Shown here: positions 1-64,000 of the stretch, piece by piece | Position numbering within the stretch: position 1 is the stretch's first letter | Layout of the letters: every line of letters starts with the position of its first letter | DNA from: Nitrospinia bacterium | GTDB taxonomy: Bacteria > Nitrospinota > Nitrospinia > Nitrospinales > JAJDAT01 | Assembly: GCA_029261715.1 (NCBI GenBank) | Contig: JAJDAT010000040.1 | Span: 62,001 to 126,000, forward strand | DNA length: 64,000 nucleotides | Reading direction: 5' to 3' | Notes under the pieces: model-generated | Databases searched by the model: none | The model's input: only the letters and a program-made list of their open reading frames with translations | Told to the model about the DNA's origin: nothing | Position numbers and translations under genes: made by a program

Positions 1-74
1 GTAACGTCTTCATCCAGCATATTATCGGGATGCGGTACTAGATAGTTACGATTTATTGTCCTTTGGTCGATCAT
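1..74 (-). CDS. Phage tail-fibre-like protein, N-terminal fragment (3' end outside window)
   Basis: The reverse strand opens with ATG at 74, eight bases after an AGGAG ribosome site (83-87), and reads MIDQRTINRNYLVPHPDNML without a stop to the window edge. The NRNYxxPHPDN start followed by an acidic ED is what I associate with tail-fibre or tail-collar proteins of prophages. That is recognition of a motif, not a domain match, since only 24 residues are visible. The other tail-fibre-like genes of the window (31622-32599 and 61262-64000) support phage-type gene content, but it cannot be said whether this one belongs to the same module. Confidence 0.5.
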   Translation of the reverse strand, partial: MIDQRTINRNYLVPHPDNMLDEDV

Positions 75-457
75 TATTAGCGCTCCTAATTTAAAAATTA
101 AAAATTTGGCGGATTTAGCTTTTATTTAATTCACAATAATTTTTATCAAAAAGATAAAACTTTTCGTTTGAATATGAAATTCAGCAAAAATAATATTGAT
201 ATACTTATGTAAATAAATTCGAATTTTATTGTTTACAATTAATTATTCGCTGACTCATTTCTTTGATAAAGCTCCCTACCTATTGTGATTGGCTTAGGGG
301 TCCATGCTAATAAAACGATTTAATTCAATTATTTATAGGAGAAAAAGGGTAGGGAACGTGTCAAAATTGTCAAACCAGATGGACAGGAGTTTAAAAACTG
401 GTTTAATAACAATTGCCCGAAAGGAAGCAATAAAAACTAAAACAACAGATTAAGTGG
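75..457. other. Intergenic region, no supported gene
   Basis: AT-rich leader upstream of the tail-fibre-like gene. Around 345-450 two overlapping short frames look faintly coding (one reads RVKIVKPDGQEFKNWFNNN, the other could start with GTG at 359), which may be the remains of a gene. No RNA gene, long repeat or clear terminator is visible. Confidence 0.4.
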
Positions 458-595
458 ATGGAAAAAGAGTCAGCAAAAAAGATTTTAGAAAATATCAAAA
501 ACTTGAGGCCAAGTTTTAAAGAAAGTACTAATCAACTTCAAAAAGAATTATTAGGGGAAAAAAATTTTCTCTTAATAAGGAAGGTCGGAAGGTAA
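458..595 (+). CDS. Possible 45-aa ORF, unknown
   Basis: Open frame from ATG 458 to TAA 593-595 encoding a lysine-rich, probably helical peptide (MEKESAKKILENIKNLRPSF...). It has no convincing ribosome site and ends a few bases from the convergent gene at 603. It resembles no family I recognise. It may be real, or a fragment of a decayed gene together with the short frames just upstream. Confidence 0.18.
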   Translation: MEKESAKKILENIKNLRPSFKESTNQLQKELLGEKNFLLIRKVGR

Positions 596-602
596 ACGGC
601 GA

Positions 603-1574
603 TTATTTTTCTTTTCCGTTTGTTTTTTGCTGGAAGGACACCAGTTCTGGCTTGAACTTTTTGAAGTAAAAAAACACTCCAAAAGAAGAAAGGAGGATTA
701 CTGCGGCTCGCATCAGCATTACTACTTCCGCTCCTTGAACCGCATCGAATAAAGAAAAAATTTCCGATCCCACCGTATCGCTAACTCCTAATCCCAATGG
801 GGTAAGTGGGACAACTCGAGACAAGATAACAAAAGGCATCACGCATGAGACAACAAGAGGACCGACCAAAGACCCAAATGTCATAAAGCTAAAGTAAGCG
901 GCAAAAATAACGCAGACATGCCCTAAAATTGATAATAAAAGAGAAACCGCTAAGGTGGAAAAATGATTGCGATAACTTTGCATTGCTAAAGCGAAATTTG
1001 CGACCGCATTAATCCGCTTTAAAAATGGTAGTTTTTGAAACCCTCTTCGGCTGCATATCAAAGCCAGTCCGGCCACCGAAACCAATAAAAGTAAAACGCT
1101 AAACCACAAAAGATATTCCAGGTTTTTTTGACCGCCGTTCATAAATAACAACAGCCCACCAGATATTGGAGCAATAAGCATAAGGCCCAAAAGTCCAGCT
1201 GAACGATCCATAATGATACTTGAAAGAATTAAACTTTTTCTTGATGATAGATTTTCGCATTTTGATAAATGATAAAACCGTATCGCTTCAATACCCAAGC
1301 TACCTGGAACAAAGATATTAGCAAAATATCCCATGAAACCCAGGTGAATCGTTTCAAAAAATTTTAGGTAAATACCATGAGGACGCAATAATATCTGCCA
1401 GCGTAGCAATGTAATTATCAACATAGCTAACTGACCAACGAACACACAGAGTAGAGGTAGGCTAAATTGAAGAGCTAAGAATCTTCCAACGTCGAGTCGA
1501 TCAGAAACAACAAGCCAGTAAAGCAATCCCAATGCGACTCCTAGTCGAAGTATATTTTTTATTATGGGATTCAT
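603..1574 (-). CDS. LPG-synthase transmembrane-region (UPF0104) family membrane protein
   Basis: 323-residue polytopic membrane protein with about eight hydrophobic segments. The central MDRSAGLLGLM and the FVPGSLGIEAIRFYHL segment are typical of the lysylphosphatidylglycerol synthase membrane-region/AglD-like family (PF03706), whose members are putative lipid or glycan flippase-type proteins. The C-terminal catalytic domain of MprF is absent. It is the last gene of a minus-strand run that starts near 7857 and encodes sugar-nucleotide enzymes, so a role in surface glycan or glycolipid assembly is a fair inference. A second member of the family lies at 58003-59046. The substrate is unknown. 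Confidence 0.75.
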   Translation of the reverse strand: MNPIIKNILRLGVALGLLYWLVVSDRLDVGRFLALQFSLPLLCVFVGQLAMLIITLLRWQILLRPHGIYLKFFETIHLGFMGYFANIFVPGSLGIEAIRFYHLSKCENLSSRKSLILSSIIMDRSAGLLGLMLIAPISGGLLLFMNGGQKNLEYLLWFSVLLLLVSVAGLALICSRRGFQKLPFLKRINAVANFALAMQSYRNHFSTLAVSLLLSILGHVCVIFAAYFSFMTFGSLVGPLVVSCVMPFVILSRVVPLTPLGLGVSDTVGSEIFSLFDAVQGAEVVMLMRAAVILLSSFGVFFYFKKFKPELVSFQQKTNGKEK

Positions 1575-1591
1575 TTGGAAGTTAGATAAAA

Positions 1592-2599
1592 TTAATGGAC
1601 TCTCATGCCATACTTCTCTTTTTCAACAAGAGAAAGCGCCTCTTCAACAGAACTTCCTTCTTTACGCGCATTGAAAAGGATCTGACCAACCTTCAACCCA
1701 CCGGATTGAAGCCTAACTATCGGTTCGACTCCTAAAGAAGAAAGTATAAGTCCCATGTGGCCCGGCTCAGGTTCCTGTTCAGGAAGCCATTGCGTTTCGA
1801 AGTAGGAGCGATCAACATCTCCCCAAAGTTGGCAACATACTGGAGATTTATTCGGTAGGTTTAGCGACATAAGATCAAGATGTCCGCCTGCAATGGATGG
1901 TGTATGAGAAAAAACAATCGCGTCAATAGCGCAATTAGAAAAGTTTTTTTGGTTTAACACTTTTGCTCCCATTCCTACTAGCGTCTTCTTTACATAAGGG
2001 CCAAAATCATTATCAGAAATTAAAAGAATATTGTTCCCGACAACTTCTAATCCTGCTTCAAGTAAAGCTTGCGCAACTACGGGTCCAAGGTATTCAAAAA
2101 CCCCAATATCAGGATGCCTCTCATCTGTTCCAGCTACTGGTATGTTGTATTCTTTACATGCATCAAGAGAAACGTCTTTTGAACGAAACTCCCAAGACTC
2201 ATACATGAGAGGAATAACACAACCTGATTTCATCTTACTCACTTTATCCAAATTCAAAGGACGAAGATGCCCACTATTAGTTACGATACTTGCTTCTTCA
2301 AAGCTTTTTTCGAGTTTTGTAGGATCATTGGTAATTTGAAGAGTTTTCTGGTTCAAGGACAAAATATCCGCAAGTTTTAACAAATCGGCGCGAGCATCTT
2401 CGAAAGAACCAAATTTACTATCTTTACCAAACGCAATAACCTTTTCAGCTCCCGCCAACAAAGCAATTATTGGGGTGCATGCATAAATTCCCGTAGCGCA
2501 CTCGGTGATTACAGTCGTTCCTCTTAAATCTAATTGTAACCGGGTCACTACAGCTTGAATCGAACCTGCCATGCGGGAAAGCAAAAAATTATTTAGCAA
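1592..2599 (-). CDS. Rossmann-fold protein of unknown function in sugar cluster
   Basis: 335 residues. Two Rossmann-like halves can be suspected: residues about 25-60 (TVITECATGIYACTPIIALLAGAEKVIAFGKD) resemble a nucleotide-binding beta-alpha-beta unit, and LLISDNDFGPYVKKTLVGMGAKVL near residue 190 resembles the dinucleotide fold of adenosylhomocysteinase or 2-hydroxyacid dehydrogenases. I cannot name a family. It overlaps the aminotransferase gene upstream by 7 bases and is followed after 17 bases by the membrane protein gene, so it is translationally linked to the sugar cluster. An NAD(P)-dependent step in making or modifying the sugar is plausible but only inferred. Confidence 0.55.
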   Translation of the reverse strand: MLNNFLLSRMAGSIQAVVTRLQLDLRGTTVITECATGIYACTPIIALLAGAEKVIAFGKDSKFGSFEDARADLLKLADILSLNQKTLQITNDPTKLEKSFEEASIVTNSGHLRPLNLDKVSKMKSGCVIPLMYESWEFRSKDVSLDACKEYNIPVAGTDERHPDIGVFEYLGPVVAQALLEAGLEVVGNNILLISDNDFGPYVKKTLVGMGAKVLNQKNFSNCAIDAIVFSHTPSIAGGHLDLMSLNLPNKSPVCCQLWGDVDRSYFETQWLPEQEPEPGHMGLILSSLGVEPIVRLQSGGLKVGQILFNARKEGSSVEEALSLVEKEKYGMRVH

Positions 2600-3870
2600 G
2601 ACGATGCCTTATGTATCGTTTTTGAAATAGTGTCTAAATCTGTTTTTGTCATTCCTGGAAAAAAGGGCAAAATAACAACGTTATCGCGAGCTTCTTCCGA
2701 AGACTTTAAATTTTCCCAGGAACCTGCATAGGGTAGCTCCTGATGGGCATTCATAATGCCGCGACGGCTGGGAACGCCATTATCTAGCAGGTACTGCATG
2801 AATGCTTTTTGCTTAAGAGGGGCGTCTTTAAGAAGACGAACAGGATAACTTTGCCAATTAGATCGAACACTATCGGAATTTCTAAGAGGTTCCAACCAGG
2901 GAACGTCGGAAAGAAGTTCTTCATATTGAGTCGCTAAATTTCTACGCTCTTCTACAAAACTCCTCAGTTTCTTCAATTGTTCTATTCCAACAGCCGCTTG
3001 AATATCGGTCATTCTAAAGTTAAATCCTGTTGTTAAATAATCCTCGAAAATAACTTCTTTTGATTTATGGCGCACCGTATCGGGCACGCTCATACCGTGC
3101 TGCCGCAACAACCGAAACTTAGAATCATAGTCGGGATTGTTGGTCGTTATCATACCTCCATCGCCAGTTGTAATAACCTTGCGTGGATGAAAACTAAAAC
3201 AAGCAATCTCACCATGAGGCTTGCCGATTTTGTCCCAGGTTTTGCCTTCATCGAGAGAAATTTCGCTGCCAATCGCGCAAGCTGCGTCTTCAACTACTGG
3301 CAATCGGAACTTTTTGGCAATTTCCACAATTTGGTTAATTTTACAGGGTAATCCCATTTGGTGAACCGCAAGAATAGCGGCCACCCGGCCTAGACTGTGA
3401 GAGTTTTGCCCAGCCAGTCCGGTTAAAAATCTTAGATGAGATTCCTCAGAAACGATTCGGTCCAAGTGTTTGTAATACAATTTCCCATCGCGTTCGATGC
3501 AATCTTCAGTTAAAAACTCACTTAACACTTCAGGACATATATTATAGGTTGTTGGATCAATATCTACAAAAACAGGTTCGGCTCCGCAAAATCGAATTGA
3601 ATTAGCGGTGGCGATATAACTATGGCTTACGGTTATAACTACATCGCCCTGACCGACTCCAACAACTTTCAAACTCATTTGCAGAGCGGTTGTACAACTG
3701 GAAACAGCGCACGCATATGAAGCGCCGACAAGGTCTGCAAATTCTTCTTCAAACTGTTTTACTTTCGGGCCTTGGGTAACCCATTGCGAAAGAATTGCTT
3801 CGCGAGCGGCGGCAGCTTCTTCTTCACCCAGATTGGGTCGCGCAAAGGGAATCATTTTTAAATTTTCCAA
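2593..3870 (-). CDS. DegT/DnrJ/EryC1/StrS-family PLP aminotransferase
   Basis: 425 residues with the fold-type I sugar aminotransferase pattern: N-terminal MIPFARPNLGEEEAAAAREA, SSCTTALQMSL phosphate-binding stretch, VVEDAACAIGS, and FSFHPRKVITTGDGGMI, in which HPRK carries the Schiff-base lysine. It ends with the usual small C-terminal domain. Members transfer an amino group from glutamate to a keto sugar nucleotide. It is somewhat longer than the usual 370-400 residues, with extra sequence between residues 110 and 170 (ERDGKLYYKHLDRIVSEES). It overlaps both neighbours, the epimerase upstream by 13 bases and the Rossmann protein downstream by 7, so the genes are co-expressed. Confidence 0.85.
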   Translation of the reverse strand: MENLKMIPFARPNLGEEEAAAAREAILSQWVTQGPKVKQFEEEFADLVGASYACAVSSCTTALQMSLKVVGVGQGDVVITVSHSYIATANSIRFCGAEPVFVDIDPTTYNICPEVLSEFLTEDCIERDGKLYYKHLDRIVSEESHLRFLTGLAGQNSHSLGRVAAILAVHQMGLPCKINQIVEIAKKFRLPVVEDAACAIGSEISLDEGKTWDKIGKPHGEIACFSFHPRKVITTGDGGMITTNNPDYDSKFRLLRQHGMSVPDTVRHKSKEVIFEDYLTTGFNFRMTDIQAAVGIEQLKKLRSFVEERRNLATQYEELLSDVPWLEPLRNSDSVRSNWQSYPVRLLKDAPLKQKAFMQYLLDNGVPSRRGIMNAHQELPYAGSWENLKSSEEARDNVVILPFFPGMTKTDLDTISKTIHKASSC

Positions 3871-4862
3871 TTTCGGCCTATTTCCAATTGATTTAGTTTA
3901 TCGATACCAAAAGGGTGGTTGCGAAAATAATTTATGGTTTTATCCAAGCCCTGTTCAAAATCCGTTTTCGGGAGCCATTCACATAGCTTCATAAATGCGG
4001 ATGGATCAGAATAAAGACGTAAAACATCCCCAGGTCGGTCGTCGGTAAAAGTCATTTTTACGTCCGCATTACCAACTTTTTCAACCAGCTTCTGCGCTAA
4101 ATCTTTTATAGAAATTTCAAATCGACTGCCGATGTTAAAAACTTGTCCAATCATTTTTTCAGATTCCGCCGCAGCTATAAAACCTTGGGCCGTATCTTCT
4201 ACATATGTAAAATCTCTGGTCTGACTCCCATCTCCAAATATCAATATTTCTTTTCCAGCCAAAGCTCGAACAACTGATTTCGGAATCATTTCGCCGGAGT
4301 CCCCTTCATAATGGGAGCGTGGACCATAAGTATTGAAGGGTCTAATAACCATTGTATTCATTCCATAAGCTTCATGGTAAGCCAAAGCGTATTTTTCACC
4401 CGCAAGTTTGCTTGCTCCATATACGGTAGATGGTTTTGTGGGATGATTTTCGTTCATTGGAACGGTTTCAGCCGTTCCGTAAACTTCTGAGGTAGAACAA
4501 TAAATAAACCGTTCTACGCCAGTTTGGCGAGCGGCTTCACAAATTATTAACGTTCCTGTGCCATTGGTTCGCTGATTTTCCAAGGGAAAAGAAAGGGAGT
4601 GGCGAACCCCAAGACAAGCTAGATGGAATACAACATCTATGTCGGCTAAAGCAGAGTTTGCATCTTTTTGATCGGCAACATCTCCCTCTATAAACTCAAA
4701 ACTTTGATTACCTTCGTGATGTTCTATATTTGAGCGTTTTCCATTGCTCAAGTTATCTAAGACTCTAACTCGGCAACCTTTCTCAATTAATTTATCTACA
4801 AGGTGCGAACCAATAAAGCCCGCTCCGCCAGTAACTAGACAATGTTTTTCCTGAAGCGACAT
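3858..4862 (-). CDS. NAD-dependent sugar-nucleotide epimerase/dehydratase
   Basis: 334 residues from the chosen ATG at 4862 (MSLQEKHCLVTGGAGFIGSH). The longer frame to 4916 would run into the upstream acetyltransferase gene and adds 18 unlike residues, so I rejected it. Extended short-chain dehydrogenase features are present: GGAGFIGS nucleotide-binding loop near residue 12, a YGASK-type active-site YxxxK (VYGASKLAGEKYA), a serine in CSTSEVYG, and RPFNTYGPR. These fit UDP-glucose 4-epimerase-like or dTDP-glucose 4,6-dehydratase-like enzymes; specificity cannot be read. The gene starts 5 bases after the acetyltransferase stop and overlaps the aminotransferase by 13 bases. Confidence 0.85.
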   Translation of the reverse strand: MSLQEKHCLVTGGAGFIGSHLVDKLIEKGCRVRVLDNLSNGKRSNIEHHEGNQSFEFIEGDVADQKDANSALADIDVVFHLACLGVRHSLSFPLENQRTNGTGTLIICEAARQTGVERFIYCSTSEVYGTAETVPMNENHPTKPSTVYGASKLAGEKYALAYHEAYGMNTMVIRPFNTYGPRSHYEGDSGEMIPKSVVRALAGKEILIFGDGSQTRDFTYVEDTAQGFIAAAESEKMIGQVFNIGSRFEISIKDLAQKLVEKVGNADVKMTFTDDRPGDVLRLYSDPSAFMKLCEWLPKTDFEQGLDKTINYFRNHPFGIDKLNQLEIGRNWKI

Positions 4863-4867
4863 TTTAA

Positions 4868-5350
4868 TTATCCGAGTTCTACGTTTTTCAAAAATCGAGC
4901 CGGGTTTCCCGCCCAAACTTGTAAAGGGGGAATATCTTTAGTTACGACACTACCCGCTCCAACAACCGCGTTTTTCCCTATAGTAACACCGCAAAGTATC
5001 GTCACGCTTGAACCAATTGAAACTTCATCTTCGACAACTATCGGAACGACGGACCAATCGGCATCGTTTTGCATAGATCCATCGGGGTTAGTAGCTGCCG
5101 GGTATTTATCGTTTATAAACGTGACATTATGTCCAATAAAAACTCGGTTACCAATTTTCACGCCTTCGCAAATAAAACTATGGCTGGAAATTTTGCAATC
5201 GCTACCAATAAAAGCTCCTTTTTGGATTTCAACAAAAGTGCCAACCTTAGTTCGGTCGCCGATTTCACATCCATAAGCGTTAACAAAATTGTAAATTTTC
5301 ACGTCCTTACCCAACTTCACGTCTGGGGCAATTCCCTGAAACATTTCCAT
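4868..5350 (-). CDS. Left-handed beta-helix (hexapeptide) N-acetyltransferase
   Basis: 160 residues with imperfect hexapeptide repeats ([LIV]-G-x4) throughout: VKLGKDVKIYNF, CEIGDRTKVGTF, VKIGNRVFIGHNVTFIND, ILCGVTIGKNAVVGAGSVV. The pattern matches acyl-CoA transferases of the WbpD/WlbB type that acetylate the 3-amino group of UDP-2-acetamido-3-amino sugars. The neighbouring Gfo/Idh dehydrogenase and DegT aminotransferase are the other two activities of that pathway, which strengthens the call. It lies in the minus-strand operon, 65 bases after the dehydrogenase and 5 bases before the epimerase. Confidence 0.8.
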   Translation of the reverse strand: MEMFQGIAPDVKLGKDVKIYNFVNAYGCEIGDRTKVGTFVEIQKGAFIGSDCKISSHSFICEGVKIGNRVFIGHNVTFINDKYPAATNPDGSMQNDADWSVVPIVVEDEVSIGSSVTILCGVTIGKNAVVGAGSVVTKDIPPLQVWAGNPARFLKNVELG

Positions 5351-5415
5351 AAAATTTCTCTCAATTTGCCAAGGTTAGGGAAATAAAAATCTCATCAATC
5401 GATTTTAGCAACCGA

Positions 5416-6417
5416 CTAAACATCAACGGGAGCTCCGCCAAGTTTTAAAGATTTATCCGCCGCTTCTAGAGTTTTAACAACCCGTAGCCCGGCCGTCGCG
5501 TCATTTATCGGTTTTACCCCGGTTTCAATAGAATCCAAAAATTCGGCGACTTCCGCCCCCAAAGCTTCTTTTTGAGGTATCACCGGCACGTACATATCGC
5601 CTATACGATATTCTGCAATCATGTCTAAACCTTCGTCGTGACTTTTCATCTCTACGCCCTTGTTATAAATCTTAATCGCTTCTTCCCTTTCCAAGTCGTT
5701 CCACACAAGCATTTGTTTGCTGCCGCCTAGAATTGTTTTACGAACTTTTACAGGCGATAACCAGTTCACATGGGCATGGGCCAAAAGATTGTTACCGTAA
5801 TCCAATGTTAAGAAAGCTACATCTACTATTTTGTTGTAATGAGCGCTGCCGGTTGCGCTTACCGTTTTTGGAGACGAACCAATAAGATAATTCATTATGG
5901 AAAGATCATGGGTCGCTAGATCCCAAAGAACGTTGACATCGTGTTGAAATAAACCCAGGTTGATACGAACAGAATCGAAGTACAGCAAATCGCCAAAATC
6001 ATCATGATCAATATATTTTTTAATCATCCTAACCGCATTAGTGAATAAAAAAGTATGATCAACGATGGCAACAAGACCAGATTTTTCGGCTAGCTCAACG
6101 ATTTCTTCAGCCTGTTGGGCGGTGGACGCAATAGGTTTTTCGATCCAAACATGCTTTCCGTTTTTCAAAGCGTTTATGGCGAATTCATAATGAGTATCAA
6201 CAGGAGTTGATATAACTACAATATCAATATCTTTACCTTCTGTGATCATTTTCGCATCGGCAGTTATTTCTGTTTGGGGATGGAACCGTTGCGCTTCCTT
6301 TTGACGTTTTTCACTCAAATCTGCAATCCGAACTAGTGAAACATTCTGATTTGCTTGGAAATTTCTGGCCAAATTTGGCCCCCAATATCCATATCCTATT
6401 AAACCAACGCGAAACAT
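5416..6417 (-). CDS. Gfo/Idh/MocA-family sugar dehydrogenase (WbpB/WlbA-like)
   Basis: 333 residues from ATG 6417, which has a GGAG ribosome site 7 bases upstream; the frame stays open for seven more codons to 6438 but that start has no such site. N-terminal FRVGLIGYGYWGPNLARNF is the NAD(P)-binding loop, and HVWIEKPIA (EKP motif) is the family signature; the second domain contains DLATHDLSIMNYL. Family members oxidise sugar nucleotides such as UDP-GlcNAc derivatives at C3. With the adjacent acetyltransferase and DegT aminotransferases it would supply a 3-keto, then 3-amino, then 3-acetamido sugar. Specificity is inferred from neighbours. Confidence 0.82.
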   Translation of the reverse strand: MFRVGLIGYGYWGPNLARNFQANQNVSLVRIADLSEKRQKEAQRFHPQTEITADAKMITEGKDIDIVVISTPVDTHYEFAINALKNGKHVWIEKPIASTAQQAEEIVELAEKSGLVAIVDHTFLFTNAVRMIKKYIDHDDFGDLLYFDSVRINLGLFQHDVNVLWDLATHDLSIMNYLIGSSPKTVSATGSAHYNKIVDVAFLTLDYGNNLLAHAHVNWLSPVKVRKTILGGSKQMLVWNDLEREEAIKIYNKGVEMKSHDEGLDMIAEYRIGDMYVPVIPQKEALGAEVAEFLDSIETGVKPINDATAGLRVVKTLEAADKSLKLGGAPVDV

Positions 6418-6432
6418 AAAATCTCCATTGAA

Positions 6433-6455
6433 AACCAACTTTGATAAAGTTGGTT
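6433..6455. terminator. Perfect 10-bp hairpin in front of dehydrogenase gene
   Basis: AACCAACTTT / AAAGTTGGTT with a 3-base loop. On the plus strand it is followed by a loosely T-rich tail (ATCTTTTATT); on the minus strand it sits 15 bases upstream of the start at 6417, just before its ribosome site. It could be a weak terminator for plus-strand transcription, or a leader hairpin affecting expression of the dehydrogenase. No other feature is seen in 6456-6705. Confidence 0.4.
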
Positions 6456-6705
6456 ATCTTTTATTAAGAACCTATTAAAAAATAATGATAAATTTTTTAG
6501 GGATTTAACTTCAGAACCGAGGATAAGTTTCTATTTACAGAATCGTTAATATCTACTGAAGTTTCCAAAGAGCTTAAATGATTAGTCCATTGCTTAAAAA
6601 ATCATCAAAACTGAAATTATCAGAAAAAAACAACCTTATGTCAAGGAAGAGCGCAAAACAGAGAACGCGTAGAAAACTCAATTCCGAAGCTGAAAATAAA
6701 GCCTT

Positions 6706-7857
6706 TTAAGAATTTTTACTATAAAATTCTTTAATCGAATCTGCGACATATCTTATTTGTTCCGGCTCTAACTCCGGAAACATTGGTAAGGATAATATTT
6801 CGCCGCAAAATTTCTCGGCATTTGGAAAGTCTCCCTCTTTATAACCTAGATCTGAATAAGCCTGTTGAAAATGCAGAGGTGTTGGATAATGCAACCCACA
6901 ACCAATTTTGCGTTCATTCAAAAACTGTTGTAATTGGTCTCGATTTTTAGCGCGGATAACATAAAGGTGGTAGACATGGTAGCCATTGTCAGCTTCCATA
7001 GGGGTTTTAACTTCTTCGACATCTCTTAATGCTTCAGCATACAATCGAGCGTTTTCTCTTCTTTTATCCGTGCAATCTTGGAGGTATTTTAATTTGATCT
7101 TCAAAACCGTCGCTTGTATACCGCTTATACGATAATTATGACCGGGAAATTCATGCTGATATTTAGCGCTCGATCCATGATCCGCAATTTTCCTCATTTT
7201 TTTGGCTAACGCATCATCGTTAGTAATTACAGCCCCTGCATCGCCAAAAGCTCCGAGGTTTTTAGCGGGATAAAACGAAAAAGCGCCAGCTGCGCCCGTT
7301 GTCCCAACATAATTCTTACTCGTCCCACCTTCAGGTAATGGATCATTGGAATAAGAGAGATGAGCTTGACAACAATCTTCCACTACACTCAAACCATATT
7401 CTTTCGCAATGGATTGAACGACGCTAATTTCGCATGGCCGTCCATATAAATGAACGGGGATAACTGCTTTTACATTGCCTGCTTTACTCCTCTTTTCGAG
7501 TTCTTGTCGCAATGCATTAGTGTCTAGATTAAAGGAATCGTCATGATCAATAAAAACTGGTGTAGCGCCAGTTAAAGAAACCGCTTCAGCAGTAGCGATG
7601 AAAGTATTTACCGGGACAATAACTTCGTCGCCAGGTCCCACACCAAGAGCCCATAGGGCTGCATGGAGGGCGCTGGTGCCAGAGTTGACCCCAACACAGT
7701 GTTTTGCGTTATGAAGCCGAGCGAATTCCGATTCAAAATCGGCTACCGCAGGGCCTCCAACAAACCATGCCGTTGCGACAAATTCAGAAATAGCGGCATC
7801 AATTTCGCTCTTAAGGGAAACGTATTGTTTTTTCAAATCAACGAAGGGAACTTGCAT
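6706..7857 (-). CDS. DegT/DnrJ/EryC1/StrS aminotransferase (WbpE/WlbC-like)
   Basis: 383 residues, the standard family length. MQVPFVDLKKQY at the start, NSGTSALHAALWALGVGPGDEV phosphate-binding region, VVEDCCQAH, and FSFYPAKNLGAFGDAGA with the Schiff-base lysine in PAKNLG are textbook. The sequence style is closest to WbpE/WlbC/FdtB enzymes that aminate C3 of a sugar nucleotide, which fits the dehydrogenase and acetyltransferase downstream. It is the first gene of the minus-strand run; a gap of about 290 bases with a hairpin separates it from the dehydrogenase gene. It is distinct from the second, longer DegT protein at 2593-3870. Confidence 0.87.
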   Translation of the reverse strand: MQVPFVDLKKQYVSLKSEIDAAISEFVATAWFVGGPAVADFESEFARLHNAKHCVGVNSGTSALHAALWALGVGPGDEVIVPVNTFIATAEAVSLTGATPVFIDHDDSFNLDTNALRQELEKRSKAGNVKAVIPVHLYGRPCEISVVQSIAKEYGLSVVEDCCQAHLSYSNDPLPEGGTSKNYVGTTGAAGAFSFYPAKNLGAFGDAGAVITNDDALAKKMRKIADHGSSAKYQHEFPGHNYRISGIQATVLKIKLKYLQDCTDKRRENARLYAEALRDVEEVKTPMEADNGYHVYHLYVIRAKNRDQLQQFLNERKIGCGLHYPTPLHFQQAYSDLGYKEGDFPNAEKFCGEILSLPMFPELEPEQIRYVADSIKEFYSKNS

Positions 7858-8471
7858 TATATTCCTCAGTTTTCAGGGGCTTAATTTGGGTATCATTCTG
7901 GAAGATAGATACAAAGACTTTGGGTTTTTTGGTAATGAGCTCGCTCTGGTTAGAGCCAAGAAGAAGCTATCGACGAAAGAATTATTTCGACGAATATGCT
8001 TTTGCTAATACTACACTGGATTTTAAGTTTGGCCAACACCTTTGAAAACAGAATGATTGTAATTTATCCTTACTTTTCTAAACAACCAGCCAATTCATTT
8101 TTTTAATAAGGCTTATAACAACGCCTTTAGGAGCCAAAAGCCTATTATCAATTTTATTAAACCATATAAACCAGTTAGTTACTCTAACTCTCCAAAAACT
8201 CTTCTCAAGGACTTTCCGAAAACATCCATTGAAAATAAAATAAAGAAAACATATAATTTAACGATAAGTTTAATAAACTTAAGAAGTTCGCTAAAGATTT
8301 GAAACTACAAAAAATCTAGCGCTGAAAATCAACAAATAGGGAATAGTAAAAGGGTAAAACCATTAATTAATTGAGGGTTCCTTAAATATTCCCCTTATAA
8401 TAGCTTATCCTGCCAAAAAATTGGACTCAAATAGAATTAGTCCTTAAAACGCCATGCGAAAGGTAAATTGA
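7858..8471. other. Divergent intergenic region with promoter at its right end
   Basis: Gene-free AT-rich stretch between the divergently read sugar cluster and the plus-strand run from 8472. Its right end holds the promoter-like sequence listed separately (8371-8401). I see no ORF worth listing, no long repeat and no RNA gene in the rest. Confidence 0.5.
8371..8401 (+). promoter_or_regulatory. Sigma-70-like promoter for the 8472 gene run
   Basis: TTGAGG at 8371-8376 and a perfect TATAAT at 8396-8401 with a 19-base spacer, which is slightly long. Start of transcription would be near 8408, giving a leader of about 65 bases before the ATG at 8472. Confidence 0.5.
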
Positions 8472-9998
8472 ATGCCTACTCAAAATCGACCAAAACTACT
8501 CGGAATTGCAGGTAGTTTGCGAAACGCAAGATGGGGTATGGGAAACAAAGAATTAATTGAATCAATTAAACAAATACCAAATGAAGAAGAACTTTTTGCT
8601 TTCTTGACCGAAGAATCGGAATTGCACCTTAACAATTTTATAGAAGCAGGCCGAAAAGAAGGCAAACCTTTCCTTGAAATTTACAAGAATTTAAAAAGCC
8701 AAAAAGGAAATAAAGGCTTGAGCAACTCAGAAGTTGCTTTGGCCGCAGCGCTTTGGTCCGCCCATAAGAAAGATGTAGATATCGATCATATTTCTCTTTC
8801 CGAATACTTTACGGCAACTGGACGTTCCCGAAAAATTGGCGAATTAAAAGAAATGATATTAGCCGCAGACGGTTTATTGATATCGGGTCCAGTCTATTTT
8901 GGCGATAGAGGAAGCTTAGTTCATGATCTTATTGAAATGATCCGTCACGATCCCGAGATGCATGAGCAAGTCAAAGGAAAACTCTACGGAGGAATTGCAG
9001 TAGGCGCAAAACGTAATGGCGGACAAGAAACAACCCTTATTTACCAAATGTTGGATATGGTTGCCCTTGGATTTGAAGCCGTTGGGAACGATAGCGATAC
9101 AACCTCGCAATATGGAGGAACGGGTCTCGCTGGCGACGTCGGCTCCATGCATAAAGATCAATATGGCTTAAATACTTCCATGGGAACGGGACGCCGCATG
9201 GGTAACCTTCTTAGAAGACGCAGTTACAATAGAGAAATTGAAGGACCTGTGAACGTTTTATTTTTAATTCTCCAGGAATCTGAAGACATTGCTAAACGCG
9301 GTATAGAAAACCTCTTAAAAGAGTGCAATGGCAAGATCGCTCCAACAATTGTAGATATTTCCACTAAAAACATCATTCGTTGTCTTGCTTGCGATATTTG
9401 TCCAACAGATATTGATGTTGACGAAGTTTATCGGTGCATTATTACTTCTGAACAAGACGATTTCGAAACGCTTCATCCAAGCCTTCTCGACTACGACGCT
9501 GTTATTCCTGTAGCTGTATCTGTGCACAATACGGATAAGGTAACTAGTAACTACCAAACTTTTATCGAACGCACTCGATATCTACGACGAGGAGATTACG
9601 TATTTTCCGATATGTTAACCGCTCCTTTAACATTTGAAGAGATTGGCGTAAGAGAACATTACTCCATAAGAATGTTAACGTCTATGATCCGTCACCACAC
9701 AGTCATGACGAAACCTATGATCGGTCATTTACACAATGGGGATTTATTAAACAAAGATCAATTGTTTACAGAGTTTAACGATTTTGTCAGTTCAGCGCAT
9801 CGACTTACTTCGGCGCGTTTGGCCGAAATTGACGCTGAAGAAACCGTTAAATATAATCCCGTTGGTTACGTTTTAAGCGCAGATAAAGATAAGGAAGACG
9901 AACGACTTCAAAAAAGAAAATCGATGACGGAAGGCCGGAAAGCTAAGATGATCAAACAAGCGAAGGAACGTCTGAAACCAAATGAGGCTTTAGTTTGA
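8472..9998 (+). CDS. Double flavodoxin-fold NAD(P)H-dependent oxidoreductase
   Basis: 508 residues. The first half starts with LLGIAGSLRNARWGMGN, the phosphate-binding loop of NADPH-dependent FMN reductases, and has SGPVYFGDRGSLVHDLIE, the flavin-site loop of iron-sulfur flavoprotein-like enzymes. The second half (from about residue 260, VNVLFLILQESEDIAKRG) looks like another flavodoxin domain and contains the cysteine cluster CLACDICP. The C-terminal 60 residues are charged and helical. Two such domains in one chain is unusual, as most members are 180-220 residues. First gene of a tight operon (4-base overlap with the next gene). A redox step in making a surface or secondary molecule is inferred. 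Confidence 0.7.
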   Translation: MPTQNRPKLLGIAGSLRNARWGMGNKELIESIKQIPNEEELFAFLTEESELHLNNFIEAGRKEGKPFLEIYKNLKSQKGNKGLSNSEVALAAALWSAHKKDVDIDHISLSEYFTATGRSRKIGELKEMILAADGLLISGPVYFGDRGSLVHDLIEMIRHDPEMHEQVKGKLYGGIAVGAKRNGGQETTLIYQMLDMVALGFEAVGNDSDTTSQYGGTGLAGDVGSMHKDQYGLNTSMGTGRRMGNLLRRRSYNREIEGPVNVLFLILQESEDIAKRGIENLLKECNGKIAPTIVDISTKNIIRCLACDICPTDIDVDEVYRCIITSEQDDFETLHPSLLDYDAVIPVAVSVHNTDKVTSNYQTFIERTRYLRRGDYVFSDMLTAPLTFEEIGVREHYSIRMLTSMIRHHTVMTKPMIGHLHNGDLLNKDQLFTEFNDFVSSAHRLTSARLAEIDAEETVKYNPVGYVLSADKDKEDERLQKRKSMTEGRKAKMIKQAKERLKPNEALV

Positions 9999-11092
9999 AT
10001 CAACGCCACAGGCGTATAACCCGTTTTGAGTTTGGAACATTTACTTGTCCCCTTCGTAAACCTTACGAATTGTCGTTTACCACTCTCTCCAATTTTGAAG
10101 CCGTATGGGTTTTTATTGAAGACGATGCAGGTAAAATTGGAATTGGCGAAACCGTCCCCTTACCAGGTTATGGTTCCGAAACGTTGGAAGACGTCCTCAG
10201 TTGTATCCAAGACTTAAGCAAAGACGCCGATTCCCTCACCGCTGAAGATATAAAGGAAAGATGCTTCGCCGCGCGAAGCGCGAACCCTTTTTCGGCTTCG
10301 GCAGTGATGATGGCTTTGGAGTTTCCGGCTTGGGCAGCGTCCGCTTCTAAAGTTCACCCAACCTCCTTAGTTTATCCTTTAGCCTCAGGCCAGCAAGAGC
10401 AACTTCTTTCTCAAACAATTGAAAAGGCTCTATCTCAGGGATATAAATACTTCAAGATGAAGGTTGGTCGCAACATCGACCAAGATTTAGAAAGCGCCGA
10501 ATTTGCGCTGAATTTATTTCCGCAAAAAACTTTCCGGATCAGTTTTGACGCCAACCAAGCCTATGAGCTGAAAGAAGCTCTGATTTTTTGTCGTTTTCTA
10601 GAAAACCAACCACGAGCGCATTGCTTGGAACAACCATTGCCGCAATTAGATTGGGATAGCATGACCGACCTCTGCAAACAAACCACTTTTCCATTAATGT
10701 TGGACGAAAGTATTTATAACGAACAAGATGTCCGCCGAGCCAAAGAAATTGGATGCTCTGCCGTCAAACTAAAATTATGTAAACATTGCGGATTGGATGA
10801 AACTTTATCTCTAGCGCAATTAGCGCATGATTTAGGTCTTGAAGTTGTGATTGGCAACGGAGTTTCTACCGACATTGGAAATTTAGCCGAAGCTTTGGTA
10901 ATATCCAAGGCGCCTCAACTATTTGGCGAGGGAGCGGAATGCAATGGTTTTTTAAAAATTGCGCAGCCGACAACCTTTCCTCAGCTCTATTTAGATAAAA
11001 CCGGTTGCATGGTTTGGAAAAACGAAAACCTATCTCTTAACCAGCAACTAGTTCACTCAATTCAAGAATCAATACTCAATTTAGCGGGATAA
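9995..11092 (+). CDS. Enolase-superfamily (MLE subgroup) enzyme
   Basis: 365 residues. Start is TTG at 9995, overlapping the previous stop (TTGA), as no ATG or GTG fits. An N-terminal capping domain carries FTCPLRKPYELSFTTLSNFEAVWV. The barrel holds the catalytic-type KxK motif (FKMKVG), FDANQAY and EQPLP, LDES for metal ligands, and KLKLCKHCG for the second lysine strand. This order fits the muconate-lactonising/dipeptide epimerase/o-succinylbenzoate synthase subgroup. In this context of ATP-grasp and oxidoreductase genes an epimerase acting on an amino acid or peptide product is possible, but the substrate is unknown. Confidence 0.8.
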   Translation: MNQRHRRITRFEFGTFTCPLRKPYELSFTTLSNFEAVWVFIEDDAGKIGIGETVPLPGYGSETLEDVLSCIQDLSKDADSLTAEDIKERCFAARSANPFSASAVMMALEFPAWAASASKVHPTSLVYPLASGQQEQLLSQTIEKALSQGYKYFKMKVGRNIDQDLESAEFALNLFPQKTFRISFDANQAYELKEALIFCRFLENQPRAHCLEQPLPQLDWDSMTDLCKQTTFPLMLDESIYNEQDVRRAKEIGCSAVKLKLCKHCGLDETLSLAQLAHDLGLEVVIGNGVSTDIGNLAEALVISKAPQLFGEGAECNGFLKIAQPTTFPQLYLDKTGCMVWKNENLSLNQQLVHSIQESILNLAG

Positions 11093-11094
11093 AA

Positions 11095-12174
11095 ATGAAA
11101 CGCACGATCTTAGTACAAGGAGCAGGCTCCGGCGGAGGAAATAACGTAATAAATTCTTTACGAAAAAGCGGTATGGAAACAAGAATCTTGGGGTCCAACT
11201 GTCTCCATCATTCAGTATTGAAGTCAACTGCCGATCAAACATTCCTATTGCCAGAATCTTCGAAACCCGAATATCTTCCCGCTTTACAAAACTTGCTCGT
11301 AAAAGAAAAAATAGAAATGGTGGTTCCGCAAAGTGATCGAGAAGTCAACGCCGTCTCTCTGCATCGCGATCAATTAAATTGCCGTGTGTTTTTGCCAGAG
11401 CATGATGTCGTGGAAACATGTCAGGATAAACACAGCATGTTTTTAAAATTAAATAAAGCCAACGTAAAAACAGCCTCTGCCATTCCATTAGAAAACCTCG
11501 ATGATGTAGATAAAGCTTTTGAAACCCTTCCCGATTCTCCTAAGTATTGGGTTCGGTTACGCAGAGGATCTGGCAGTAAAGGCGCTACATGGGTAAAAAC
11601 ACCAGAACAGGCAAAAGCATGGATCGAGCTTTGGGTAGACCTAAGAGGACAAAAAGTTTCCGATTTTCATATTCTTCCGTTTCTTCCGGGTCGCGATTAT
11701 GCATTTCAAAGCGTTTGGAAAAATGGCGAACTTGTCGTAGCCAAAATGTGCGAACGACTTGAATATTTTATGGGATCTCTTCGTCTAAGCGGAATGTCAA
11801 GCACACCGGAAATTGCCCGAACAATAAGAGACGAAAAAGCTTTGGAAACTATTTTTAAAGCGATCAATACTGTTGCGGATAAACCCAATGGCAATTTCAA
11901 TTTAGACTTAAAAGCCGACGCCGATGGCGCAATGAATGTAACGGAATTTAACGTAGGGCGGTTTTGTATGATCACCCCAATTTTTGATAGAACCGGAGTC
12001 GCTAACACAGTCGAAGCCCATGTGCGCTGCGCCTTTGACGAAGATTTTAAAATCAAAGACCCTATCGATATAGAAGAAGACTATTATTTAATCCGGGAAT
12101 TGGATACAGAGCCTTTGGTAATTCACAAAAGTGAATGGGATAAACTAACCGAAACTTCCCAAAGATCTCTTTAA
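11095..12174 (+). CDS. ATP-grasp family ligase
   Basis: 359 residues. MKRTILVQGAGSGGGNNVINSLRKSG is the N-terminal preATP-grasp domain as in carbamoyl-phosphate-synthase-like proteins; QDKHSMFLKLNKANVKTASAIPL leads into the ATP-grasp fold; WVRLRRGSGSKGATWV is the ATP-binding loop; NFNLDLKADADGAMNVTEFNVGRF supplies the metal-binding acidic residues. Such proteins join a carboxylate to an amine or similar with ATP. It starts 2 bases after the enolase-superfamily gene, so flavoprotein, enolase-type enzyme and ligase are made together. Product unknown. Confidence 0.78.
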   Translation: MKRTILVQGAGSGGGNNVINSLRKSGMETRILGSNCLHHSVLKSTADQTFLLPESSKPEYLPALQNLLVKEKIEMVVPQSDREVNAVSLHRDQLNCRVFLPEHDVVETCQDKHSMFLKLNKANVKTASAIPLENLDDVDKAFETLPDSPKYWVRLRRGSGSKGATWVKTPEQAKAWIELWVDLRGQKVSDFHILPFLPGRDYAFQSVWKNGELVVAKMCERLEYFMGSLRLSGMSSTPEIARTIRDEKALETIFKAINTVADKPNGNFNLDLKADADGAMNVTEFNVGRFCMITPIFDRTGVANTVEAHVRCAFDEDFKIKDPIDIEEDYYLIRELDTEPLVIHKSEWDKLTETSQRSL

Positions 12175-12269
12175 TTCAAATTTTAAACGCTTTTACACTT
12201 CCCTGCCAAACTGGGCTAACTTTCTGCCGTTGACTCAAATTTCCTTACCATATTCAATCAATTTTTATT

Positions 12270-13922
12270 ATGAGTAAGATTATTGCAAGCTTTAAGTCCA
12301 ATGGCCAACATAGCGTTTGGTTCGTCTTGCTTGCGGTTTCTCTTGTCGTCATAAAACGCCTGCTCATTTCTCAATATGGAATTAACCGAGAAGCCGGAAT
12401 AGAATTAGAAGCTGTTTTCTCTGTGCTAGATGGGAATTTAATCTACCGCGATTTCTTTTGGTACCACGGATTTTTCCCCATCTATTGGCATGCGCTGATG
12501 TTCAAAATTTTTTCGCCGGAAATTTATTATCTCCGGTTATTCGTCACCGTATTTGCTGGCATCGCTTCCTTTTTCGCCTACCGAGCTGCGGCGCATTTTT
12601 TAAGCCCAGGTTATGCCGTAGCCGTCGTCATTTTAAGTTTTTCGGGATTGTTAATGCCGGAACACGTAACTGGCGAAATGGTGGCGTTCTGTAGTCTTAT
12701 TGCCTGTCTATTTTATTTAATCGATTATTGTAAAACATCGAGTTCCCAATCTTTATTTTGCTCCGGTCTCGCGGGCGGCTTCTGCACGCTATCACAAGTT
12801 CTACCATTAGGAATTGGAGCCTTGTTAGCCGGTTTTTGCTCAACCGCTTTATACAGTATTTTCGGAGGAAGAGGTTTCGGGAAAAATATTAAAACATTCT
12901 TGCTAGGTTATTTGCCTATTCCATTACTGGCTTACGGAAGCTTGGCGTTATTAATGCCGGCGAAAAAAATGCTTTTAAATATTTTTCCTATGTTTGCAGG
13001 ATACGCTCCCTTAGCGACGAAACTTACGCAGTACGGTTTTCCTTCTCTCTTCCCTAGCATTGGTTTTGATCAAACCATTCCACAATTAGTCGCTAAGCTA
13101 AATCTATACCTCGTCTTAAATGTTCGCTACTGGCTTATAGTCATTGTTACGCTCTGGGGAATAGCCTATTTCTTTTCAATATATAGGAAAAAAGAATCAA
13201 ACCAAGACACTCTTCTCATGTTAGGAACTTTGGTTATTTTTAGTCCCTTATTTGAAGCAAAGTTTTTGCTGCAATTGGGTCGTATGGGATTAACTCCCAA
13301 TTATATAAATATGTTGCCCACTTATGTTTTATTGTTTTACTTGATAAAAGAAAGCAAAATACTAAGTCGGGTTAGACCTTTTTTAGCGCTGGGGCTGGTA
13401 TTAGTTTATTTTTTGTATCCCTTTGGAAATTACTTTCAATATTTTTCGAAGAACGCAGTGCCGCTGGATTTACCGTATACTTGGGGAATTTCTGTGACCC
13501 CATATAAAAAAGATTTGTACGTGAAAACAACAAACTACATTAGCGCTAACACAAAACCCAATGACCAAATACTTTTTACCGGTATCAATCGCTACTTTTC
13601 AATTTTTTCAGGACGGCACGACTTGTTTCGCGATAATATCTTGATGTTTACTCGCGCTCCATTTTATCCGCCAATTGCGGCTCACACGCCCAATGCGCGT
13701 TCTCCAGAATTTGAAAGTGATTTAGAAAGTAAAATGAAAACCGCAAGTCCCAAGCTTATTTTATTTCCGGAAAAATTCCGCAAACTAGCAAAACCGGAAA
13801 ACTCCCCATTCATTTCAACACTAGATAACGACTGGCTTGTCCTGGATCGCTTTGGCGACGAATCATTAAAAAATCCCTATGAATACGAGTCACCCATTTT
13901 GATATATGGGAAGAAAGGTTAA
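12270..13922 (+). CDS. Polytopic membrane protein, GT-C/PMT-like glycosyltransferase candidate
   Basis: 550 residues with about 11 predicted membrane segments. Early REAGIELEAVFSVLDGNLIYRDFFWYHGFFPIYWHA places acidic residues in the first external loop, as in GT-C enzymes that use polyprenyl-phosphate sugars (dolichyl-phosphate mannosyltransferase superfamily). The C-terminal 130 residues are soluble. It overlaps the next gene, a polyprenyl-phosphate-sugar-synthase-like GT2, which could make its donor lipid. That pairing supports the glycosyltransferase call, though no signature motif is conclusive. Confidence 0.6.
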   Translation: MSKIIASFKSNGQHSVWFVLLAVSLVVIKRLLISQYGINREAGIELEAVFSVLDGNLIYRDFFWYHGFFPIYWHALMFKIFSPEIYYLRLFVTVFAGIASFFAYRAAAHFLSPGYAVAVVILSFSGLLMPEHVTGEMVAFCSLIACLFYLIDYCKTSSSQSLFCSGLAGGFCTLSQVLPLGIGALLAGFCSTALYSIFGGRGFGKNIKTFLLGYLPIPLLAYGSLALLMPAKKMLLNIFPMFAGYAPLATKLTQYGFPSLFPSIGFDQTIPQLVAKLNLYLVLNVRYWLIVIVTLWGIAYFFSIYRKKESNQDTLLMLGTLVIFSPLFEAKFLLQLGRMGLTPNYINMLPTYVLLFYLIKESKILSRVRPFLALGLVLVYFLYPFGNYFQYFSKNAVPLDLPYTWGISVTPYKKDLYVKTTNYISANTKPNDQILFTGINRYFSIFSGRHDLFRDNILMFTRAPFYPPIAAHTPNARSPEFESDLESKMKTASPKLILFPEKFRKLAKPENSPFISTLDNDWLVLDRFGDESLKNPYEYESPILIYGKKG

Positions 13923-13926
13923 ATCC

Positions 13927-14892
13927 ATGGATAAAAATATAGACCTTTCAATAATAACTTCTTGTTATCGGGAAAAAGATAATTTGCAATCCTTGTGGGA
14001 GGCGTTGCATCCGATTATAGATAGTTTGAATATTGAATGGGAATGGATCCTTATAGACGACGGTTCGCCCGATGAAACCTGGGAAGAAATAAAAAAGCTT
14101 TCTGAGAAATCAGAAAAAATAAAAGGAATACGTTTAACTTCTAACAGGGGTTCCCATATCGCTCTTTCCGCAGGCATAGAACACGCACGGGGAAGTTGGA
14201 TCACTAAAATACCCGCCGACGCGCAAGATCCACCAGAACTTATTGTAGATGAATGGAATAACCGTGATGATGTTGATATTGTTTGGGGTATCAGGAAACA
14301 ACATCCAGGTAAAGGCCTGGAATCCTTTTTTTCCGATCTTTATCACAAAATGTTTCGAAGAATTGTCATGCCACATTTTCCAAAAGAAGTGGTTGACGGT
14401 TTTCTAATAAGTCGTCGAGCCGCGCAATGGATGTTGCAAAGCCCCCGGCATAACGCTTCAATTTTTGGAAGATTATTAGAACTTGATCTTCCCAGTCGAA
14501 ACGTTTATTTCGAAAAAAGGAAACGCAAAAAAGGAGTATCCGGTTGGACTTTAGAGAAAAAAATCAAATTGGTTTTAGACTCTTTAGTCTCTTTTTCTTG
14601 CAGACCTTTACGACTGATTTGCGTGATTGGTTTATTCCTGATGCTTTGTGGAGTCGTGTCTACTATTACCATAGGAATATTTAATGACAACACCCAAGCC
14701 AGTTTTTGGAACATGATTTTAACTTTGGTTCCACTATTGGGCGGGTTGCAGATGTTTCTTATAGGGTTTCTTGGCGAATACGTTTGGCGAGTTTTTAATA
14801 CAACACAGGGTGGGGCAGCCTACTACATAAGGGATTGCGTCGGGAAAGTAGAGAAGCAAAATTACCAACAAGAAAATCACGATAACAACTAA
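13927..14892 (+). CDS. GT2 glycosyltransferase with C-terminal membrane anchor (DPM1/GtrB-like)
   Basis: 321 residues from ATG 13927, preceded by GAAAGG at a 7-base spacing; a start at 13906 in the same frame lies further inside the previous gene. LSIITSCYREKDNL is the nucleotide-binding strand, WILIDDGSPDETW the DxD-like region, KIPADAQDPPELI the acceptor loop. Two membrane helices follow near residues 220-290 and PLLGGLQMFLIGFLGEYVWRVF is typical of the GtrB/ArnC type. Family members transfer a sugar from a nucleotide to polyprenyl phosphate on the cytoplasmic side. It overlaps the GT-C-like gene. Confidence 0.85.
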   Translation: MDKNIDLSIITSCYREKDNLQSLWEALHPIIDSLNIEWEWILIDDGSPDETWEEIKKLSEKSEKIKGIRLTSNRGSHIALSAGIEHARGSWITKIPADAQDPPELIVDEWNNRDDVDIVWGIRKQHPGKGLESFFSDLYHKMFRRIVMPHFPKEVVDGFLISRRAAQWMLQSPRHNASIFGRLLELDLPSRNVYFEKRKRKKGVSGWTLEKKIKLVLDSLVSFSCRPLRLICVIGLFLMLCGVVSTITIGIFNDNTQASFWNMILTLVPLLGGLQMFLIGFLGEYVWRVFNTTQGGAAYYIRDCVGKVEKQNYQQENHDNN

Positions 14893-14945
14893 GATGATTT
14901 AAAAACGATTTGGAAGTTCAATGAATTAAACAGGATCGTAAAAAA

Positions 14946-15656
14946 ATGAAAGCAAAAGACGTTCAAAAATCTTTACGATCTGTCGCTCGTCCAGATCGAG
15001 TCGAACAGCTACAACGGTTTTTTAAATCAGGTCCTGGCGAATACGCAGAGGGAGATATCCTAATTGGAGTTTACGTTCCGGACGCTCGCAAAATAGCCAG
15101 TGAATTTAAAACTCTTTCCATTACAGAGATCAAGAAACTTCTAAAATCAAAAATTCACGAAGAACGATTTGTTGCGTTGTTGATTTTAGTAGATCAATTT
15201 AAAATTGGAATCCGTAACGATCAAGAAACGATCTACAATCTTTATCTAGATAACACCAAATACATCAATAATTGGGATTTGGTAGACGCTTCCGCTCACC
15301 TTATCGTTGGACCTTTTTTAGAAGGTAAAAGTAAAAAAATTTTGGAAGAACTCGCAAAGTCGGAGGACTTGTGGAAACGGCGCATCGCTATGATGGCAAC
15401 GTTTCACGAAATTAAGAAATCCAAGTTTAAGACCGCATTAAAGATCGCAAAAATCCTATTAAACGATTCTCATGATCTGATTCATAAGTCTGTTGGTTGG
15501 ATGTTACGAGAGATAGGGAAAAGAGATTTAGAAACCGAAGAACAGTTTTTAGAAAAACATTCAACAAAAATGCCGCGTACTATGCTACGTTACGCCATCG
15601 AACGCTTTCCAAAAGAAAAATATCGTTATTTCCTCGAAAAAAAACAATCAAAATGA
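14946..15656 (+). CDS. AlkD-like DNA alkylation repair protein
   Basis: 236 residues of HEAT-like helices, the usual length for the family. FFKSGPGEYAEGDILIGVYVPDARKIA, NNWDLVDASAHLIVG and WKRRIAMMATFHEIKK are strongly conserved family segments; the W-D pair in NNWDLVD belongs to the lesion-facing surface. Members remove N3- and N7-alkylated bases without flipping them out. Not obviously connected with the glycan genes upstream, from which it is separated by 53 bases. Confidence 0.85.
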   Translation: MKAKDVQKSLRSVARPDRVEQLQRFFKSGPGEYAEGDILIGVYVPDARKIASEFKTLSITEIKKLLKSKIHEERFVALLILVDQFKIGIRNDQETIYNLYLDNTKYINNWDLVDASAHLIVGPFLEGKSKKILEELAKSEDLWKRRIAMMATFHEIKKSKFKTALKIAKILLNDSHDLIHKSVGWMLREIGKRDLETEEQFLEKHSTKMPRTMLRYAIERFPKEKYRYFLEKKQSK

Positions 15657-15674
15657 TTGATCTAAAAAGTTCTT

Positions 15675-16193
15675 ATGTTAAAAATTAGAAAAGAAACACC
15701 GCTTGATTTTGACCTTATTGACGAAGTAACCAGCCTCGCCTTCAAAAACCACCAAAAAGGCCAACTCATTCAAGCTTTAAGAAAAAATGACGCGTTTAAA
15801 GAAGAACTTTCATTAGTCGCCACCAAAAATGAAATAGTTATTGGATATTTACTGCTCTTCCCCACCCATATAATTAATAATTATCGACGACATACGACCT
15901 TACTACTCGCTTCCATGGCTGTAATGCCTGATCGCCAGAAGCAGGGAGTTGGAGCCGCTTTACTAAAAGAAGCAATCAAACAAGCCCAAAAAATAGGCCT
16001 TGGATCAATCGTTGTTTCGGAAAACTCCGAATATTTTTTTCGGTTTGGTTTTAAAAATGCCAGTCGTTGGAACATTACTATGCCAGTAAGCGCTCCTGGC
16101 GAAACGATTCTAGCTTTAGAGCTCAATCGTCAAGGATTTAGCCAAGTAAGCGGAACGGTATCTGTCCCCGAAGAGTTCAATAGCATTTTGTAA
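15675..16193 (+). CDS. GNAT-family N-acetyltransferase (YhbS-like)
   Basis: 172 residues. LASMAVMPDRQKQGVGAALLKEAI is the acetyl-CoA pyrophosphate-binding motif A (RxxGxG/A as RQKQGVGAA), followed by VVSENSEYFFRFGFKNA, the motif B that marks the YhbS type. Substrate unknown. It starts 18 bases after the AlkD-like gene and probably shares its transcript. Confidence 0.8.
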   Translation: MLKIRKETPLDFDLIDEVTSLAFKNHQKGQLIQALRKNDAFKEELSLVATKNEIVIGYLLLFPTHIINNYRRHTTLLLASMAVMPDRQKQGVGAALLKEAIKQAQKIGLGSIVVSENSEYFFRFGFKNASRWNITMPVSAPGETILALELNRQGFSQVSGTVSVPEEFNSIL

Positions 16194-16329
16194 TAGCTAT
16201 GCTCAATCCTTCGGAAATGTAAAAAGAGATTCAAAAAAATAATAATTTTCAATAATCTCGCAATAATTAGTGTAAATATTTGAAATAACTTATCAATTTC
16301 TAGCTTTAGAAAAAACCCGTACACTTTTT

Positions 16330-17349
16330 TTAATCCAACTGTCTTAAAATTGGAAAAAGTTTTCTTTGAAATGCATTATTTTCTTTTAAGATTAATGTCT
16401 TTGCACATCCAAACCCAACTTCGTTTAATAGCTTTACCAGATCATCTTTAGGTAGATCAATAGCTAAGCAGTGTCTAAGACATTTCCTAACATAGTTTTT
16501 TAAAAGCAAAACATCCTCACCTTTAACACTAGAGCTTTTTCCCTCGTGAAGTAACTGGGAACGTTTGCCATAAAGGTTTTTAATATCCTTAAATATCTTT
16601 TGCGATAGATATTTCGTTTTTCCCAATAAAACAGCACATCCTCTAGCAATTTTATTTGTTGATTCTTGCTTGCCATTATTAAAAAGACCCTCAAGCACCA
16701 TCATAAGAAGTAAAAATTCGAGGTATTTATCACCAATTCCGTAAGATTTATTAAAGTTTTGTAGAGCTAAATTTAAATAATCATATTTAAATTTTAGTGG
16801 TGCAATTGAAATATACCTATTAATTATTTCAGCATTTTTTTTATTAGCCTTAAATGCTTTATTGCCCAAATAACTATATCTTTTCCTACTGCATAACAAA
16901 GGTTCTTTTTCATGTTCAATAAAAAAGCCAGTTGGAATATGTAAATCTCCTTCTAATAATAACCGTAATAAATCTACTTTTCTCTCTACATCTTTTTGAA
17001 CAAAATCACATATTCTATGGAGTCTAAAAATTTCATTAGAGGAGTTTTCTTCAATTGAAACTAATCTCAAGGGTCGATCAAATATTTTCGTCACAACATA
17101 AACATGTTTGATCGATCTCATCCCATCCCTGGATGCAGACGCATAGTAAAGTTCATCAATATCAAACATAGCATCAAGTTCTGACGATCCCCAACTTTCA
17201 GCAGAAAATTTAACATAATAATCAAATGTCCACTTTTCAACTTTGAAATCATTACCAAAATCAATCTGAAGAATTGATTTATCTACATTTGTAAGTATTC
17301 CAACAAAATATATTTTTTCTGGAGAAATCTTATTTTTGAGATGTTGCAT
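16330..17349 (-). CDS. Uncharacterised protein with C-terminal HEPN-like domain
   Basis: 339 residues. The first 190 residues resemble no family I know. The C-terminal part (about 215-320) is helical and contains YGKRSQLLHEG, in which RSQLLH matches the Rx4-6H motif of HEPN domains, a fold that includes many RNases of toxin-antitoxin and phage-defence systems (ApeA type). LLLMMVLEGLFNN before it fits the first helix pair. The start lacks a Shine-Dalgarno, so the N-terminus is uncertain. The neighbourhood is accessory-like, next to a tRNA-linked Fic island. Function as RNase is inference. Confidence 0.55.
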   Translation of the reverse strand: MQHLKNKISPEKIYFVGILTNVDKSILQIDFGNDFKVEKWTFDYYVKFSAESWGSSELDAMFDIDELYYASASRDGMRSIKHVYVVTKIFDRPLRLVSIEENSSNEIFRLHRICDFVQKDVERKVDLLRLLLEGDLHIPTGFFIEHEKEPLLCSRKRYSYLGNKAFKANKKNAEIINRYISIAPLKFKYDYLNLALQNFNKSYGIGDKYLEFLLLMMVLEGLFNNGKQESTNKIARGCAVLLGKTKYLSQKIFKDIKNLYGKRSQLLHEGKSSSVKGEDVLLLKNYVRKCLRHCLAIDLPKDDLVKLLNEVGFGCAKTLILKENNAFQRKLFPILRQLD

Positions 17350-17686
17350 TTTTTTGAGGGGTTTTCAAATTCAAAGGAATCGCTTCTTTGCTATTGCTTT
17401 TCCAGAACCGGACTTGAAATATTTCTCAAGGTTTCTGGCGATGACTTCAGTTTCAACCGCTACTTAAGATTTAAGTGTGATGGGCAGGAAAGGTTTTGTG
17501 GAAATTACCTCGCCGTTATCGTGAGACTGTTTACGTTTTTTCAAGTCGTTGGTCGATCCGACTTAAATATTACCGTTACTTAATTCTAAGAAATAAACAT
17601 ACCATATAATATTACCAGGCTGCCCTTAGCTCTAATCGACTTCGGAAGCTGTTCCAAAAGTGGCCCGCCGCCCGAAGAGCGTAGGG
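17350..17686. other. Intergenic region left of the tRNA-Ser fragment
   Basis: No supported gene. A short plus-strand frame (17341-17583) is open but has no family resemblance or ribosome site. The last 50 bases are locally GC-rich (GTGGCCCGCCGCCCGAAG around 17661) and differ in base composition from both sides. Confidence 0.4.
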
Positions 17687-17770
<84 letters not shown>

Positions 17771-17943
17771 TTTTTTAATAACTAGTATTCTCTAGTAGAA
17801 AACTATTAACTTCTTTTTCTAAAATCATGTTTTTTAATTTTCAGAAAAGAATTTAATAGCTTTTTCTTAGCTTCCCAAAACTACACTATATACAGATAAT
17901 TAGAACTTAAAGCACCCAATATAATGGGTTTATGAATAAAATT

Positions 17944-18047
17944 TTTCCTACTATTTTGCTACTAATATTTTTTTATTAGTAATAAAACTATAGAAAAGTT
18001 ATATTTTGCTACTAATTTTTAAAAATTAGTAGCAAAATAGTAGGAAA
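17944..18047. repeat. 23-bp perfect inverted repeat with nested hairpin upstream of fic
   Basis: Arms 17944-17966 and 18025-18047 are perfect reverse complements over 23 bases. Inside, 18002-18016 (TATTTTGCTACTAAT) pairs perfectly with 18025-18039 over 15 bases with an 8-base loop. The 15-mer therefore occurs three times, twice direct and once inverted, 58 bases before the fic start. This could be a cruciform or a set of operator sites for autoregulation. Confidence 0.8.
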
Positions 18048-18104
18048 GTTTTTCCAAAAAAATCAGCATGAAAATCTTGAAACTAAAAAAATACAGACTC
18101 AAAT

Positions 18105-19463
18105 ATGAAAATACCAATAACTTTGCCAGACCCACATAAAACTCTTAATGAACTAATTGAAAAAAATCCTGATAAAGCATATAAACTCTTCGCGCAAAGC
18201 GAACCCGTAGACAACAAAGGAAGATATCTTCACTGGGAAAAATTAAAACACATAGAACCACCCAAAGATTTAACATCAGAAGAATGGTGGGCGGGAGTAA
18301 AGTTTGCTCGTCAAAAACTATACAAGAATGTTTACCTATTTGACAAAAATCAAGATTCTTTTCGGTTTTCTACACCAGATTCAATACTAAAAGATTTGCA
18401 CTGGCTAGATCAAAATACATCCGGAAGGATTTCTGCCGACGAACAAGTAATTAACCCTCAAATGAAAAACACTTATCTAATGAGCTCCTTAGTAAACGAA
18501 GCCATTAACTCAAGCCAATTGGAAGGGGCGGCAACTACTTGGCAAGACGCAAAAGAAATGATAAGACAAAGCCGAAAACCAAAAGATTACAGTGAGCAAA
18601 TGATATTTAATAATTATAAGGCAATGCAATTTATAAGAGAACTGAAAGGGGAAAAATTAACCCCATCTATCATCTTTGAATTACACCGAATACTTACCGA
18701 AAAAACTTTAAAAGACCAAGACATTGCCGGAAAACTAAGAACAAAAACCGACAAAGTTTATGTAGTTGACTCGCAACACTCCAAAATACTCCACGAGCCG
18801 CCAAACGCCGACGAACTTGCAGAGAGAATAAAATTACTATGTAAGTTTGCAAATGAAGAAAGACCAAAAGTCTTTATTCATCCAATATTAAAAGCTATTT
18901 TACTCCATTTCATGATGGGATATGATCATCCTTTTGTCGACGGAAACGGCCGAACGGCAAGAGCTTTATTCTATTGGGCTGCTTCAAACAAAGGCTATTG
19001 GTTGATGGACTTTATTTCAATTTCTCAAATAATCAAACAAGCCCCAGCACAATATGGAAAGGCATTCCTTTATTCCGAATGCGACGAAAACGATACAACT
19101 TACTTTATTGTCCACCAATTATCCGTAATAAAAAAAGCGATTAAAAATCTATTTAAGTATATAAATAAAAAAACAGAAGAAATTAACGAGGCTCAAAAAA
19201 TCCTTTCTGCAAATACTAAATTAAAAGGAAAATTAAATTATCGCCAGTTAGCCCTACTCAAACATGCTTTTAAGCATCCAAACTTTGTTTACAAAATTAA
19301 TGAACATCAAAAATCGCACAACATCGTTAACCAAACAGCGCGAAAAGACCTTTTAACCTTGTCGGACGAACTAAAATTACTTATTAAAAGAGAAGAAGGA
19401 AAAGGATTTATATTTATATCACCAGGGAATTTGATCGAAAAAATAGAAAAAATAAAGTTTTAA
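18105..19463 (+). CDS. Class II Fic-domain protein (putative AMPylator)
   Basis: 452 residues. The Fic active-site motif is intact near residue 275 (HPFVDGNGRTAR): catalytic histidine, phosphate-binding DGNG and both arginine-side residues. Near residue 135, INSSQLEGA matches the (S/T)xxxE(G/N) inhibitory helix; its position N-terminal to the core makes this a class II Fic protein that would be self-inhibited. The C-terminal 100 residues look like a winged-helix domain (NYRQLALLKHAFKHPNFVYKIN). Family members transfer AMP to target side chains. Its location between tRNA-Ser repeats suggests it was acquired. No separate antitoxin gene is seen. Confidence 0.85.
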   Translation: MKIPITLPDPHKTLNELIEKNPDKAYKLFAQSEPVDNKGRYLHWEKLKHIEPPKDLTSEEWWAGVKFARQKLYKNVYLFDKNQDSFRFSTPDSILKDLHWLDQNTSGRISADEQVINPQMKNTYLMSSLVNEAINSSQLEGAATTWQDAKEMIRQSRKPKDYSEQMIFNNYKAMQFIRELKGEKLTPSIIFELHRILTEKTLKDQDIAGKLRTKTDKVYVVDSQHSKILHEPPNADELAERIKLLCKFANEERPKVFIHPILKAILLHFMMGYDHPFVDGNGRTARALFYWAASNKGYWLMDFISISQIIKQAPAQYGKAFLYSECDENDTTYFIVHQLSVIKKAIKNLFKYINKKTEEINEAQKILSANTKLKGKLNYRQLALLKHAFKHPNFVYKINEHQKSHNIVNQTARKDLLTLSDELKLLIKREEGKGFIFISPGNLIEKIEKIKF

Positions 19464-19546
19464 TATATAAAAAATTTCAATACATAAAAGGAACTAATTC
19501 AAATAAAATTTGGCAAACAACGCAATCAAGGGTAGAACAGAATAAG

Positions 19547-19640
<94 letters not shown>

Positions 19641-19684
19641 AATGTGATGTATTTTTAGGAAGGATTAATACTTGTAAACTTTTT

Positions 19685-19761
19685 TCATTCGTTCTCCGTC
19701 TTTTAGACCTTGCGACGGAGGGAGAGGGATTCGACCTCTCGGCTATTTCTCCAACGAATGA
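19685..19761 (-). pseudogene. tRNA-Ser remnant inside a 9-bp inverted repeat
   Basis: 19717-19752 on the minus strand reads like the two ends of a tRNA-Ser joined together: GGAGAAATAGCCGAG (acceptor and D-arm start) runs directly into AGGTCGAATCCCTCTCC (T arm and acceptor). The anticodon and variable arms are deleted. The remnant is enclosed by TCATTCGTT (19685-19693) and AACGAATGA (19753-19761), and CTCCGTC/GACGGAG forms a further inner stem. Confidence 0.6.
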
Positions 19762-19762
19762 G

Positions 19763-19836
19763 TACGCCCAAGAGGACTTGAACCTCCGACCTTCGGTTCC
19801 GCAAACCGACGCTCTATCCAGCTGAGCTATGGGCGC
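19763..19836 (-). tRNA. tRNA-Arg (anticodon GCG)
   Basis: 74 nt without encoded CCA. Acceptor GCGCCCA pairs with TGGGCGT (one G-T), anticodon loop TTGCGGA between CGGT and ACCG stems gives GCG, T arm GGTTCAAGTCC. Confidence 0.9.
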
Positions 19837-19907
19837 ATATTATACGCGAATAAAGAAAACCTCTTTTTTTATTGAGGTCTTCTAAAATATGTTTTCCTTA
19901 AAGAACG

Positions 19908-20519
19908 TTAAGAAACTCCCATAGGAATATAATCGGTCAACAAAATTTCGTACCGATCGTGATCAAATCCATAAAGCTTGGGAAATCGTTTAAACGCCCA
20001 CCCTTCAAAAATCCGTTTGTCTTTTTCATGGACAATGAACTGAACGGCCGGATTTGTAGGCTCATTACCCACAGAGGTGTAGTATACCTTATCCATAACA
20101 AAGTTTGGAAAAAACACCCCAACGGTTACGGTCAAGTCCGAGCCTTCTAAAACAAACGATTCGCCTAAATTAACGGTCTTAACTTCGACTTTTTCTTCGT
20201 CTTGTTTATCTTTAATAATAAACTTAACGGCTTTCCATTTTCCTTCAACTTCTTTAGGAGTTTGAATGGCTCGTTGTTGCTTTTGACCTTCAGTCACTTC
20301 AGGATGATTTTCCACCTCAGTACGCGAACCTTCAGCTAAAACTGAATCATCTAATCTAGGCGCCGATTTCGGAGGCATACCAGGATAATTAACTTCACTT
20401 AACGGCACTTCTTTTGGTTTTTGGTCTCTTTTAGCTAAATCAGCTTCTGAACAACCAAAAGAAATGAAAGCTATAATTAATAAAAGAATTTTTGATTCTC
20501 TCATTGGGTGTATTTTCAT
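19908..20519 (-). CDS. Lipoprotein of unknown function between tRNA genes
   Basis: 203 residues from ATG 20519. The frame remains open upstream to 20585, but that extension reads through tRNA-Ser(GCU), so it is not real. Signal peptide with lipobox: ESKILLLIIAFISFGCSEA, cysteine near residue 24. A low-complexity linker rich in Pro, Glu and Lys follows, then a compact domain (EGKWKAVKFIIKDKQ ... EILLTDYIPMGVS) with regular beta-strand character. No family is recognised. It probably sits in the outer membrane facing the periplasm. No Shine-Dalgarno is obvious. Confidence 0.65.
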   Translation of the reverse strand: MKIHPMRESKILLLIIAFISFGCSEADLAKRDQKPKEVPLSEVNYPGMPPKSAPRLDDSVLAEGSRTEVENHPEVTEGQKQQRAIQTPKEVEGKWKAVKFIIKDKQDEEKVEVKTVNLGESFVLEGSDLTVTVGVFFPNFVMDKVYYTSVGNEPTNPAVQFIVHEKDKRIFEGWAFKRFPKLYGFDHDRYEILLTDYIPMGVS

Positions 20520-20533
20520 CTTTAGTTTTAAAG

Positions 20534-20625
20534 TGGCGGAGAGGGAGGGATTCGAACCCTCGGCAGGTGTTAAACCTACACACACTTAGCAGGCGTGCGC
20601 CTTAAGCCAGCTCGGCCACCTCTCC
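20534..20625 (-). tRNA. tRNA-Ser (anticodon GCT)
   Basis: 92 nt including encoded CCA. Acceptor GGAGAGG/CCTCTCC, anticodon loop CTGCTAA (GCT), long variable arm, T arm GGTTCGAATCC. Shares acceptor and T arm with tRNA-Ser(GGA). Confidence 0.92.
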
Positions 20626-20653
20626 TTTAGTTTCCAAATAATAAAAGCGAGAA

Positions 20654-20736
20654 CGGAGGGAGTAGGATTCGAACCCACGGAACTTTCGTTCAACGGTTTT
20701 CAAGACCGCCGCCTTAAACCACTCGGCCATCCCTCC
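20654..20736 (-). tRNA. tRNA-Ser (anticodon TGA)
   Basis: 83 nt, CCA not encoded. Acceptor GGAGGGA/TCCCTCC, discriminator G, anticodon loop CTTGAAA (TGA), extended variable arm, T arm GGTTCGAATCC. Confidence 0.92.
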
Positions 20737-20824
20737 TCGCTATTTTTATTTAATTTTTAGTGGCCTTATTTTATATGGAGACCCTCTCTAGGACAATAAA
20801 AAAAACTATAAATATTTCATTAAT

Positions 20825-22111
20825 TTAAGAGCCAAATTTTATCTTTTTGCTATCGTTCATATACGGTTGAAGAGGTTCGGGAATCGCTATCGAACCGTCA
20901 GGTCGTTGAAAGTTTTCTAATAACGCGACAAACAACCTACCCACAGCTAATCCAGAGCCATTGAGTGTATGAATAAAAGATGTCTTTCCATCTTCCTTTT
21001 TTTTGTAGCGAATCTTTGCCCGACGAGCCTGGTAGTCGGAAAAAGTACTACAAGAAGAAATTTCCCGATATGCATTTTGACTAGGTAACCAGACTTCTAA
21101 ATCAAACGTTTTTGCCGCTGAGAACCCAAGATCACCCACGCATAAAACCGCAACTCTATAAGCCAACCCAAGTTTGCGTAAAATCCCTTCCGCATTGCTT
21201 ACTAGACTATCTAACTCGTCAAAAGATCGTTCAGGTTCCACAAATTTAACCAATTCTACCTTGTCAAATTGATGCTGACGAATTAATCCATGAGTGTCTT
21301 TCCCATAAGAACCCGCTTCCCTCCTAAAACAAGGGGTAAAAGCAGTGTACTTTACCGGTAACGAATCTTGGCCTAGAATTTCATCACGATGGAAATTTGT
21401 TACAGGCACTTCAGCAGTAGGAATTAGATAATATGGGTCGTCGCTTAACTTAAATAAATCTTCTTCAAATTTAGGCAATTGTCCGGTTCCAGTCATGGAT
21501 TCTCGATTAACCATGAATGGAGGATATAGTTCCTGATATCCGTTTTCTTCAGTGTGGGTATCGAGCATAAACGAGGTCAAAGCCCTCATTAACCGCGCGC
21601 CTTGCCCTTTAAATACAGAAAATCGAGACCCAGCTATCTTGACAGCTCTTTTCATGTCAATAATATCGAGGGCTTCACCCAATTCCACGTGATTTTTTAT
21701 GTCAAAATCAAACTGAGGAATCTCGCCCCAAGTTCTAATTATTTCATTGTCGGTATCGTCTTTTCCGTCGGGAACAGAATCGTGAGGAATGTTGGGAATT
21801 TCTAATAGGGTGTCATGAATTTCTTTTTCGCTTGATTGAGCTTTTTCATCCCATTCTTTAATGGATGTGTTGATTCCTTTTACCTCTTCCATCTGTTCCG
21901 TAGCGTCGTTTCCCTCTTTTTTGAGCTTGCCAACTTGAGCGGAAAGCGTTTTTTTGCGATTTTTGAGGGTTTCCGATTCGGATAAGGCTTTGCGTCTTTC
22001 GACATCAATCTCGATTAATCGAGAAATTTTTTCGGAGAATCCATCTCCACGCCTTGCGAGGCGTTTTTTTATTTCGTCGGGATTTTCGCGTATCTGTTTA
22101 ATATCCAACAT
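20825..22111 (-). CDS. serS: Seryl-tRNA synthetase
   Basis: 428 residues, the usual bacterial length. MLDIKQIRENPDEIKKRLARRG begins the N-terminal coiled-coil arm (to about residue 105) that grips the long variable arm of tRNA-Ser. The class II core follows: TGTGQLPKFEEDLFKL, motif 2 region with TPCFRREAGSYGKDTHGLIRQHQFDKVELVKF, and motif 3 LNGSGLAVGRLFVALLENFQ. It charges tRNA-Ser with serine. On the minus strand three tRNA-Ser genes lie directly downstream, so enzyme and substrates are clustered. Confidence 0.97.
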   Translation of the reverse strand: MLDIKQIRENPDEIKKRLARRGDGFSEKISRLIEIDVERRKALSESETLKNRKKTLSAQVGKLKKEGNDATEQMEEVKGINTSIKEWDEKAQSSEKEIHDTLLEIPNIPHDSVPDGKDDTDNEIIRTWGEIPQFDFDIKNHVELGEALDIIDMKRAVKIAGSRFSVFKGQGARLMRALTSFMLDTHTEENGYQELYPPFMVNRESMTGTGQLPKFEEDLFKLSDDPYYLIPTAEVPVTNFHRDEILGQDSLPVKYTAFTPCFRREAGSYGKDTHGLIRQHQFDKVELVKFVEPERSFDELDSLVSNAEGILRKLGLAYRVAVLCVGDLGFSAAKTFDLEVWLPSQNAYREISSCSTFSDYQARRAKIRYKKKEDGKTSFIHTLNGSGLAVGRLFVALLENFQRPDGSIAIPEPLQPYMNDSKKIKFGS

Positions 22112-22151
22112 GAGCTTTAAAAAGAAACAAAAATAAAAATTATTTTTTTAG

Positions 22152-23018
22152 TTATCGGTTTCCACGGCGGGTTAAATTACTTGCAACGTTTCCAGATTTC
22201 TTAAGGCGAGTTTCAATTCCTTTTAACTTCATATTCAAAATGGAAGCGTAAGGGTAACGACCAACAAGAGATTTGAATGCGGCGTAAGCTTTTTTCAGTT
22301 TTCCTTCATCCTCTTTGCAACTTGCCATTACGAAGTCCATCTCGCTTAAAAAAGGACTCTTAGGAAATTGTTCGACAAATATTCCGTATTTTTCTTTGGC
22401 TTCTGGACAACGGTTAAGAGCGTATAAAATTTCTGTCATTTTAAAAAAAGATTCTTCTACTCTTTTGCTTTCTCTATATTTTTCTAAGAGAATCTCTAAT
22501 TCTACCAACGACTGCTCGTATTCATGCTTCTTATAATAAATAGAAGCGATGCGGAACTGATGGTCCCCGTTTTCTTCGACTACATTAAAATTATCGATAA
22601 GTTTCTGGTATTCGATGATTGATTGATCGTAATCTTTCAGCGAAAACTCAACTATCTCGGAAATATATTTTTGGGCGGCGTAAGCAAATTTTCCGTGTTT
22701 AGCAACCTTAAGCAGTTCTTTAAAATATATTAACGCTTGCGAACTATTGCCAATGCTAAAGTAAGTAATCTCACCTAATCGAAATAATGCCTCTTCAGCT
22801 TGAGGTCCTTTTGGTCGCTCCTCTAATACAGTCTTTAAAATCTCGATCGCGCCGTGATTATGTCCCTTAATCCATTCCTCGTCGGCCTCTTTAAACAAGG
22901 TTTCGATTCGGTCTTCAGCGCAAGCGGAGAGAAAAATAAAAAATAAAAAAAACCAAAACGCTAAATTCGCTTTTAGCCAGATTGGTCTAATATCTTTTTC
23001 ATTCCACCAGTTTTTCAA
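22152..23018 (-). CDS. TPR lipoprotein (YfiO/BamD-like repeat protein)
   Basis: 288 residues. N-terminal hydrophobic segment with lipobox FLFFIFLSACAED (cysteine near residue 34). The rest is a chain of tetratricopeptide-like helices (LFKEADEEWIKGHNHGAIEIL; EEALFRLGEITYFSIGNSSQALIYF; HQFRIASIYYKKHEYEQSLVEL), resembling outer-membrane BamD/YfiO or YbgF-type proteins. The start overlaps the 3' end of gyrA by 20 bases, implying co-transcription with gyrA. It cannot be assigned to the Bam complex without more evidence. Confidence 0.68.
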   Translation of the reverse strand: MKNWWNEKDIRPIWLKANLAFWFFLFFIFLSACAEDRIETLFKEADEEWIKGHNHGAIEILKTVLEERPKGPQAEEALFRLGEITYFSIGNSSQALIYFKELLKVAKHGKFAYAAQKYISEIVEFSLKDYDQSIIEYQKLIDNFNVVEENGDHQFRIASIYYKKHEYEQSLVELEILLEKYRESKRVEESFFKMTEILYALNRCPEAKEKYGIFVEQFPKSPFLSEMDFVMASCKEDEGKLKKAYAAFKSLVGRYPYASILNMKLKGIETRLKKSGNVASNLTRRGNR

Positions 23019-25431
23019 AACTTACCACTTTATTGGAATCTTTTAATACAACTAATCGCACGCCCTGTGTATTCCTACCAATGACAGAAATACCGCTAGC
23101 CTCGATTCGAATAATATTACCATCGGTAGAAATTATTAAAATTTCGTCGCTATCGGAAACCTGTCGAATCCCAACCAACGATCCAGTTTTCTCATTGGAT
23201 TTCAAAGTAATAACTCCGTATCCGCCTCGGCCTTGTACTGGATAATCATCAACGGCCGTTCGTTTACCTAAACCGGATTCAGTAACAATTAAAACGTTTT
23301 TATCAGGTTCAACGATTTCGGCGCCAACAACTCGATCGTCTTCTCTTAATCGTATTCCCATAACGCCCCGACCCGTTCTACCAATGGCTCTAACTTCCGT
23401 TTCTTTGAAACGAATAGACATTCCTTTACGTGTCGCCATTAATAAATCTTGAGAACCGTCGGACAATCGCGCCGCTATCAACTTATCTCCATCATCAATC
23501 GTCAGCCCAATAATACCTCCTTGGCGAGGTCGACTATAAGCGGCAAGACTCGTCTTTTTAACGATTCCCTTTTCGGTGATCAAAACGATAAATTTATCTT
23601 CTAATTCTTTAAGAGATAAAGAAAGGATGCCTGCAATTTGTTCGTCTTGTTGGAGATTCAATAAGTTTACGATTGGTTTTCCTTTGGCTGTTCGACTTAC
23701 CTCAGGAATTTGATAAACCTTCAACCAATGAACTTTACCTAAGTTGGTAAATACCAATAAATCTGAAAGACTGGTAGCAATCAACAGTTCTTGGACAACA
23801 TCTTCCTCTCTTAAGCTAAAACCTCTAACGCCTTTGCCGCCTCGTTTTTGAGCTCTATAATTTTCTAGGTTGTCCCTTTTTATATAACCACTTCTTGAAA
23901 GCGTTACCACCATATCTTCATCGGCGATCATGTCTTCGATAGAAATATCGCCTTCTTCTAATTGCACAATCTCCGTTCTTCGGTCGTTACCATATTTATC
24001 TCTAATCGCAATTAACTCATCTTTAATAATTTGGAGCTTAACCGATTCGTTAGCGAGGATGTTTTCGAATTCTTTAATTAACTTTCGAATTTCTTCCAGT
24101 TCATCAACTATCTTCTGCCTCTCTAACCCGGTCAACCTTTGCAATCGCATTTCCAAAATAGCTTTTGCTTGAATCTCAGATAAGCCAAACCGCTCAGTAA
24201 GCCCTGCTTTAGCCGCTGTTGGATCTTCTGATCCACGAATCAAGGCAACCACTTCGTCCATATTATCTATGGCAATTTTTAATCCTTCAAAGATGTGTTC
24301 CCGTTCTTGAGCTTTTCGAAGATCAAATTCAGTTCTTTTGGTAACGACTTCTTTTCGGAATAGGATGAAATAATTTAAAATATCTCTTAAATTAAGAACT
24401 TTCGGTTGTTTATTTATCAAAGCAAGCATATTGATTCCGAAAGTCTCTTGCAATTGTGTGTGCTTATATAAATTATTTAAAACAACTTCCGGTATGATTC
24501 CTTTTTTTAGTTCTACGACAACACGAATGCCCTCGCGGTCAGACTCGTCACGGAGATCTGAAATACCTTCTAATTTTTTTTCTCGGACTAGTTGAGCTAT
24601 TTTTTCAACAATCCTCGCTTTGTTAACTTGGTAAGGAATCTCGTTAACAATTAAAGTAGAACGGTCGTCTTTTTCGTTGGTTTCAATTTTTACCCTGGCT
24701 CGCATTTTAACGGTGCCACGACCAGTCCTATAACCGTTCCGAATTCCAGCCGACCCCATGATCAAACCAGCGGTTGGAAAATCAGGCCCCGGCACAATCT
24801 CTATCAATTCTTCAATGGAACATTCTGGATTCTCAATCAAATGAATGGCAGCGTTCACCGTTTCAGTTAAGTTATGAGGAGGAATATTTGTTGCCATTCC
24901 AACAGCAATTCCCGAAGAACCATTGACTAACAAATTTGGAAATGCAGCCGGCAAAAGGGTAGGTTCTTCCATCGAATCGTCGTAATTCGGAACAAACGGA
25001 ACCGTTTCCTTCTCTAAATCTCGAAGCATTTCTTGAGTAACTTCAGCCATTCTAACTTCGGTGTATCTCATCGCAGCGGCGGAATCGCCATCAATGGAAC
25101 CAAAATTTCCTTGGCCATCCACTAAAGGAAATCGCATCGAAAAATCTTGCGCTAATCGGACAATCGTGTCGTAAGCGGCTGTTTCGCCATGAGGATGATA
25201 TTTACCAATAACATCACCAACAATACGCGCAGATTTTTTATAGGGACGATTGAAAACGTTCGACTGCTCATGCATAGCAAAAAGAACTCGGCGATGAACC
25301 GGTTTAAGGCCATCGCGAACGTCGGGTAAGGCTCTACCTACAATTACGCTCATAGCGTAATCGAGGTAAGAATTCCTCATTTCATCTTCAATATCGATTT
25401 GTTCGATTATTTGGGGCATTAAATTCTCCAA
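22999..25431 (-). CDS. gyrA: DNA gyrase subunit A
   Basis: 810 residues. N-terminal EDEMRNSYLDYAMSVIVGRALPDVRDGLKPVHRRVLFAM is highly conserved; AAMRYTEVRM holds the catalytic tyrosine near residue 122; the GyrA box that marks gyrase rather than topoisomerase IV is present as QKRGGKGVRG near residue 530, followed by six beta-propeller blades. With GyrB it introduces negative supercoils using ATP. It lies 83 bases downstream of gyrB on the same strand. Confidence 0.97.
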   Translation of the reverse strand: MENLMPQIIEQIDIEDEMRNSYLDYAMSVIVGRALPDVRDGLKPVHRRVLFAMHEQSNVFNRPYKKSARIVGDVIGKYHPHGETAAYDTIVRLAQDFSMRFPLVDGQGNFGSIDGDSAAAMRYTEVRMAEVTQEMLRDLEKETVPFVPNYDDSMEEPTLLPAAFPNLLVNGSSGIAVGMATNIPPHNLTETVNAAIHLIENPECSIEELIEIVPGPDFPTAGLIMGSAGIRNGYRTGRGTVKMRARVKIETNEKDDRSTLIVNEIPYQVNKARIVEKIAQLVREKKLEGISDLRDESDREGIRVVVELKKGIIPEVVLNNLYKHTQLQETFGINMLALINKQPKVLNLRDILNYFILFRKEVVTKRTEFDLRKAQEREHIFEGLKIAIDNMDEVVALIRGSEDPTAAKAGLTERFGLSEIQAKAILEMRLQRLTGLERQKIVDELEEIRKLIKEFENILANESVKLQIIKDELIAIRDKYGNDRRTEIVQLEEGDISIEDMIADEDMVVTLSRSGYIKRDNLENYRAQKRGGKGVRGFSLREEDVVQELLIATSLSDLLVFTNLGKVHWLKVYQIPEVSRTAKGKPIVNLLNLQQDEQIAGILSLSLKELEDKFIVLITEKGIVKKTSLAAYSRPRQGGIIGLTIDDGDKLIAARLSDGSQDLLMATRKGMSIRFKETEVRAIGRTGRGVMGIRLREDDRVVGAEIVEPDKNVLIVTESGLGKRTAVDDYPVQGRGGYGVITLKSNEKTGSLVGIRQVSDSDEILIISTDGNIIRIEASGISVIGRNTQGVRLVVLKDSNKVVSFEKLVE

Positions 25432-25514
25432 AAAAACTATCGTTTTTTAAGAAATAATAGCGTTAGTTTAAAGGATTTTTATTTTATGAGTTTAGGAAGA
25501 AAGTTTTAAGAAAC

Positions 25515-28124
<2,610 letters not shown>

Positions 28125-28187
28125 TTATACTTAAACTAATAAAAAACTCTTATTTATATTTAAAAGAGGTAGAAGGGCTTGTTAAAA

Positions 28188-28349
28188 TGTGGAAAAACCC
28201 GGTAAAGGCTCAAAATAAAACGGAAATTTTCATGAATAAATTGTTAGATAAAACTGCGTTTTTTTCAAGCGCGGAAGGATTTAACTTTTATTTGATTATT
28301 ATACCTTATTTTCCACAATGATTCACAATTAATTAACAGGTTATCCACG
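28188..28349. promoter_or_regulatory. oriC: DnaA-box cluster, candidate replication origin
   Basis: In the AT-rich spacer between dnaA and gyrB four sites fit or nearly fit TTWTNCACA: TTTTCCACA on the minus strand at 28188-28196, TTTTCCACA at 28309-28317, TGATTCACA at 28319-28327 (one mismatch), and TTATCCACG at 28341-28349 (one mismatch, overlapping the dnaA stop). Such clusters next to dnaA commonly mark oriC. The 948-base region on the other side of dnaA lacks comparable boxes. Confidence 0.5.
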
Positions 28350-29705
28350 TTCTATCTTATCGATTAAAGTTTGCACGTTTCTTGAGATTTCGTTGTTTTC
28401 TTTCAATAGTTTACCGATTTTAGTATGAGAATACATCACGGTTGTATGATCCTTACCTCCAAACTCTCTTCCGATCTCTGGTAAAGATGACTTGGTACGC
28501 TCTCTGCATAGGAACATTCCAATCTGTCTTGGAACTGAAATATCACGGGAGCGCTTCTTTGACTTTAGATCAGAAACCTTTAAATTAAAATGAGTTGCGA
28601 CCTGTTTTAAGATATTTGGAATTGTAAAGTTCTCTTGATGATCTTGAGAAAATTTCTTGAAGACATTTTTTGCTAAATCCATATTTATGGGTTTTGACGT
28701 AAAAGAGGAATATGCTATTAGTCTGAGTAATATTCCTTCCAACTCCCTAATATTTGAGCGAATGTTGTTCGCTATATAAATTGCAACATCTTCGGTCAAT
28801 TTAACGTTTTGAATCTCTGCTTTTTTTAATAGAATCGCTACTTTAGTTTCTAAATCTGGGGGCTCCATATCCGCTATCAGGCCGCATTCAAAACGAGACC
28901 GCAGTCTCTCTTGAATTTTTCTCATTTCTTTTGGAATAGCGTCGCTTGTAATGATGACTTGTTTGTGCGCTTCGAATAGTGTGTTAAACGTGTAAAAAAA
29001 CTCTTCCTGAGTTCGGTCTTTGCCTTCAATAAATTGAATATCGTCGACTAATAAGACGTCCAGGGGACGATATCGGTCACGAAAAGCATTCATGCCATCC
29101 TTTTTCAAAGACTGGATCAAATCGATGGTAAATCCTTCAGTGGAAACATATCTAATTTTTAGTTTTTTATTTTTTTCGTGAATTGCGTTTCCAATAGCGT
29201 GAAGAAGATGAGTTTTTCCTAAACCTACAGAACCATATATAAATAAAGGGTTATAAGCCATTGCGGGATTAGAGGCTACCGCCTTTGCCGCTGCATGAGC
29301 AAACTGATTACAACCGCCGACTACAAAGTTTTTGAAAGTATATTTTTGATTTAACGAGGGTTTGAAATCTAAATGGTTTTGTTCATCAGTTTCAATATAG
29401 TTATGTTTTTCATACGAAACTTTTGTTCCGTTTCTAGCTGAATAAACTTTAAATTTAACGCGAAGCGGAGTCCCAGAAACGCTCTGTAGAGAGCTTTCTA
29501 TTATGCTTGAATAGTTTTCTTTTAAATATTTTTTGAAAAATTCATTGGGTACGCCAAGAGTAAAAACTTGACCATCGTATGAAACTGGAGAGGTGGGGGT
29601 GAACCAGGTATTGTAATTTTCTGGGAGAACCTGGTTTACGATATCTTCTAAACACTTACTCCAGAGAACTTCCATAGATTTCCATTTTCTCAGGTCTTGC
29701 GACAA
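28341..29705 (-). CDS. dnaA: Chromosomal replication initiator DnaA
   Basis: 454 residues. Domain I at the N-terminus (WSKCLEDIVNQVLPENYNTWF), short linker, then AAA+ domain III with Walker A GSVGLGKTHLLHAIGN near residue 160, Walker B VLLVDDIQFIEGK, and RLRSRFECGLIADMEPPDLETK. Domain IV ends with the DnaA signature GKDHTTVMYSHTKIGKL that binds DnaA boxes. dnaN and recF, which often follow dnaA, are absent; gyrB follows directly. Confidence 0.97.
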   Translation of the reverse strand: MSQDLRKWKSMEVLWSKCLEDIVNQVLPENYNTWFTPTSPVSYDGQVFTLGVPNEFFKKYLKENYSSIIESSLQSVSGTPLRVKFKVYSARNGTKVSYEKHNYIETDEQNHLDFKPSLNQKYTFKNFVVGGCNQFAHAAAKAVASNPAMAYNPLFIYGSVGLGKTHLLHAIGNAIHEKNKKLKIRYVSTEGFTIDLIQSLKKDGMNAFRDRYRPLDVLLVDDIQFIEGKDRTQEEFFYTFNTLFEAHKQVIITSDAIPKEMRKIQERLRSRFECGLIADMEPPDLETKVAILLKKAEIQNVKLTEDVAIYIANNIRSNIRELEGILLRLIAYSSFTSKPINMDLAKNVFKKFSQDHQENFTIPNILKQVATHFNLKVSDLKSKKRSRDISVPRQIGMFLCRERTKSSLPEIGREFGGKDHTTVMYSHTKIGKLLKENNEISRNVQTLIDKIERG

Positions 29706-30346
29706 GGCGAAATATTAACTAATTTGTGAGGAATTGGAGCTATAGTAATGAAGCCCCAATTTAAAATCAATACAAAAATTTTTTTCATAGTAATTTAATA
29801 ACCAATTGAATATTAATGATTAATTTTTATTTCGGATTGATAAAAAAACTTAAAATTGTTGATTTTCAATGACTTAAAATATAGAAATATTTTTAAAATT
29901 TAGGTAAATCTAAGCTAAAAATACTTTTAAAAACTAACCAGGTTTATAAAAATATTTTTAGTTATTAGTACTCATTTATTTTGATAATAAGTTTCATTTC
30001 TACTATTGATTTAAATTAGAGCTAAATAAAAATGCATAAAATTTAATCGCAGTTTTCCGCTCTCAAAATAATTTAAAGCTAATTCAAAGCTTTTGGATTA
30101 ATCCCTTCGATTTTAATTTTTTCTCCCTGATATGTTCCAAACAGCAGCATCTTAAACATCCTCGCTAATAGTTCCGCATTTTTATTGCCTATTTTTTAAT
30201 CAACTACCTATCTTAAAAACCTCTTAATAATATTTGTTTTCAATATGTTACCCCTTTACTACCCTCGAATTTTCACAATAGGTAAGGGCGGTCTAAGTTG
30301 CTTATAGATTTTTTAATTAAGGGAAGGACCCATTTTCACGAAAAAT
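29706..30346. other. Long AT-rich intergenic region upstream of dnaA
   Basis: No protein gene is supported. Long A/T runs occur between 29760 and 30050 and must hold the dnaA promoter. From about 30230 the composition changes towards C-rich, leading into the candidate small RNA; its promoter and 5' end could not be fixed. No clear DnaA-box cluster is seen here. Confidence 0.45.
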
Positions 30347-30455
30347 CAGAGGTTCACCTCCTTTCCTCTGACCATTTATCCCAACCGAATGTAGACCCCC
30401 TCCCCTGCATACGGTTGAGTAGTGGAAAAGGGTTCTTCTCTTTCCTTTTATTTTT
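30347..30455 (+). ncRNA. Candidate small RNA with anti-Shine-Dalgarno loops and terminator
   Basis: Three hairpins in a row. Hairpin 1 (30347-30370): CAGAGG/CCTCTG with a loop containing TCACCTCC; the 12-mer at 30354-30365 (TCACCTCCTTTC) equals the conserved 3' end of bacterial 16S rRNA, the anti-SD. Hairpin 2 (30383-30416): 12-bp stem AACCGAATGTAG/CTGCATACGGTT with one mismatch and loop ACCCCCTCCC. Hairpin 3 (30424-30455): GGAAAAGG/CTCTTTCC followed by TTTTATTTTT, a Rho-independent terminator. CCUCC-bearing loops resemble the anti-SD loops of the alpha-r14 'cuckoo' RNAs of Rhizobiales. The 5' end may lie further left. Transcription is not shown. Confidence 0.5.
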
Positions 30456-30520
30456 AAAAAATAAGTAATTTGATTTTTGCGGGATGAATTAATTGGGAAG
30501 TATTTTCTCGATACTTTTAA

Positions 30521-30620
30521 AGGGAATCTCTAAAAACTATTCTTGGCTACGAGTGGGACCTATGAAATAGGAGCTTGTCAGTTGCCGTAAGTAAAAATAT
30601 TGAATTATTAGAGATACCCT
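30521..30620 (+). repeat. Copy A of a dispersed ~100-bp hairpin element
   Basis: Starts AGGGAATCTCTAAAAA and ends with the near-complement TTATTAGAGATACCCT (14 of 16 pair). The middle reads TTGGCTACGAG, hairpin CCTAT-GAA-ATAGG, then CAGTTGCCGTAAGTAAAAA. Five other good copies occur in the window. This one ends 33 bases before the 75-aa gene. No transposase is inside. Confidence 0.85.
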
Positions 30621-30653
30621 AAAATTTATAAAATATTAGAAAGGGCTTTTTGT

Positions 30654-30881
30654 ATGTCAGTTAATCTAATCAGTCGACCAGATGTAGCTTTGAAAAATAA
30701 ATCTATCAAGGAAAAACAAACTGTAATTTCGGAGTATTTATCGAAACATCCAACTCCGATAGATGCAGTGAATAATGTAAAAAACAAAATAGACTCGGCT
30801 CAAGATTTGTCGCAAGTTAAGTCAAAGTTAAATGAGGCGTTTGCCGAAATTATAAAAGTAATATATGCCCTAGGAAAATAG
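30654..30881 (+). CDS. 75-aa protein paired with tail-fibre modules, unknown function
   Basis: Small, mostly helical, charged protein with GAAAGGG upstream as ribosome site. A clear paralogue is encoded at 60782-61009; shared positions include the start VNxIxRPDVxxKNKxxKEK, the central Dxxxxxxxx(I/K)xSAxDL and the end EIIxxxYxxxK. Each copy is preceded, in the same orientation, by a member of the ~100-bp repeat family and lies next to a tail-fibre-like gene. This suggests a small accessory protein of a phage-derived module. No signal peptide or membrane segment is present. It is followed after 1 base by the 118-aa gene. Confidence 0.75.
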   Translation: MSVNLISRPDVALKNKSIKEKQTVISEYLSKHPTPIDAVNNVKNKIDSAQDLSQVKSKLNEAFAEIIKVIYALGK

Positions 30882-30882
30882 A

Positions 30883-31239
30883 ATGTCGGATATAGAAATA
30901 AACTCTACTCGAATCGATCGTTTATCGGCTCGATTAGATAAATCAAATGAAAACGTTAACAACCTAACTCACGCCGTAACTGAAAATACTGCAGAAATGA
31001 AAGAGCTGTGTAGACGGATAGATGGTATGCATAGCACTCTTTACGGAAACGATGGTATGAGCGGTCTAGTTGATATGGGAAGGTTTTCTAAAGAAAAAGC
31101 TGAAGAACACGAAACCTTATTAAGAGGGAAAAATAAGAACAATGGGTTAGTCCACGAAGTGCAAATGTTCAAAAGAGTAGCAACATACCTTGGAGGCGGA
31201 GGTCTTATTGGCGCTTTTTTGGAGTTTTTTAAAAAGTAA
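30883..31239 (+). CDS. Coiled-coil protein with C-terminal membrane helix, phage lysis-type (XhlA-like)
   Basis: 118 residues. Residues 1-50 form a coiled coil (INSTRIDRLSARLDKSNENVNNL...), then an acidic middle with HETLLRGKNKNNGLVHEVQMFKR, and a short glycine-rich membrane segment near the end (VATYLGGGGLIGAFLEFFKK). The layout of a coiled coil plus C-terminal membrane helix after an RGxxxxxGLVHxV stretch is frequent in small phage and prophage proteins of the lysis or tail region. Exact role unknown. It starts 1 base after the 75-aa gene. Confidence 0.55.
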   Translation: MSDIEINSTRIDRLSARLDKSNENVNNLTHAVTENTAEMKELCRRIDGMHSTLYGNDGMSGLVDMGRFSKEKAEEHETLLRGKNKNNGLVHEVQMFKRVATYLGGGGLIGAFLEFFKK

Positions 31240-31297
31240 ATTAAAAATGTATTTCTGAAAGCGTGAATAAATCCTATGAGAACCCTAAGTATATTTT

Positions 31298-31396
31298 AGG
31301 AGACCTCTAAAAATTGATCTTGGCTACGAGCTGCCCTTGCAAGCAAAAGGGGAGCGAGTTACCGCAAACTAAAATTTCGAATTATTAGAGACTCTG
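31298..31396 (+). repeat. Copy B of the dispersed ~100-bp hairpin element
   Basis: AGGAGACCTCTAAAAA at the left, TTATTAGAGACTCT at the right, with TTGGCTACGAG, internal stem CCCTT/AAGGG and CGAGTTACCGCAAACTAAAA. The stem bases differ from copy A yet still pair. It lies 58 bases after the 118-aa gene. Confidence 0.8.
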
Positions 31397-31574
31397 TTTA
31401 ATTATTTGTATCTTCAAGGTCTTTAAAGATTCTATTGAGTCAAAATAAATAGTTGTAGTCGCCTGGAGTTTATCGAAATACCGCTTAAAAATTTATTGTG
31501 TAATTTTCGATAGCTTCAGAGCGACGCTTTAAATGGTCCTCTACCAGTCAAGGAGGTCTTTGTTTACCAAACTT

Positions 31575-31607
31575 AACTTTCTAAATATTTATCTAGAAAG
31601 TTTTTTT
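31575..31607 (+). terminator. Rho-independent terminator directly before the 325-aa gene
   Basis: AACTTTCTA / TAGAAAGTT 9-bp perfect stem, 10-base loop, followed by a T-run. Only 14 bases separate it from the start codon at 31622, so no ordinary promoter fits between. A five-codon frame ATG GAG ATA AAG TTA TGA (31608-31625) overlaps the start. Expression downstream may depend on antitermination. Confidence 0.7.
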
Positions 31608-31621
31608 ATGGAGATAAAGTT

Positions 31622-32599
31622 ATGACCGCTGTATGCGATTTTATTTGGAAATTGGAAACGATGTCCGATATTGATAAAAAAATAAATAATGATACTGATC
31701 GTTTTGAAATTTCATCGAATCTGCTTACAGATAGTGAAAAATTTAAATCCGTCAAAAATTATGATTTGGGAATAAATTTTACACAACAAGAGTATTCAGA
31801 CATAAATCAGTTTACTTCTGAAGCGGTTATAAGTGGAGATACAGCGGTTCTCTCTAGAGGAAAATGGCCTGATAATTGCGCCAATGGACGAATCACTTTT
31901 GACGTTGGAAAAAAGTTTTTTTATATTGTTTCCCGCGAATCGGAGAAAAAAATTATTTTAGATGGGTTTCCACCGAGTGGAATGTTTAGCTACATTATCC
32001 GGTTAACGGAATTTGATTTAGGCGAGGTTAAGCTTTGCGCGAAAAGAAACGCCGATCTGAGATTTGAAAATTGGTCGATAAATCAAGATGAGAATTATAA
32101 AAATGTAATCAATGAATACGTATCGGTTAGCGACACTGAAGCCATCCCGACGACAATTTGGCCGAAGATAGTTTCCTCCTCAATTGTTGAAACAATAAAC
32201 TCGCAAAATATTTATTATTGGTTAATTTTTTATCCTTCCTCAAAAAAGTTTAATGAAGATATTGAAGTAAAAATTTTTAATAAGGATAAGAATTTCTGGA
32301 GAAAAATAGCTAAAGTTCGAGCTGGTTTTTGGGAATATAACAATTCTGCGGAAGCAACCTCGGAGACTTGGGTTTTAGCCTCGACAAACGATCTTCTTCA
32401 CGCTGTTTCCGAAGCGATATCTTCAAAAAATGTAAATCGAATGACGAGAGAAGATGTAACCTCAATAACCGAATTTGAATGGGGATTAATTAATGGTTGG
32501 TCCGGTCCAGAAGATATAGCCAGGGGGCTCACACTACACTCTACAGACCCTGAAGAGAATCCGTCAGTATCTCAATTTTGCTTAAATTTTGAAAAATAA
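31622..32599 (+). CDS. Short tail-fibre-like protein, paralogue of the protein at 61262-64000
   Basis: 325 residues; GGAG ribosome site 9 bases before the ATG. Residues about 50-120 (QQEYSDINQFTSEAVISGD...GKWPDNCANGRITFD) match the N-terminal visible part of the large fibre protein (QQEWTNSNQVTSQATVAGA...WPDNCENARISFD). Residues about 130-150 (YIIRLTEFDLGEVKLCA) and the C-terminal 110 (FWRKIAKVRAGFWEYNNSAEATSETWV...LLHAVSEAISSKNVNRMT...) also match it. The discoidin-like and LamG parts of the large protein are missing here. Probably a phage-derived adhesin or fibre subunit. Confidence 0.65.
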   Translation: MTAVCDFIWKLETMSDIDKKINNDTDRFEISSNLLTDSEKFKSVKNYDLGINFTQQEYSDINQFTSEAVISGDTAVLSRGKWPDNCANGRITFDVGKKFFYIVSRESEKKIILDGFPPSGMFSYIIRLTEFDLGEVKLCAKRNADLRFENWSINQDENYKNVINEYVSVSDTEAIPTTIWPKIVSSSIVETINSQNIYYWLIFYPSSKKFNEDIEVKIFNKDKNFWRKIAKVRAGFWEYNNSAEATSETWVLASTNDLLHAVSEAISSKNVNRMTREDVTSITEFEWGLINGWSGPEDIARGLTLHSTDPEENPSVSQFCLNFEK

Positions 32600-32659
32600 C
32601 GGAATGTTCTAAATCCCTTTTAGCTTTTAAATTTAAAGCAGTTAAAAGTTTGGAAATAT

Positions 32660-33052
32660 CTAACTATTTTCTTGGACAATTTTTTGAATGGTGGGAATCA
32701 CTTCTTTTATGCTAAGAGGTTTGCTGATAAAACCGTTCATCCCTGCGTCAAAACATTTTTGTTGATCGCTTTTATCTTCGTTTGCGGTCATGGCTATAAT
32801 TGGAGTTAGTTTTTTTGAACCTTCTTTTTCCAAACGCCGAATTTCCCTAGTTGCTTCTAAACCGTCCATTTCAGGCATCTGCATATCCATTAAAATCGCG
32901 TCGAATTGTTCTTTCTGAAATTCATCAACAGCTAATTTGCCATTTTCCACTGCAATGACGCTATGGCCTTTGCGAGTAAGCAGTTTTGAGGCAAGGGTAA
33001 GATTTAATGGCGTGTCGTCGACTAACAATAGTTTTAGATTTTCTTGTTCCAT
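32660..33052 (-). CDS. Stand-alone response-regulator receiver domain
   Basis: 130 residues, a complete CheY-like receiver without an output domain. Acidic pocket VDD near residue 11, phospho-acceptor aspartate in [13 protein letters not shown] (about residue 55), threonine in IIAMTAN, and lysine in FISKPLS. The sequence style is that of receivers detached from hybrid histidine kinases. No kinase is in the window, so its partner is unknown. It lies between phage-like genes but need not belong to them. Confidence 0.88.
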
Positions 33053-33214
33053 GGCGGTAATTTAGTAAAGTAAAATTAAGCGATTTTTTGTTGATAAATA
33101 AAACCTGAACGATGTCCTAATGTTAACACGGGTTTAAAGGAAGTTGCTTGAAAAAAGCAAACCGTCCAAACTAAGAAATCGCGTCTTGAAAACCGGCCAT
33201 AAATCAAAGATAAA

Positions 33215-34111
33215 TTAGAACGATTTCCAAGCTCCAATAATTCTACCTACTACAGGATCGGGATATTCTTTTAAATTTACAATTTGTATTTGTGCAGAAG
33301 GATTGAGGGGACGCAGAACTAAAAAGCTTTTTCCTAGTTCTACATATTTTGCCGTTAGACCGTTCTCATGAAAGATGGCATACATTTGGTTTTTTTCTAT
33401 AGTTTTATCGCTCCGATCAATGATCACAATATCGCCTGAATGTAGAGTGGGTTCCATGGAATCTCCTTCTACGCGACTAGCCACTAGGTTATTACGCCGT
33501 CCCGTGGCTCGAGTATGCAACAAAACATAATCTTCGATATTCTCGTGTTGAATAATGGGTTGTCCGGCCGCAATGGAAGAGTCGGTTAACGGAACTGAAA
33601 TATAATCTTCTTGATTAATCGCAGGGCCGCTTTTATCCGGATAGCTATTGTAGATTTTTAGTTGAGGCGGTGCATGTCCCAATTCTATTTTTTCGTCGCT
33701 CAATAATCTTTGAATCGGTATTTTCAAAATATCGCTAATTTTATTCAACAACTCTGTTGAGAACGACCATATCCCCTTTTCGTAAAACTCCAAAGAAAGC
33801 TCGGGAACCTCAATTTCTTGGGCGAGTTTTTGGACTGAAAATCCTTTTTGCTCTCTTGCGTTTTTAATTTTATTAGCAATTTTTTTATCATATTGAGAGG
33901 TTGATTTTTTACCGGTTAGCAACCAGTCAAAATCCGCATAGAAATACGTAGAAATAGTCAGCAATATTTCTGAAGAAGGCACTGTTCTTCGTTGCTTCCA
34001 TTTTTTAAGCGTATCGTAATTTAGATTTGTGACTTGTGAAAAAGAACGCAAAGAATTCCCTTCTAGCAACTGAGAGAACCTATCGTAAATTTCCCCACCG
34101 TTAATTTTCAT
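33215..34111 (-). CDS. LexA/CI-type repressor with two HTH domains and S24 peptidase domain
   Basis: 298 residues from ATG 34111 (GAG 8 bases upstream; a GTG at 34120 is the alternative). An N-terminal CI-like HTH (SLRSFSQVTNLNYDTLKKWKQRR, then DFDWLLTGKK) is followed by a second, XRE-type HTH (IKNAREQKGFSVQKLAQEIEVP). The S24 part has cleavage site AAG-QPI, catalytic serine in GDSMEPTLHSGD and lysine in LTAKYVELG, so RecA-stimulated self-cleavage is expected. It faces two palindromic operators in its upstream region. Phage-type repressor that would be released by DNA damage. Confidence 0.85.
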   Translation of the reverse strand: MKINGGEIYDRFSQLLEGNSLRSFSQVTNLNYDTLKKWKQRRTVPSSEILLTISTYFYADFDWLLTGKKSTSQYDKKIANKIKNAREQKGFSVQKLAQEIEVPELSLEFYEKGIWSFSTELLNKISDILKIPIQRLLSDEKIELGHAPPQLKIYNSYPDKSGPAINQEDYISVPLTDSSIAAGQPIIQHENIEDYVLLHTRATGRRNNLVASRVEGDSMEPTLHSGDIVIIDRSDKTIEKNQMYAIFHENGLTAKYVELGKSFLVLRPLNPSAQIQIVNLKEYPDPVVGRIIGAWKSF

Positions 34112-34131
34112 AGAAACCACTCAAAAAATTC

Positions 34132-34186
34132 TTGACAAAAGGGGACAATTGTCCCATATTTATAGATATACAGGGACATATGTACC
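34132..34186 (+). promoter_or_regulatory. Repressor operators O1/O2 over a plus-strand promoter
   Basis: GGGACAATTGTCCC (34142-34155) is a perfect 14-bp palindrome; GGGACATATGTACC (34173-34186) is the same half-sites with one mismatch. Their centres are 31 bp apart, three helical turns. TTGACA at 34132-34137 with a 17-base spacer leads to CATATT at 34155-34160, so O1 lies between -35 and -10. The natural reading is that the divergent S24 repressor shuts this promoter for the genes at 34501 and 34971 and regulates itself. Confidence 0.72.
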
Positions 34187-34431
34187 TATTTGTAGCCAAA
34201 AAGTTTTGTCACCAAAAAATATTTTGGCTATTTATTAGTTACCAAACTTATTGTTTTATTGGGTTTTTAGCGGCCAAATACAAGTTTTCGTGAATTGGCG
34301 CGTTTACCTATAAGAATTATACCATCGATTGTTTTATTACAAAGGGTCTTTATGAAAATATTGGAAATTTTTGGGTCAAGAGTAGGGATGTTTTTAGAAA
34401 AACTGTCGTTTTCCAATTTGATTTAGGTTTT
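34187..34431. other. Leader region with a 9-bp inverted repeat
   Basis: TAGCCAAAA (34193-34201) pairs with TTTTGGCTA (34222-34230) around a 20-base loop. The rest is the AT-rich leader of the plus-strand genes. Nothing else supported. Confidence 0.5.
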
Positions 34432-34500
34432 TTGGGGAGGGTGGAAAAGTATTCTACCTGTTTATTGGAAAGAAACATTGAAGCGAGTGGAATACGACAG

Positions 34501-34974
34501 ATGAAAAAATTGAAAATAAAAAGAGACAACTCAGTAATAAGCCGTATGCAAATTTGTGGATTGCCAAAAGGGAATAAGCAAAAAAGTAAAAAATTTAAGG
34601 GGTGTGGGGCGCGAGGGATGGTTCCTTCAGTAGCAGGCTGGAAATGCCTCTATTGTGGGTTTTTTCGTTATTTTCCTCATGTGGATGATGAACGACTATG
34701 GTCGCACTTTAAGTGGGCTCGTGAATACTGGAGGGCTTATTATTTTAATGGAAATTATTATATAAATGGCTGCCCTGTATCTTATGGCATAGACCCTATA
34801 CCGCCCTATTTATACGATGATTTGATGGAAGTAGAAACGCCTATTTGGTTCCGTGCGTTCGCCAATCTAGATGAAGACGACTTTGATCAGTATTTGAGTT
34901 TATACACACGCAGTAGTTATTTTGTAGACCTGAATGAAGAAAATAATGAGGAAAATGGGGAGGAGCGCTTGTGA
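34501..34974 (+). CDS. Zinc-ribbon protein under repressor control, unknown
   Basis: 157 residues from ATG 34501; the frame is open further, with TTG at 34432 and GTG at 34441 as alternative starts, and no start is decisive. CGLPKGNKQ...CGARGM and WKCLYCGFF supply four cysteines in two pairs, a probable zinc ribbon, within the first 60 residues. The remainder is aromatic and acidic (HFKWAREYWRAYYFNGNYYING) and ends in a poly-acidic tail. No family is recognised. It overlaps the sigma-like gene by 4 bases and lies downstream of the operator region, so it is likely part of the phage early/late switch. Confidence 0.55.
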   Translation: MKKLKIKRDNSVISRMQICGLPKGNKQKSKKFKGCGARGMVPSVAGWKCLYCGFFRYFPHVDDERLWSHFKWAREYWRAYYFNGNYYINGCPVSYGIDPIPPYLYDDLMEVETPIWFRAFANLDEDDFDQYLSLYTRSSYFVDLNEENNEENGEERL

Positions 34975-35315
34975 AAACGGAAGACTTTTATAGTTGGAGT
35001 GAGGAAGTAGTTGGTTTAGATAATAGGTTGCAGTTTTTCCAGATTGAACACCTCGACGTAATGAACCAGGCTAGATTGGCCCAATACACTCCTGAAACAG
35101 GGAGTAGAGAGAATTGTCACCGGTATTTGAAAAAATTATCTGTTGATTTGGAAAATGCAAAATTAACCGATAAACAAATGATTGCTATAAGCTTAGTGTT
35201 TTATGGAAATATCCCAAAATCAAGAGCGGCGCGAGCTATGCAAATTACCTATCAATCTCTCAACGATCATATTAAAGGCGCATTAAAAAAAATCGAGAGA
35301 AGTTTGTCTTCTTAG
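34971..35315 (+). CDS. Sigma-70 region-4-like HTH protein, phage late-activator type
   Basis: 114 residues starting at GTG 34971 (GTGA overlap with the previous stop; GGAGG ribosome site). The C-terminal half reads LTDKQMIAISLVFYGNIPKSRAARAMQITYQSLNDHIKGALKKIERSL, a helix-turn-helix of sigma region 4 style, comparable with small phage transcription activators such as ArpU/RinA types. The N-terminal half is helical. It is placed to be derepressed together with the Zn-ribbon protein when the S24 repressor is cleaved, and would then switch on further genes. Confidence 0.65.
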   Translation: MKTEDFYSWSEEVVGLDNRLQFFQIEHLDVMNQARLAQYTPETGSRENCHRYLKKLSVDLENAKLTDKQMIAISLVFYGNIPKSRAARAMQITYQSLNDHIKGALKKIERSLSS

Positions 35316-35347
35316 GGATGAGCTGGAAGGTTTTAGAAATTATCTTA

Positions 35348-35446
35348 AGGGAACTTCTAAAAATTGTTTTTGGACACGAGCAGGCCTTATGAAATAAGGG
35401 TTTGGGAGTTGCGGGAAGTAGAATTATCGAATTTTTAGAGATTTGC
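35348..35446 (+). repeat. Copy C of the dispersed ~100-bp hairpin element
   Basis: AGGGAACTTCTAAAAA left, TTTTTAGAGATTTGC right, internal stem CCTTAT-GAA-ATAAGG (6 bp), GGAGTTGCGGGAAGTAGAA. CTTAA occurs at both outer edges, which could be a target duplication. It fills the space between the sigma-like gene and the convergent membrane-protein gene. Confidence 0.8.
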
Positions 35447-35456
35447 TTAAATTTAT

Positions 35457-36965
35457 TCAACCAGGAAAGTAATACGGTGGGAGGACGTCGGGTTTTCTTA
35501 ATTTATTTTGCCCGAATTTTGTAATGGCGTCGGTATTGTGCTTATTTTGTTTTAGATAAACTATGCAAATAGGGTCTTTATAAATTTTTTTCCATTTCGG
35601 TAAATTCGTAAAGCCTTCATCCCCTGCATGCGCTGTTTTTACTACAACAATATCTGAGTTTATTAAAATTTCCCGCCAATTTTCTTTACGTTCCCAAAAG
35701 TTCCAAGCTTGTTCAATAATTTGTTCTGGGTAAACAGTGCGGAATCTACCGTCTATAGCTACTTTTGATTTAGGCCTCTTCCAAATTAAATACTCCCCCC
35801 AATCGAAAGGAGAAACGATATTGCCATTGATATCATTGTGTTCCAAGAATTGAGCTAAATAGACGGGATAAACAGTGGGTTCAACAACTATTTGAAAACT
35901 GTTTTTATTGTAAGCAGAGCTTGTCATTCCAACTTGGAAGGCAAGAAATAATCCTAAAGCGATTTGCGATATTTTTTTAAATGGAGTTGATAGAGTTTCA
36001 AGATTTTTTCTTATAAGCGGTTGATTTGCTAGGGTCGCAACCCAATCCGCTAAATAGGGAGCCGATACAATTGCCGCTAGTACTGTGTGTCTTTGGCTTT
36101 TAAACGCGAATATTATGGATATTATTATTATCCCCACTTCCCATAATTGCTTTTTTCTATTTCCGACTATGGATATTAAAAACACCAAAGTTAAAACTTT
36201 AAATGGTAAGTGACTCAAATCAAATAACGGAATGGCTGCCCATTCATTAATTTTTCTTGGCAGAGACAGTGATTTGATAAAAAATGTCCACAACTCTATT
36301 CCATAGGGATTTATCAATACAGTAAGGCAAGATCCCGCTAATACGATTGCTAATGGTTTCCATGAGGGAAATTCACTTTGTTTTGTCTGGAACCATTGGA
36401 TTGCTGTAACTGTCGCTAAAATTCCTAATCCCGCAATTACTCCGCCGTGGCAATTTATCCATAATAGAAAAATTGCGGGAATACAAAAAACCCACCGACT
36501 ATTCTTTTCAAAAAAACTTCTTAAAATAAAAATTAATAGCGCCGCAAACAAAAAAGTCATAAGTTGTGGTCGGACCATAAAGCCTGGCCCAATCACAGGT
36601 AATATGACGATAGACGATATCGCAAACAGGTAAGGGGTTTTTCGGTAAGATCCCGACTGGCTGAGTAAGTATATTGTTGTCCAACCAAGAATCATTTTAA
36701 AGGCCAGTAATCCGCCCGATCCCAGGTTAGCGTATATTAGATAAAAAAGAACTTCAGTTAGCCATTCATGGTTTATCCACCGTTCTCCATTTGCAGTAAA
36801 AGAATAAGAATCTGTTAAAGGGATTGAACCTGATTCCCAAATCTCCTTGCCGAATAAGATATGTCCCCATAAATCCGGGTCTGCCGTTAAATACGAAAAT
36901 TCTTTAAAAGCTAAAACGTAAACGAAACCATAGGCCAATATTTTTAAGTACGATGGATTTTTCAT
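35457..36965 (-). CDS. Polytopic membrane protein, GT-C-like, unknown
   Basis: 502 residues with about ten hydrophobic segments and a soluble C-terminal quarter. The early loop holds TADPDLWGHILFGKEIWESGSIPLTDSYSFTANGERWINHEWLTE, with acidic residues placed as in the first periplasmic loop of GT-C glycosyltransferases. This sequence type (DPDLWGHxxxG...D.YS.T..G..W.NHEWL) is widespread in bacteria as an uncharacterised membrane family. Function as glycosyltransferase is inference. Its 3' end abuts repeat copy C. Confidence 0.6.
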   Translation of the reverse strand: MKNPSYLKILAYGFVYVLAFKEFSYLTADPDLWGHILFGKEIWESGSIPLTDSYSFTANGERWINHEWLTEVLFYLIYANLGSGGLLAFKMILGWTTIYLLSQSGSYRKTPYLFAISSIVILPVIGPGFMVRPQLMTFLFAALLIFILRSFFEKNSRWVFCIPAIFLLWINCHGGVIAGLGILATVTAIQWFQTKQSEFPSWKPLAIVLAGSCLTVLINPYGIELWTFFIKSLSLPRKINEWAAIPLFDLSHLPFKVLTLVFLISIVGNRKKQLWEVGIIIISIIFAFKSQRHTVLAAIVSAPYLADWVATLANQPLIRKNLETLSTPFKKISQIALGLFLAFQVGMTSSAYNKNSFQIVVEPTVYPVYLAQFLEHNDINGNIVSPFDWGEYLIWKRPKSKVAIDGRFRTVYPEQIIEQAWNFWERKENWREILINSDIVVVKTAHAGDEGFTNLPKWKKIYKDPICIVYLKQNKHNTDAITKFGQNKLRKPDVLPPYYFPG

Positions 36966-37099
36966 GATCTTGTAAACCGTAAATAGCTAATGAACGACCT
37001 CTCCGCAATATGAATACATAAATATATTATTTAAAAGACGCTCTTAATTTTAAAGACTTTGTTATGCTATATTAGCAAAAATTATTTCGAGGGTATGTT

Positions 37100-37876
37100 T
37101 TGAAAATAGTAGTTTGCATTAAACAAGTATTAGACACAGCCGCCAAGATAAACATCCAAGATGGAAAAATTGATCCATCTGGGATTCCGAGAATAATTAA
37201 TCCTTATGACGAGTTTGCTCTTGAAGAAGCGATTCGAATAAAGGAGAAAAAGGAAGGCGCTGAAGTAACTATAGTTTCCTTAGGGCCGGAAACCTCAAAA
37301 GAAGCTCTCCGTTCCGGTTTAGCGATGGGCGCTGACAACGCGGCCCATTTAATGGATCCTGTATTTGAAAAACTTGATAATTTAGGCGTAGCTCGCGTTT
37401 TAGCTTCTTATATAAAATCAATTTCTTTTGATTTGATTTTATGCGGTCGCCAAGCTGTGGACGATGACATGGGTCAAGTGGGCGGAGCTTTAGCGACCCT
37501 TCTTGAGTTGCCTTTAGCCACGGTAGTGACAAAATTGGATTTTTCAGAAGATGGTTCCAAAGCTATTGCGACCCGGCAGATTGAAGGAGGTTCCGAGACC
37601 TTTGAGTTAGGGCTTCCAGCTTTATTGACCTGCCAAAAGGGTTTGAACGAACCCCGGTTACCTTCGTTGAAGGGAATTATGAAGGCTAAAAAGAAAGAGA
37701 TCAAGATAATGGATGCAGCGGCGTTAGGGTGGGAAGAACTCCCTAAACCGAGAGTCATTCAAGGAGACGCTTCATTACCGCCGAAAAGATCTGGAGGTTC
37801 GATTTTAGAAGGGACTTCCGCTGAAAAGGTTTCTAATCTAGCTCGATTGTTAAGAGATGAAGCTAAAGTTGTTTGA
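37100..37876 (+). CDS. etfB: Electron transfer flavoprotein subunit beta
   Basis: 258 residues, usual length. Start is TTG at 37100 with GAGGG six bases upstream. KIVVCIKQVLDTAAKINI, INPYDEFALEEAIRIKEK, LGPETSKEALRSGLAMGADNA and CGRQAVDDDMGQVGGALATLL are the EtfB/FixA signatures; the last is the AMP-binding region. ETF works as an alpha/beta dimer carrying electrons from acyl-CoA and other dehydrogenases to the quinone pool. The partner etfA, normally adjacent, is not in the window. Confidence 0.93.
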   Translation: MKIVVCIKQVLDTAAKINIQDGKIDPSGIPRIINPYDEFALEEAIRIKEKKEGAEVTIVSLGPETSKEALRSGLAMGADNAAHLMDPVFEKLDNLGVARVLASYIKSISFDLILCGRQAVDDDMGQVGGALATLLELPLATVVTKLDFSEDGSKAIATRQIEGGSETFELGLPALLTCQKGLNEPRLPSLKGIMKAKKKEIKIMDAAALGWEELPKPRVIQGDASLPPKRSGGSILEGTSAEKVSNLARLLRDEAKVV

Positions 37877-37947
37877 TAGCGTTCATTTAGGTAATATATG
37901 AGTATATTAGATGGATCCAATAAGAATTTGAACTTAACGAAGAGATT

Positions 37948-38121
37948 ATGACTAATATAGTAAATCGCGCTAAAGAACTCGGCTCTCGCTACAAAGGTGA
38001 GATTGGACTCACTGTCCTCATCTTATACGTTTTTTTGTTGGGCCTTGGCACTATTGGCGAACTATGGGAAGTAGAGTGGATTCTTGATCTGCCTATATTC
38101 CGACCTCCAGGAAAATATTAA
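37948..38121 (+). CDS. 57-aa single-span membrane protein, unknown
   Basis: MTNIVNRAKELGSRYKGEIG followed by the hydrophobic LTVLILYVFLLGLGTIGEL and a short polar tail with PIFRPPGKY. GAAGAG precedes the ATG. One membrane helix with a positive N-terminus suggests N-in topology. It follows etfB by 71 bases and may be co-transcribed. No family recognised. Confidence 0.55.
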   Translation: MTNIVNRAKELGSRYKGEIGLTVLILYVFLLGLGTIGELWEVEWILDLPIFRPPGKY

Positions 38122-38447
38122 AAAAGATAAGCTGCAATTACCTTTCACTTTTTTCTTTCCTAGCTAAAAAATCCTTTAAATATTTTGCTCTCGATAAATC
38201 AATTCTATGTGGATTTTGCTTAGTATTGATAATCCCGTTTGAGGGTTTGAAATGAATAACGTCTTTTGGTCCTTCCGTCAGTTATAAGTTTTTCCCCAGC
38301 CGTAAATAAAACCTCCTCAACCCAATGGTATTGGAAAATTTTTAAATTAGATTTTTCGGTTAGTTTTCCTTACCACGTCTAAAGCTCAAATTTTTTAGTT
38401 GCAATTCTGTTAAAAAAAGCGAAAATAAAACGAAAATCTATTTTATT
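38122..38447. other. Intergenic region upstream of repeat copy D
   Basis: About 325 bases, AT-rich, without a supported gene or RNA. A short stretch near 38307 contains ACCTCCTC, but I see no stable hairpin around it. Confidence 0.4.
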
Positions 38448-38543
38448 AGGGGGATCTGCAAAAATCCAGATTTGCCAAGAACCTAGCGCTTAAAATAAGG
38501 AGCTAGGCGATAGGAAACCAGTAAAATATGGATTATTAGAGGC
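38448..38543 (+). repeat. Copy D (divergent subtype) of the ~100-bp hairpin element
   Basis: AGGGGGATCTGCAAAAA left and GATTATTAGAGGC right. The centre differs from other copies: GCCAAGAACCTAGC, then GCTAGGCGATAGGAAACC, so CCTAGC/GCTAGG closes a stem around CTTA-AAA-TAAG. It ends 6 bases before the radical SAM start codon, and its terminal AGAGG is the only Shine-Dalgarno-like sequence available to that gene. Confidence 0.7.
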
Positions 38544-38549
38544 TTATCT

Positions 38550-39608
38550 ATGCATGACTTATCAAAAGCTTTAAGTGGACGAGGGGTTACGAAAAATTTA
38601 CCCAATCGGTTCAAACCGTTTTCTCAAGAGGTCGACGATTATTGTCATAAAACAGAAGCGTCTAATCCTCAAACTGTATTTATTAAAGATGAATCGAAGT
38701 CTATACTTTCAAAGAACGATAGTCCGGATATCCCCTTTGGATCGAGTTTAAACCCATATAGAGGGTGCGAGCACGGTTGTGTCTATTGCTATGCGCGTCC
38801 TATGCACGAATATTTGGAATGGTCGGCTGGGTTGGATTTTGAAACAAAAATATTAGTTAAAGAAAACGCCCCTCAATTACTCGAAAAAACTCTTTCTTCT
38901 AAAACTTGGAAACCTCAAGTAGTTGCCTTAAGCGGCGCTACAGACCCCTATCAGCCCGCCGAGAAAAATTTTGAAGTTTCAAGAAAATGTCTGCAAGTAT
39001 TTTCAAAATTTCGCAACCCGGTTGTCGCCATTACAAAGAATTATTTAGCGACGCGAGATATCGATTTATTTTCGCAATTGGCGCAACATAACGCCTCTGC
39101 AATTTATATTTCGTTAAATAGTTTGGATACGTCTCTTGCCCGGAAGATGGAACCGCGCGCATCGTCGCCAGAGCGTCGATTAGAAACTATTCGTAAATTT
39201 AGCGAAGCTAAAATCCCGGTGGGTGTATTGGTAGCGCCTGTTGTGCCGGGATTGAATGATAGTGAAATACCGGCGGTTTTAAAGGCCGCGGCAGAAGCCG
39301 GAGCTAGTTTTGCCGGTTATGTTGTTCTGAGACTACCGTTTGCAGTAGAGGGATTGTTTACCAAATGGTTGGAAGAGGCTTACCCGAACAAGAAGGAAAA
39401 AGTACTGAATCGTTTACGTTCTTTACGGAATGGGGACCTTTACAATTCTGACTATGGGTCTCGTATGAAAGGGCAGGGAGTTTTTGCAAAACAAATTGCC
39501 GATTTGTTTGAATTGTCCAAAAGGAAAGCTGGAATTAGCGGCCAAGGTCCAAGGTTGGACGTTAGCGGTTTTATTCCGCCGAGCGGTCGGCAACTTTCGT
39601 TGTTTTAA
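38550..39608 (+). CDS. PA0069-family radical SAM protein
   Basis: 352 residues. SLNPYRGCEHGCVYCYARPMHEYLEW contains the CxxxCxxC iron-sulfur motif near residue 73 and is characteristic of the PA0069 group related to spore photoproduct lyase. SGATDPYQPAEK, TRDIDLF, YISLNSLD and VPGLNDSEIPAVL continue the SAM-binding barrel. The reaction of this group is unknown. The C-terminal 40 residues (FELSKRKAGISGQGPRLDVSGF) are typical too. Its ribosome site seems to be provided by repeat copy D. Confidence 0.88.
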   Translation: MHDLSKALSGRGVTKNLPNRFKPFSQEVDDYCHKTEASNPQTVFIKDESKSILSKNDSPDIPFGSSLNPYRGCEHGCVYCYARPMHEYLEWSAGLDFETKILVKENAPQLLEKTLSSKTWKPQVVALSGATDPYQPAEKNFEVSRKCLQVFSKFRNPVVAITKNYLATRDIDLFSQLAQHNASAIYISLNSLDTSLARKMEPRASSPERRLETIRKFSEAKIPVGVLVAPVVPGLNDSEIPAVLKAAAEAGASFAGYVVLRLPFAVEGLFTKWLEEAYPNKKEKVLNRLRSLRNGDLYNSDYGSRMKGQGVFAKQIADLFELSKRKAGISGQGPRLDVSGFIPPSGRQLSLF

Positions 39609-39617
39609 CGCCAACCC

Positions 39618-40487
39618 TTAATTTTCAGATTCAGCCCAAGCTTGTTGAATCAAAGTTAAAGGTTGATGAACGAGATGACATTTCTTGCAGGATTGAATGC
39701 TAATGGTTTCGATGCTTTCCCAAAATTTTTCTGGGCTAGGCTCTCCCGTCGCTAAATCTTTTTTCAAATCTTGGACAACTTCTAATATATCGTCGTTTAC
39801 AAAAAATTGTTTTACGGATACAGCGGAACGAGACCATTCAGAAACGTGGCATTTCGAACAAACGGACCGGAGTTCCTTAATTCGTTTCTGAAAATGGTTA
39901 GCCGCTTGAAAAACCTTCATATATTGTTCTTGCGAAAAATTAACCGTCATCTCTTTAAAATTTGCCGATAAGCGATACATAAAATCTTTGTAATTCATCT
40001 CTTCTTCGACAATGGGATCGGTGATTTTAATCTTTTTTACAGATGGCATATGGTATTTTGCCCATACGGGTAAATAATTTTTCGAGTGACATTTGGCGCA
40101 GGTTTTGGCGACCGGGCCCGACGCTTTTTTTATCTGTTTGGGATCGTGACTTGCTACGGATTCTGAAAAATTTTGCGCCGCTTTTAAATCAAATAAATCT
40201 TTCCATTCAGGAACCCATTTCGACGCTTCGGTATAACTTTCTAAAAAACGTTTCGCTCCGTCTTCGGCATTTTTCCAATCATTTTCTTTCATATCGACAA
40301 ACACCCCGCCAAAAGCGCCGCTAATTTTATGCATTTGTTTAGTCCAACGCGGTGTTTTGCTTTCAGGTGGATAAAATTGATCTAATGATTTTGGTGGAGG
40401 AGAAATTATGTAATCGCCGGCAAAAATAAGTTTTGGAGCGACAAATAGACATAGCGCGATAGCGGCCAAAATCAGTCGAATCTTCAT
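39618..40487 (-). CDS. Periplasmic trihaem c-type cytochrome
   Basis: 289 residues. Cleavable signal peptide (LILAAIALCLFVAPKLIFAG). Three CxxCH haem sites: CAKCH near residue 133, CSKCH near 212 and CKKCH near 264. The helical segments between (NYKDFMYRLSANFKEMTVNF) recall cytochrome c'-like bundles. AGAGG precedes the start. Electron carrier or sensor in the periplasm; no oxidase or reductase partner is adjacent. Confidence 0.82.
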   Translation of the reverse strand: MKIRLILAAIALCLFVAPKLIFAGDYIISPPPKSLDQFYPPESKTPRWTKQMHKISGAFGGVFVDMKENDWKNAEDGAKRFLESYTEASKWVPEWKDLFDLKAAQNFSESVASHDPKQIKKASGPVAKTCAKCHSKNYLPVWAKYHMPSVKKIKITDPIVEEEMNYKDFMYRLSANFKEMTVNFSQEQYMKVFQAANHFQKRIKELRSVCSKCHVSEWSRSAVSVKQFFVNDDILEVVQDLKKDLATGEPSPEKFWESIETISIQSCKKCHLVHQPLTLIQQAWAESEN

Positions 40488-40615
40488 GAAACCTCTTGAG
40501 AAAATGACGAGATAATTTATGAATATAGGAAAAGAATATCTAAGGTAGTTTTATTGTATTACATCAAAAAATCTATTTCTTAATATTTTTTATAATTCTC
40601 AAAACAATATCTTAT

Positions 40616-40716
40616 AGGGGATCTCTAAAATTGTTTTTGACCACGAGCGCTTGTTATGAAATTAGGGCTTGCAAGTTGCAGCAAGTAAAAAAATATCGAA
40701 TGATTAGAGATGTTCT
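40616..40716 (+). repeat. Copy E of the dispersed ~100-bp hairpin element
   Basis: AGGGGATCTCTAAAA left and GATTAGAGATGTTCT right, with TTTTTGACCACGAG, TTATGAAATTAGGGC and AAGTTGCAGCAAGTAAAAA. The internal stem is the weakest of the set. CTTA flanks both sides. It lies just after the 3' end of the minus-strand NACHT gene. Confidence 0.78.
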
Positions 40717-40721
40717 TAAAT

Positions 40722-43466
40722 TTAGTCGTAGAAAGTTTCTTTAGCGTTATAGTAAGTTGACCGATTTTTTCCTTCTTCCAACCTTACTGGTTTTTGATGA
40801 GTATTTTGATGTTTGGAAGTTAGTCTGACAGCAATGGCTCCTCGAACACGAGCGTCTTTTTTTAAGGCAATGTCATAGTTTCCTTTGTCAATAATGGCTT
40901 TATAAAAGTTGGCGCGGTAAAGAATGGTTGTGCTAAATTTTGCTCCTTGCAAATCCCCTTCGGTGAAATCTCCGGATTGCAAGTTTGCCATTGTAAAATC
41001 CGCTTTGTGAAAATCCGCTTTGTGAAAAATTGATTCCGCTAGATTTGCGCCGTTAAAACTAGATCTTGAAAAGTTAGCTTCGGAAAGATCTAATTTTTTC
41101 TTTTTATCGCCTTCCGTCAATATTTGATGATCAAAATTTATGTCGTGAAAAAAATGAAAAAGAATTTTCGCGGAATGTTTTTTATATAGAGTGATTTTTT
41201 TAAGTAAACTAATAAATCCCTTGGGATTTCCCCAGTCAACATTAGTAGGTTTTTGGACGCTAAAACCACAATGAGCGCAAAAGGCAAATAATGCGATTGT
41301 TGCGTTTGAGAAAAATTTACTCAAATTATCAGAACTTGTTTCTAGTTTCATCTCGCTCAACGCTTCATGGATGGGCAAATTGTCTTTAACAGCATCGGAT
41401 AAAAATGAACCAAATCGAATTTGCAGCGTCTTTATCGCGTCAGGGTCGTGGCGAAATCGTTTTTCTTCGCCTTTTAACAAACCCACGATTTCACTATCTA
41501 AAAGATTCGGACCCGTTAGTTTGATCCATTTTAATAAGGCTTGTTTTGTATCCCAGCCCTGGTTGCCTTTAGAATTCTCGTGCTGTTCCGTTTGAATTCT
41601 CATTTGCCATGCAGTGTCTGAAAGACAACGAGCAATAAGGTATTTTTGCAAACTCGGAAAAGAAAAGTTAAAAACGCGTTCGCCAGTAGCAGACCATTTT
41701 GATTCGAAGAAACAAGTTGTTATTAATCCTAAAATTGGATCGCTGCATGAAAAAGTATTTGCGAGGGATTCCAAAAGTTCTTTTCGACCTGCGCTGTGGA
41801 TACGATCGCGAATTTGATCTAAAGTTGCCGCGCCGCCATGAATGCTACAGGCGACTGCTATTTCTTCCATAAGACGGAAATAATTTTTTTCGCGAAGAGG
41901 CCATTGGCGTTTTAAAAACTTATTGAATAAGTTGAATAATCGAGAAAGAATTTCTTCGTAAAGATCGTTGGCGTCCTTTTTGTGTATACCATCAGTTAGC
42001 GCAATATTGGTAAGCGTTTGGTTTATCCATGGATTACGGGAGACATCTTCATAAAAAGCTGAATTGAGTTTGGATAAACTTTCATACGAGCCGCCTTTTT
42101 GTTCTTTTTTTAGGGCGTTTTGCCATTTAATCCGACTATCAATCGCTAAAGATTTCGCTGCATCAGCCCTGGTTTTGCGAATATCAAACTTTAACGGTAA
42201 TAAAGAAAGACATAAGGTTTTTTCTCCTAACGCTTCCGCGCACCACTGGGCCGGAATATTGTGAGAAGAAATCACGATTTTTAAGTTTCCATTTTCATTG
42301 ATCAACTGAACTATTTTTTTAATGAATATGTCGAAAGAGGCGCTAGATTCAGCGTTTAACCAAAGGTCTTCGAGGAATTCTAAAATTAATACCGTTTTCC
42401 TATCCGTAGGGAATAACCGGGGTTGTTCGTTTTGGAAAAACCCTTGAGCTTGCAATTCTTCTAATATCCCAGTTGTTGGATCGTTGGCGGAAAGTATTTT
42501 TGAAGCTGGGACAATTATTGGAAGGTAGCTTCCGAATGGATTATTAGGGGAGGCAAGCGCAGCTCCCCATTTTTTAAGCGTCACTGATTTTCCCGATCCA
42601 GGGTTGCCAGACACAAGAAAAAAAGGTGGAGAATTTTCGTTATTGAGCCATTCGTCTAAACAATTTTGGGCGTCTTCAACAAAACAGGGTTCTGACCAAG
42701 TTTCCTTTGTCATACCTGTGCCTGGATTAGGCCAAAACTCCCCTAGAGGGGGAATGTAAATTTCCTGAGATAAGTTAACGACCGGAATTTTATAGGATAC
42801 AATTCCTTTTAAATAAGAAGCGAAATCCTTTTCAACTTCGCGAACGGTATTGATATTTGATTTGTAAAAATTAAGAAAAGATCGGTATCGATTAGAACGT
42901 TTCGAAGCGATATTGAATAGATTTGATAGAAATAAGTTTTCACAAGTCGCTACAAAATCTTTGGCTTTTGTTTTTTTAAGACCGAACTTTTCAATTTGAG
43001 TCGATAAAATTTGTCCCAACATCGGGATGGGAGGGTAGGCTCTTGGATTGGATTCAATAACTTCAGTGAAAGAAGAACCTTCAGCGGTTGTTGTAGAAAG
43101 TTTTTCCAGTTCTTCTTCAAAAACCGTCAAATCACAATCGTTTAATCGTGATTTATCCAAGGGTTCTTTGGAAATTCGCGATAAGGCCGTTTGGAATCCT
43201 TGACGATAAGCGTCTAATATCAAAAAGGCATAAGCTTCGCCAGGATCTTCTAGCTTTTTTGCTTTTAGCGTTTCAAGAAAGAGATTGTTAGATTTTTCAA
43301 AATTATGCGGAAGTTGGAAAAGTCTTGAAGAAGCGATGGTTTGGCAAAACGCCTTTAAAGGGTTTTTTATAGCCAAATTAAAACCAACTAGCCAGAATTC
43401 CCTATGCGGTAATTGGGGGTTTTCTACTTTATCTTGAAGTGGAATGTCTATGGCGACGATCTCCAA
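40722..43466 (-). CDS. NACHT-type NTPase with C-terminal pentapeptide repeats (copy 1)
   Basis: 914 residues. Helical N-terminal domain to about residue 250, with DPGEAYAFLILDAYRQGF matching NPGEACFALVFRAYQDAL of the copy at 46316. P-loop SGNPGSGKS near residue 288. The Walker B position reads TVLILEFLEDLW where copy 2 has the canonical LILDGLDEL, so the metal-binding aspartates are changed. Helical middle region, then about 15 pentapeptide repeats (A(D/N)LxxAxF style) from about residue 790 to 870. Architecture resembles bacterial NACHT/NLR proteins of anti-phage defence. Confidence 0.78.
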   Translation of the reverse strand: MEIVAIDIPLQDKVENPQLPHREFWLVGFNLAIKNPLKAFCQTIASSRLFQLPHNFEKSNNLFLETLKAKKLEDPGEAYAFLILDAYRQGFQTALSRISKEPLDKSRLNDCDLTVFEEELEKLSTTTAEGSSFTEVIESNPRAYPPIPMLGQILSTQIEKFGLKKTKAKDFVATCENLFLSNLFNIASKRSNRYRSFLNFYKSNINTVREVEKDFASYLKGIVSYKIPVVNLSQEIYIPPLGEFWPNPGTGMTKETWSEPCFVEDAQNCLDEWLNNENSPPFFLVSGNPGSGKSVTLKKWGAALASPNNPFGSYLPIIVPASKILSANDPTTGILEELQAQGFFQNEQPRLFPTDRKTVLILEFLEDLWLNAESSASFDIFIKKIVQLINENGNLKIVISSHNIPAQWCAEALGEKTLCLSLLPLKFDIRKTRADAAKSLAIDSRIKWQNALKKEQKGGSYESLSKLNSAFYEDVSRNPWINQTLTNIALTDGIHKKDANDLYEEILSRLFNLFNKFLKRQWPLREKNYFRLMEEIAVACSIHGGAATLDQIRDRIHSAGRKELLESLANTFSCSDPILGLITTCFFESKWSATGERVFNFSFPSLQKYLIARCLSDTAWQMRIQTEQHENSKGNQGWDTKQALLKWIKLTGPNLLDSEIVGLLKGEEKRFRHDPDAIKTLQIRFGSFLSDAVKDNLPIHEALSEMKLETSSDNLSKFFSNATIALFAFCAHCGFSVQKPTNVDWGNPKGFISLLKKITLYKKHSAKILFHFFHDINFDHQILTEGDKKKKLDLSEANFSRSSFNGANLAESIFHKADFHKADFTMANLQSGDFTEGDLQGAKFSTTILYRANFYKAIIDKGNYDIALKKDARVRGAIAVRLTSKHQNTHQKPVRLEEGKNRSTYYNAKETFYD

Positions 43467-43660
43467 ATACGATTATAAGATAAAATCTTTAGCTGTTTTG
43501 ATAAGCGCCGTAAAATCGGTTCTTCGAATCCTTATTTATTTTATATTAGAAATCGATAAAAACGAAAAAAAAGCGGGTTGCGAGCCTGGTATTTTTATAG
43601 GATCGCTAAAAATGTAAAATTGGTTATAGAAGACAGGAGAATCCGAGAAAGAAAAAATCC

Positions 43661-43712
43661 AAAAAAAAACGGATCCCCTACTTCCTTTTTTGGAAGAGGA
43701 ATCCGTTTTATA
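43661..43712 (-). terminator. Terminator downstream of tRNA-Asn
   Basis: On the minus strand AAAACGGAT...ATCCGTTTT closes a long stem with an inner CTTCC/GGAAG pairing and is followed by a run of nine T. It directly follows the tRNA CCA end. Confidence 0.8.
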
Positions 43713-43715
43713 TAA

Positions 43716-43790
43716 TGGCTCCGGAGACAGGACTCGAACCTGTAACAAATCGGTTAACAGCCGATTGCTCTACCATTGAGCCACTCCGGA
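43716..43790 (-). tRNA. tRNA-Asn (anticodon GTT)
   Basis: 75 nt with encoded CCA. Acceptor TCCGGAG/CTCCGGA, D arm GGCTCAATGGTAGAGC, anticodon loop CTGTTAA (GTT), T arm AGGTTCGAGTCCT. Confidence 0.93.
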
Positions 43791-44017
43791 ATGGTATTTA
43801 TTAAAATCCTAGGGGATTTTGATTATCTTATTCTTAATAAAGCTAAAAACGACTTAAATTTCAAGGTCTGTTTTTTTGAAGTCAAGATGGTATTTCAAAC
43901 GCCACCGGTTGTCAAGCGGTTTCCTTGGGGTATATAGAGGGCTTGGGAATTGCTGAACTATCTTTTTTTCAATAATTTGTAATTTCGACAAATTGCTGGC
44001 GGCTCGTAAGTGAAAAT

Positions 44018-44047
44018 AAAGGATCAACCTCTAAAGGCTGATCCTTT
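44018..44047 (-). terminator. Terminator of the 66-aa gene
   Basis: AAAGGATCA...TGATCCTTT stem with an inner GCC/GGT pairing and loop TTTAGA on the minus strand, followed by ATTTT. Confidence 0.65.
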
Positions 44048-44061
44048 ATCGACACTGAGGC

Positions 44062-44262
44062 CTAGTTAGCCGAACAATAGTGATCAAAATAAAATTCCAA
44101 TTCTTTTTTCTTCTTGCGAGTTTGTTGAGGTGTGACTTTTGGTTTGCTGTCTCCATTTGCATCATCGAAAAAAGCGTTCCAATACCGTTTACTCAACTCA
44201 TTACTTGAAATAACTTTTTTTAATTTTCCTTCTCCGTCTAAAACTTTTACTTGGTAAAACAT
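44062..44262 (-). CDS. Small charged protein of 66 aa, unknown
   Basis: ATG at 44262 is preceded by GGAGGG at a 7-base spacing, a strong ribosome site, which decides the start; the frame is open upstream to 44340 but that would place the site inside the gene. MFYQVKVLDGEGKLKK looks like a short beta-hairpin, followed by a helical basic part (TPQQTRKKKKELEFYFDHY). It has its own terminator. No family is recognised. Confidence 0.6.
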   Translation of the reverse strand: MFYQVKVLDGEGKLKKVISSNELSKRYWNAFFDDANGDSKPKVTPQQTRKKKKELEFYFDHYCSAN

Positions 44263-44646
44263 AATAAGACCCTCCGTTCCATTAGCAGATAACGTACCGA
44301 TAGATAAAGAGAACCAGAAAAAAACCAACAACGTTATCAATCGTTATTGTAAATATAGCCGGTAAAAAAAACCCGGCATTTAAATTATATATTAATTTAA
44401 ACAAATTTAAAGTAATTTATTAAAATTAATATAATATTTTTTCCCTGATTAAAATTCTGCTTCCATCCTTTCTAAAAATTATTGGACAAAGTTTGGTTAG
44501 CAATTAAATATTCGTTAGAATAACTATATTATGAGACCTAAAAATTATTTCGCCACTATTGTCAACGTTTTGTGACAATATTTAATATTTGTAACATGTG
44601 TAAACTTAAGGACTTATCCCGATTTAGGGACTAAATGGAGCGTCTG

Positions 44647-45879
44647 ATGAACCTGTTTAAATCGTTTTTAGCTGTAATATTGGCTTTGGGATTTTTTCTA
44701 TTAATTGGTTGTGAAAAAGAATTAAAAGAACATCCGCTTCCCGAATCTGTCAAACGACGTTTGGAAATGGCTAATGATCCAGAAATTCAAAAGAAAAAAG
44801 TAACCGGTACAATACAATTACCCGCCGATATTTCTGAAAAAATTTCTCGGAGCGCTTCATTGTTTATTTTTGCTCGACCTGTCGGGGTTGAAAATGGTCC
44901 TCCCTTGGCCGTAAAGAAGTTAGGCGTTGTTAATTTCCCGTTTGAATTCAATATTGGTCAAATGGACACGATGCTGCAAGGCGCAGACTTTTCAGGGCAA
45001 GTTACTATTTCGGCAAGATTGGATGGCGATGGCGTTGCTGGCGGAGGTCCTGGAGATGTGGAAGGAAAAATAGACGCTACAGTAGGCGATACGGGTGTTG
45101 AAATTGTTTTGAACCATTTGGTTGGTGGCGAAAAGAAATCGCCCCAGGCTAGCCAAAGCGGAGATCAAGCGATCACTGGCAATATAGTTTTAGATAATAA
45201 AATAAAAGGTTCAGCTCCAGAAGAAGGATCGCTCTTTATTTTTATCAGACCGGAGGGAGTTGTTCGAGGTCCTCCATTAGCAGTAAAGCGCATGGCTTTT
45301 ACGGGGTTTCCTCAAAGTTTCACTATTAGTGAAAAAGACGCTATGCGATCCACCGCTAAGTTTGAAGGCAACTTAACATTATCCGCTCGCTTGGATCAAG
45401 ATGGCGACGCCCGTTCGGCTCCCGGCGATATCGAAGGGTCGTTGGTAACTCAAGGCGGCGCTAGCGGAATTAAATTGGTTTTGGATAAAGTGATTGGAGC
45501 CCCGGTAGAAGATAAAGGCGGTTCTATGGAACCCGAAGAACCTAAAACGATTACTGGAGTTGTCGAATTAGATCCAAAGATCGCTAAAGAGATTCCAACT
45601 GAAAATTTACGGTTGTTTATCCTGTTGCGCCCAAAAGGACAAATAGGGGGTGTTCCAATGGCGGTTCAATTGTTTGGCGAGGTTAAGTTTCCATTATCTT
45701 TTGAAATTGGCCAAAAAGACGCCATGATGCCGGGCACAACGGTTGATGGTCCGGTGGAAGTGATTGTCCGTGTGGATCGCGATGGCAATGCGAAGTCGTC
45801 TCCCGGCGATTTAGAAGGTCAAACCAACGCAGTTGTTGGCGATAAGAATATTAAAATCATGTTGGACAAAAAAGTCTAA
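44647..45879 (+). CDS. Lipoprotein with three tandem CcmI/CycH-type Ig-like domains
   Basis: 410 residues from ATG 44647 (GGAG six bases upstream; ATG 44635 is an alternative). Signal peptide with lipobox FFLLIGCEK. Three repeats of about 115 residues near 50-155, 165-280 and 290-405, each with ITGxIxLD, SLFIFxRPxGxxxGPPLAVK, FPxxFxIxxxDAM, SARLDxDGxxxSxPGDxEG and a VGxxxxxLVLD ending. GPPLAVKR, the DAM segment and GDxEG are hallmarks of the C-terminal domain of cytochrome c biogenesis protein CcmI/CycH, usually found once after TPRs. No TPRs here. A role with apocytochromes or other exported peptides is a guess. Confidence 0.75.
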   Translation: MNLFKSFLAVILALGFFLLIGCEKELKEHPLPESVKRRLEMANDPEIQKKKVTGTIQLPADISEKISRSASLFIFARPVGVENGPPLAVKKLGVVNFPFEFNIGQMDTMLQGADFSGQVTISARLDGDGVAGGGPGDVEGKIDATVGDTGVEIVLNHLVGGEKKSPQASQSGDQAITGNIVLDNKIKGSAPEEGSLFIFIRPEGVVRGPPLAVKRMAFTGFPQSFTISEKDAMRSTAKFEGNLTLSARLDQDGDARSAPGDIEGSLVTQGGASGIKLVLDKVIGAPVEDKGGSMEPEEPKTITGVVELDPKIAKEIPTENLRLFILLRPKGQIGGVPMAVQLFGEVKFPLSFEIGQKDAMMPGTTVDGPVEVIVRVDRDGNAKSSPGDLEGQTNAVVGDKNIKIMLDKKV

Positions 45880-45896
45880 TTCCCAAAACAAAAAAA

Positions 45897-46218
45897 TGTC
45901 ACGCTGAGCTTGTCGAAGCGCAACCACCTTTAAAAAGCCGGGCATCCTAAGCCCGGCTTTTATTTATAAGGTTATTTCTAAACTAAAGTTAGTTTTTGTA
46001 TAAGGCAGTCCCCACCGCGTGTCTTCCTGAAGCGAACTTTTAAGTTCGGTGAAGGATCTCGCCTCGACCAAAACGATTGTCACATTGAGCTTGTCGAAAT
46101 GCGACCACCTTTTTAGTGGAGGAACCTCGTCTTTGGTTTAACAGTTCGTTTTATTTAGCGCCGCCCCTACCGCGTGTCTTCCTGAAGCGAACTTTTAAGT
46201 TCGGTGAAGGATCTCGCC
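45897..46218. repeat. Tandem intergenic repeats (two identical 50-bp units plus a 35-bp pair)
   Basis: 46014-46063 and 46169-46218 are identical 50-base units (ACCGCGTGTCTTCCTGAAGC...GAAGGATCTCGCC), each with an internal inverted repeat GCGAACTTTTAAGTTCGG. A second unit, TGTCACGCTGAGCTTGTCG near 45897, recurs with changes at 46079 (TGTCACATTGAGCTTGTCG). These strings resemble intergenic repeats seen in many bacterial genomes. They are interleaved: unit 2, terminator, unit 1, unit 2, unit 1. Confidence 0.85.
45935..45964 (+). terminator. Rho-independent terminator of the Ig-like lipoprotein gene
   Basis: AAGCCGGGC / GCCCGGCTT 9-bp perfect stem with a 7-base loop, then TTTAT. It lies 55 bases after the stop. 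Confidence 0.9.
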
Positions 46219-46273
46219 CCGATTCAATAAAATTACTACAACCAATTTGGTATTCAAAATTACCTCGGTTCCC

Positions 46274-46282
46274 TGCTATAAT
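46274..46282 (+). promoter_or_regulatory. Extended -10 promoter of the second NACHT gene
   Basis: TGCTATAAT fits the extended -10 (TGnTATAAT) exactly, 33 bases before the ATG at 46316. No good -35 at normal spacing, as expected for this promoter type. Confidence 0.55.
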
Positions 46283-46315
46283 ATCGCTTCATAATAAATT
46301 TTTTTGGAAGCAAAA

Positions 46316-49300
46316 ATGAGCGAAAACCCCTTCATTGTTAAAAAACCACGTAAATGGTTTGATAAGCCAATAAAACTTGCGTTTAAAGATCCCATCCAGT
46401 CTTTTTTTTCAGCAGGAGTCAAATCGTTTAATCCAGCAACTTATGCGTTGGCCTTAGCTGATGCAGTCACTGGATTGATCAAAATGTTTGATGTTAAATT
46501 AATTAACCCTGGGGAAGCTTGTTTTGCCTTAGTTTTTAGAGCTTATCAAGATGCTTTAAGAAAGTTTTTTTTATCAAAACCTGAAGGTTTAGACAAGGTT
46601 GTCGTATTAGAATCTCAATTGGATGTATTGGTTAAAAAATTAACAATCAAAATAGGAGATAAAGAATACGATAGCCGGGAAGCAGCACAGAAACCTCTTT
46701 CGTTTAGTTTAATCAAGGATTTGAGTAATGCATTTAAGGAATGGTTACAAGAAACAGGAATGGATACTTGGGATTGCCAGGAGAATGTTTTAAAAGTTGA
46801 GAAACTTTATTTAGATACACTTGGCGAATTATATGTTGATGATTCAGAGAAAGAAAAATATCAACCATTTTTTGATTTAATAAAAGGTCTTGATACCCCA
46901 ATCTTTAGAAACTTTTCAGAAGAAAGAGAATGGGAGCTTTTTCGGCAGAAAATGACTTTTTTACCGGATGAGCCAATACTTGCTGAAGCGTTTGATCTAC
47001 GCTCTATTTATGTTTCCCTGTGTGCGAAATTTAAAGTTGAAAAGGAAGAAACAGAAGAAAAAGGGATTAGTAGAGAAATAGAAAGGCCAGAGGAATTTGA
47101 ATGGGAATGGGTCGATTTAAAAGATTATTTAGATTCCTGGGTTTTAGGAGAAAAACCTGAATTACCAAACGTACAATTTATAAGCGGAGGACCGGGTTCT
47201 GGTAAAAGTTCTTTTTGTAAAATGTGGGCTGCCCATTTGGCGGAAGATTTTCCTGGGGTTTTTCCTCTCTTCATTCCTTTGCACCGTTACCGGATTGAAG
47301 ATAATCTGGACAGAGGGGTACGCGATTTTCTAAATCAGAATGGTTATTTTAACAAAACGGAATTCAAACTAAACGGAATTGATCGACAAATTGTTTTGAT
47401 TTTAGACGGTTTGGACGAGCTGACCTTGTCTAAGGGAGAGATAAACCAGACTCTCCGAGATTTTATTGAATCGGTAATGCGACAAGCAAACAACTGGGAT
47501 CAATCGAAAAACCCCATTTCAATTTTAATTTCTGGAAGAGAAATTACGGTTCAGGAAAATGAACAATTTTTCCGAGATGATGCTGGTTGGTTGAGATTGT
47601 TACCCTATAAAGTTGAAGAAAATAAAAATGAGAAGCTAATTAATTTGGACGATTTTACAGAACGACGCGAAGACTGGTGGCAGAATTTTCAGAAATTGCG
47701 AAACCAAGAGATCGAAGGATTTCCAGCTTCGTTAAAGTCCAACGAAAAATTAGAAAAATTATCAAGCGAACCATTATTGAACTATTTATTGGCGATTTTG
47801 CTGGAAGAAGGTTTGGAAGTTGGAGTCGAAACGCAAACTAACGAAATTTATCAAAGTTTAATAAGTTCAGTTTATAAAAGAGATTATCTGGGAAGCCCTT
47901 TACCTGACGTTAAATCTTTTGGTGAGGAACTTTTTTTTCAAGCTTTGGAAGAAATTGCAGTTGCTTGTCTGCAACAAGAAACACAGTCTGTCACTGTCGA
48001 ACAAATCGAAAAGGAATTTCATAAAGCGGGTAAAGAAAAATTAGTGGAATATTACTGGGAAACTGGACAGACAGGAAGCTCTATAAAAAGTTTAGTAATG
48101 GCTTTTTATTTCCGGGCCGCAAAGAATAAGGAGGGCAAAGAAGCCTTTGAGTTTACGCACAAAAGCTTTATGGAATACTTGGTCGCCCGAAAAATCGTCA
48201 AGTTAGCGGTTTTGATTGAAGAAGAGATGAACCGAAACGAAAACCCTGAAACTTCAGGTTGTGGATTGAGTCGCGAAACAGCTTTGATTCAATGGTTTGG
48301 GCTGATGGGTCCCTTGCCGTTAAATCGAGAGACGATCCAATTTATTTTTGAAGAGGCAGGCGCTCTCGAACTCGAAAAAGCTGAATCGATTCAAAAGCGG
48401 TTTGCAGGTTTTATAGGAGACGCCAGTCGAGAAAATTTAACCATAGTAGCCCCAGCCGATAAAACGGGAATAGAGAATACTAGGGAATTTGGATATATGG
48501 CTAATTTGTTCCGCAATGGCACGATAGCATTGTTCGCAATTGCTTCAGGAGCTTCTGGTGTTACGAAAGATTTGACCAAACCAGATTGGATCGAATCAGG
48601 ACGATTTGGGACTTTACTGAGAAAAATTTGTCCTCAGATAACCTCCGATGAATTTTTGCCAATATTAGATAGTTTAATTAATTTGGATTTGTCAGCACAA
48701 AATTTAAGTTGGATCAATCTTAGTGGAGCTAATCTTTGCAAAGTTGATCTTAGGGATGCTGATCTTAGAAGGGCTGATCTTAGTGGCGCTAATCTTAGAA
48801 GTGCCGATCTTAGTGGCGCTAATCTTAGAAGTGCCGATCTTAGCGATGCCAATCTTATTGGCGCCAATCTTAGCGATGCGGATCTGAGTGATGCTAATCT
48901 TATTAGGGCTGATCTTAGCAGCGCTAATCTTAGAGATGCTAGTCTTATTGGCGCTAATCTTAGCAATGCCAACCTCATTGGTGCCGATCTTATTGATGCT
49001 AATCTTATTGGCGCCAATCTTAGCGATGCTGATCTGAGTGGCGCTAATCTTATTAGGGCTGATCTTAGCAGCGCTAATCTTAGCGATGCGGATCTTAGCG
49101 ATGCTAATCTTATTAGGGCTAATCTTAGCAGCGCTAATCTTATTAGGGCTAATCTTAGCAGTGCCAAACTTAGTGGCGCCAATCTTAGCAGTGCCAAACT
49201 TAGTGGCGCCAATTTCATCGATGCTAATCTCCGCGATGCTAATCTCCACGATGCTGATCTTAGCGATGCTGATCTTAGCGATGCTAATCTTAGCGATGCT

Positions 49301-49456
49301 AATCTTCGCGGCACCAATCTCCGCGGCGCCAATCTCCGCGGCGCTAATCTTGGCGATGCTGATCTTAGCGATGCTGATCTTCGCGATGCTAATCTTCGCG
49401 GCGCCAATCTTCGCGGCGCCAATCTTGATGAGGTTAAGCCTGATTCTATTAGTTGA
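46316..49456 (+). CDS. NACHT-type NTPase with long pentapeptide-repeat tail (copy 2)
   Basis: 1046 residues from ATG 46316 (GGAAG upstream; a TTG four codons earlier is weaker). Helical N-terminal domain to about residue 260, P-loop SGGPGSGKS near 292, Walker B VLILDGLDEL near 365, NACHT-associated helices, EFTHKSFMEYLVARKI near 625 (conserved NACHT C-terminal motif), then about 50 pentapeptide repeats (ADLSDANLxxANL) from about 785 to the end. It is homologous to the protein at 40722-43466 along the N-terminal and NACHT parts. Fits bacterial NLR-like defence sensors, the pentapeptide superhelix taking the place of the usual sensor repeats. Confidence 0.82.
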   Translation: MSENPFIVKKPRKWFDKPIKLAFKDPIQSFFSAGVKSFNPATYALALADAVTGLIKMFDVKLINPGEACFALVFRAYQDALRKFFLSKPEGLDKVVVLESQLDVLVKKLTIKIGDKEYDSREAAQKPLSFSLIKDLSNAFKEWLQETGMDTWDCQENVLKVEKLYLDTLGELYVDDSEKEKYQPFFDLIKGLDTPIFRNFSEEREWELFRQKMTFLPDEPILAEAFDLRSIYVSLCAKFKVEKEETEEKGISREIERPEEFEWEWVDLKDYLDSWVLGEKPELPNVQFISGGPGSGKSSFCKMWAAHLAEDFPGVFPLFIPLHRYRIEDNLDRGVRDFLNQNGYFNKTEFKLNGIDRQIVLILDGLDELTLSKGEINQTLRDFIESVMRQANNWDQSKNPISILISGREITVQENEQFFRDDAGWLRLLPYKVEENKNEKLINLDDFTERREDWWQNFQKLRNQEIEGFPASLKSNEKLEKLSSEPLLNYLLAILLEEGLEVGVETQTNEIYQSLISSVYKRDYLGSPLPDVKSFGEELFFQALEEIAVACLQQETQSVTVEQIEKEFHKAGKEKLVEYYWETGQTGSSIKSLVMAFYFRAAKNKEGKEAFEFTHKSFMEYLVARKIVKLAVLIEEEMNRNENPETSGCGLSRETALIQWFGLMGPLPLNRETIQFIFEEAGALELEKAESIQKRFAGFIGDASRENLTIVAPADKTGIENTREFGYMANLFRNGTIALFAIASGASGVTKDLTKPDWIESGRFGTLLRKICPQITSDEFLPILDSLINLDLSAQNLSWINLSGANLCKVDLRDADLRRADLSGANLRSADLSGANLRSADLSDANLIGANLSDADLSDANLIRADLSSANLRDASLIGANLSNANLIGADLIDANLIGANLSDADLSGANLIRADLSSANLSDADLSDANLIRANLSSANLIRANLSSAKLSGANLSSAKLSGANFIDANLRDANLHDADLSDADLSDANLSDANLRGTNLRGANLRGANLGDADLSDADLRDANLRGANLRGANLDEVKPDSIS
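48676..49440 (+). repeat. 15-bp coding tandem repeat of the pentapeptide domain
   Basis: Repeats of the type GCTAATCTTAGCGATGC, period 15, often conserved in synonymous positions, with larger 30- and 90-base repeats superimposed. The near-identity implies recent expansion or gene conversion. All six frames are unusually open here, giving false long ORFs. Confidence 0.9.
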
Positions 49457-49639
49457 ATAAATTGAAATAATCAGCTAAAGGATTAATTTCAGGCTAATTT
49501 AAGGTATTGAGAGTTTGAAATTCATTGATAATTTCTCCGGTTATTTTCGTCCATTGTAAAAAGTGTTTTTCCACATCCCGCCACTGGGTTACAATCGTTA
49601 CACAGCTAAATATTTCTAATTCTTTCCCAATTTATCGCC

Positions 49640-52600
49640 ATGAAACTACTCCCTAAAATTGTTGCGCTCGTTTTATGTTTATTATTCGCTGGAATCTTAG
49701 GATGTGGAGCTCCGCATTCAAAACCCTACGCGGTTGCCTTAAATAAAGAGGCGAACCAGGCGGAAACGCTGGCGGCTTCTGGCAATTATCGTAAGGGCGC
49801 GGAAGCTTATGAAACCGCTCTCGAAAATTATAAGAAGGAAAAAAACGACGCCGGGATTTTATATTCCCTGGGGCAAATGGGAATTATGCAAAAGCGGGTG
49901 GGTGAGTACCAAGCAGCTCTTAAAACTTTTGCCGAAGCGAAGACCGTTGGGAAAAAAGTAAATGGCGACGCGGCGGAAATTGACGCTCATATTGGCGATG
50001 TATACATGTTCTTGGGAGATTTTAACAAGGCGCGAACTCAATACAATCAAGCGTTACAAACTCATAGTAGTTTTGTTTTCCCGACATCTTATGCGGTTCC
50101 GCCAAGTAAGGAGGAGCTTTCTGAATTGATTCGAAAATCCAACGCGATTGTGCGGTCGCGAATCAATTTAGGAGCGTTGGGTTTGTTTGAAGGCAAATTG
50201 GGAATTGCCGAAACGGAACTCAAAAAAGCTGAAAAACTAACCAAAGATATTTTATACGTTGGCAACCATCCCATCTATGGAATGATTTATACGCCTGATA
50301 CAGACGTATTCGAAGGAACTGGTTTTGCCAAAACGTTTTTGGGCGCGGTATACAAAGAAAAAGGCCAAACTCAAAAAGCTAAAGAATATTTACGCGATGG
50401 TATGGCTGCGTTCGAAAAAGGAAACTCGGCATTTGGAAAATCCGTCAACAGCGCTCTTTCATTTCAATTTGACTGGTTAGCTGATTCCCTAAGCGCGGAA
50501 CAAAAAGTTGCCGCTGGCGATTACCCTTCTGCCGTTGCGGAATATAAAAAGCTGATTGGGCGTTACAAAGAGAAGGGTGATTTTCGACGTCAGCTTATGG
50601 CTGTTGAAAGAGCGGGTTGGTTGTTACGGGAAATGGGTCAATATAGCGACGCTCTCGAATTATTGGGTAAGGGAGTCGAGTTAGGCCGACAAAAGAATGG
50701 CGACGCGGCGGAAATAGACGCTAATATCGGCGACGTTTATTTGTTTGCCGGAGATCGCGCGCGGGCTTTGGAATATTTCGAAAAATCTTTAGATCCTCAT
50801 CAGGGATTTTCTATGCCAATTAGTAAAGCGGTAGAGGTTCCTAAAGAAGGCCAAATGTACAATTGGATGCGGATTGCGAAAGCGGTCATCCATGCTCAGG
50901 TCAACCGAGGCACGGTTTATTATTTTGATAAAAAACCAAATAAAGCTCTTCAAGCTTTAGATGAAGCTAAGCAAATGGTTGATGCCGTTTTAGAAACTGC
51001 TGGCCACCCCATTCGCGGCGTGTTTTACAGAGCCGATTCTGATTTGTATGAGGGCATAGGATTCTACCGGGCCATACGCGGAGCTACTTTTGGCGAGCTC
51101 AAACAATTTAACGAATCTTCAAAAGAATTTGATTTGGCTTTGGAAATGTTTGTGCAAGCCGGTCGACCCTATGGAGCAATGATTGCTCGCGCTTTGAGAA
51201 TACAAACTGAAACGCTGCAACCTAATAAAAAATATTCCCAATCTGACATAACGAGGTACCAAGGGTTTTTGGTTGAAGCTGAAATGTTTGGAGCTTTGGA
51301 TTTAGTTTGGCGCGTAGGTTATAAAGTCGGTTCCTTATTGGCAAAAAATAAAAATTACGCGCAAGCTAAAATATTTTTAGTAAAAGCGGTCGACGCCATT
51401 GAAAAAACCCGCTCAAACATTCGCGAAGACACGATCAAACAAATGTTTTCTGGGTCGGTGCAAGAGGTTTATGAAGCCACTGTTGGTTTGCTATTCGACA
51501 TGGGAAAATTTTCCGAAGGGTTTGATTATTTGGAAAGAGGCAAAGCTAGAGCTTTTCTAGATATGCTGGCCGGTCGATCGTTAAAGCCAAAGGTTGCGGC
51601 GAATCCTCAAATTATCCAACAAATTACGGTTCTGGACGGCAAAATCGAAAGGGCAGCGCGCAGTTTGAAAGCGTTGAAAGGTCCCCAGAGACGCGGCGCT
51701 TACATACAGTTTAAGAGTTTATTGAAAGAGAAAAGTCGCGCTCTCGAAAGAATTAAAGATCAAAGTTTGAGCTACGCTTCTTCACTATCGGTTGCTACCG
51801 CTTCCGCGAGAAAAATTCAAAGCTCGTTGCCGTCTGACGCGGCGCTGATCTCTTATTTTCTAGAAGATTCGCGAGCGATTATTTGGACTGTCGACCGAAA
51901 TTCGATCCAGGCGACTTTGGCAAAAAACGACGGTAAAAAGATCGCTCAATGGGCGGGCGATTACCGAGAAGCCTTAGCTTCGGGACAAACAGAGTTGGCA
52001 AAGTCGTTGGGAAGCAAACTATACGCTAGTTTGATCGAACCGATACGCGGCCGCTTAAACTCGAAGAAGAGACTCATTGTGGTTCCTTCAGGGGCTTTGC
52101 ATTATCTGCCATTTGCCGGACTTCACTCAGCCGACGGTAAATATTTGATCGAAAATCAAACGCTATCAGTGCTTCCAAATGCATCGAGTTTATTTTATGT
52201 TGAAGGAACCATCGGAACCGATAAAGGAAAGATTTTGGCTTTTGGAGATCCGCAGAGAGATCAAGAGTCGCGTTTAGAATTTGCCAATAAAGAAGTTCAA
52301 GTAGCCAGTAAATTGTTTCCTAAAAAAATTACTTTAACTGGCGAAAACGCGAAAGAATCAGTTTTAAAAAACTTATCCAAAATTGACGCAGAAGTATTAC
52401 ACTTTGCGGTGCATGGACGTTTTGATAAACGCGATCCATTGAAATCTGCGTTATTATTGACAAAGGATTCTAATGAAGACGGCGATTTAGAAACTTACGA
52501 GATTTATGGGTTGAATTTAAACTCAAACCTTGTAGTTTTAAGCGCTTGCGAATCTGGAGTGGGTAAACTTACACGCGGCGACGAAGTGCAGAGTTTGAAC

Positions 52601-52816
52601 CGCGCTTTTATTTATGCGGGAGCTGGCGGAGTCATTGGAAGTTTGTGGAAGGTTTCTGACGAATCCACATTCAAACTTATGACTTATTTTTATGAAGAAT
52701 TACCGAAACGCGGACCGGCAGAGGCTTTGCGTTTTGCTCAAATAAAGTTAATGAAAGAATTTCCTTCACCCTATCATTGGGCAGCTTTTTATTTAACCGG
52801 TAGATTGGACTCTTAG
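49640..52816 (+). CDS. TPR-CHAT lipoprotein (caspase-like protease)
   Basis: 1058 residues. Signal peptide and lipobox FAGILGCGA. Two similar TPR blocks (about 35-310 and 320-600, each with NGDAAEIDAxIGDVYxFxGD) suggest an internal duplication; the chain YEATVGLLFDMGKFSEGFDYLERGKARAFLDML leads into the CHAT domain. Catalytic histidine in VLHFAVHGRF near 923 and cysteine in LSACESGVGKL near 968 are both present, with GAGGVIGSLWKVSD after them. CHAT is a caspase-related peptidase fold. Being a lipoprotein, it should act outside the cytoplasm. Next gene starts 3 bases after its stop. Confidence 0.87.
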   Translation: MKLLPKIVALVLCLLFAGILGCGAPHSKPYAVALNKEANQAETLAASGNYRKGAEAYETALENYKKEKNDAGILYSLGQMGIMQKRVGEYQAALKTFAEAKTVGKKVNGDAAEIDAHIGDVYMFLGDFNKARTQYNQALQTHSSFVFPTSYAVPPSKEELSELIRKSNAIVRSRINLGALGLFEGKLGIAETELKKAEKLTKDILYVGNHPIYGMIYTPDTDVFEGTGFAKTFLGAVYKEKGQTQKAKEYLRDGMAAFEKGNSAFGKSVNSALSFQFDWLADSLSAEQKVAAGDYPSAVAEYKKLIGRYKEKGDFRRQLMAVERAGWLLREMGQYSDALELLGKGVELGRQKNGDAAEIDANIGDVYLFAGDRARALEYFEKSLDPHQGFSMPISKAVEVPKEGQMYNWMRIAKAVIHAQVNRGTVYYFDKKPNKALQALDEAKQMVDAVLETAGHPIRGVFYRADSDLYEGIGFYRAIRGATFGELKQFNESSKEFDLALEMFVQAGRPYGAMIARALRIQTETLQPNKKYSQSDITRYQGFLVEAEMFGALDLVWRVGYKVGSLLAKNKNYAQAKIFLVKAVDAIEKTRSNIREDTIKQMFSGSVQEVYEATVGLLFDMGKFSEGFDYLERGKARAFLDMLAGRSLKPKVAANPQIIQQITVLDGKIERAARSLKALKGPQRRGAYIQFKSLLKEKSRALERIKDQSLSYASSLSVATASARKIQSSLPSDAALISYFLEDSRAIIWTVDRNSIQATLAKNDGKKIAQWAGDYREALASGQTELAKSLGSKLYASLIEPIRGRLNSKKRLIVVPSGALHYLPFAGLHSADGKYLIENQTLSVLPNASSLFYVEGTIGTDKGKILAFGDPQRDQESRLEFANKEVQVASKLFPKKITLTGENAKESVLKNLSKIDAEVLHFAVHGRFDKRDPLKSALLLTKDSNEDGDLETYEIYGLNLNSNLVVLSACESGVGKLTRGDEVQSLNRAFIYAGAGGVIGSLWKVSDESTFKLMTYFYEELPKRGPAEALRFAQIKLMKEFPSPYHWAAFYLTGRLDS

Positions 52817-52819
52817 CGC

Positions 52820-54880
52820 TTGGAATCGAATAAAAAAAGCGCAAGGTGGCAGGTTTCTGCAGTCGTTGCAATTTTAGCGTGCGCATTGGCGGCCCTGTTT
52901 TCTGGATGGTCGCCGATAGAAACGCTTGAAAATAAAACAGTCGATTGGCGACTGCGTTTTCGCGTTCCAAATTTTGAAGCGGGTAAGGACGTGGCGGTTG
53001 TTTTGATCGACGATGCGGCGTTGGACGCTTATCCCTATAGAAGCCCGGTACCTCGCGACTTATTGGCAAAATTAATAGACGTTCTTACCGAAGCTGGCGC
53101 GAAACGGATTGGGTTAGATGTATTTCTAAAAGATTTAACCTGGGAAGAAGAAGACGAAACTCTTGTGGAATCGCTAAGAGCCAGCGGTCAAGTAACGCTT
53201 GTTTCTACTTTCCGCGAGAGCGATGGCAAGATGATATGGGATTTGCCACATCCAAAGTTTTTGGATTCTGTAAATTCGACAGGTGTTGCGGATTTACCGA
53301 TTGACCCAACTGATCAAATTGTACGCCAAGCGACGGCGTTAAAGAATGATTCTGAAGTAACGGTTCCAACCCTTGCTGGGGCGATGTTCCTGAATTCACA
53401 AATGCCAGAGGTTGGGAAACCGGAAGCTGCGGAAATTTCGCAAAAAGCGCTGCCTGCTTTTGCTCGTAACGGCGAAAGATTTATCATTGATTTTTTAGGG
53501 CCGCCTTCTTCTGTCGCTCAAGAGGAATATGCGGTTAAAACGTTTCCCGCATCGGGTGTCGCTTCGGGATTTCTACCTAAAGAGTGGTTTGCCGACAAAT
53601 ACGTTCTTATTGGCGCGGGTTTTTCCGATAATACCGACACGTTTCGAACTCCTTACTATAGTAGAAAATACGAGTTTCCTTTAACGCCAGGAGTTGAGAT
53701 TCATGCAAACGTTTTGGCCACGCTTTTAAGTGAAGGGAAAATAAAACCTGCTACAGAGCTTGAAAAGCTTGGGACTATTTTTCTGATGGCTTTGGCGTCG
53801 GTAGCCATTTCGTTTAGTTTTGCGCCAGTGATGGCCGCTTTTTTTTCGTTAGTACTTTTTACGGGATTTGTTTTTGCTGCGTTTGCAATATTTGAAGGGA
53901 CAAACTTACTTTTACCAATGGTCCCCGTTAGTTTAGCGGTGGGTTTCGCTTTTGTGGGGACCATGCTTTATCGTCTGACTTGGGAGGGCCGCCAAAAGCG
54001 CTGGATTAAAAACGCTTTTCAAATGTATCTGTCGCCCGAATTTGTAGAAACTTTGGCAAAAAGTCCCGAGCAACTGAATTTGGGAGGCGAGGAAAGGGAA
54101 CTGACGATAATGTTCACCGACCTCCAAGGGTTTACCGCTATTTCAGAGTCTGTTGAACCGAAAAAGCTGGTTGACCTATTGAGCAATTACTTTGACGGAA
54201 TGACGGAGATTTTGTTCAAACACGGAGGCACTCTCGATAAATACGTTGGCGACGCCATCATGGCATTTTGGAATGCGCCTGCAAACCAGTCCGATCATGC
54301 CGAAAGGTCGGCGCTAGCGGCGTTAGATATGATCGAGTTTACGGAACAAGCGAGTCGTATGTTTCAAAGCAACGGCAACCCTGAGTTACGAACTCGAATC
54401 GGAATCAATACGGGAAAAGCCATCGTTGGTAATGTCGGTTCCAACAAGCGATTTAACTATACGGTTATGGGCGACGTTGTTAACCTGGCGGCTCGATTAG
54501 AAAGCGTTAACAAACAGTATGGAACTTTTTTAACGATTAGTGAATCCACTTATGAACTGGTTCGCGATAAGGTTCATGCTCGAAAGTTGGATGTTGTTCG
54601 AGTTAAGGGCAAAACCCAACCGGTTGCCATTTATGAATTAATTGGAAAAAAAGAAAAACCTCTAGACAGTAAATTGGGACAAGTTATTAAGGCCTACTAT
54701 GAAGGGTTAGAAGCGTACAACCGTCGACATTGGGAAACCGCCATCCATCATTTTATTGCGGCGCTTCAAATTGATCCTAATGACGGCCCAAGTAAGGTTT
54801 ATTTAGAAAGATGCAGATCGTTACGCGACAATCCGCCCAAAAAAGATTGGGATGGAGTTTTTAATTTGCTATCAAAATAA
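52820..54880 (+). CDS. CHASE2-domain class III adenylate cyclase
   Basis: 686 residues, TTG start 3 bases after the CHAT gene. N-terminal membrane helix, extracellular CHASE2 sensor (about 30-310; VVLIDDAALDAYPYRSPVPRDLLAKLI), three membrane helices (about 315-390), then a cyclase domain. IMFTDLQGFTAISE and DKYVGDAIMAFWNAP hold the two metal aspartates; the lysine of DKYVGD and threonine of YTVMGDVVNLAARLE fit ATP as substrate. A C-terminal TPR-like tail (YYEGLEAYNRRHWETAIHHF) follows. It would turn an external signal into cAMP. Co-transcribed with the CHAT and FecR-type genes. Confidence 0.9.
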   Translation: MESNKKSARWQVSAVVAILACALAALFSGWSPIETLENKTVDWRLRFRVPNFEAGKDVAVVLIDDAALDAYPYRSPVPRDLLAKLIDVLTEAGAKRIGLDVFLKDLTWEEEDETLVESLRASGQVTLVSTFRESDGKMIWDLPHPKFLDSVNSTGVADLPIDPTDQIVRQATALKNDSEVTVPTLAGAMFLNSQMPEVGKPEAAEISQKALPAFARNGERFIIDFLGPPSSVAQEEYAVKTFPASGVASGFLPKEWFADKYVLIGAGFSDNTDTFRTPYYSRKYEFPLTPGVEIHANVLATLLSEGKIKPATELEKLGTIFLMALASVAISFSFAPVMAAFFSLVLFTGFVFAAFAIFEGTNLLLPMVPVSLAVGFAFVGTMLYRLTWEGRQKRWIKNAFQMYLSPEFVETLAKSPEQLNLGGEERELTIMFTDLQGFTAISESVEPKKLVDLLSNYFDGMTEILFKHGGTLDKYVGDAIMAFWNAPANQSDHAERSALAALDMIEFTEQASRMFQSNGNPELRTRIGINTGKAIVGNVGSNKRFNYTVMGDVVNLAARLESVNKQYGTFLTISESTYELVRDKVHARKLDVVRVKGKTQPVAIYELIGKKEKPLDSKLGQVIKAYYEGLEAYNRRHWETAIHHFIAALQIDPNDGPSKVYLERCRSLRDNPPKKDWDGVFNLLSK

Positions 54881-54905
54881 ATTTAGAAACCGCCGGAGTC
54901 TGATT

Positions 54906-55799
54906 ATGCAAAAAAATGTAAAATTTATTTTGAACATTTTGGTAATGTCCATAATTTTTATTTTTTCATTTGAAGAACTATGTAACGCCGGATCGGGTGT
55001 TTTAATTTCTGTGAAAGGGAAAATTGAAATTGTTTCTGATGGAAAGCCAACCATTGCGAAACCCGGTAGAGCCCTTGCTTCGGGTGATTTAGTTAAAAGC
55101 CTTGGCGGTACGGCAGTTTTAGTTTTAGCTTCTGGGAAAACTCAGATGATAAAAACATCGGAAGAATATAAATTGTCCGATGGGGCTGGCGATAAAAAAA
55201 ATGGACTGGGCGCGCGTTTGGCCTCGGCGCTAAGCGAAGCGAAAAATGGAGGGAAGGGACCATTTGTTCGCGGGATGGTCCGAGCTGGAGATGGTTTTAA
55301 ACCTATCTATCCTTCAAACTCATCGATACTTTCAGATCGTCTAAAATTTGATTGGAAGGGTCGTGAAAGTACTGCTGAAGCTCAAATCATCGTTAAATCT
55401 GAAAATTCCGATTTTAATTTTTCTTTCAGTCCAGATTTAGACGCCGACACAATTATCTGGCCAAAAAACGGACCAAAATTAGCCGTAGACCAGCGGTATT
55501 ATTGGAAAGTAACGGGTATGAACTTGGAATCGATGGGAGAAAGTTCCAGTCCATTGCGGTGGTTTCGCATTTTAAGCCCAAGGGAATCGAGTGATTTTGA
55601 AAAAGGACTTCAACAGATTTTATCGATTAAAGGTATTCAATCTTCAGATAAAATTCTTTTAAAAGCTGCTTTATTTTACTCTTACCAATTAGATCATGAG
55701 GTTATGAATTTATTACAATCTTTTGGAAAATCTAGAGAATTAAGCGAAAGCGAAAAAGAACTATTAATGGCGGCAGAAAAGCGGATGCAAGGCGTTTGA
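54906..55799 (+). CDS. FecR-domain exported protein
   Basis: 297 residues from ATG 54906, which has CGGAG eight bases upstream; the frame open from 54852 overlaps the cyclase. Signal peptide (LNILVMSIIFIFSFEELCNAG), then a FecR-type domain (GVLISVKGKIEIVSDGKPTIAKPGRALASGDLVKSLGGTAVLVLASGKTQMI) in residues 30-105, and a C-terminal Ig-like or beta-sandwich part. Such proteins often accompany CHASE2 cyclases and TPR-CHAT proteins, and here form a three-gene operon with them. Confidence 0.78.
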   Translation: MQKNVKFILNILVMSIIFIFSFEELCNAGSGVLISVKGKIEIVSDGKPTIAKPGRALASGDLVKSLGGTAVLVLASGKTQMIKTSEEYKLSDGAGDKKNGLGARLASALSEAKNGGKGPFVRGMVRAGDGFKPIYPSNSSILSDRLKFDWKGRESTAEAQIIVKSENSDFNFSFSPDLDADTIIWPKNGPKLAVDQRYYWKVTGMNLESMGESSSPLRWFRILSPRESSDFEKGLQQILSIKGIQSSDKILLKAALFYSYQLDHEVMNLLQSFGKSRELSESEKELLMAAEKRMQGV

Positions 55800-56030
55800 T
55801 TGTGGGGAAAAACTTTCCCTTTCTAATCTGTGTAAATTTAAAAATGAGGAAAAGTTTACCCAATTATTTTTTTATTCATTAATTCAATGTTTGGTCGATT
55901 GTATAATTTGTTATAAAATAAAGGTTTAAGGAAGTAGGCTATTTTAAGTCGTGAATGGCGCTAAGTTTGCTTTAAATAATGATAATTGTTAATTCATATA
56001 ACTTTTTGTCGTTATTTTAAGGAGACGACC
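55800..56030. other. Intergenic region, nothing recognised
   Basis: 231 AT-rich bases between the FecR-type gene and the 76-aa gene. No terminator hairpin or promoter stands out. Confidence 0.4.
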
Positions 56031-56261
56031 ATGACAAAAAATCCGATTTCTGATTTTTGGGACAACTACGATTGCTTGTTGCAACGAGATTCATTTGGGT
56101 CGGCGATTGATGTTTTACTTGAAGAATTTCGATTGCTGATTGAAGATAGTTCTAAGACTGCTCAAGCCATCGATAAGCAAGAACCTTTGGATTCGATCGC
56201 GACTTGTGCCAGAGAAGAAAATTATTATGATTTAGCTGAAATTTTGGGATTGGCAACCTGA
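56031..56261 (+). CDS. 76-aa acidic protein, unknown
   Basis: ATG 56031 has AAGGAG six bases upstream, which decides the start over the upstream open frame. MTKNPISDFWDNYDCLLQRDSF, helical and acidic, no signal or membrane segment. No family recognised. Confidence 0.6.
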   Translation: MTKNPISDFWDNYDCLLQRDSFGSAIDVLLEEFRLLIEDSSKTAQAIDKQEPLDSIATCAREENYYDLAEILGLAT

Positions 56262-56317
56262 TTTAGTTTTCAACAGTTTGTTGTTTTGCCGTCCGAAGGT
56301 TTTGGCCGAGAGGGTTT

Positions 56318-56845
56318 ATGGCAAAGAAACTAACACTAAAAACTGTTTTTGTTGGATTAGTTATTTCGTCAGCGTTAATTTTTTGTACCGGTTTTCTTAC
56401 TTGGGATCTTTCCGATCCTGAGGGCAAAGATGCCAAAAAAGGGGAGTTATACCTTAGTAAAGTTGATCCATTTCATCCTGCCTGCAATCCCTGCGAAGAT
56501 ATTTTCTATCTACGATCTGGCGATAATCGAAAGAATTTTCGAGAATACCGACTTTATTTACAATCTGGTTATTACAAAATTGATTTATTTGGTCCCGAAG
56601 GAACCGAGATTTCTTTTTTCGGCGCTGAGAACTACAAAACCTCCATGGGTTATTTAAAAATAATCAAGCGTGATGGAGAAAGAGCCAGTGTTTATAATTT
56701 AGAAGATTTAAAACCCGAAACTTGGGTTGAGATTCCCGCCCACCCGGGAGTGACTGGCGCTTATTCGGTTTACTTTAGTCCGTATCCTAGTTTTGAAGAA
56801 AACATCGCTTCTATTTCATGGAGCTTGGAGAATTCTGATCAATGA
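56318..56845 (+). CDS. Exported protein with N-terminal anchor and CxxC, unknown
   Basis: 175 residues. One N-terminal hydrophobic helix (VFVGLVISSALIFCTGFL), then a beta-rich domain with CNPCED near residue 46. ATG at 56318 follows GAGAGGG. The stop overlaps the start of the next gene (ATGA). Likely anchored in the inner membrane and facing the periplasm. No family recognised. Confidence 0.58.
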   Translation: MAKKLTLKTVFVGLVISSALIFCTGFLTWDLSDPEGKDAKKGELYLSKVDPFHPACNPCEDIFYLRSGDNRKNFREYRLYLQSGYYKIDLFGPEGTEISFFGAENYKTSMGYLKIIKRDGERASVYNLEDLKPETWVEIPAHPGVTGAYSVYFSPYPSFEENIASISWSLENSDQ

Positions 56846-57297
56846 GACTATTTGCTGGTAATTTTATAAAACGTATCGTTCTCTTTGGCTTTTTATTTAT
56901 GTTTATAGGATGCAGCGGTTCTTTACCGGCCTCAATTGGCGATTTTGCGCCTTGTCCGGAAAGTCCACACTGCGTTTCCACAAAAAGCTCCAGCAAGGAA
57001 CAAGGTATCGAGCCTTTTAAATATTTTGTTTCTAAAGAAAAAGCAAAGCAGGGATTATTGGAAATTGTTCGGAAGATGCCAGGAGCAGAAATCAAAATAA
57101 ACCGCGAAAACTTTGCGCATTCAGAATTTACCTCCCCTGTAATGGGTTTTGTGGATGATGTGGAGTTTTATTTTGAAGAGAGTGGAGTTATTAACTTTAG
57201 ATCGTCTTCTCGGATAGGTTATTACGACTTTGACGCAAATCGAAAACGCATGGAAGAAATTAGGAAACAGTTCTCCGCTGTTTCAGGCGTTAAATAG
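56842..57297 (+). CDS. DUF1499-type lipoprotein
   Basis: 151 residues. Lipobox FMFIGCSGS. LAPCPESPHCVSTKSS-type start of the mature part (here FAPCPESPHCVSTKSSS), then IEPFKY, and VDDVEFYFEESGVINFRSSSRIGYYDFDANRKRMEEIRKQF, all matching DUF1499 proteins of unknown function. Overlaps the previous gene by 4 bases and the convergent CheB-type gene by 8. Confidence 0.82.
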   Translation: MRLFAGNFIKRIVLFGFLFMFIGCSGSLPASIGDFAPCPESPHCVSTKSSSKEQGIEPFKYFVSKEKAKQGLLEIVRKMPGAEIKINRENFAHSEFTSPVMGFVDDVEFYFEESGVINFRSSSRIGYYDFDANRKRMEEIRKQFSAVSGVK

Positions 57298-57916
57298 AGG
57301 CTAATTCAAAAGCTATTTGATCTAAGGACAAAACTTTGTTGATAGCTCCTTTATTAATAGCGGCTTTATTCATTTCAAAAACGACGCTTGTAGTTTCGTC
57401 TTGAGCTATTGTGATCCCTCCGTTATTTTGAATCGCCATCATTCCTTTTACACCGTCTTTTCCCATACCATTTAATATAATACCGATCGCTTTTTTCCCA
57501 TAGGATTGAGCTATCGACGACAATAGAACATCGCAACTGGGATTGTATAATTGAGAGGACTTGATAGGGACTGCGAACCTTTTTTGTCCTGGTTCGATTT
57601 TCCAATCGTTTTCTGGAGGACAAATATAAACTTTGCCTTTTTCCAAAGCTTTACTTTTTTGGACAACTTCGACTGGGATTGTTGATTCGGTGTTTAGCCA
57701 GTGAACAAATTCTTCTGCCGATCCTAAAGCCATGTGCTGAGCGATGATAATAGGATATTTAAAATTTTGCGGAATTTTTGATAGTATTGACGCTAACGCT
57801 TTTGGACCGCCAGCTGAGCAAGCTATCGCTATAATTTTTTGAGATTCTAATTCTTCTCTAAAAAGCCAGTTGAGATAACCATCTGAAAAATTTTCTTTTT
57901 TGGCGTCTTGTATCAA
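57290..57916 (-). CDS. Stand-alone CheB-type methylesterase domain
   Basis: About 208 residues. Catalytic triad visible: serine in ACSAGGPKAL, histidine in IIAQHMALGSAEEF, aspartate in GMGKDGVKGMM. CheB removes methyl groups from chemoreceptor glutamates; here the receiver domain is missing and no chemotaxis genes are nearby. The frame stays open to 58345, but that extension is the shadow of the membrane-protein gene at 58003. No ATG exists before the domain; TTG at 57916 is the most likely start, without a good ribosome site. Confidence 0.72.
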   Translation of the reverse strand: MIQDAKKENFSDGYLNWLFREELESQKIIAIACSAGGPKALASILSKIPQNFKYPIIIAQHMALGSAEEFVHWLNTESTIPVEVVQKSKALEKGKVYICPPENDWKIEPGQKRFAVPIKSSQLYNPSCDVLLSSIAQSYGKKAIGIILNGMGKDGVKGMMAIQNNGGITIAQDETTSVVFEMNKAAINKGAINKVLSLDQIAFELASI

Positions 57917-58002
57917 TTTCTTTTTCGTTAAGATTAGAAATAGAGATATCGAAGATTTTAGGACCGGCCTAATTATATAGATTCCTGAATTGGAATAAAA
58001 TT

Positions 58003-59046
58003 CTAGGAAGCCATTTCTTTTTCGGATTGTTCGCCTAATTTGGTGAGCTGGCTGGGGGAAAGGTGGTCTGTGAGGATGTAATAAATTCCTATTAAAACAA
58101 CCACAGCCATATTTAAAGCCCATACAACCATTCCATAACTCAAGGCGATCACTTCGTCTTCTCCCATAATATGGTGAAGCGCTACAGAAACGCCTAAATG
58201 AAATGAGCCAACGAATCCAGGAGTTGGAAAAGCGGCAATGAAAATGCAAACCATTACTAGCAAAATGCCTACAGATTCCGCCGATTTGTTTTGCAGGTCG
58301 TAAGCCCAATAAAGTGGGTAATAACTTAATGCGACTAAAAACCATACCGCCGCAGAATAAAAGGTAATTTTTATTAAGGCATTTTTGTCTTTAACAACGT
58401 CCAATCCTTCATTAAATTTGTTGATCAAGGTTTGAATTTTTTCGTCCCATCCTTTCGGTAGTATTTTTGAAACCCAGATCACTATTCTCGCTACAAGATT
58501 TTTTTGAAAGCACATCATGTAGATAAAAGTAGTTAAAATAACTGCCCCGGCGCACCCTAAAACTCCAAATTTAAAGGCGAGTTCGTCCAGAGTCATTCCA
58601 GAAAACTTGGTTTCAGAGCTAAAAATGTGGGAATTAAAAAGCAATAACCAACAAAACAGGATCATTAACATGAAAGTGTCGAATATACGCTCAACAACGA
58701 CTGACGCAAAAGCTCCGGTAAAAGCAATGTCTTCTCTTTTCGCTAATAAATAAGCTCTAATAAATTCCCCCGCCCGAGCCGGTAGCATATTGCCCATAAA
58801 TCCGATCATTAATGGCGAAAAAATCTGCGTTGTTTTAACTTCTTTTATAGGAGACAACAAAATCTTCCAACGCAAACCTCGAACCGCGAAACTAATGATT
58901 ATTAAAACAGTCGAAGGAATTAGGTAGAGAAAATTGACGTCTGAGAAAGAATCTAAAAGTTCCCCAAAAGAGACGTTTCGAAACGTAAAATAGATAGCGA
59001 GAACAGCAACGACTAACCCGATAATAAATTGCTTTAGGTTTTTCAA
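58003..59046 (-). CDS. LPG-synthase transmembrane-region (UPF0104) family membrane protein 2
   Basis: 347 residues with about eight membrane helices. RGLRWKILLSPI, GFMGNMLPARAGEFIRAYLLAKRE, VVVERIFDTFMLM and AAFPTPGFVGSFHLG are the conserved segments of the PF03706 family. Second member of the family in the window (the other at 603). Often found with glycan or hopanoid genes as putative flippases. The C-terminus is soluble and charged. Confidence 0.82.
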   Translation of the reverse strand: MKNLKQFIIGLVVAVLAIYFTFRNVSFGELLDSFSDVNFLYLIPSTVLIIISFAVRGLRWKILLSPIKEVKTTQIFSPLMIGFMGNMLPARAGEFIRAYLLAKREDIAFTGAFASVVVERIFDTFMLMILFCWLLLFNSHIFSSETKFSGMTLDELAFKFGVLGCAGAVILTTFIYMMCFQKNLVARIVIWVSKILPKGWDEKIQTLINKFNEGLDVVKDKNALIKITFYSAAVWFLVALSYYPLYWAYDLQNKSAESVGILLVMVCIFIAAFPTPGFVGSFHLGVSVALHHIMGEDEVIALSYGMVVWALNMAVVVLIGIYYILTDHLSPSQLTKLGEQSEKEMAS

Positions 59047-59164
59047 ATTAAGGGAACCTTGAGAAGATTAAATTTGGAAACCGACATTTTTTTAGCCGGC
59101 CTTAGAGAATCTGGATTGAAGAAGGTAAATATTACTTTAATAACGACAAAATGTTCGAGTGGCT

Positions 59165-60091
59165 TTAGGTTTCGGCAAGAATTGTCTTAGCAGTTTGGAT
59201 ATCTTTTTGGATTTGCGAGGTTAGCGCGTCAACATTGGGGAACGCTTTTTCGCTTCTAATTCTTCTAACAAAGCCTATTTCAATTTCCTGGCCGTACAAC
59301 TGTTTGTTGAAATCAAAAATATGCGCTTCTATAACTAACTGGTTTCGATTAAAAGTTGGATTGTTGCCTACATTGACAACTCCATTTAAAATTTCTCCAT
59401 CAACTTGCACGGTACAGGCGTAAACACCGCACGCTGGAGTTAAAAGATCTCCAGTTTCAATATTAGCGGTAGGGAATCCAATTTTATTACCTCTTTGTTT
59501 TCCTTTTACAACAATACCGGAAATACAATAAGTTCTTCCAAGAAGTCTGTTTGCATTTTCTAAGTCACCTTCTTCAACCAGTCCTCGAATGCGTGTACTG
59601 CTGACGGGTTTTCCTCCAAATTGAATTGGATTGATCATTTCGACTGAAAAACCGAATTTTTTCCCTAATGTTTCGAGTGTTTGCACATTGCCTTTTCGAC
59701 CTTGGCCAAATGAGAAACCAGAACCCACGATAACGATACGAGTTTTTAGTTTATCGACCAAGATTGTTTCGACAAAAGCTTCGGCGGTTAAATCGGCCAA
59801 CTTCCATGTAAACGGCTCAATCGCTAATAGATCGATACCGCATTCTTCAATTTTTGCAGTTTTGGCGGAGAGTTTTGTTAAAAAACGCGGACTTCTTTCA
59901 GGGTCTAGAAGTTTAATAGGATGAGGATCGAAGGTAAAAGCGACAGCCGTCCCATTTTTTTCTCGTGCCAGACGAGCCGCTTGGCTAAAAACACTTTGAT
60001 GACCAATATGGACTCCGTCAAAGTTGCCTATAGCAACAACGGCGTATTCCAACGATTCGCTTAAATTTTCAACACCCCTAACAACTTTCAT
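59165..60091 (-). CDS. ribF: Bifunctional riboflavin kinase/FAD synthetase
   Basis: 308 residues, standard length. FMN adenylyltransferase domain: AIGNFDGVHIGHQSVF with the HIGH-type nucleotide-binding motif near residue 28, and VSSTRIRGLVEEGDLENANRLLGR. Riboflavin kinase domain: GKQRGNKIGFPTANIE with the kinase-type PTAN motif, NVGNNPTFNRNQLVIEAHIFDF and LYGQEIEIGFVRRIR. Makes FMN and then FAD from riboflavin. Convergent with nothing and divergent from tatB. Confidence 0.95.
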   Translation of the reverse strand: MKVVRGVENLSESLEYAVVAIGNFDGVHIGHQSVFSQAARLAREKNGTAVAFTFDPHPIKLLDPERSPRFLTKLSAKTAKIEECGIDLLAIEPFTWKLADLTAEAFVETILVDKLKTRIVIVGSGFSFGQGRKGNVQTLETLGKKFGFSVEMINPIQFGGKPVSSTRIRGLVEEGDLENANRLLGRTYCISGIVVKGKQRGNKIGFPTANIETGDLLTPACGVYACTVQVDGEILNGVVNVGNNPTFNRNQLVIEAHIFDFNKQLYGQEIEIGFVRRIRSEKAFPNVDALTSQIQKDIQTAKTILAET

Positions 60092-60319
60092 TTATCACAA
60101 TCTAGGTAGGCTAATCTTTATAAATGGAATAGTATCCAACCTCAAAAAGGGTGTCAACAAAGATACATGGAACATATTATTTAAAAAATCATATTAATGA
60201 ATGTATTTTATTAAAAGACGACAGATAATGCCAATTATTAAGTCGCTATTGCCATCAAAAAAACAGTTTGTTACACTAAGACACTATTTCATTAAAATTT
60301 CCCAGAAAAGGAAACAGAT

Positions 60320-60601
60320 ATGTTCGATATTGGGTTTTTCGAATTAATGATCATTATGGCAATAGGCGTGGTTGTTATTGGACCGAAAAATCTGCCTAAG
60401 TTGGCTCGCGCTGTTGGTAAGGGTTGGGGTGAGTTTCAATCGACTTTTAACGAACTAAAGGGCGATCTGATGGAAGAAGCGGACAATTTAAAGAATTCCG
60501 TTAATATCGATCAGCTTGAGCAAGACGTTTCCGCCGCCACAAAAGTTGATGTAGACGTCAACATCGACGACATAAATGAAAAACCCAAAGTTGATCAATA
60601 G
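60320..60601 (+). CDS. tatB: Twin-arginine translocase component TatB
   Basis: 93 residues. MFDIGFFELMIIMAIGVVVIGPKNLPKLARAVGKGWGEF: short N-terminal membrane helix, GPKNLP hinge and amphipathic helix, in the TatB rather than TatA style (E in the helix, GP hinge), then an acidic tail. TatB is the substrate-recognition partner of TatC. No tatC or tatA follows; a TatA assignment is not fully excluded. Confidence 0.8.
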   Translation: MFDIGFFELMIIMAIGVVVIGPKNLPKLARAVGKGWGEFQSTFNELKGDLMEEADNLKNSVNIDQLEQDVSAATKVDVDVNIDDINEKPKVDQ

Positions 60602-60735
60602 TTATTACGGGGATAATTAAATACCCTGTATTAAGCGATCAAAACATATCTATTTAAAGCCCTGTTTCTGTATGATGTGTCTCGGCTGATTTCATCTATC
60701 TAAGTGCCAGGTTAATAATAAATTTCCTTCCTTAT

Positions 60736-60775
60736 AAAAAAGCGTCAGGCCAAAACCTGACCTAACGCTTTTTAT
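60736..60775. terminator. Bidirectional terminator between tatB and the 75-aa gene
   Basis: AAAAAGCGT-CAGG ... CCTG-ACGCTTTTT with a small internal bulge; T-runs at both ends serve either direction. Confidence 0.85.
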
Positions 60776-60781
60776 TTTTTC

Positions 60782-61009
60782 CTATTTTGCTATCAAATAT
60801 AGAGCTTGGATTATTTCGCTCAATACTTCTTTTAGCTTAGTCTTTAAAGTTTCCAAATCAGTAGCTGAATTTATTTCAGACGCGATATGATTTTCTGCGT
60901 CGACTACCGTTGGGTATTTAGCGACGAAAGCCGCAAGTCCCGCTTTTTTTTCCTTCAATACTTTGTTTTTTTCTTTTACATCAGGTCGATTGATAATGTT
61001 AACTGCCAC
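60782..61009 (-). CDS. 75-aa protein, paralogue of the one at 30654
   Basis: Same length as the 30654 protein and about half identical by eye (VNIINRPDVKEKNKVLKEKK versus VNLISRPDVALKNKSIKEKQ). GTG start at 61009 with AAAGGAA upstream. Downstream of the large fibre gene, with repeat copy F and a degenerate copy in between. Helical, no signal. Its recurrence beside tail-fibre-like genes suggests a dedicated partner, perhaps a chaperone or assembly factor; this is inference. Confidence 0.75.
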   Translation of the reverse strand: MAVNIINRPDVKEKNKVLKEKKAGLAAFVAKYPTVVDAENHIASEINSATDLETLKTKLKEVLSEIIQALYLIAK

Positions 61010-61044
61010 AATAAAATTCCTTTCATATTTACGTTTTGGTGGCG

Positions 61045-61140
61045 GAAATTACTATGGGAGCTTCTGAGTTTGCCATCGCCCAGCCCTTAAAGCTAAGGAC
61101 CAGGTTCCAGGCAACTTCGAGTTTTCAAAGTTTTAGAGTA
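61045..61140 (-). repeat. Degenerate, copy D-like member of the hairpin element family
   Basis: On the minus strand, directly after copy F, CTCTAAAACTTTG leads to GCCTGGAACCTGG, hairpin CCTTA-GCTT-TAAGG, then GGGCGATGGCAAACTC. It shares GAACCT and GGCGAT-G-AAAC with copy D. The right terminus is not recognisable. Confidence 0.45.
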
Positions 61141-61234
61141 TCTCTAATAATTCAATGTTTTTACTTACGACAACTCGCAAGCCCTTACTTCATAAGGCTC
61201 ACTCGTAGCCAAAAACAGTTTTTAGAGATTCCCT
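61135..61234 (-). repeat. Copy F of the dispersed ~100-bp hairpin element
   Basis: On the minus strand it starts AGGGAATCTCTAAAAA and ends TTATTAGAGATACTCT, with TTTTTGGCTACGAG, stem CCTTA/TAAGG and CGAGTTGTCGTAAGTAAAAA. It is the closest relative of copy A and has the same position relative to a 75-aa gene (upstream, same orientation). Confidence 0.88.
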
Positions 61235-61261
61235 TTATTTAACTGATAGAATTAAATATTG

Positions 61262-64000
61262 CTATTGGGATTTAGCTTGTAATCCCCACGAATGCAGGAA
61301 TTGATCTTTGCCTTGGTTTGTTTGATATCGACAACGTAAGTCTTGACCAGAAGCTTGGCCGCTCACGTCAACGGTTCCGCGATAAATTCGAATATCGCCG
61401 GCAAGAGGCAACCCTTGTTGAGCCATTGGCACTGCCGCCCATTCGGTTCCGCCGTTGCGAGTGACGTAGAATGTACCGGGGCCATCTGAATCGGAGTGTT
61501 CAATCCGAGACCACACGTAACCTTCAGAAGGCACAAAACGAGGATCATAGGTTTTACTTCGCAAATCCATAGCTCCTCGTTCAGAATCATAATTCAAACG
61601 ATATTGAGAAACCGAAGGATTTTGAGTAGAGGAGCTAGAATAAAGAGTCACGCCTCGAACAATAGAACTTACCGAGTTAGACCATCCACCCGATTCTTCC
61701 CATTCAGCATCTGTCATTGAGGTGAGGTTACCTCCAGTCATTCTATTAGAAGATTGAGAACTAATCGCTTGTGATACTGCGTGGAGCATATCGTCAACCG
61801 TTGAAGGTACCCAGTTTTCAGCGGCTGTATCGGTCGCATCGTTATTATATTTCCAAGCGCCATCATTTTTAGCTATCGCTCGCCAAATAGAAGGAGTTGC
61901 GTCGTGATGCTTATAACTTGTCGCTATTTGACCGCCGCCATTTGAAAACGTGACATCATTTCCCGTAGGCGCCGATCCTGTTCTATAGACCATTGTCGCA
62001 GGATCATTTTGGTAATATTTAAGAGTGCCTGCTGTTCCATTATGATAACCGATACGAATTGTTCCAGATGCTGGTGTAATATAAGGAGTCGAAAGAGTAA
62101 ACCATTCAAGTTCTCCTCCTCCCGTATGAGTAAAACCTGCTTCTGAATATAAAACGTCATATTGAGTGATACTATCTTCATTAAATATCATTATTGTTAA
62201 ATCAACTGGAGAGACACACTCTACTTTAATACCTATTTGAGTAACGGTTTGATTGTTGCCAACTGAATAAAATAAATCTACTAATGTTCTATTATCAGCA
62301 TCATTTGCATCTGGAACATATGACGACGAATTCCCTGCAACTTCATTATCTGTATTTTTCAAAATATTAATTTCTGTACCAGGACCAAAGTTAGAAGAAG
62401 GATCAAGAACCAACCAGTAATAAGCGTTTTGCGAACCTAGAATTTCGGTAACGGAGCCGCTATTAATATCGGACCATGCAGAGGTATCGGTTTTTTTAGA
62501 TTCCGTATCACAAATAGAAATATATTCTGAAGATGCGAAAGAGCCGCCTGAATATGCAAAAGTAGGCGGTGTAAAATTAGAAGTCCATATGGCCGAATGA
62601 CTAAGCCTAAATTCGTCTAAATATGCATTCTTTAAAGTTCTCACAGCATAGGCGCCTCTCCCTAAGTAGAAAACACTACCCGGTGTTGTCGGTGTGTAAA
62701 AATCAGCGGTCCAGGTATTAACAGTTGAATTCACAACACCATTTATACATAAAGCGATTTTTGTTGAGTCGCCTCCCCAACCCTTTATGAGAGCCATGTG
62801 ATACCACTGCCCCGTACTTAAAGCGCTGATTGTAAAAAATTTATTAGAATATCCGGGACTTCCTCCAGCATTGTCGTAACACTCTAAACCAAATGAAGTG
62901 GGGCTATCAAATTGAAGTGAATAATATGATGATGAGTTAACCCCCATACCACATATTGCGTTTGCACCTGAGATTGCAGAAGATAAATATATCCAAAAAT
63001 CAATTGTGAAAAGATCGCTGGTAGTGTTTGGCATTAACCTGAAATCGCTATTATTTGCAAAAGTGATATGATTTTCATTATTTCCTGTAGGCCATTGCAT
63101 TGAACCCGCTCCAAATTTTTTAACGGAGGTATTTATAACAGGAGGGTTCGAGCCCAGAGCAGTACCCGTTCCCTTATTTACGGCTGTACTGCTGTCAGAA
63201 AAATCAGAATCTCCATGAACAACAATCACAGTGTCAGAATCAATTCCGTTAGAGGCAACTCCAACGTTAAACTTTACTTCGCCAGAATCAAGCTCACTCA
63301 TTCGCATGACATAGTCAAATGTTCCATCAGTTGGAATATGGAACATTTCCATTTCATTAATGATTAAGAAGCCCCCGCCTGTCATAGCCGTAATGTTTAT
63401 TTTGTAATATTTGTAAGCGATGTTATTGGCGAATGTCTCTGGAGTAGGAGTATTCTGGGTATAAGATTTTGTGTCGATAGTCAATAAGGTTGTGTAGCTA
63501 ATGTCGTCGTTACTGCCTTCGAACGTGTAGGAATAACTCGCAGTGGTATACCAATTCAAATTAATTTTATTCACGACGGTTTCGGAATTAAATTCGACTT
63601 TGAGCCATTGAGGAGCATCGTTTCCGTTTGTTGGGTTCCAATAAGTTGAGGGATTATCATCGAAAGCTTCTGCAGCGGTTTGCCCATTTGGAAGTTCATT
63701 AGAAGCTGAATAAATTTGATTTTTTGTTAAATCGGTTTGAAAAAGATCTAGCTGAGTATCGGAATTTCTATTTTCAATATCAAACCAAGATGTGCCGCTA
63801 TCGAAGCTAATGCGAGCGTTTTCGCAATTATCCGGCCAAACGCCTGAAGAAACGGTAACCGCTGCTCCGGCGACCGTCGCTTGGGAGGTTACTTGATTCG
63901 AATTGGTCCACTCTTGTTGAAGATAATCAGATTCGGTGTCGAAGTTTTTATCAGAATTTAGATTAAGGCCAGGATCGGTTCCTTTATAAAGACTGGCGCT
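61262..64000 (-). CDS. Large tail-fibre/adhesin protein with discoidin-like and LamG domains (5' end outside window)
   Basis: At least 912 residues; the frame is open to the window edge, beyond the GTG at 63574. In order: N-terminal part with WPDNCENARISFD shared with the 325-aa protein; F5/8 C (discoidin)-like domain (ASNELPNGQTAAEAFDDNPSTYW...WLKVEFNSETVVNKINLNWY); YVMRMSELDSGEVKF; LamG/concanavalin-like domain (GDSDFSDSSTAV ... FTIDFWIYLSS ... WYHMALIKG); a YYWLVLDPSS segment; and a C-terminus with DGPGTFYVTRNGGTEWAAVP like phage tail proteins. The two lectin-type folds suggest binding to a surface glycan. Confidence 0.72.
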   Translation of the reverse strand, partial: SASLYKGTDPGLNLNSDKNFDTESDYLQQEWTNSNQVTSQATVAGAAVTVSSGVWPDNCENARISFDSGTSWFDIENRNSDTQLDLFQTDLTKNQIYSASNELPNGQTAAEAFDDNPSTYWNPTNGNDAPQWLKVEFNSETVVNKINLNWYTTASYSYTFEGSNDDISYTTLLTIDTKSYTQNTPTPETFANNIAYKYYKINITAMTGGGFLIINEMEMFHIPTDGTFDYVMRMSELDSGEVKFNVGVASNGIDSDTVIVVHGDSDFSDSSTAVNKGTGTALGSNPPVINTSVKKFGAGSMQWPTGNNENHITFANNSDFRLMPNTTSDLFTIDFWIYLSSAISGANAICGMGVNSSSYYSLQFDSPTSFGLECYDNAGGSPGYSNKFFTISALSTGQWYHMALIKGWGGDSTKIALCINGVVNSTVNTWTADFYTPTTPGSVFYLGRGAYAVRTLKNAYLDEFRLSHSAIWTSNFTPPTFAYSGGSFASSEYISICDTESKKTDTSAWSDINSGSVTEILGSQNAYYWLVLDPSSNFGPGTEINILKNTDNEVAGNSSSYVPDANDADNRTLVDLFYSVGNNQTVTQIGIKVECVSPVDLTIMIFNEDSITQYDVLYSEAGFTHTGGGELEWFTLSTPYITPASGTIRIGYHNGTAGTLKYYQNDPATMVYRTGSAPTGNDVTFSNGGGQIATSYKHHDATPSIWRAIAKNDGAWKYNNDATDTAAENWVPSTVDDMLHAVSQAISSQSSNRMTGGNLTSMTDAEWEESGGWSNSVSSIVRGVTLYSSSSTQNPSVSQYRLNYDSERGAMDLRSKTYDPRFVPSEGYVWSRIEHSDSDGPGTFYVTRNGGTEWAAVPMAQQGLPLAGDIRIYRGTVDVSGQASGQDLRCRYQTNQGKDQFLHSWGLQAKSQ

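Follow-up and report, generated by a model that had tools for sequence, protein, structure and literature searches.

A candidate RNA element of approximately 130 bases, tail included, was found on the plus strand (folded part 30320–30441) next to dnaA in the window analysed here, a stretch of 64,000 nucleotides at positions 62001–126000 of contig C40 in the 5.33-Mb genome, of 52 contigs, of an uncultured Nitrospinota bacterium. The element was predicted to display two different C-rich loops, both single-stranded and both complementary to Shine-Dalgarno (SD) sequences, on a clamped junction. We give about even chances to the model in which it is a stand-alone plus-strand small RNA (sRNA) of approximately 120–140 nt that would repress translation by covering SD sequences. 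By analogy with alpha-r14/NfeR1, LhrC and the csRNAs, this is the simplest and best-supported reading. The sequence, the strand-specific fold, the exposure of the loops and the excess of loop-1 pairing at start regions were computed for the element itself. Its features are listed in Table 1.

Table 1. Positions and predicted features of the candidate element (numbering of the window).
Feature	Position	Strand	Details and basis
TATAGAT, weak −10-like candidate	30303–30309	+	By sequence; 11–17 bases 5′ of the basal stem; missed by the consensus scan
Outer basal stem, 5′ arm AGGGAAGGACCC	30320–30331	+	Fold; partner 30430–30441; two G-U pairs, others Watson-Crick
Inner basal stem, 5′ arm TTTTCAC	30333–30339	+	Fold; partner GTGGAAA, 30422–30428
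Hairpin 1	30346–30371	+	Stem TCAGAGG/CCTCTGA, 7 Watson-Crick pairs; loop TTCACCTCCTTT (UUCACCUCCUUU)
Hairpin 2	30382–30417	+	12 pairs, one A.A mismatch, one U-G pair; loop ACCCCCTCCC (ACCCCCUCCC)
Basal stem, 3′ arms (GTGGAAA, A, GGGTTCTTCTCT)	30422–30441	+	Fold
U-rich tail TTCCTTTTATTTTT, probable intrinsic termination site	30442–30455	+	Sequence

Folding of 30320–30470 yielded a predicted three-way junction that bears hairpins 1 and 2 and is closed by a basal stem of 12 bp and 7 bp (19 pairs). The outer part of the basal stem joins AGGGAAGGACCC to GGGTTCTTCTCT and the inner part TTTTCAC to GTGGAAA, so that both hairpins are carried on it. This stem was missed in the first-pass annotation, whose extent of 30347–30455 had to be replaced, although the letters of both hairpins were confirmed as it had described them. 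It had also reported a terminator. The U-rich tail of that terminator is present, with UUCCUUUUAUUUUU directly after the folded part and UUCUUCUCUUUCC carried within the tail/terminator, but with both hairpins on a shared basal stem the modelled fold may lack a third hairpin of its own. With an assumed start at 30335 or later, the prediction changed to a weak local terminator hairpin in place of the basal stem. The U tract was not listed by a consensus terminator scan, the loop and stem being outside the rules of that scan. The element was single-copy in the genome, and the basal-arm motif (both arms) had no other genomic site with fewer than three mismatches.

The plus-strand fold reached −50 kcal/mol (z = −6.1), and none of 200 shuffled sequences was as stable; the minus strand gave z = −1.0, and 30341–30452 alone gave z = −4.0. 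In a stability regression over 13,580 windows on both strands of the 136-kb contig, the regression window at 30321 deviated by −5.55 sd on the plus strand and by −1.36 on the minus strand. This made the element the third most over-stable separate region of the contig, ranked below a long A+T palindrome (17921–18050) and a tRNA-Asn/terminator region (at 43661). That palindrome (17880–18080 in all) is nested, near-perfect and A+T-rich (TTAGTAGCAAAATA... units), and is the most over-stable fold of the contig. Four of the 38 pairs of the element are G-U on the plus strand, and the same pairs become A.C mismatches on the minus strand. These four one-way wobble pairs would be expected if the plus-strand RNA is the one kept. 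In the predicted ensemble, loops 1 and 2 were approximately 90–100% unpaired for assumed starts at 30315, 30320, 30335 and 30341, and loop 1 was approximately 100% unpaired for all four of these 5′ ends.

Loop 1 agrees letter for letter with the consensus bacterial 16S rRNA 3′ end. The earlier statement that it is identical to the 16S end holds only for the general bacterial consensus, and the sole 16S rRNA match in the genome was a truncated fragment at a contig edge (G000:C23:2-782). The motif TCACCTCCTTT occurred at four sites in 5.33 Mb, one of them the element, and only there inside a clear hairpin. Reversed-pattern controls gave one and two sites per strand, so the count itself shows no excess. 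Among the other sites, L117 reads as an SD ahead of an ATG, and neither L118 nor L120 forms a clear hairpin loop. At L118 (G000:C30, ~162311), a ferredoxin/oxidoreductase-like gene has an ATG with a second SD, approximately 60 bases 3′ of AAAGGAGGTGATCC; this strong upstream SD has no obvious ORF of its own. Viral contigs contained no exact match to hairpin 1.

For a sequence of local composition, the chance of a 7-bp Watson-Crick stem around the 9-base motif core was approximately 0.0017, or 0.017 with G-U pairs allowed. Background rates of hairpins were obtained from 396 kb of genome stretches (both strands) and three Markov controls. Single CCTCC-loop hairpins were not enriched in the genome (18 versus 12–17 in the Markov controls). 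An adjacent pair of such hairpins was found once in the 396 kb, at the element, and not at all in the three controls; from the 18 single hairpins, approximately 0.02–0.03 pair arrangements would be expected per 792 kb of strand. The pair had been seen before this test was made, and these figures are therefore a guide and not a p-value.

In the proposed mechanism, an sRNA gene on the plus strand would start near 30315–30320 and end in the U tract near 30455, and the basal stem would clamp the 5′ and 3′ ends and hold the two hairpins with their loops single-stranded. Strong SD sequences such as AAGGAGGUGA would be partners of loop 1 (UUCACCUCCUUU), with its 16S-tail letters, and GGAGGG-rich leaders would suit loop 2 (ACCCCCUCCC); the two loops may be partly redundant. 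Pairing at ribosome-binding sites would compete with 30S subunits and lower the translation of a set of mRNAs. We infer the transcription of the element, the ends of the transcript, its action in trans, the repression and all targets. The computed energies were −16.0 kcal/mol for loop 1 with AAGGAGGUGA and −12.6 kcal/mol for loop 2 with GGAGGGAG.

Pairing at start regions, which the first-pass annotation had named as a check, was compared in 241 sampled genes. Loop 1 reached −10 kcal/mol or better at 12% of start regions and at 2.9% of internal sites, an excess that is biased upwards because the start codons were chosen partly by SD strength and that is expected for any anti-SD sequence. The excess for loop 2 was small (12% versus 8.7% at the same energy). 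The anti-SD design claimed for this stretch was supported as regards its strong, strand-specific fold and its two exposed loops. No sigma-70-type consensus promoter was found on the plus strand at the element with the consensus scan. The −10-like TATAGAT box has no recognisable −35, and an upstream sigma-54-type spacing, judged by eye, was off by one base.

On one side of the element is dnaA (minus strand, start at ~29705), and on the other are small plus-strand ORFs from 30654. The cumulative GC skew of the 136-kb contig has its minimum at 30411, which places the element at or near the replication origin. An A+T-rich stretch (29750–30250, approximately 22% GC) lies beside the skew minimum and dnaA, and the stretch around 30411 is the probable origin region. 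Exact DnaA boxes (TTWTNCACA) were absent between 28318 and 31776, and two TTTTCCACA boxes were found between dnaA and gyrB (28188 and 28309). If the element is real, its position at the skew minimum by dnaA raises, as a matter of speculation, the question of dosage control. It is improbable, in our estimation, that the clamped junction, with its 16S-tail copy and its other C-rich loop on display, represents a new Nitrospinota RNA class, a general translation dimmer ('16S-tail mimic') whose dose would follow replication through its place at the origin.

Growth-linked control had been suggested from the position next to dnaA, and this was not supported. The closest DnaA proteins in named genomes were all from Nitrospina/Nitrospinota, with 54–61% identity, and in at least one relative unrelated small ORFs occupied the place between dnaA and the next syntenic gene. 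Because the relatives are this distant and the syntenic place holds unrelated ORFs, the adjacency is no evidence of a dnaA-linked function. Upstream of dnaA, the window (32660–34971) and another Nitrospina genome (L037, 1856–3894) have genes for a response regulator, an S24-type repressor and an uncharacterised protein in one shared order, and the small ORFs between this block and dnaA differ. A dispersed element of approximately 95–105 bp (TTAAGGGAACCTCTAAAAAC ... TTATTAGAGATACCCTTAA) was also present in the window, at 30515–30622 (+), 31292–31400 (+) and 61133–61237 (−). It had approximately 38 clear matches in the genome, on many contigs and 71–93% alike, with imperfect terminal repeats and a variable inner hairpin. 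This dispersed element looks like a MITE, and the copies that were scanned with Rfam gave no match.

The main rival to the SD-covering sRNA is a structured plus-strand RNA with another role. It might bind a protein, act as a decoy or sponge, or be processed from a longer transcript, such as a leader or attenuator of the ORFs from 30654, and its C-rich loops would then serve another purpose. We consider it possible, if doubtful. The evidence for structure is strong and independent of the loop motif, the base pairing in trans is a predicted step, and the next plus-strand ORF does start at 30654; however, two independent exposed anti-SD-like loops, one with 16S-tail letters, would be improbable by accident, and a leader or attenuator would be separated from the next ORF by approximately 200 bases, the U tract and a copy of the dispersed repeat (at ~30521–30614). 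An inverted repeat acting at the DNA level, either a relic of a small transposable element or a replication-origin structure with no functional RNA, would account for the basal arms (20-bp inverted repeats, 16/20 alike), the nearby skew minimum and the MITE-like element approximately 75 bases downstream. It is unlikely, as the element occurs in one copy and shares no terminal repeats with others in the genome, its arm motif is unique at ≤2 mismatches, no target-site duplication is visible, no exact TTWTNCACA box occurs from 28318 to 31776, and all four wobble pairs run one way, being G-U on the plus strand.

The minus strand could instead encode a CsrA sponge like RsmY, RsmZ and CsrB, co-directional with dnaA. 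Read on that strand, both loops would show GGA (AAAGGAGGUGAA and GGGGAGGGGGU), CsrA is encoded in the genome, and the stem of hairpin 1 is perfect on both strands. Against this, the minus strand folds no better than expected (z −1.0; −1.36 in the contig regression) with four pairs turned into A.C mismatches, and it has no U tract after the element, the lone consensus terminator match being a 5-bp fragment within hairpin 1; a stable transcript with several GGA-loop hairpins, as in CsrB/RsmZ, is not predicted there, and we consider the sponge quite unlikely. A stable inverted repeat that has C-rich loops by mere accident would fit with the lack of homologues in 79–99 genomes of other families and with loops that were picked after reading, with no correction for all the motifs that a reader could notice, but the z of −6.1, the rank among the top three of the contig and the expectation of only ~0.02–0.03 pair arrangements per 792 kb of strand make chance very improbable. 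Hardly credible is a small protein gene, the 56-codon TTG-initiated ORF that runs through the element (30298–30468, +): its frame is open, but its SD is weak at best, it has no relative in 79 other genomes and no Pfam match, and the fold is far stronger than that of coding windows on the same contig.

The genomes used for comparison belong to the same order or class as the host, and every one is from another family; with no member of the host's family among them, every conservation test was a long-distance test. Many sRNAs are untraceable at the distance between families. A DNA search of 99 other genomes found no homologue, and the non-self matches were short, attributable to chance and, where inspected, in coding or unrelated DNA. 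A covariance model built from the single sequence was run on 80 genomes and on the dnaA loci of relatives; it recovered the element and its reverse strand and no homologue in the 79 other genomes, with the next matches at 12–20 bits and those aligned lacking the loops. The best CCTCC-loop hairpin near dnaA in the relatives (L037) lies inside a response-regulator gene and was dismissed as chance. Because all compared genomes are from families other than the host's, the absence of homologues is weak evidence, neither for nor against the element.

The parallel drawn by the first-pass annotation to alpha-r14 (RF02344) was borne out insofar as, when 2 kb were scanned against all 4227 Rfam families, this one matched best. 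The match (22.2 bits, E 0.17) was far under the gathering threshold of 58.8 bits and absent from the output of the whole-genome ar14 search, and both the loops and the host differ, so membership was rejected. Alpha-r14 RNAs have three hairpins with identical CCUCCUCCC motifs (PMC10746234), and their Rfam title names an alphaproteobacterial host; the element has two hairpins with two different loops, and its host belongs to the Nitrospinota. The element may nevertheless work like alpha-r14 without being shown to be a member. A search for alpha-r14 in the relatives gave nothing above the cut-off; one match (35.9 bits, G008) was another kind of element, in a 3′ UTR. It is shared by five genomes belonging to a single Nitrospinota genus (G008, G011, G014, G017 and G023; L134/L193 to L197): after the stop codon of a DegQ/HtrA-like gene come a conserved CU-rich stretch (for example AACCTCCTCTCCCAC) and a terminator hairpin, and most copies of the hairpin have a CU-rich loop (GAACCTCCTCCC in G008). 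This is possibly a 3′UTR-derived anti-SD RNA.

With alpha-r14, or 'cuckoo', RNAs the candidate element shares the design of a small intergenic RNA with CCUCC-type anti-SD loops on unrelated stem sequences and a U-rich terminator, and alpha-r14 members themselves have variable stems and ultraconserved loops. It differs in its closed three-way junction, its single copy and its Nitrospinota host, and the basal clamp is unusual for RNAs of the alpha-r14 type. CcsR1-4 of Rhodobacter sphaeroides are sRNAs with C-rich hairpin loops that are counted among the cuckoo RNAs. Processing of a DUF1127 gene transcript releases them as four tandem copies (PMC10253847), whereas the element is single, and just upstream of it there was no plausible ORF as a protein-coding partner, only frames of 20–56 codons. 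NfeR1 of Sinorhizobium meliloti is a tested repressor sRNA with three redundant anti-SD motifs (PMC10746234). LhrC is likewise a tested repressor with three redundant CU-rich sites (PMC4132741). LhrC1-5 of Listeria monocytogenes and other sRNAs with UCCC motifs (RsaE, RNAIII and FsrA) pair redundant CU-rich loop sites with the SD region and block translation, as proposed here (PMC4132741). LhrC differs in its motif (UCCC versus the full 16S tail), its Gram-positive hosts and its five copies, and it is not known to have a basal clamp. The csRNAs of Streptococcus pneumoniae are also short RNAs complementary to SD sites (PMC4387999), but their complement to SD and AUG is found in the single-stranded part that separates two hairpins and not in loops, and they are controlled by CiaRH. 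A literature search on small RNAs in Nitrospinota found no study. If real, the element would be an anti-SD loop sRNA of another architecture, in a host very distant from the Rhizobiales and Gram-positives on which work on the class has been done, and would support the idea of a repeated origin of anti-SD loops.
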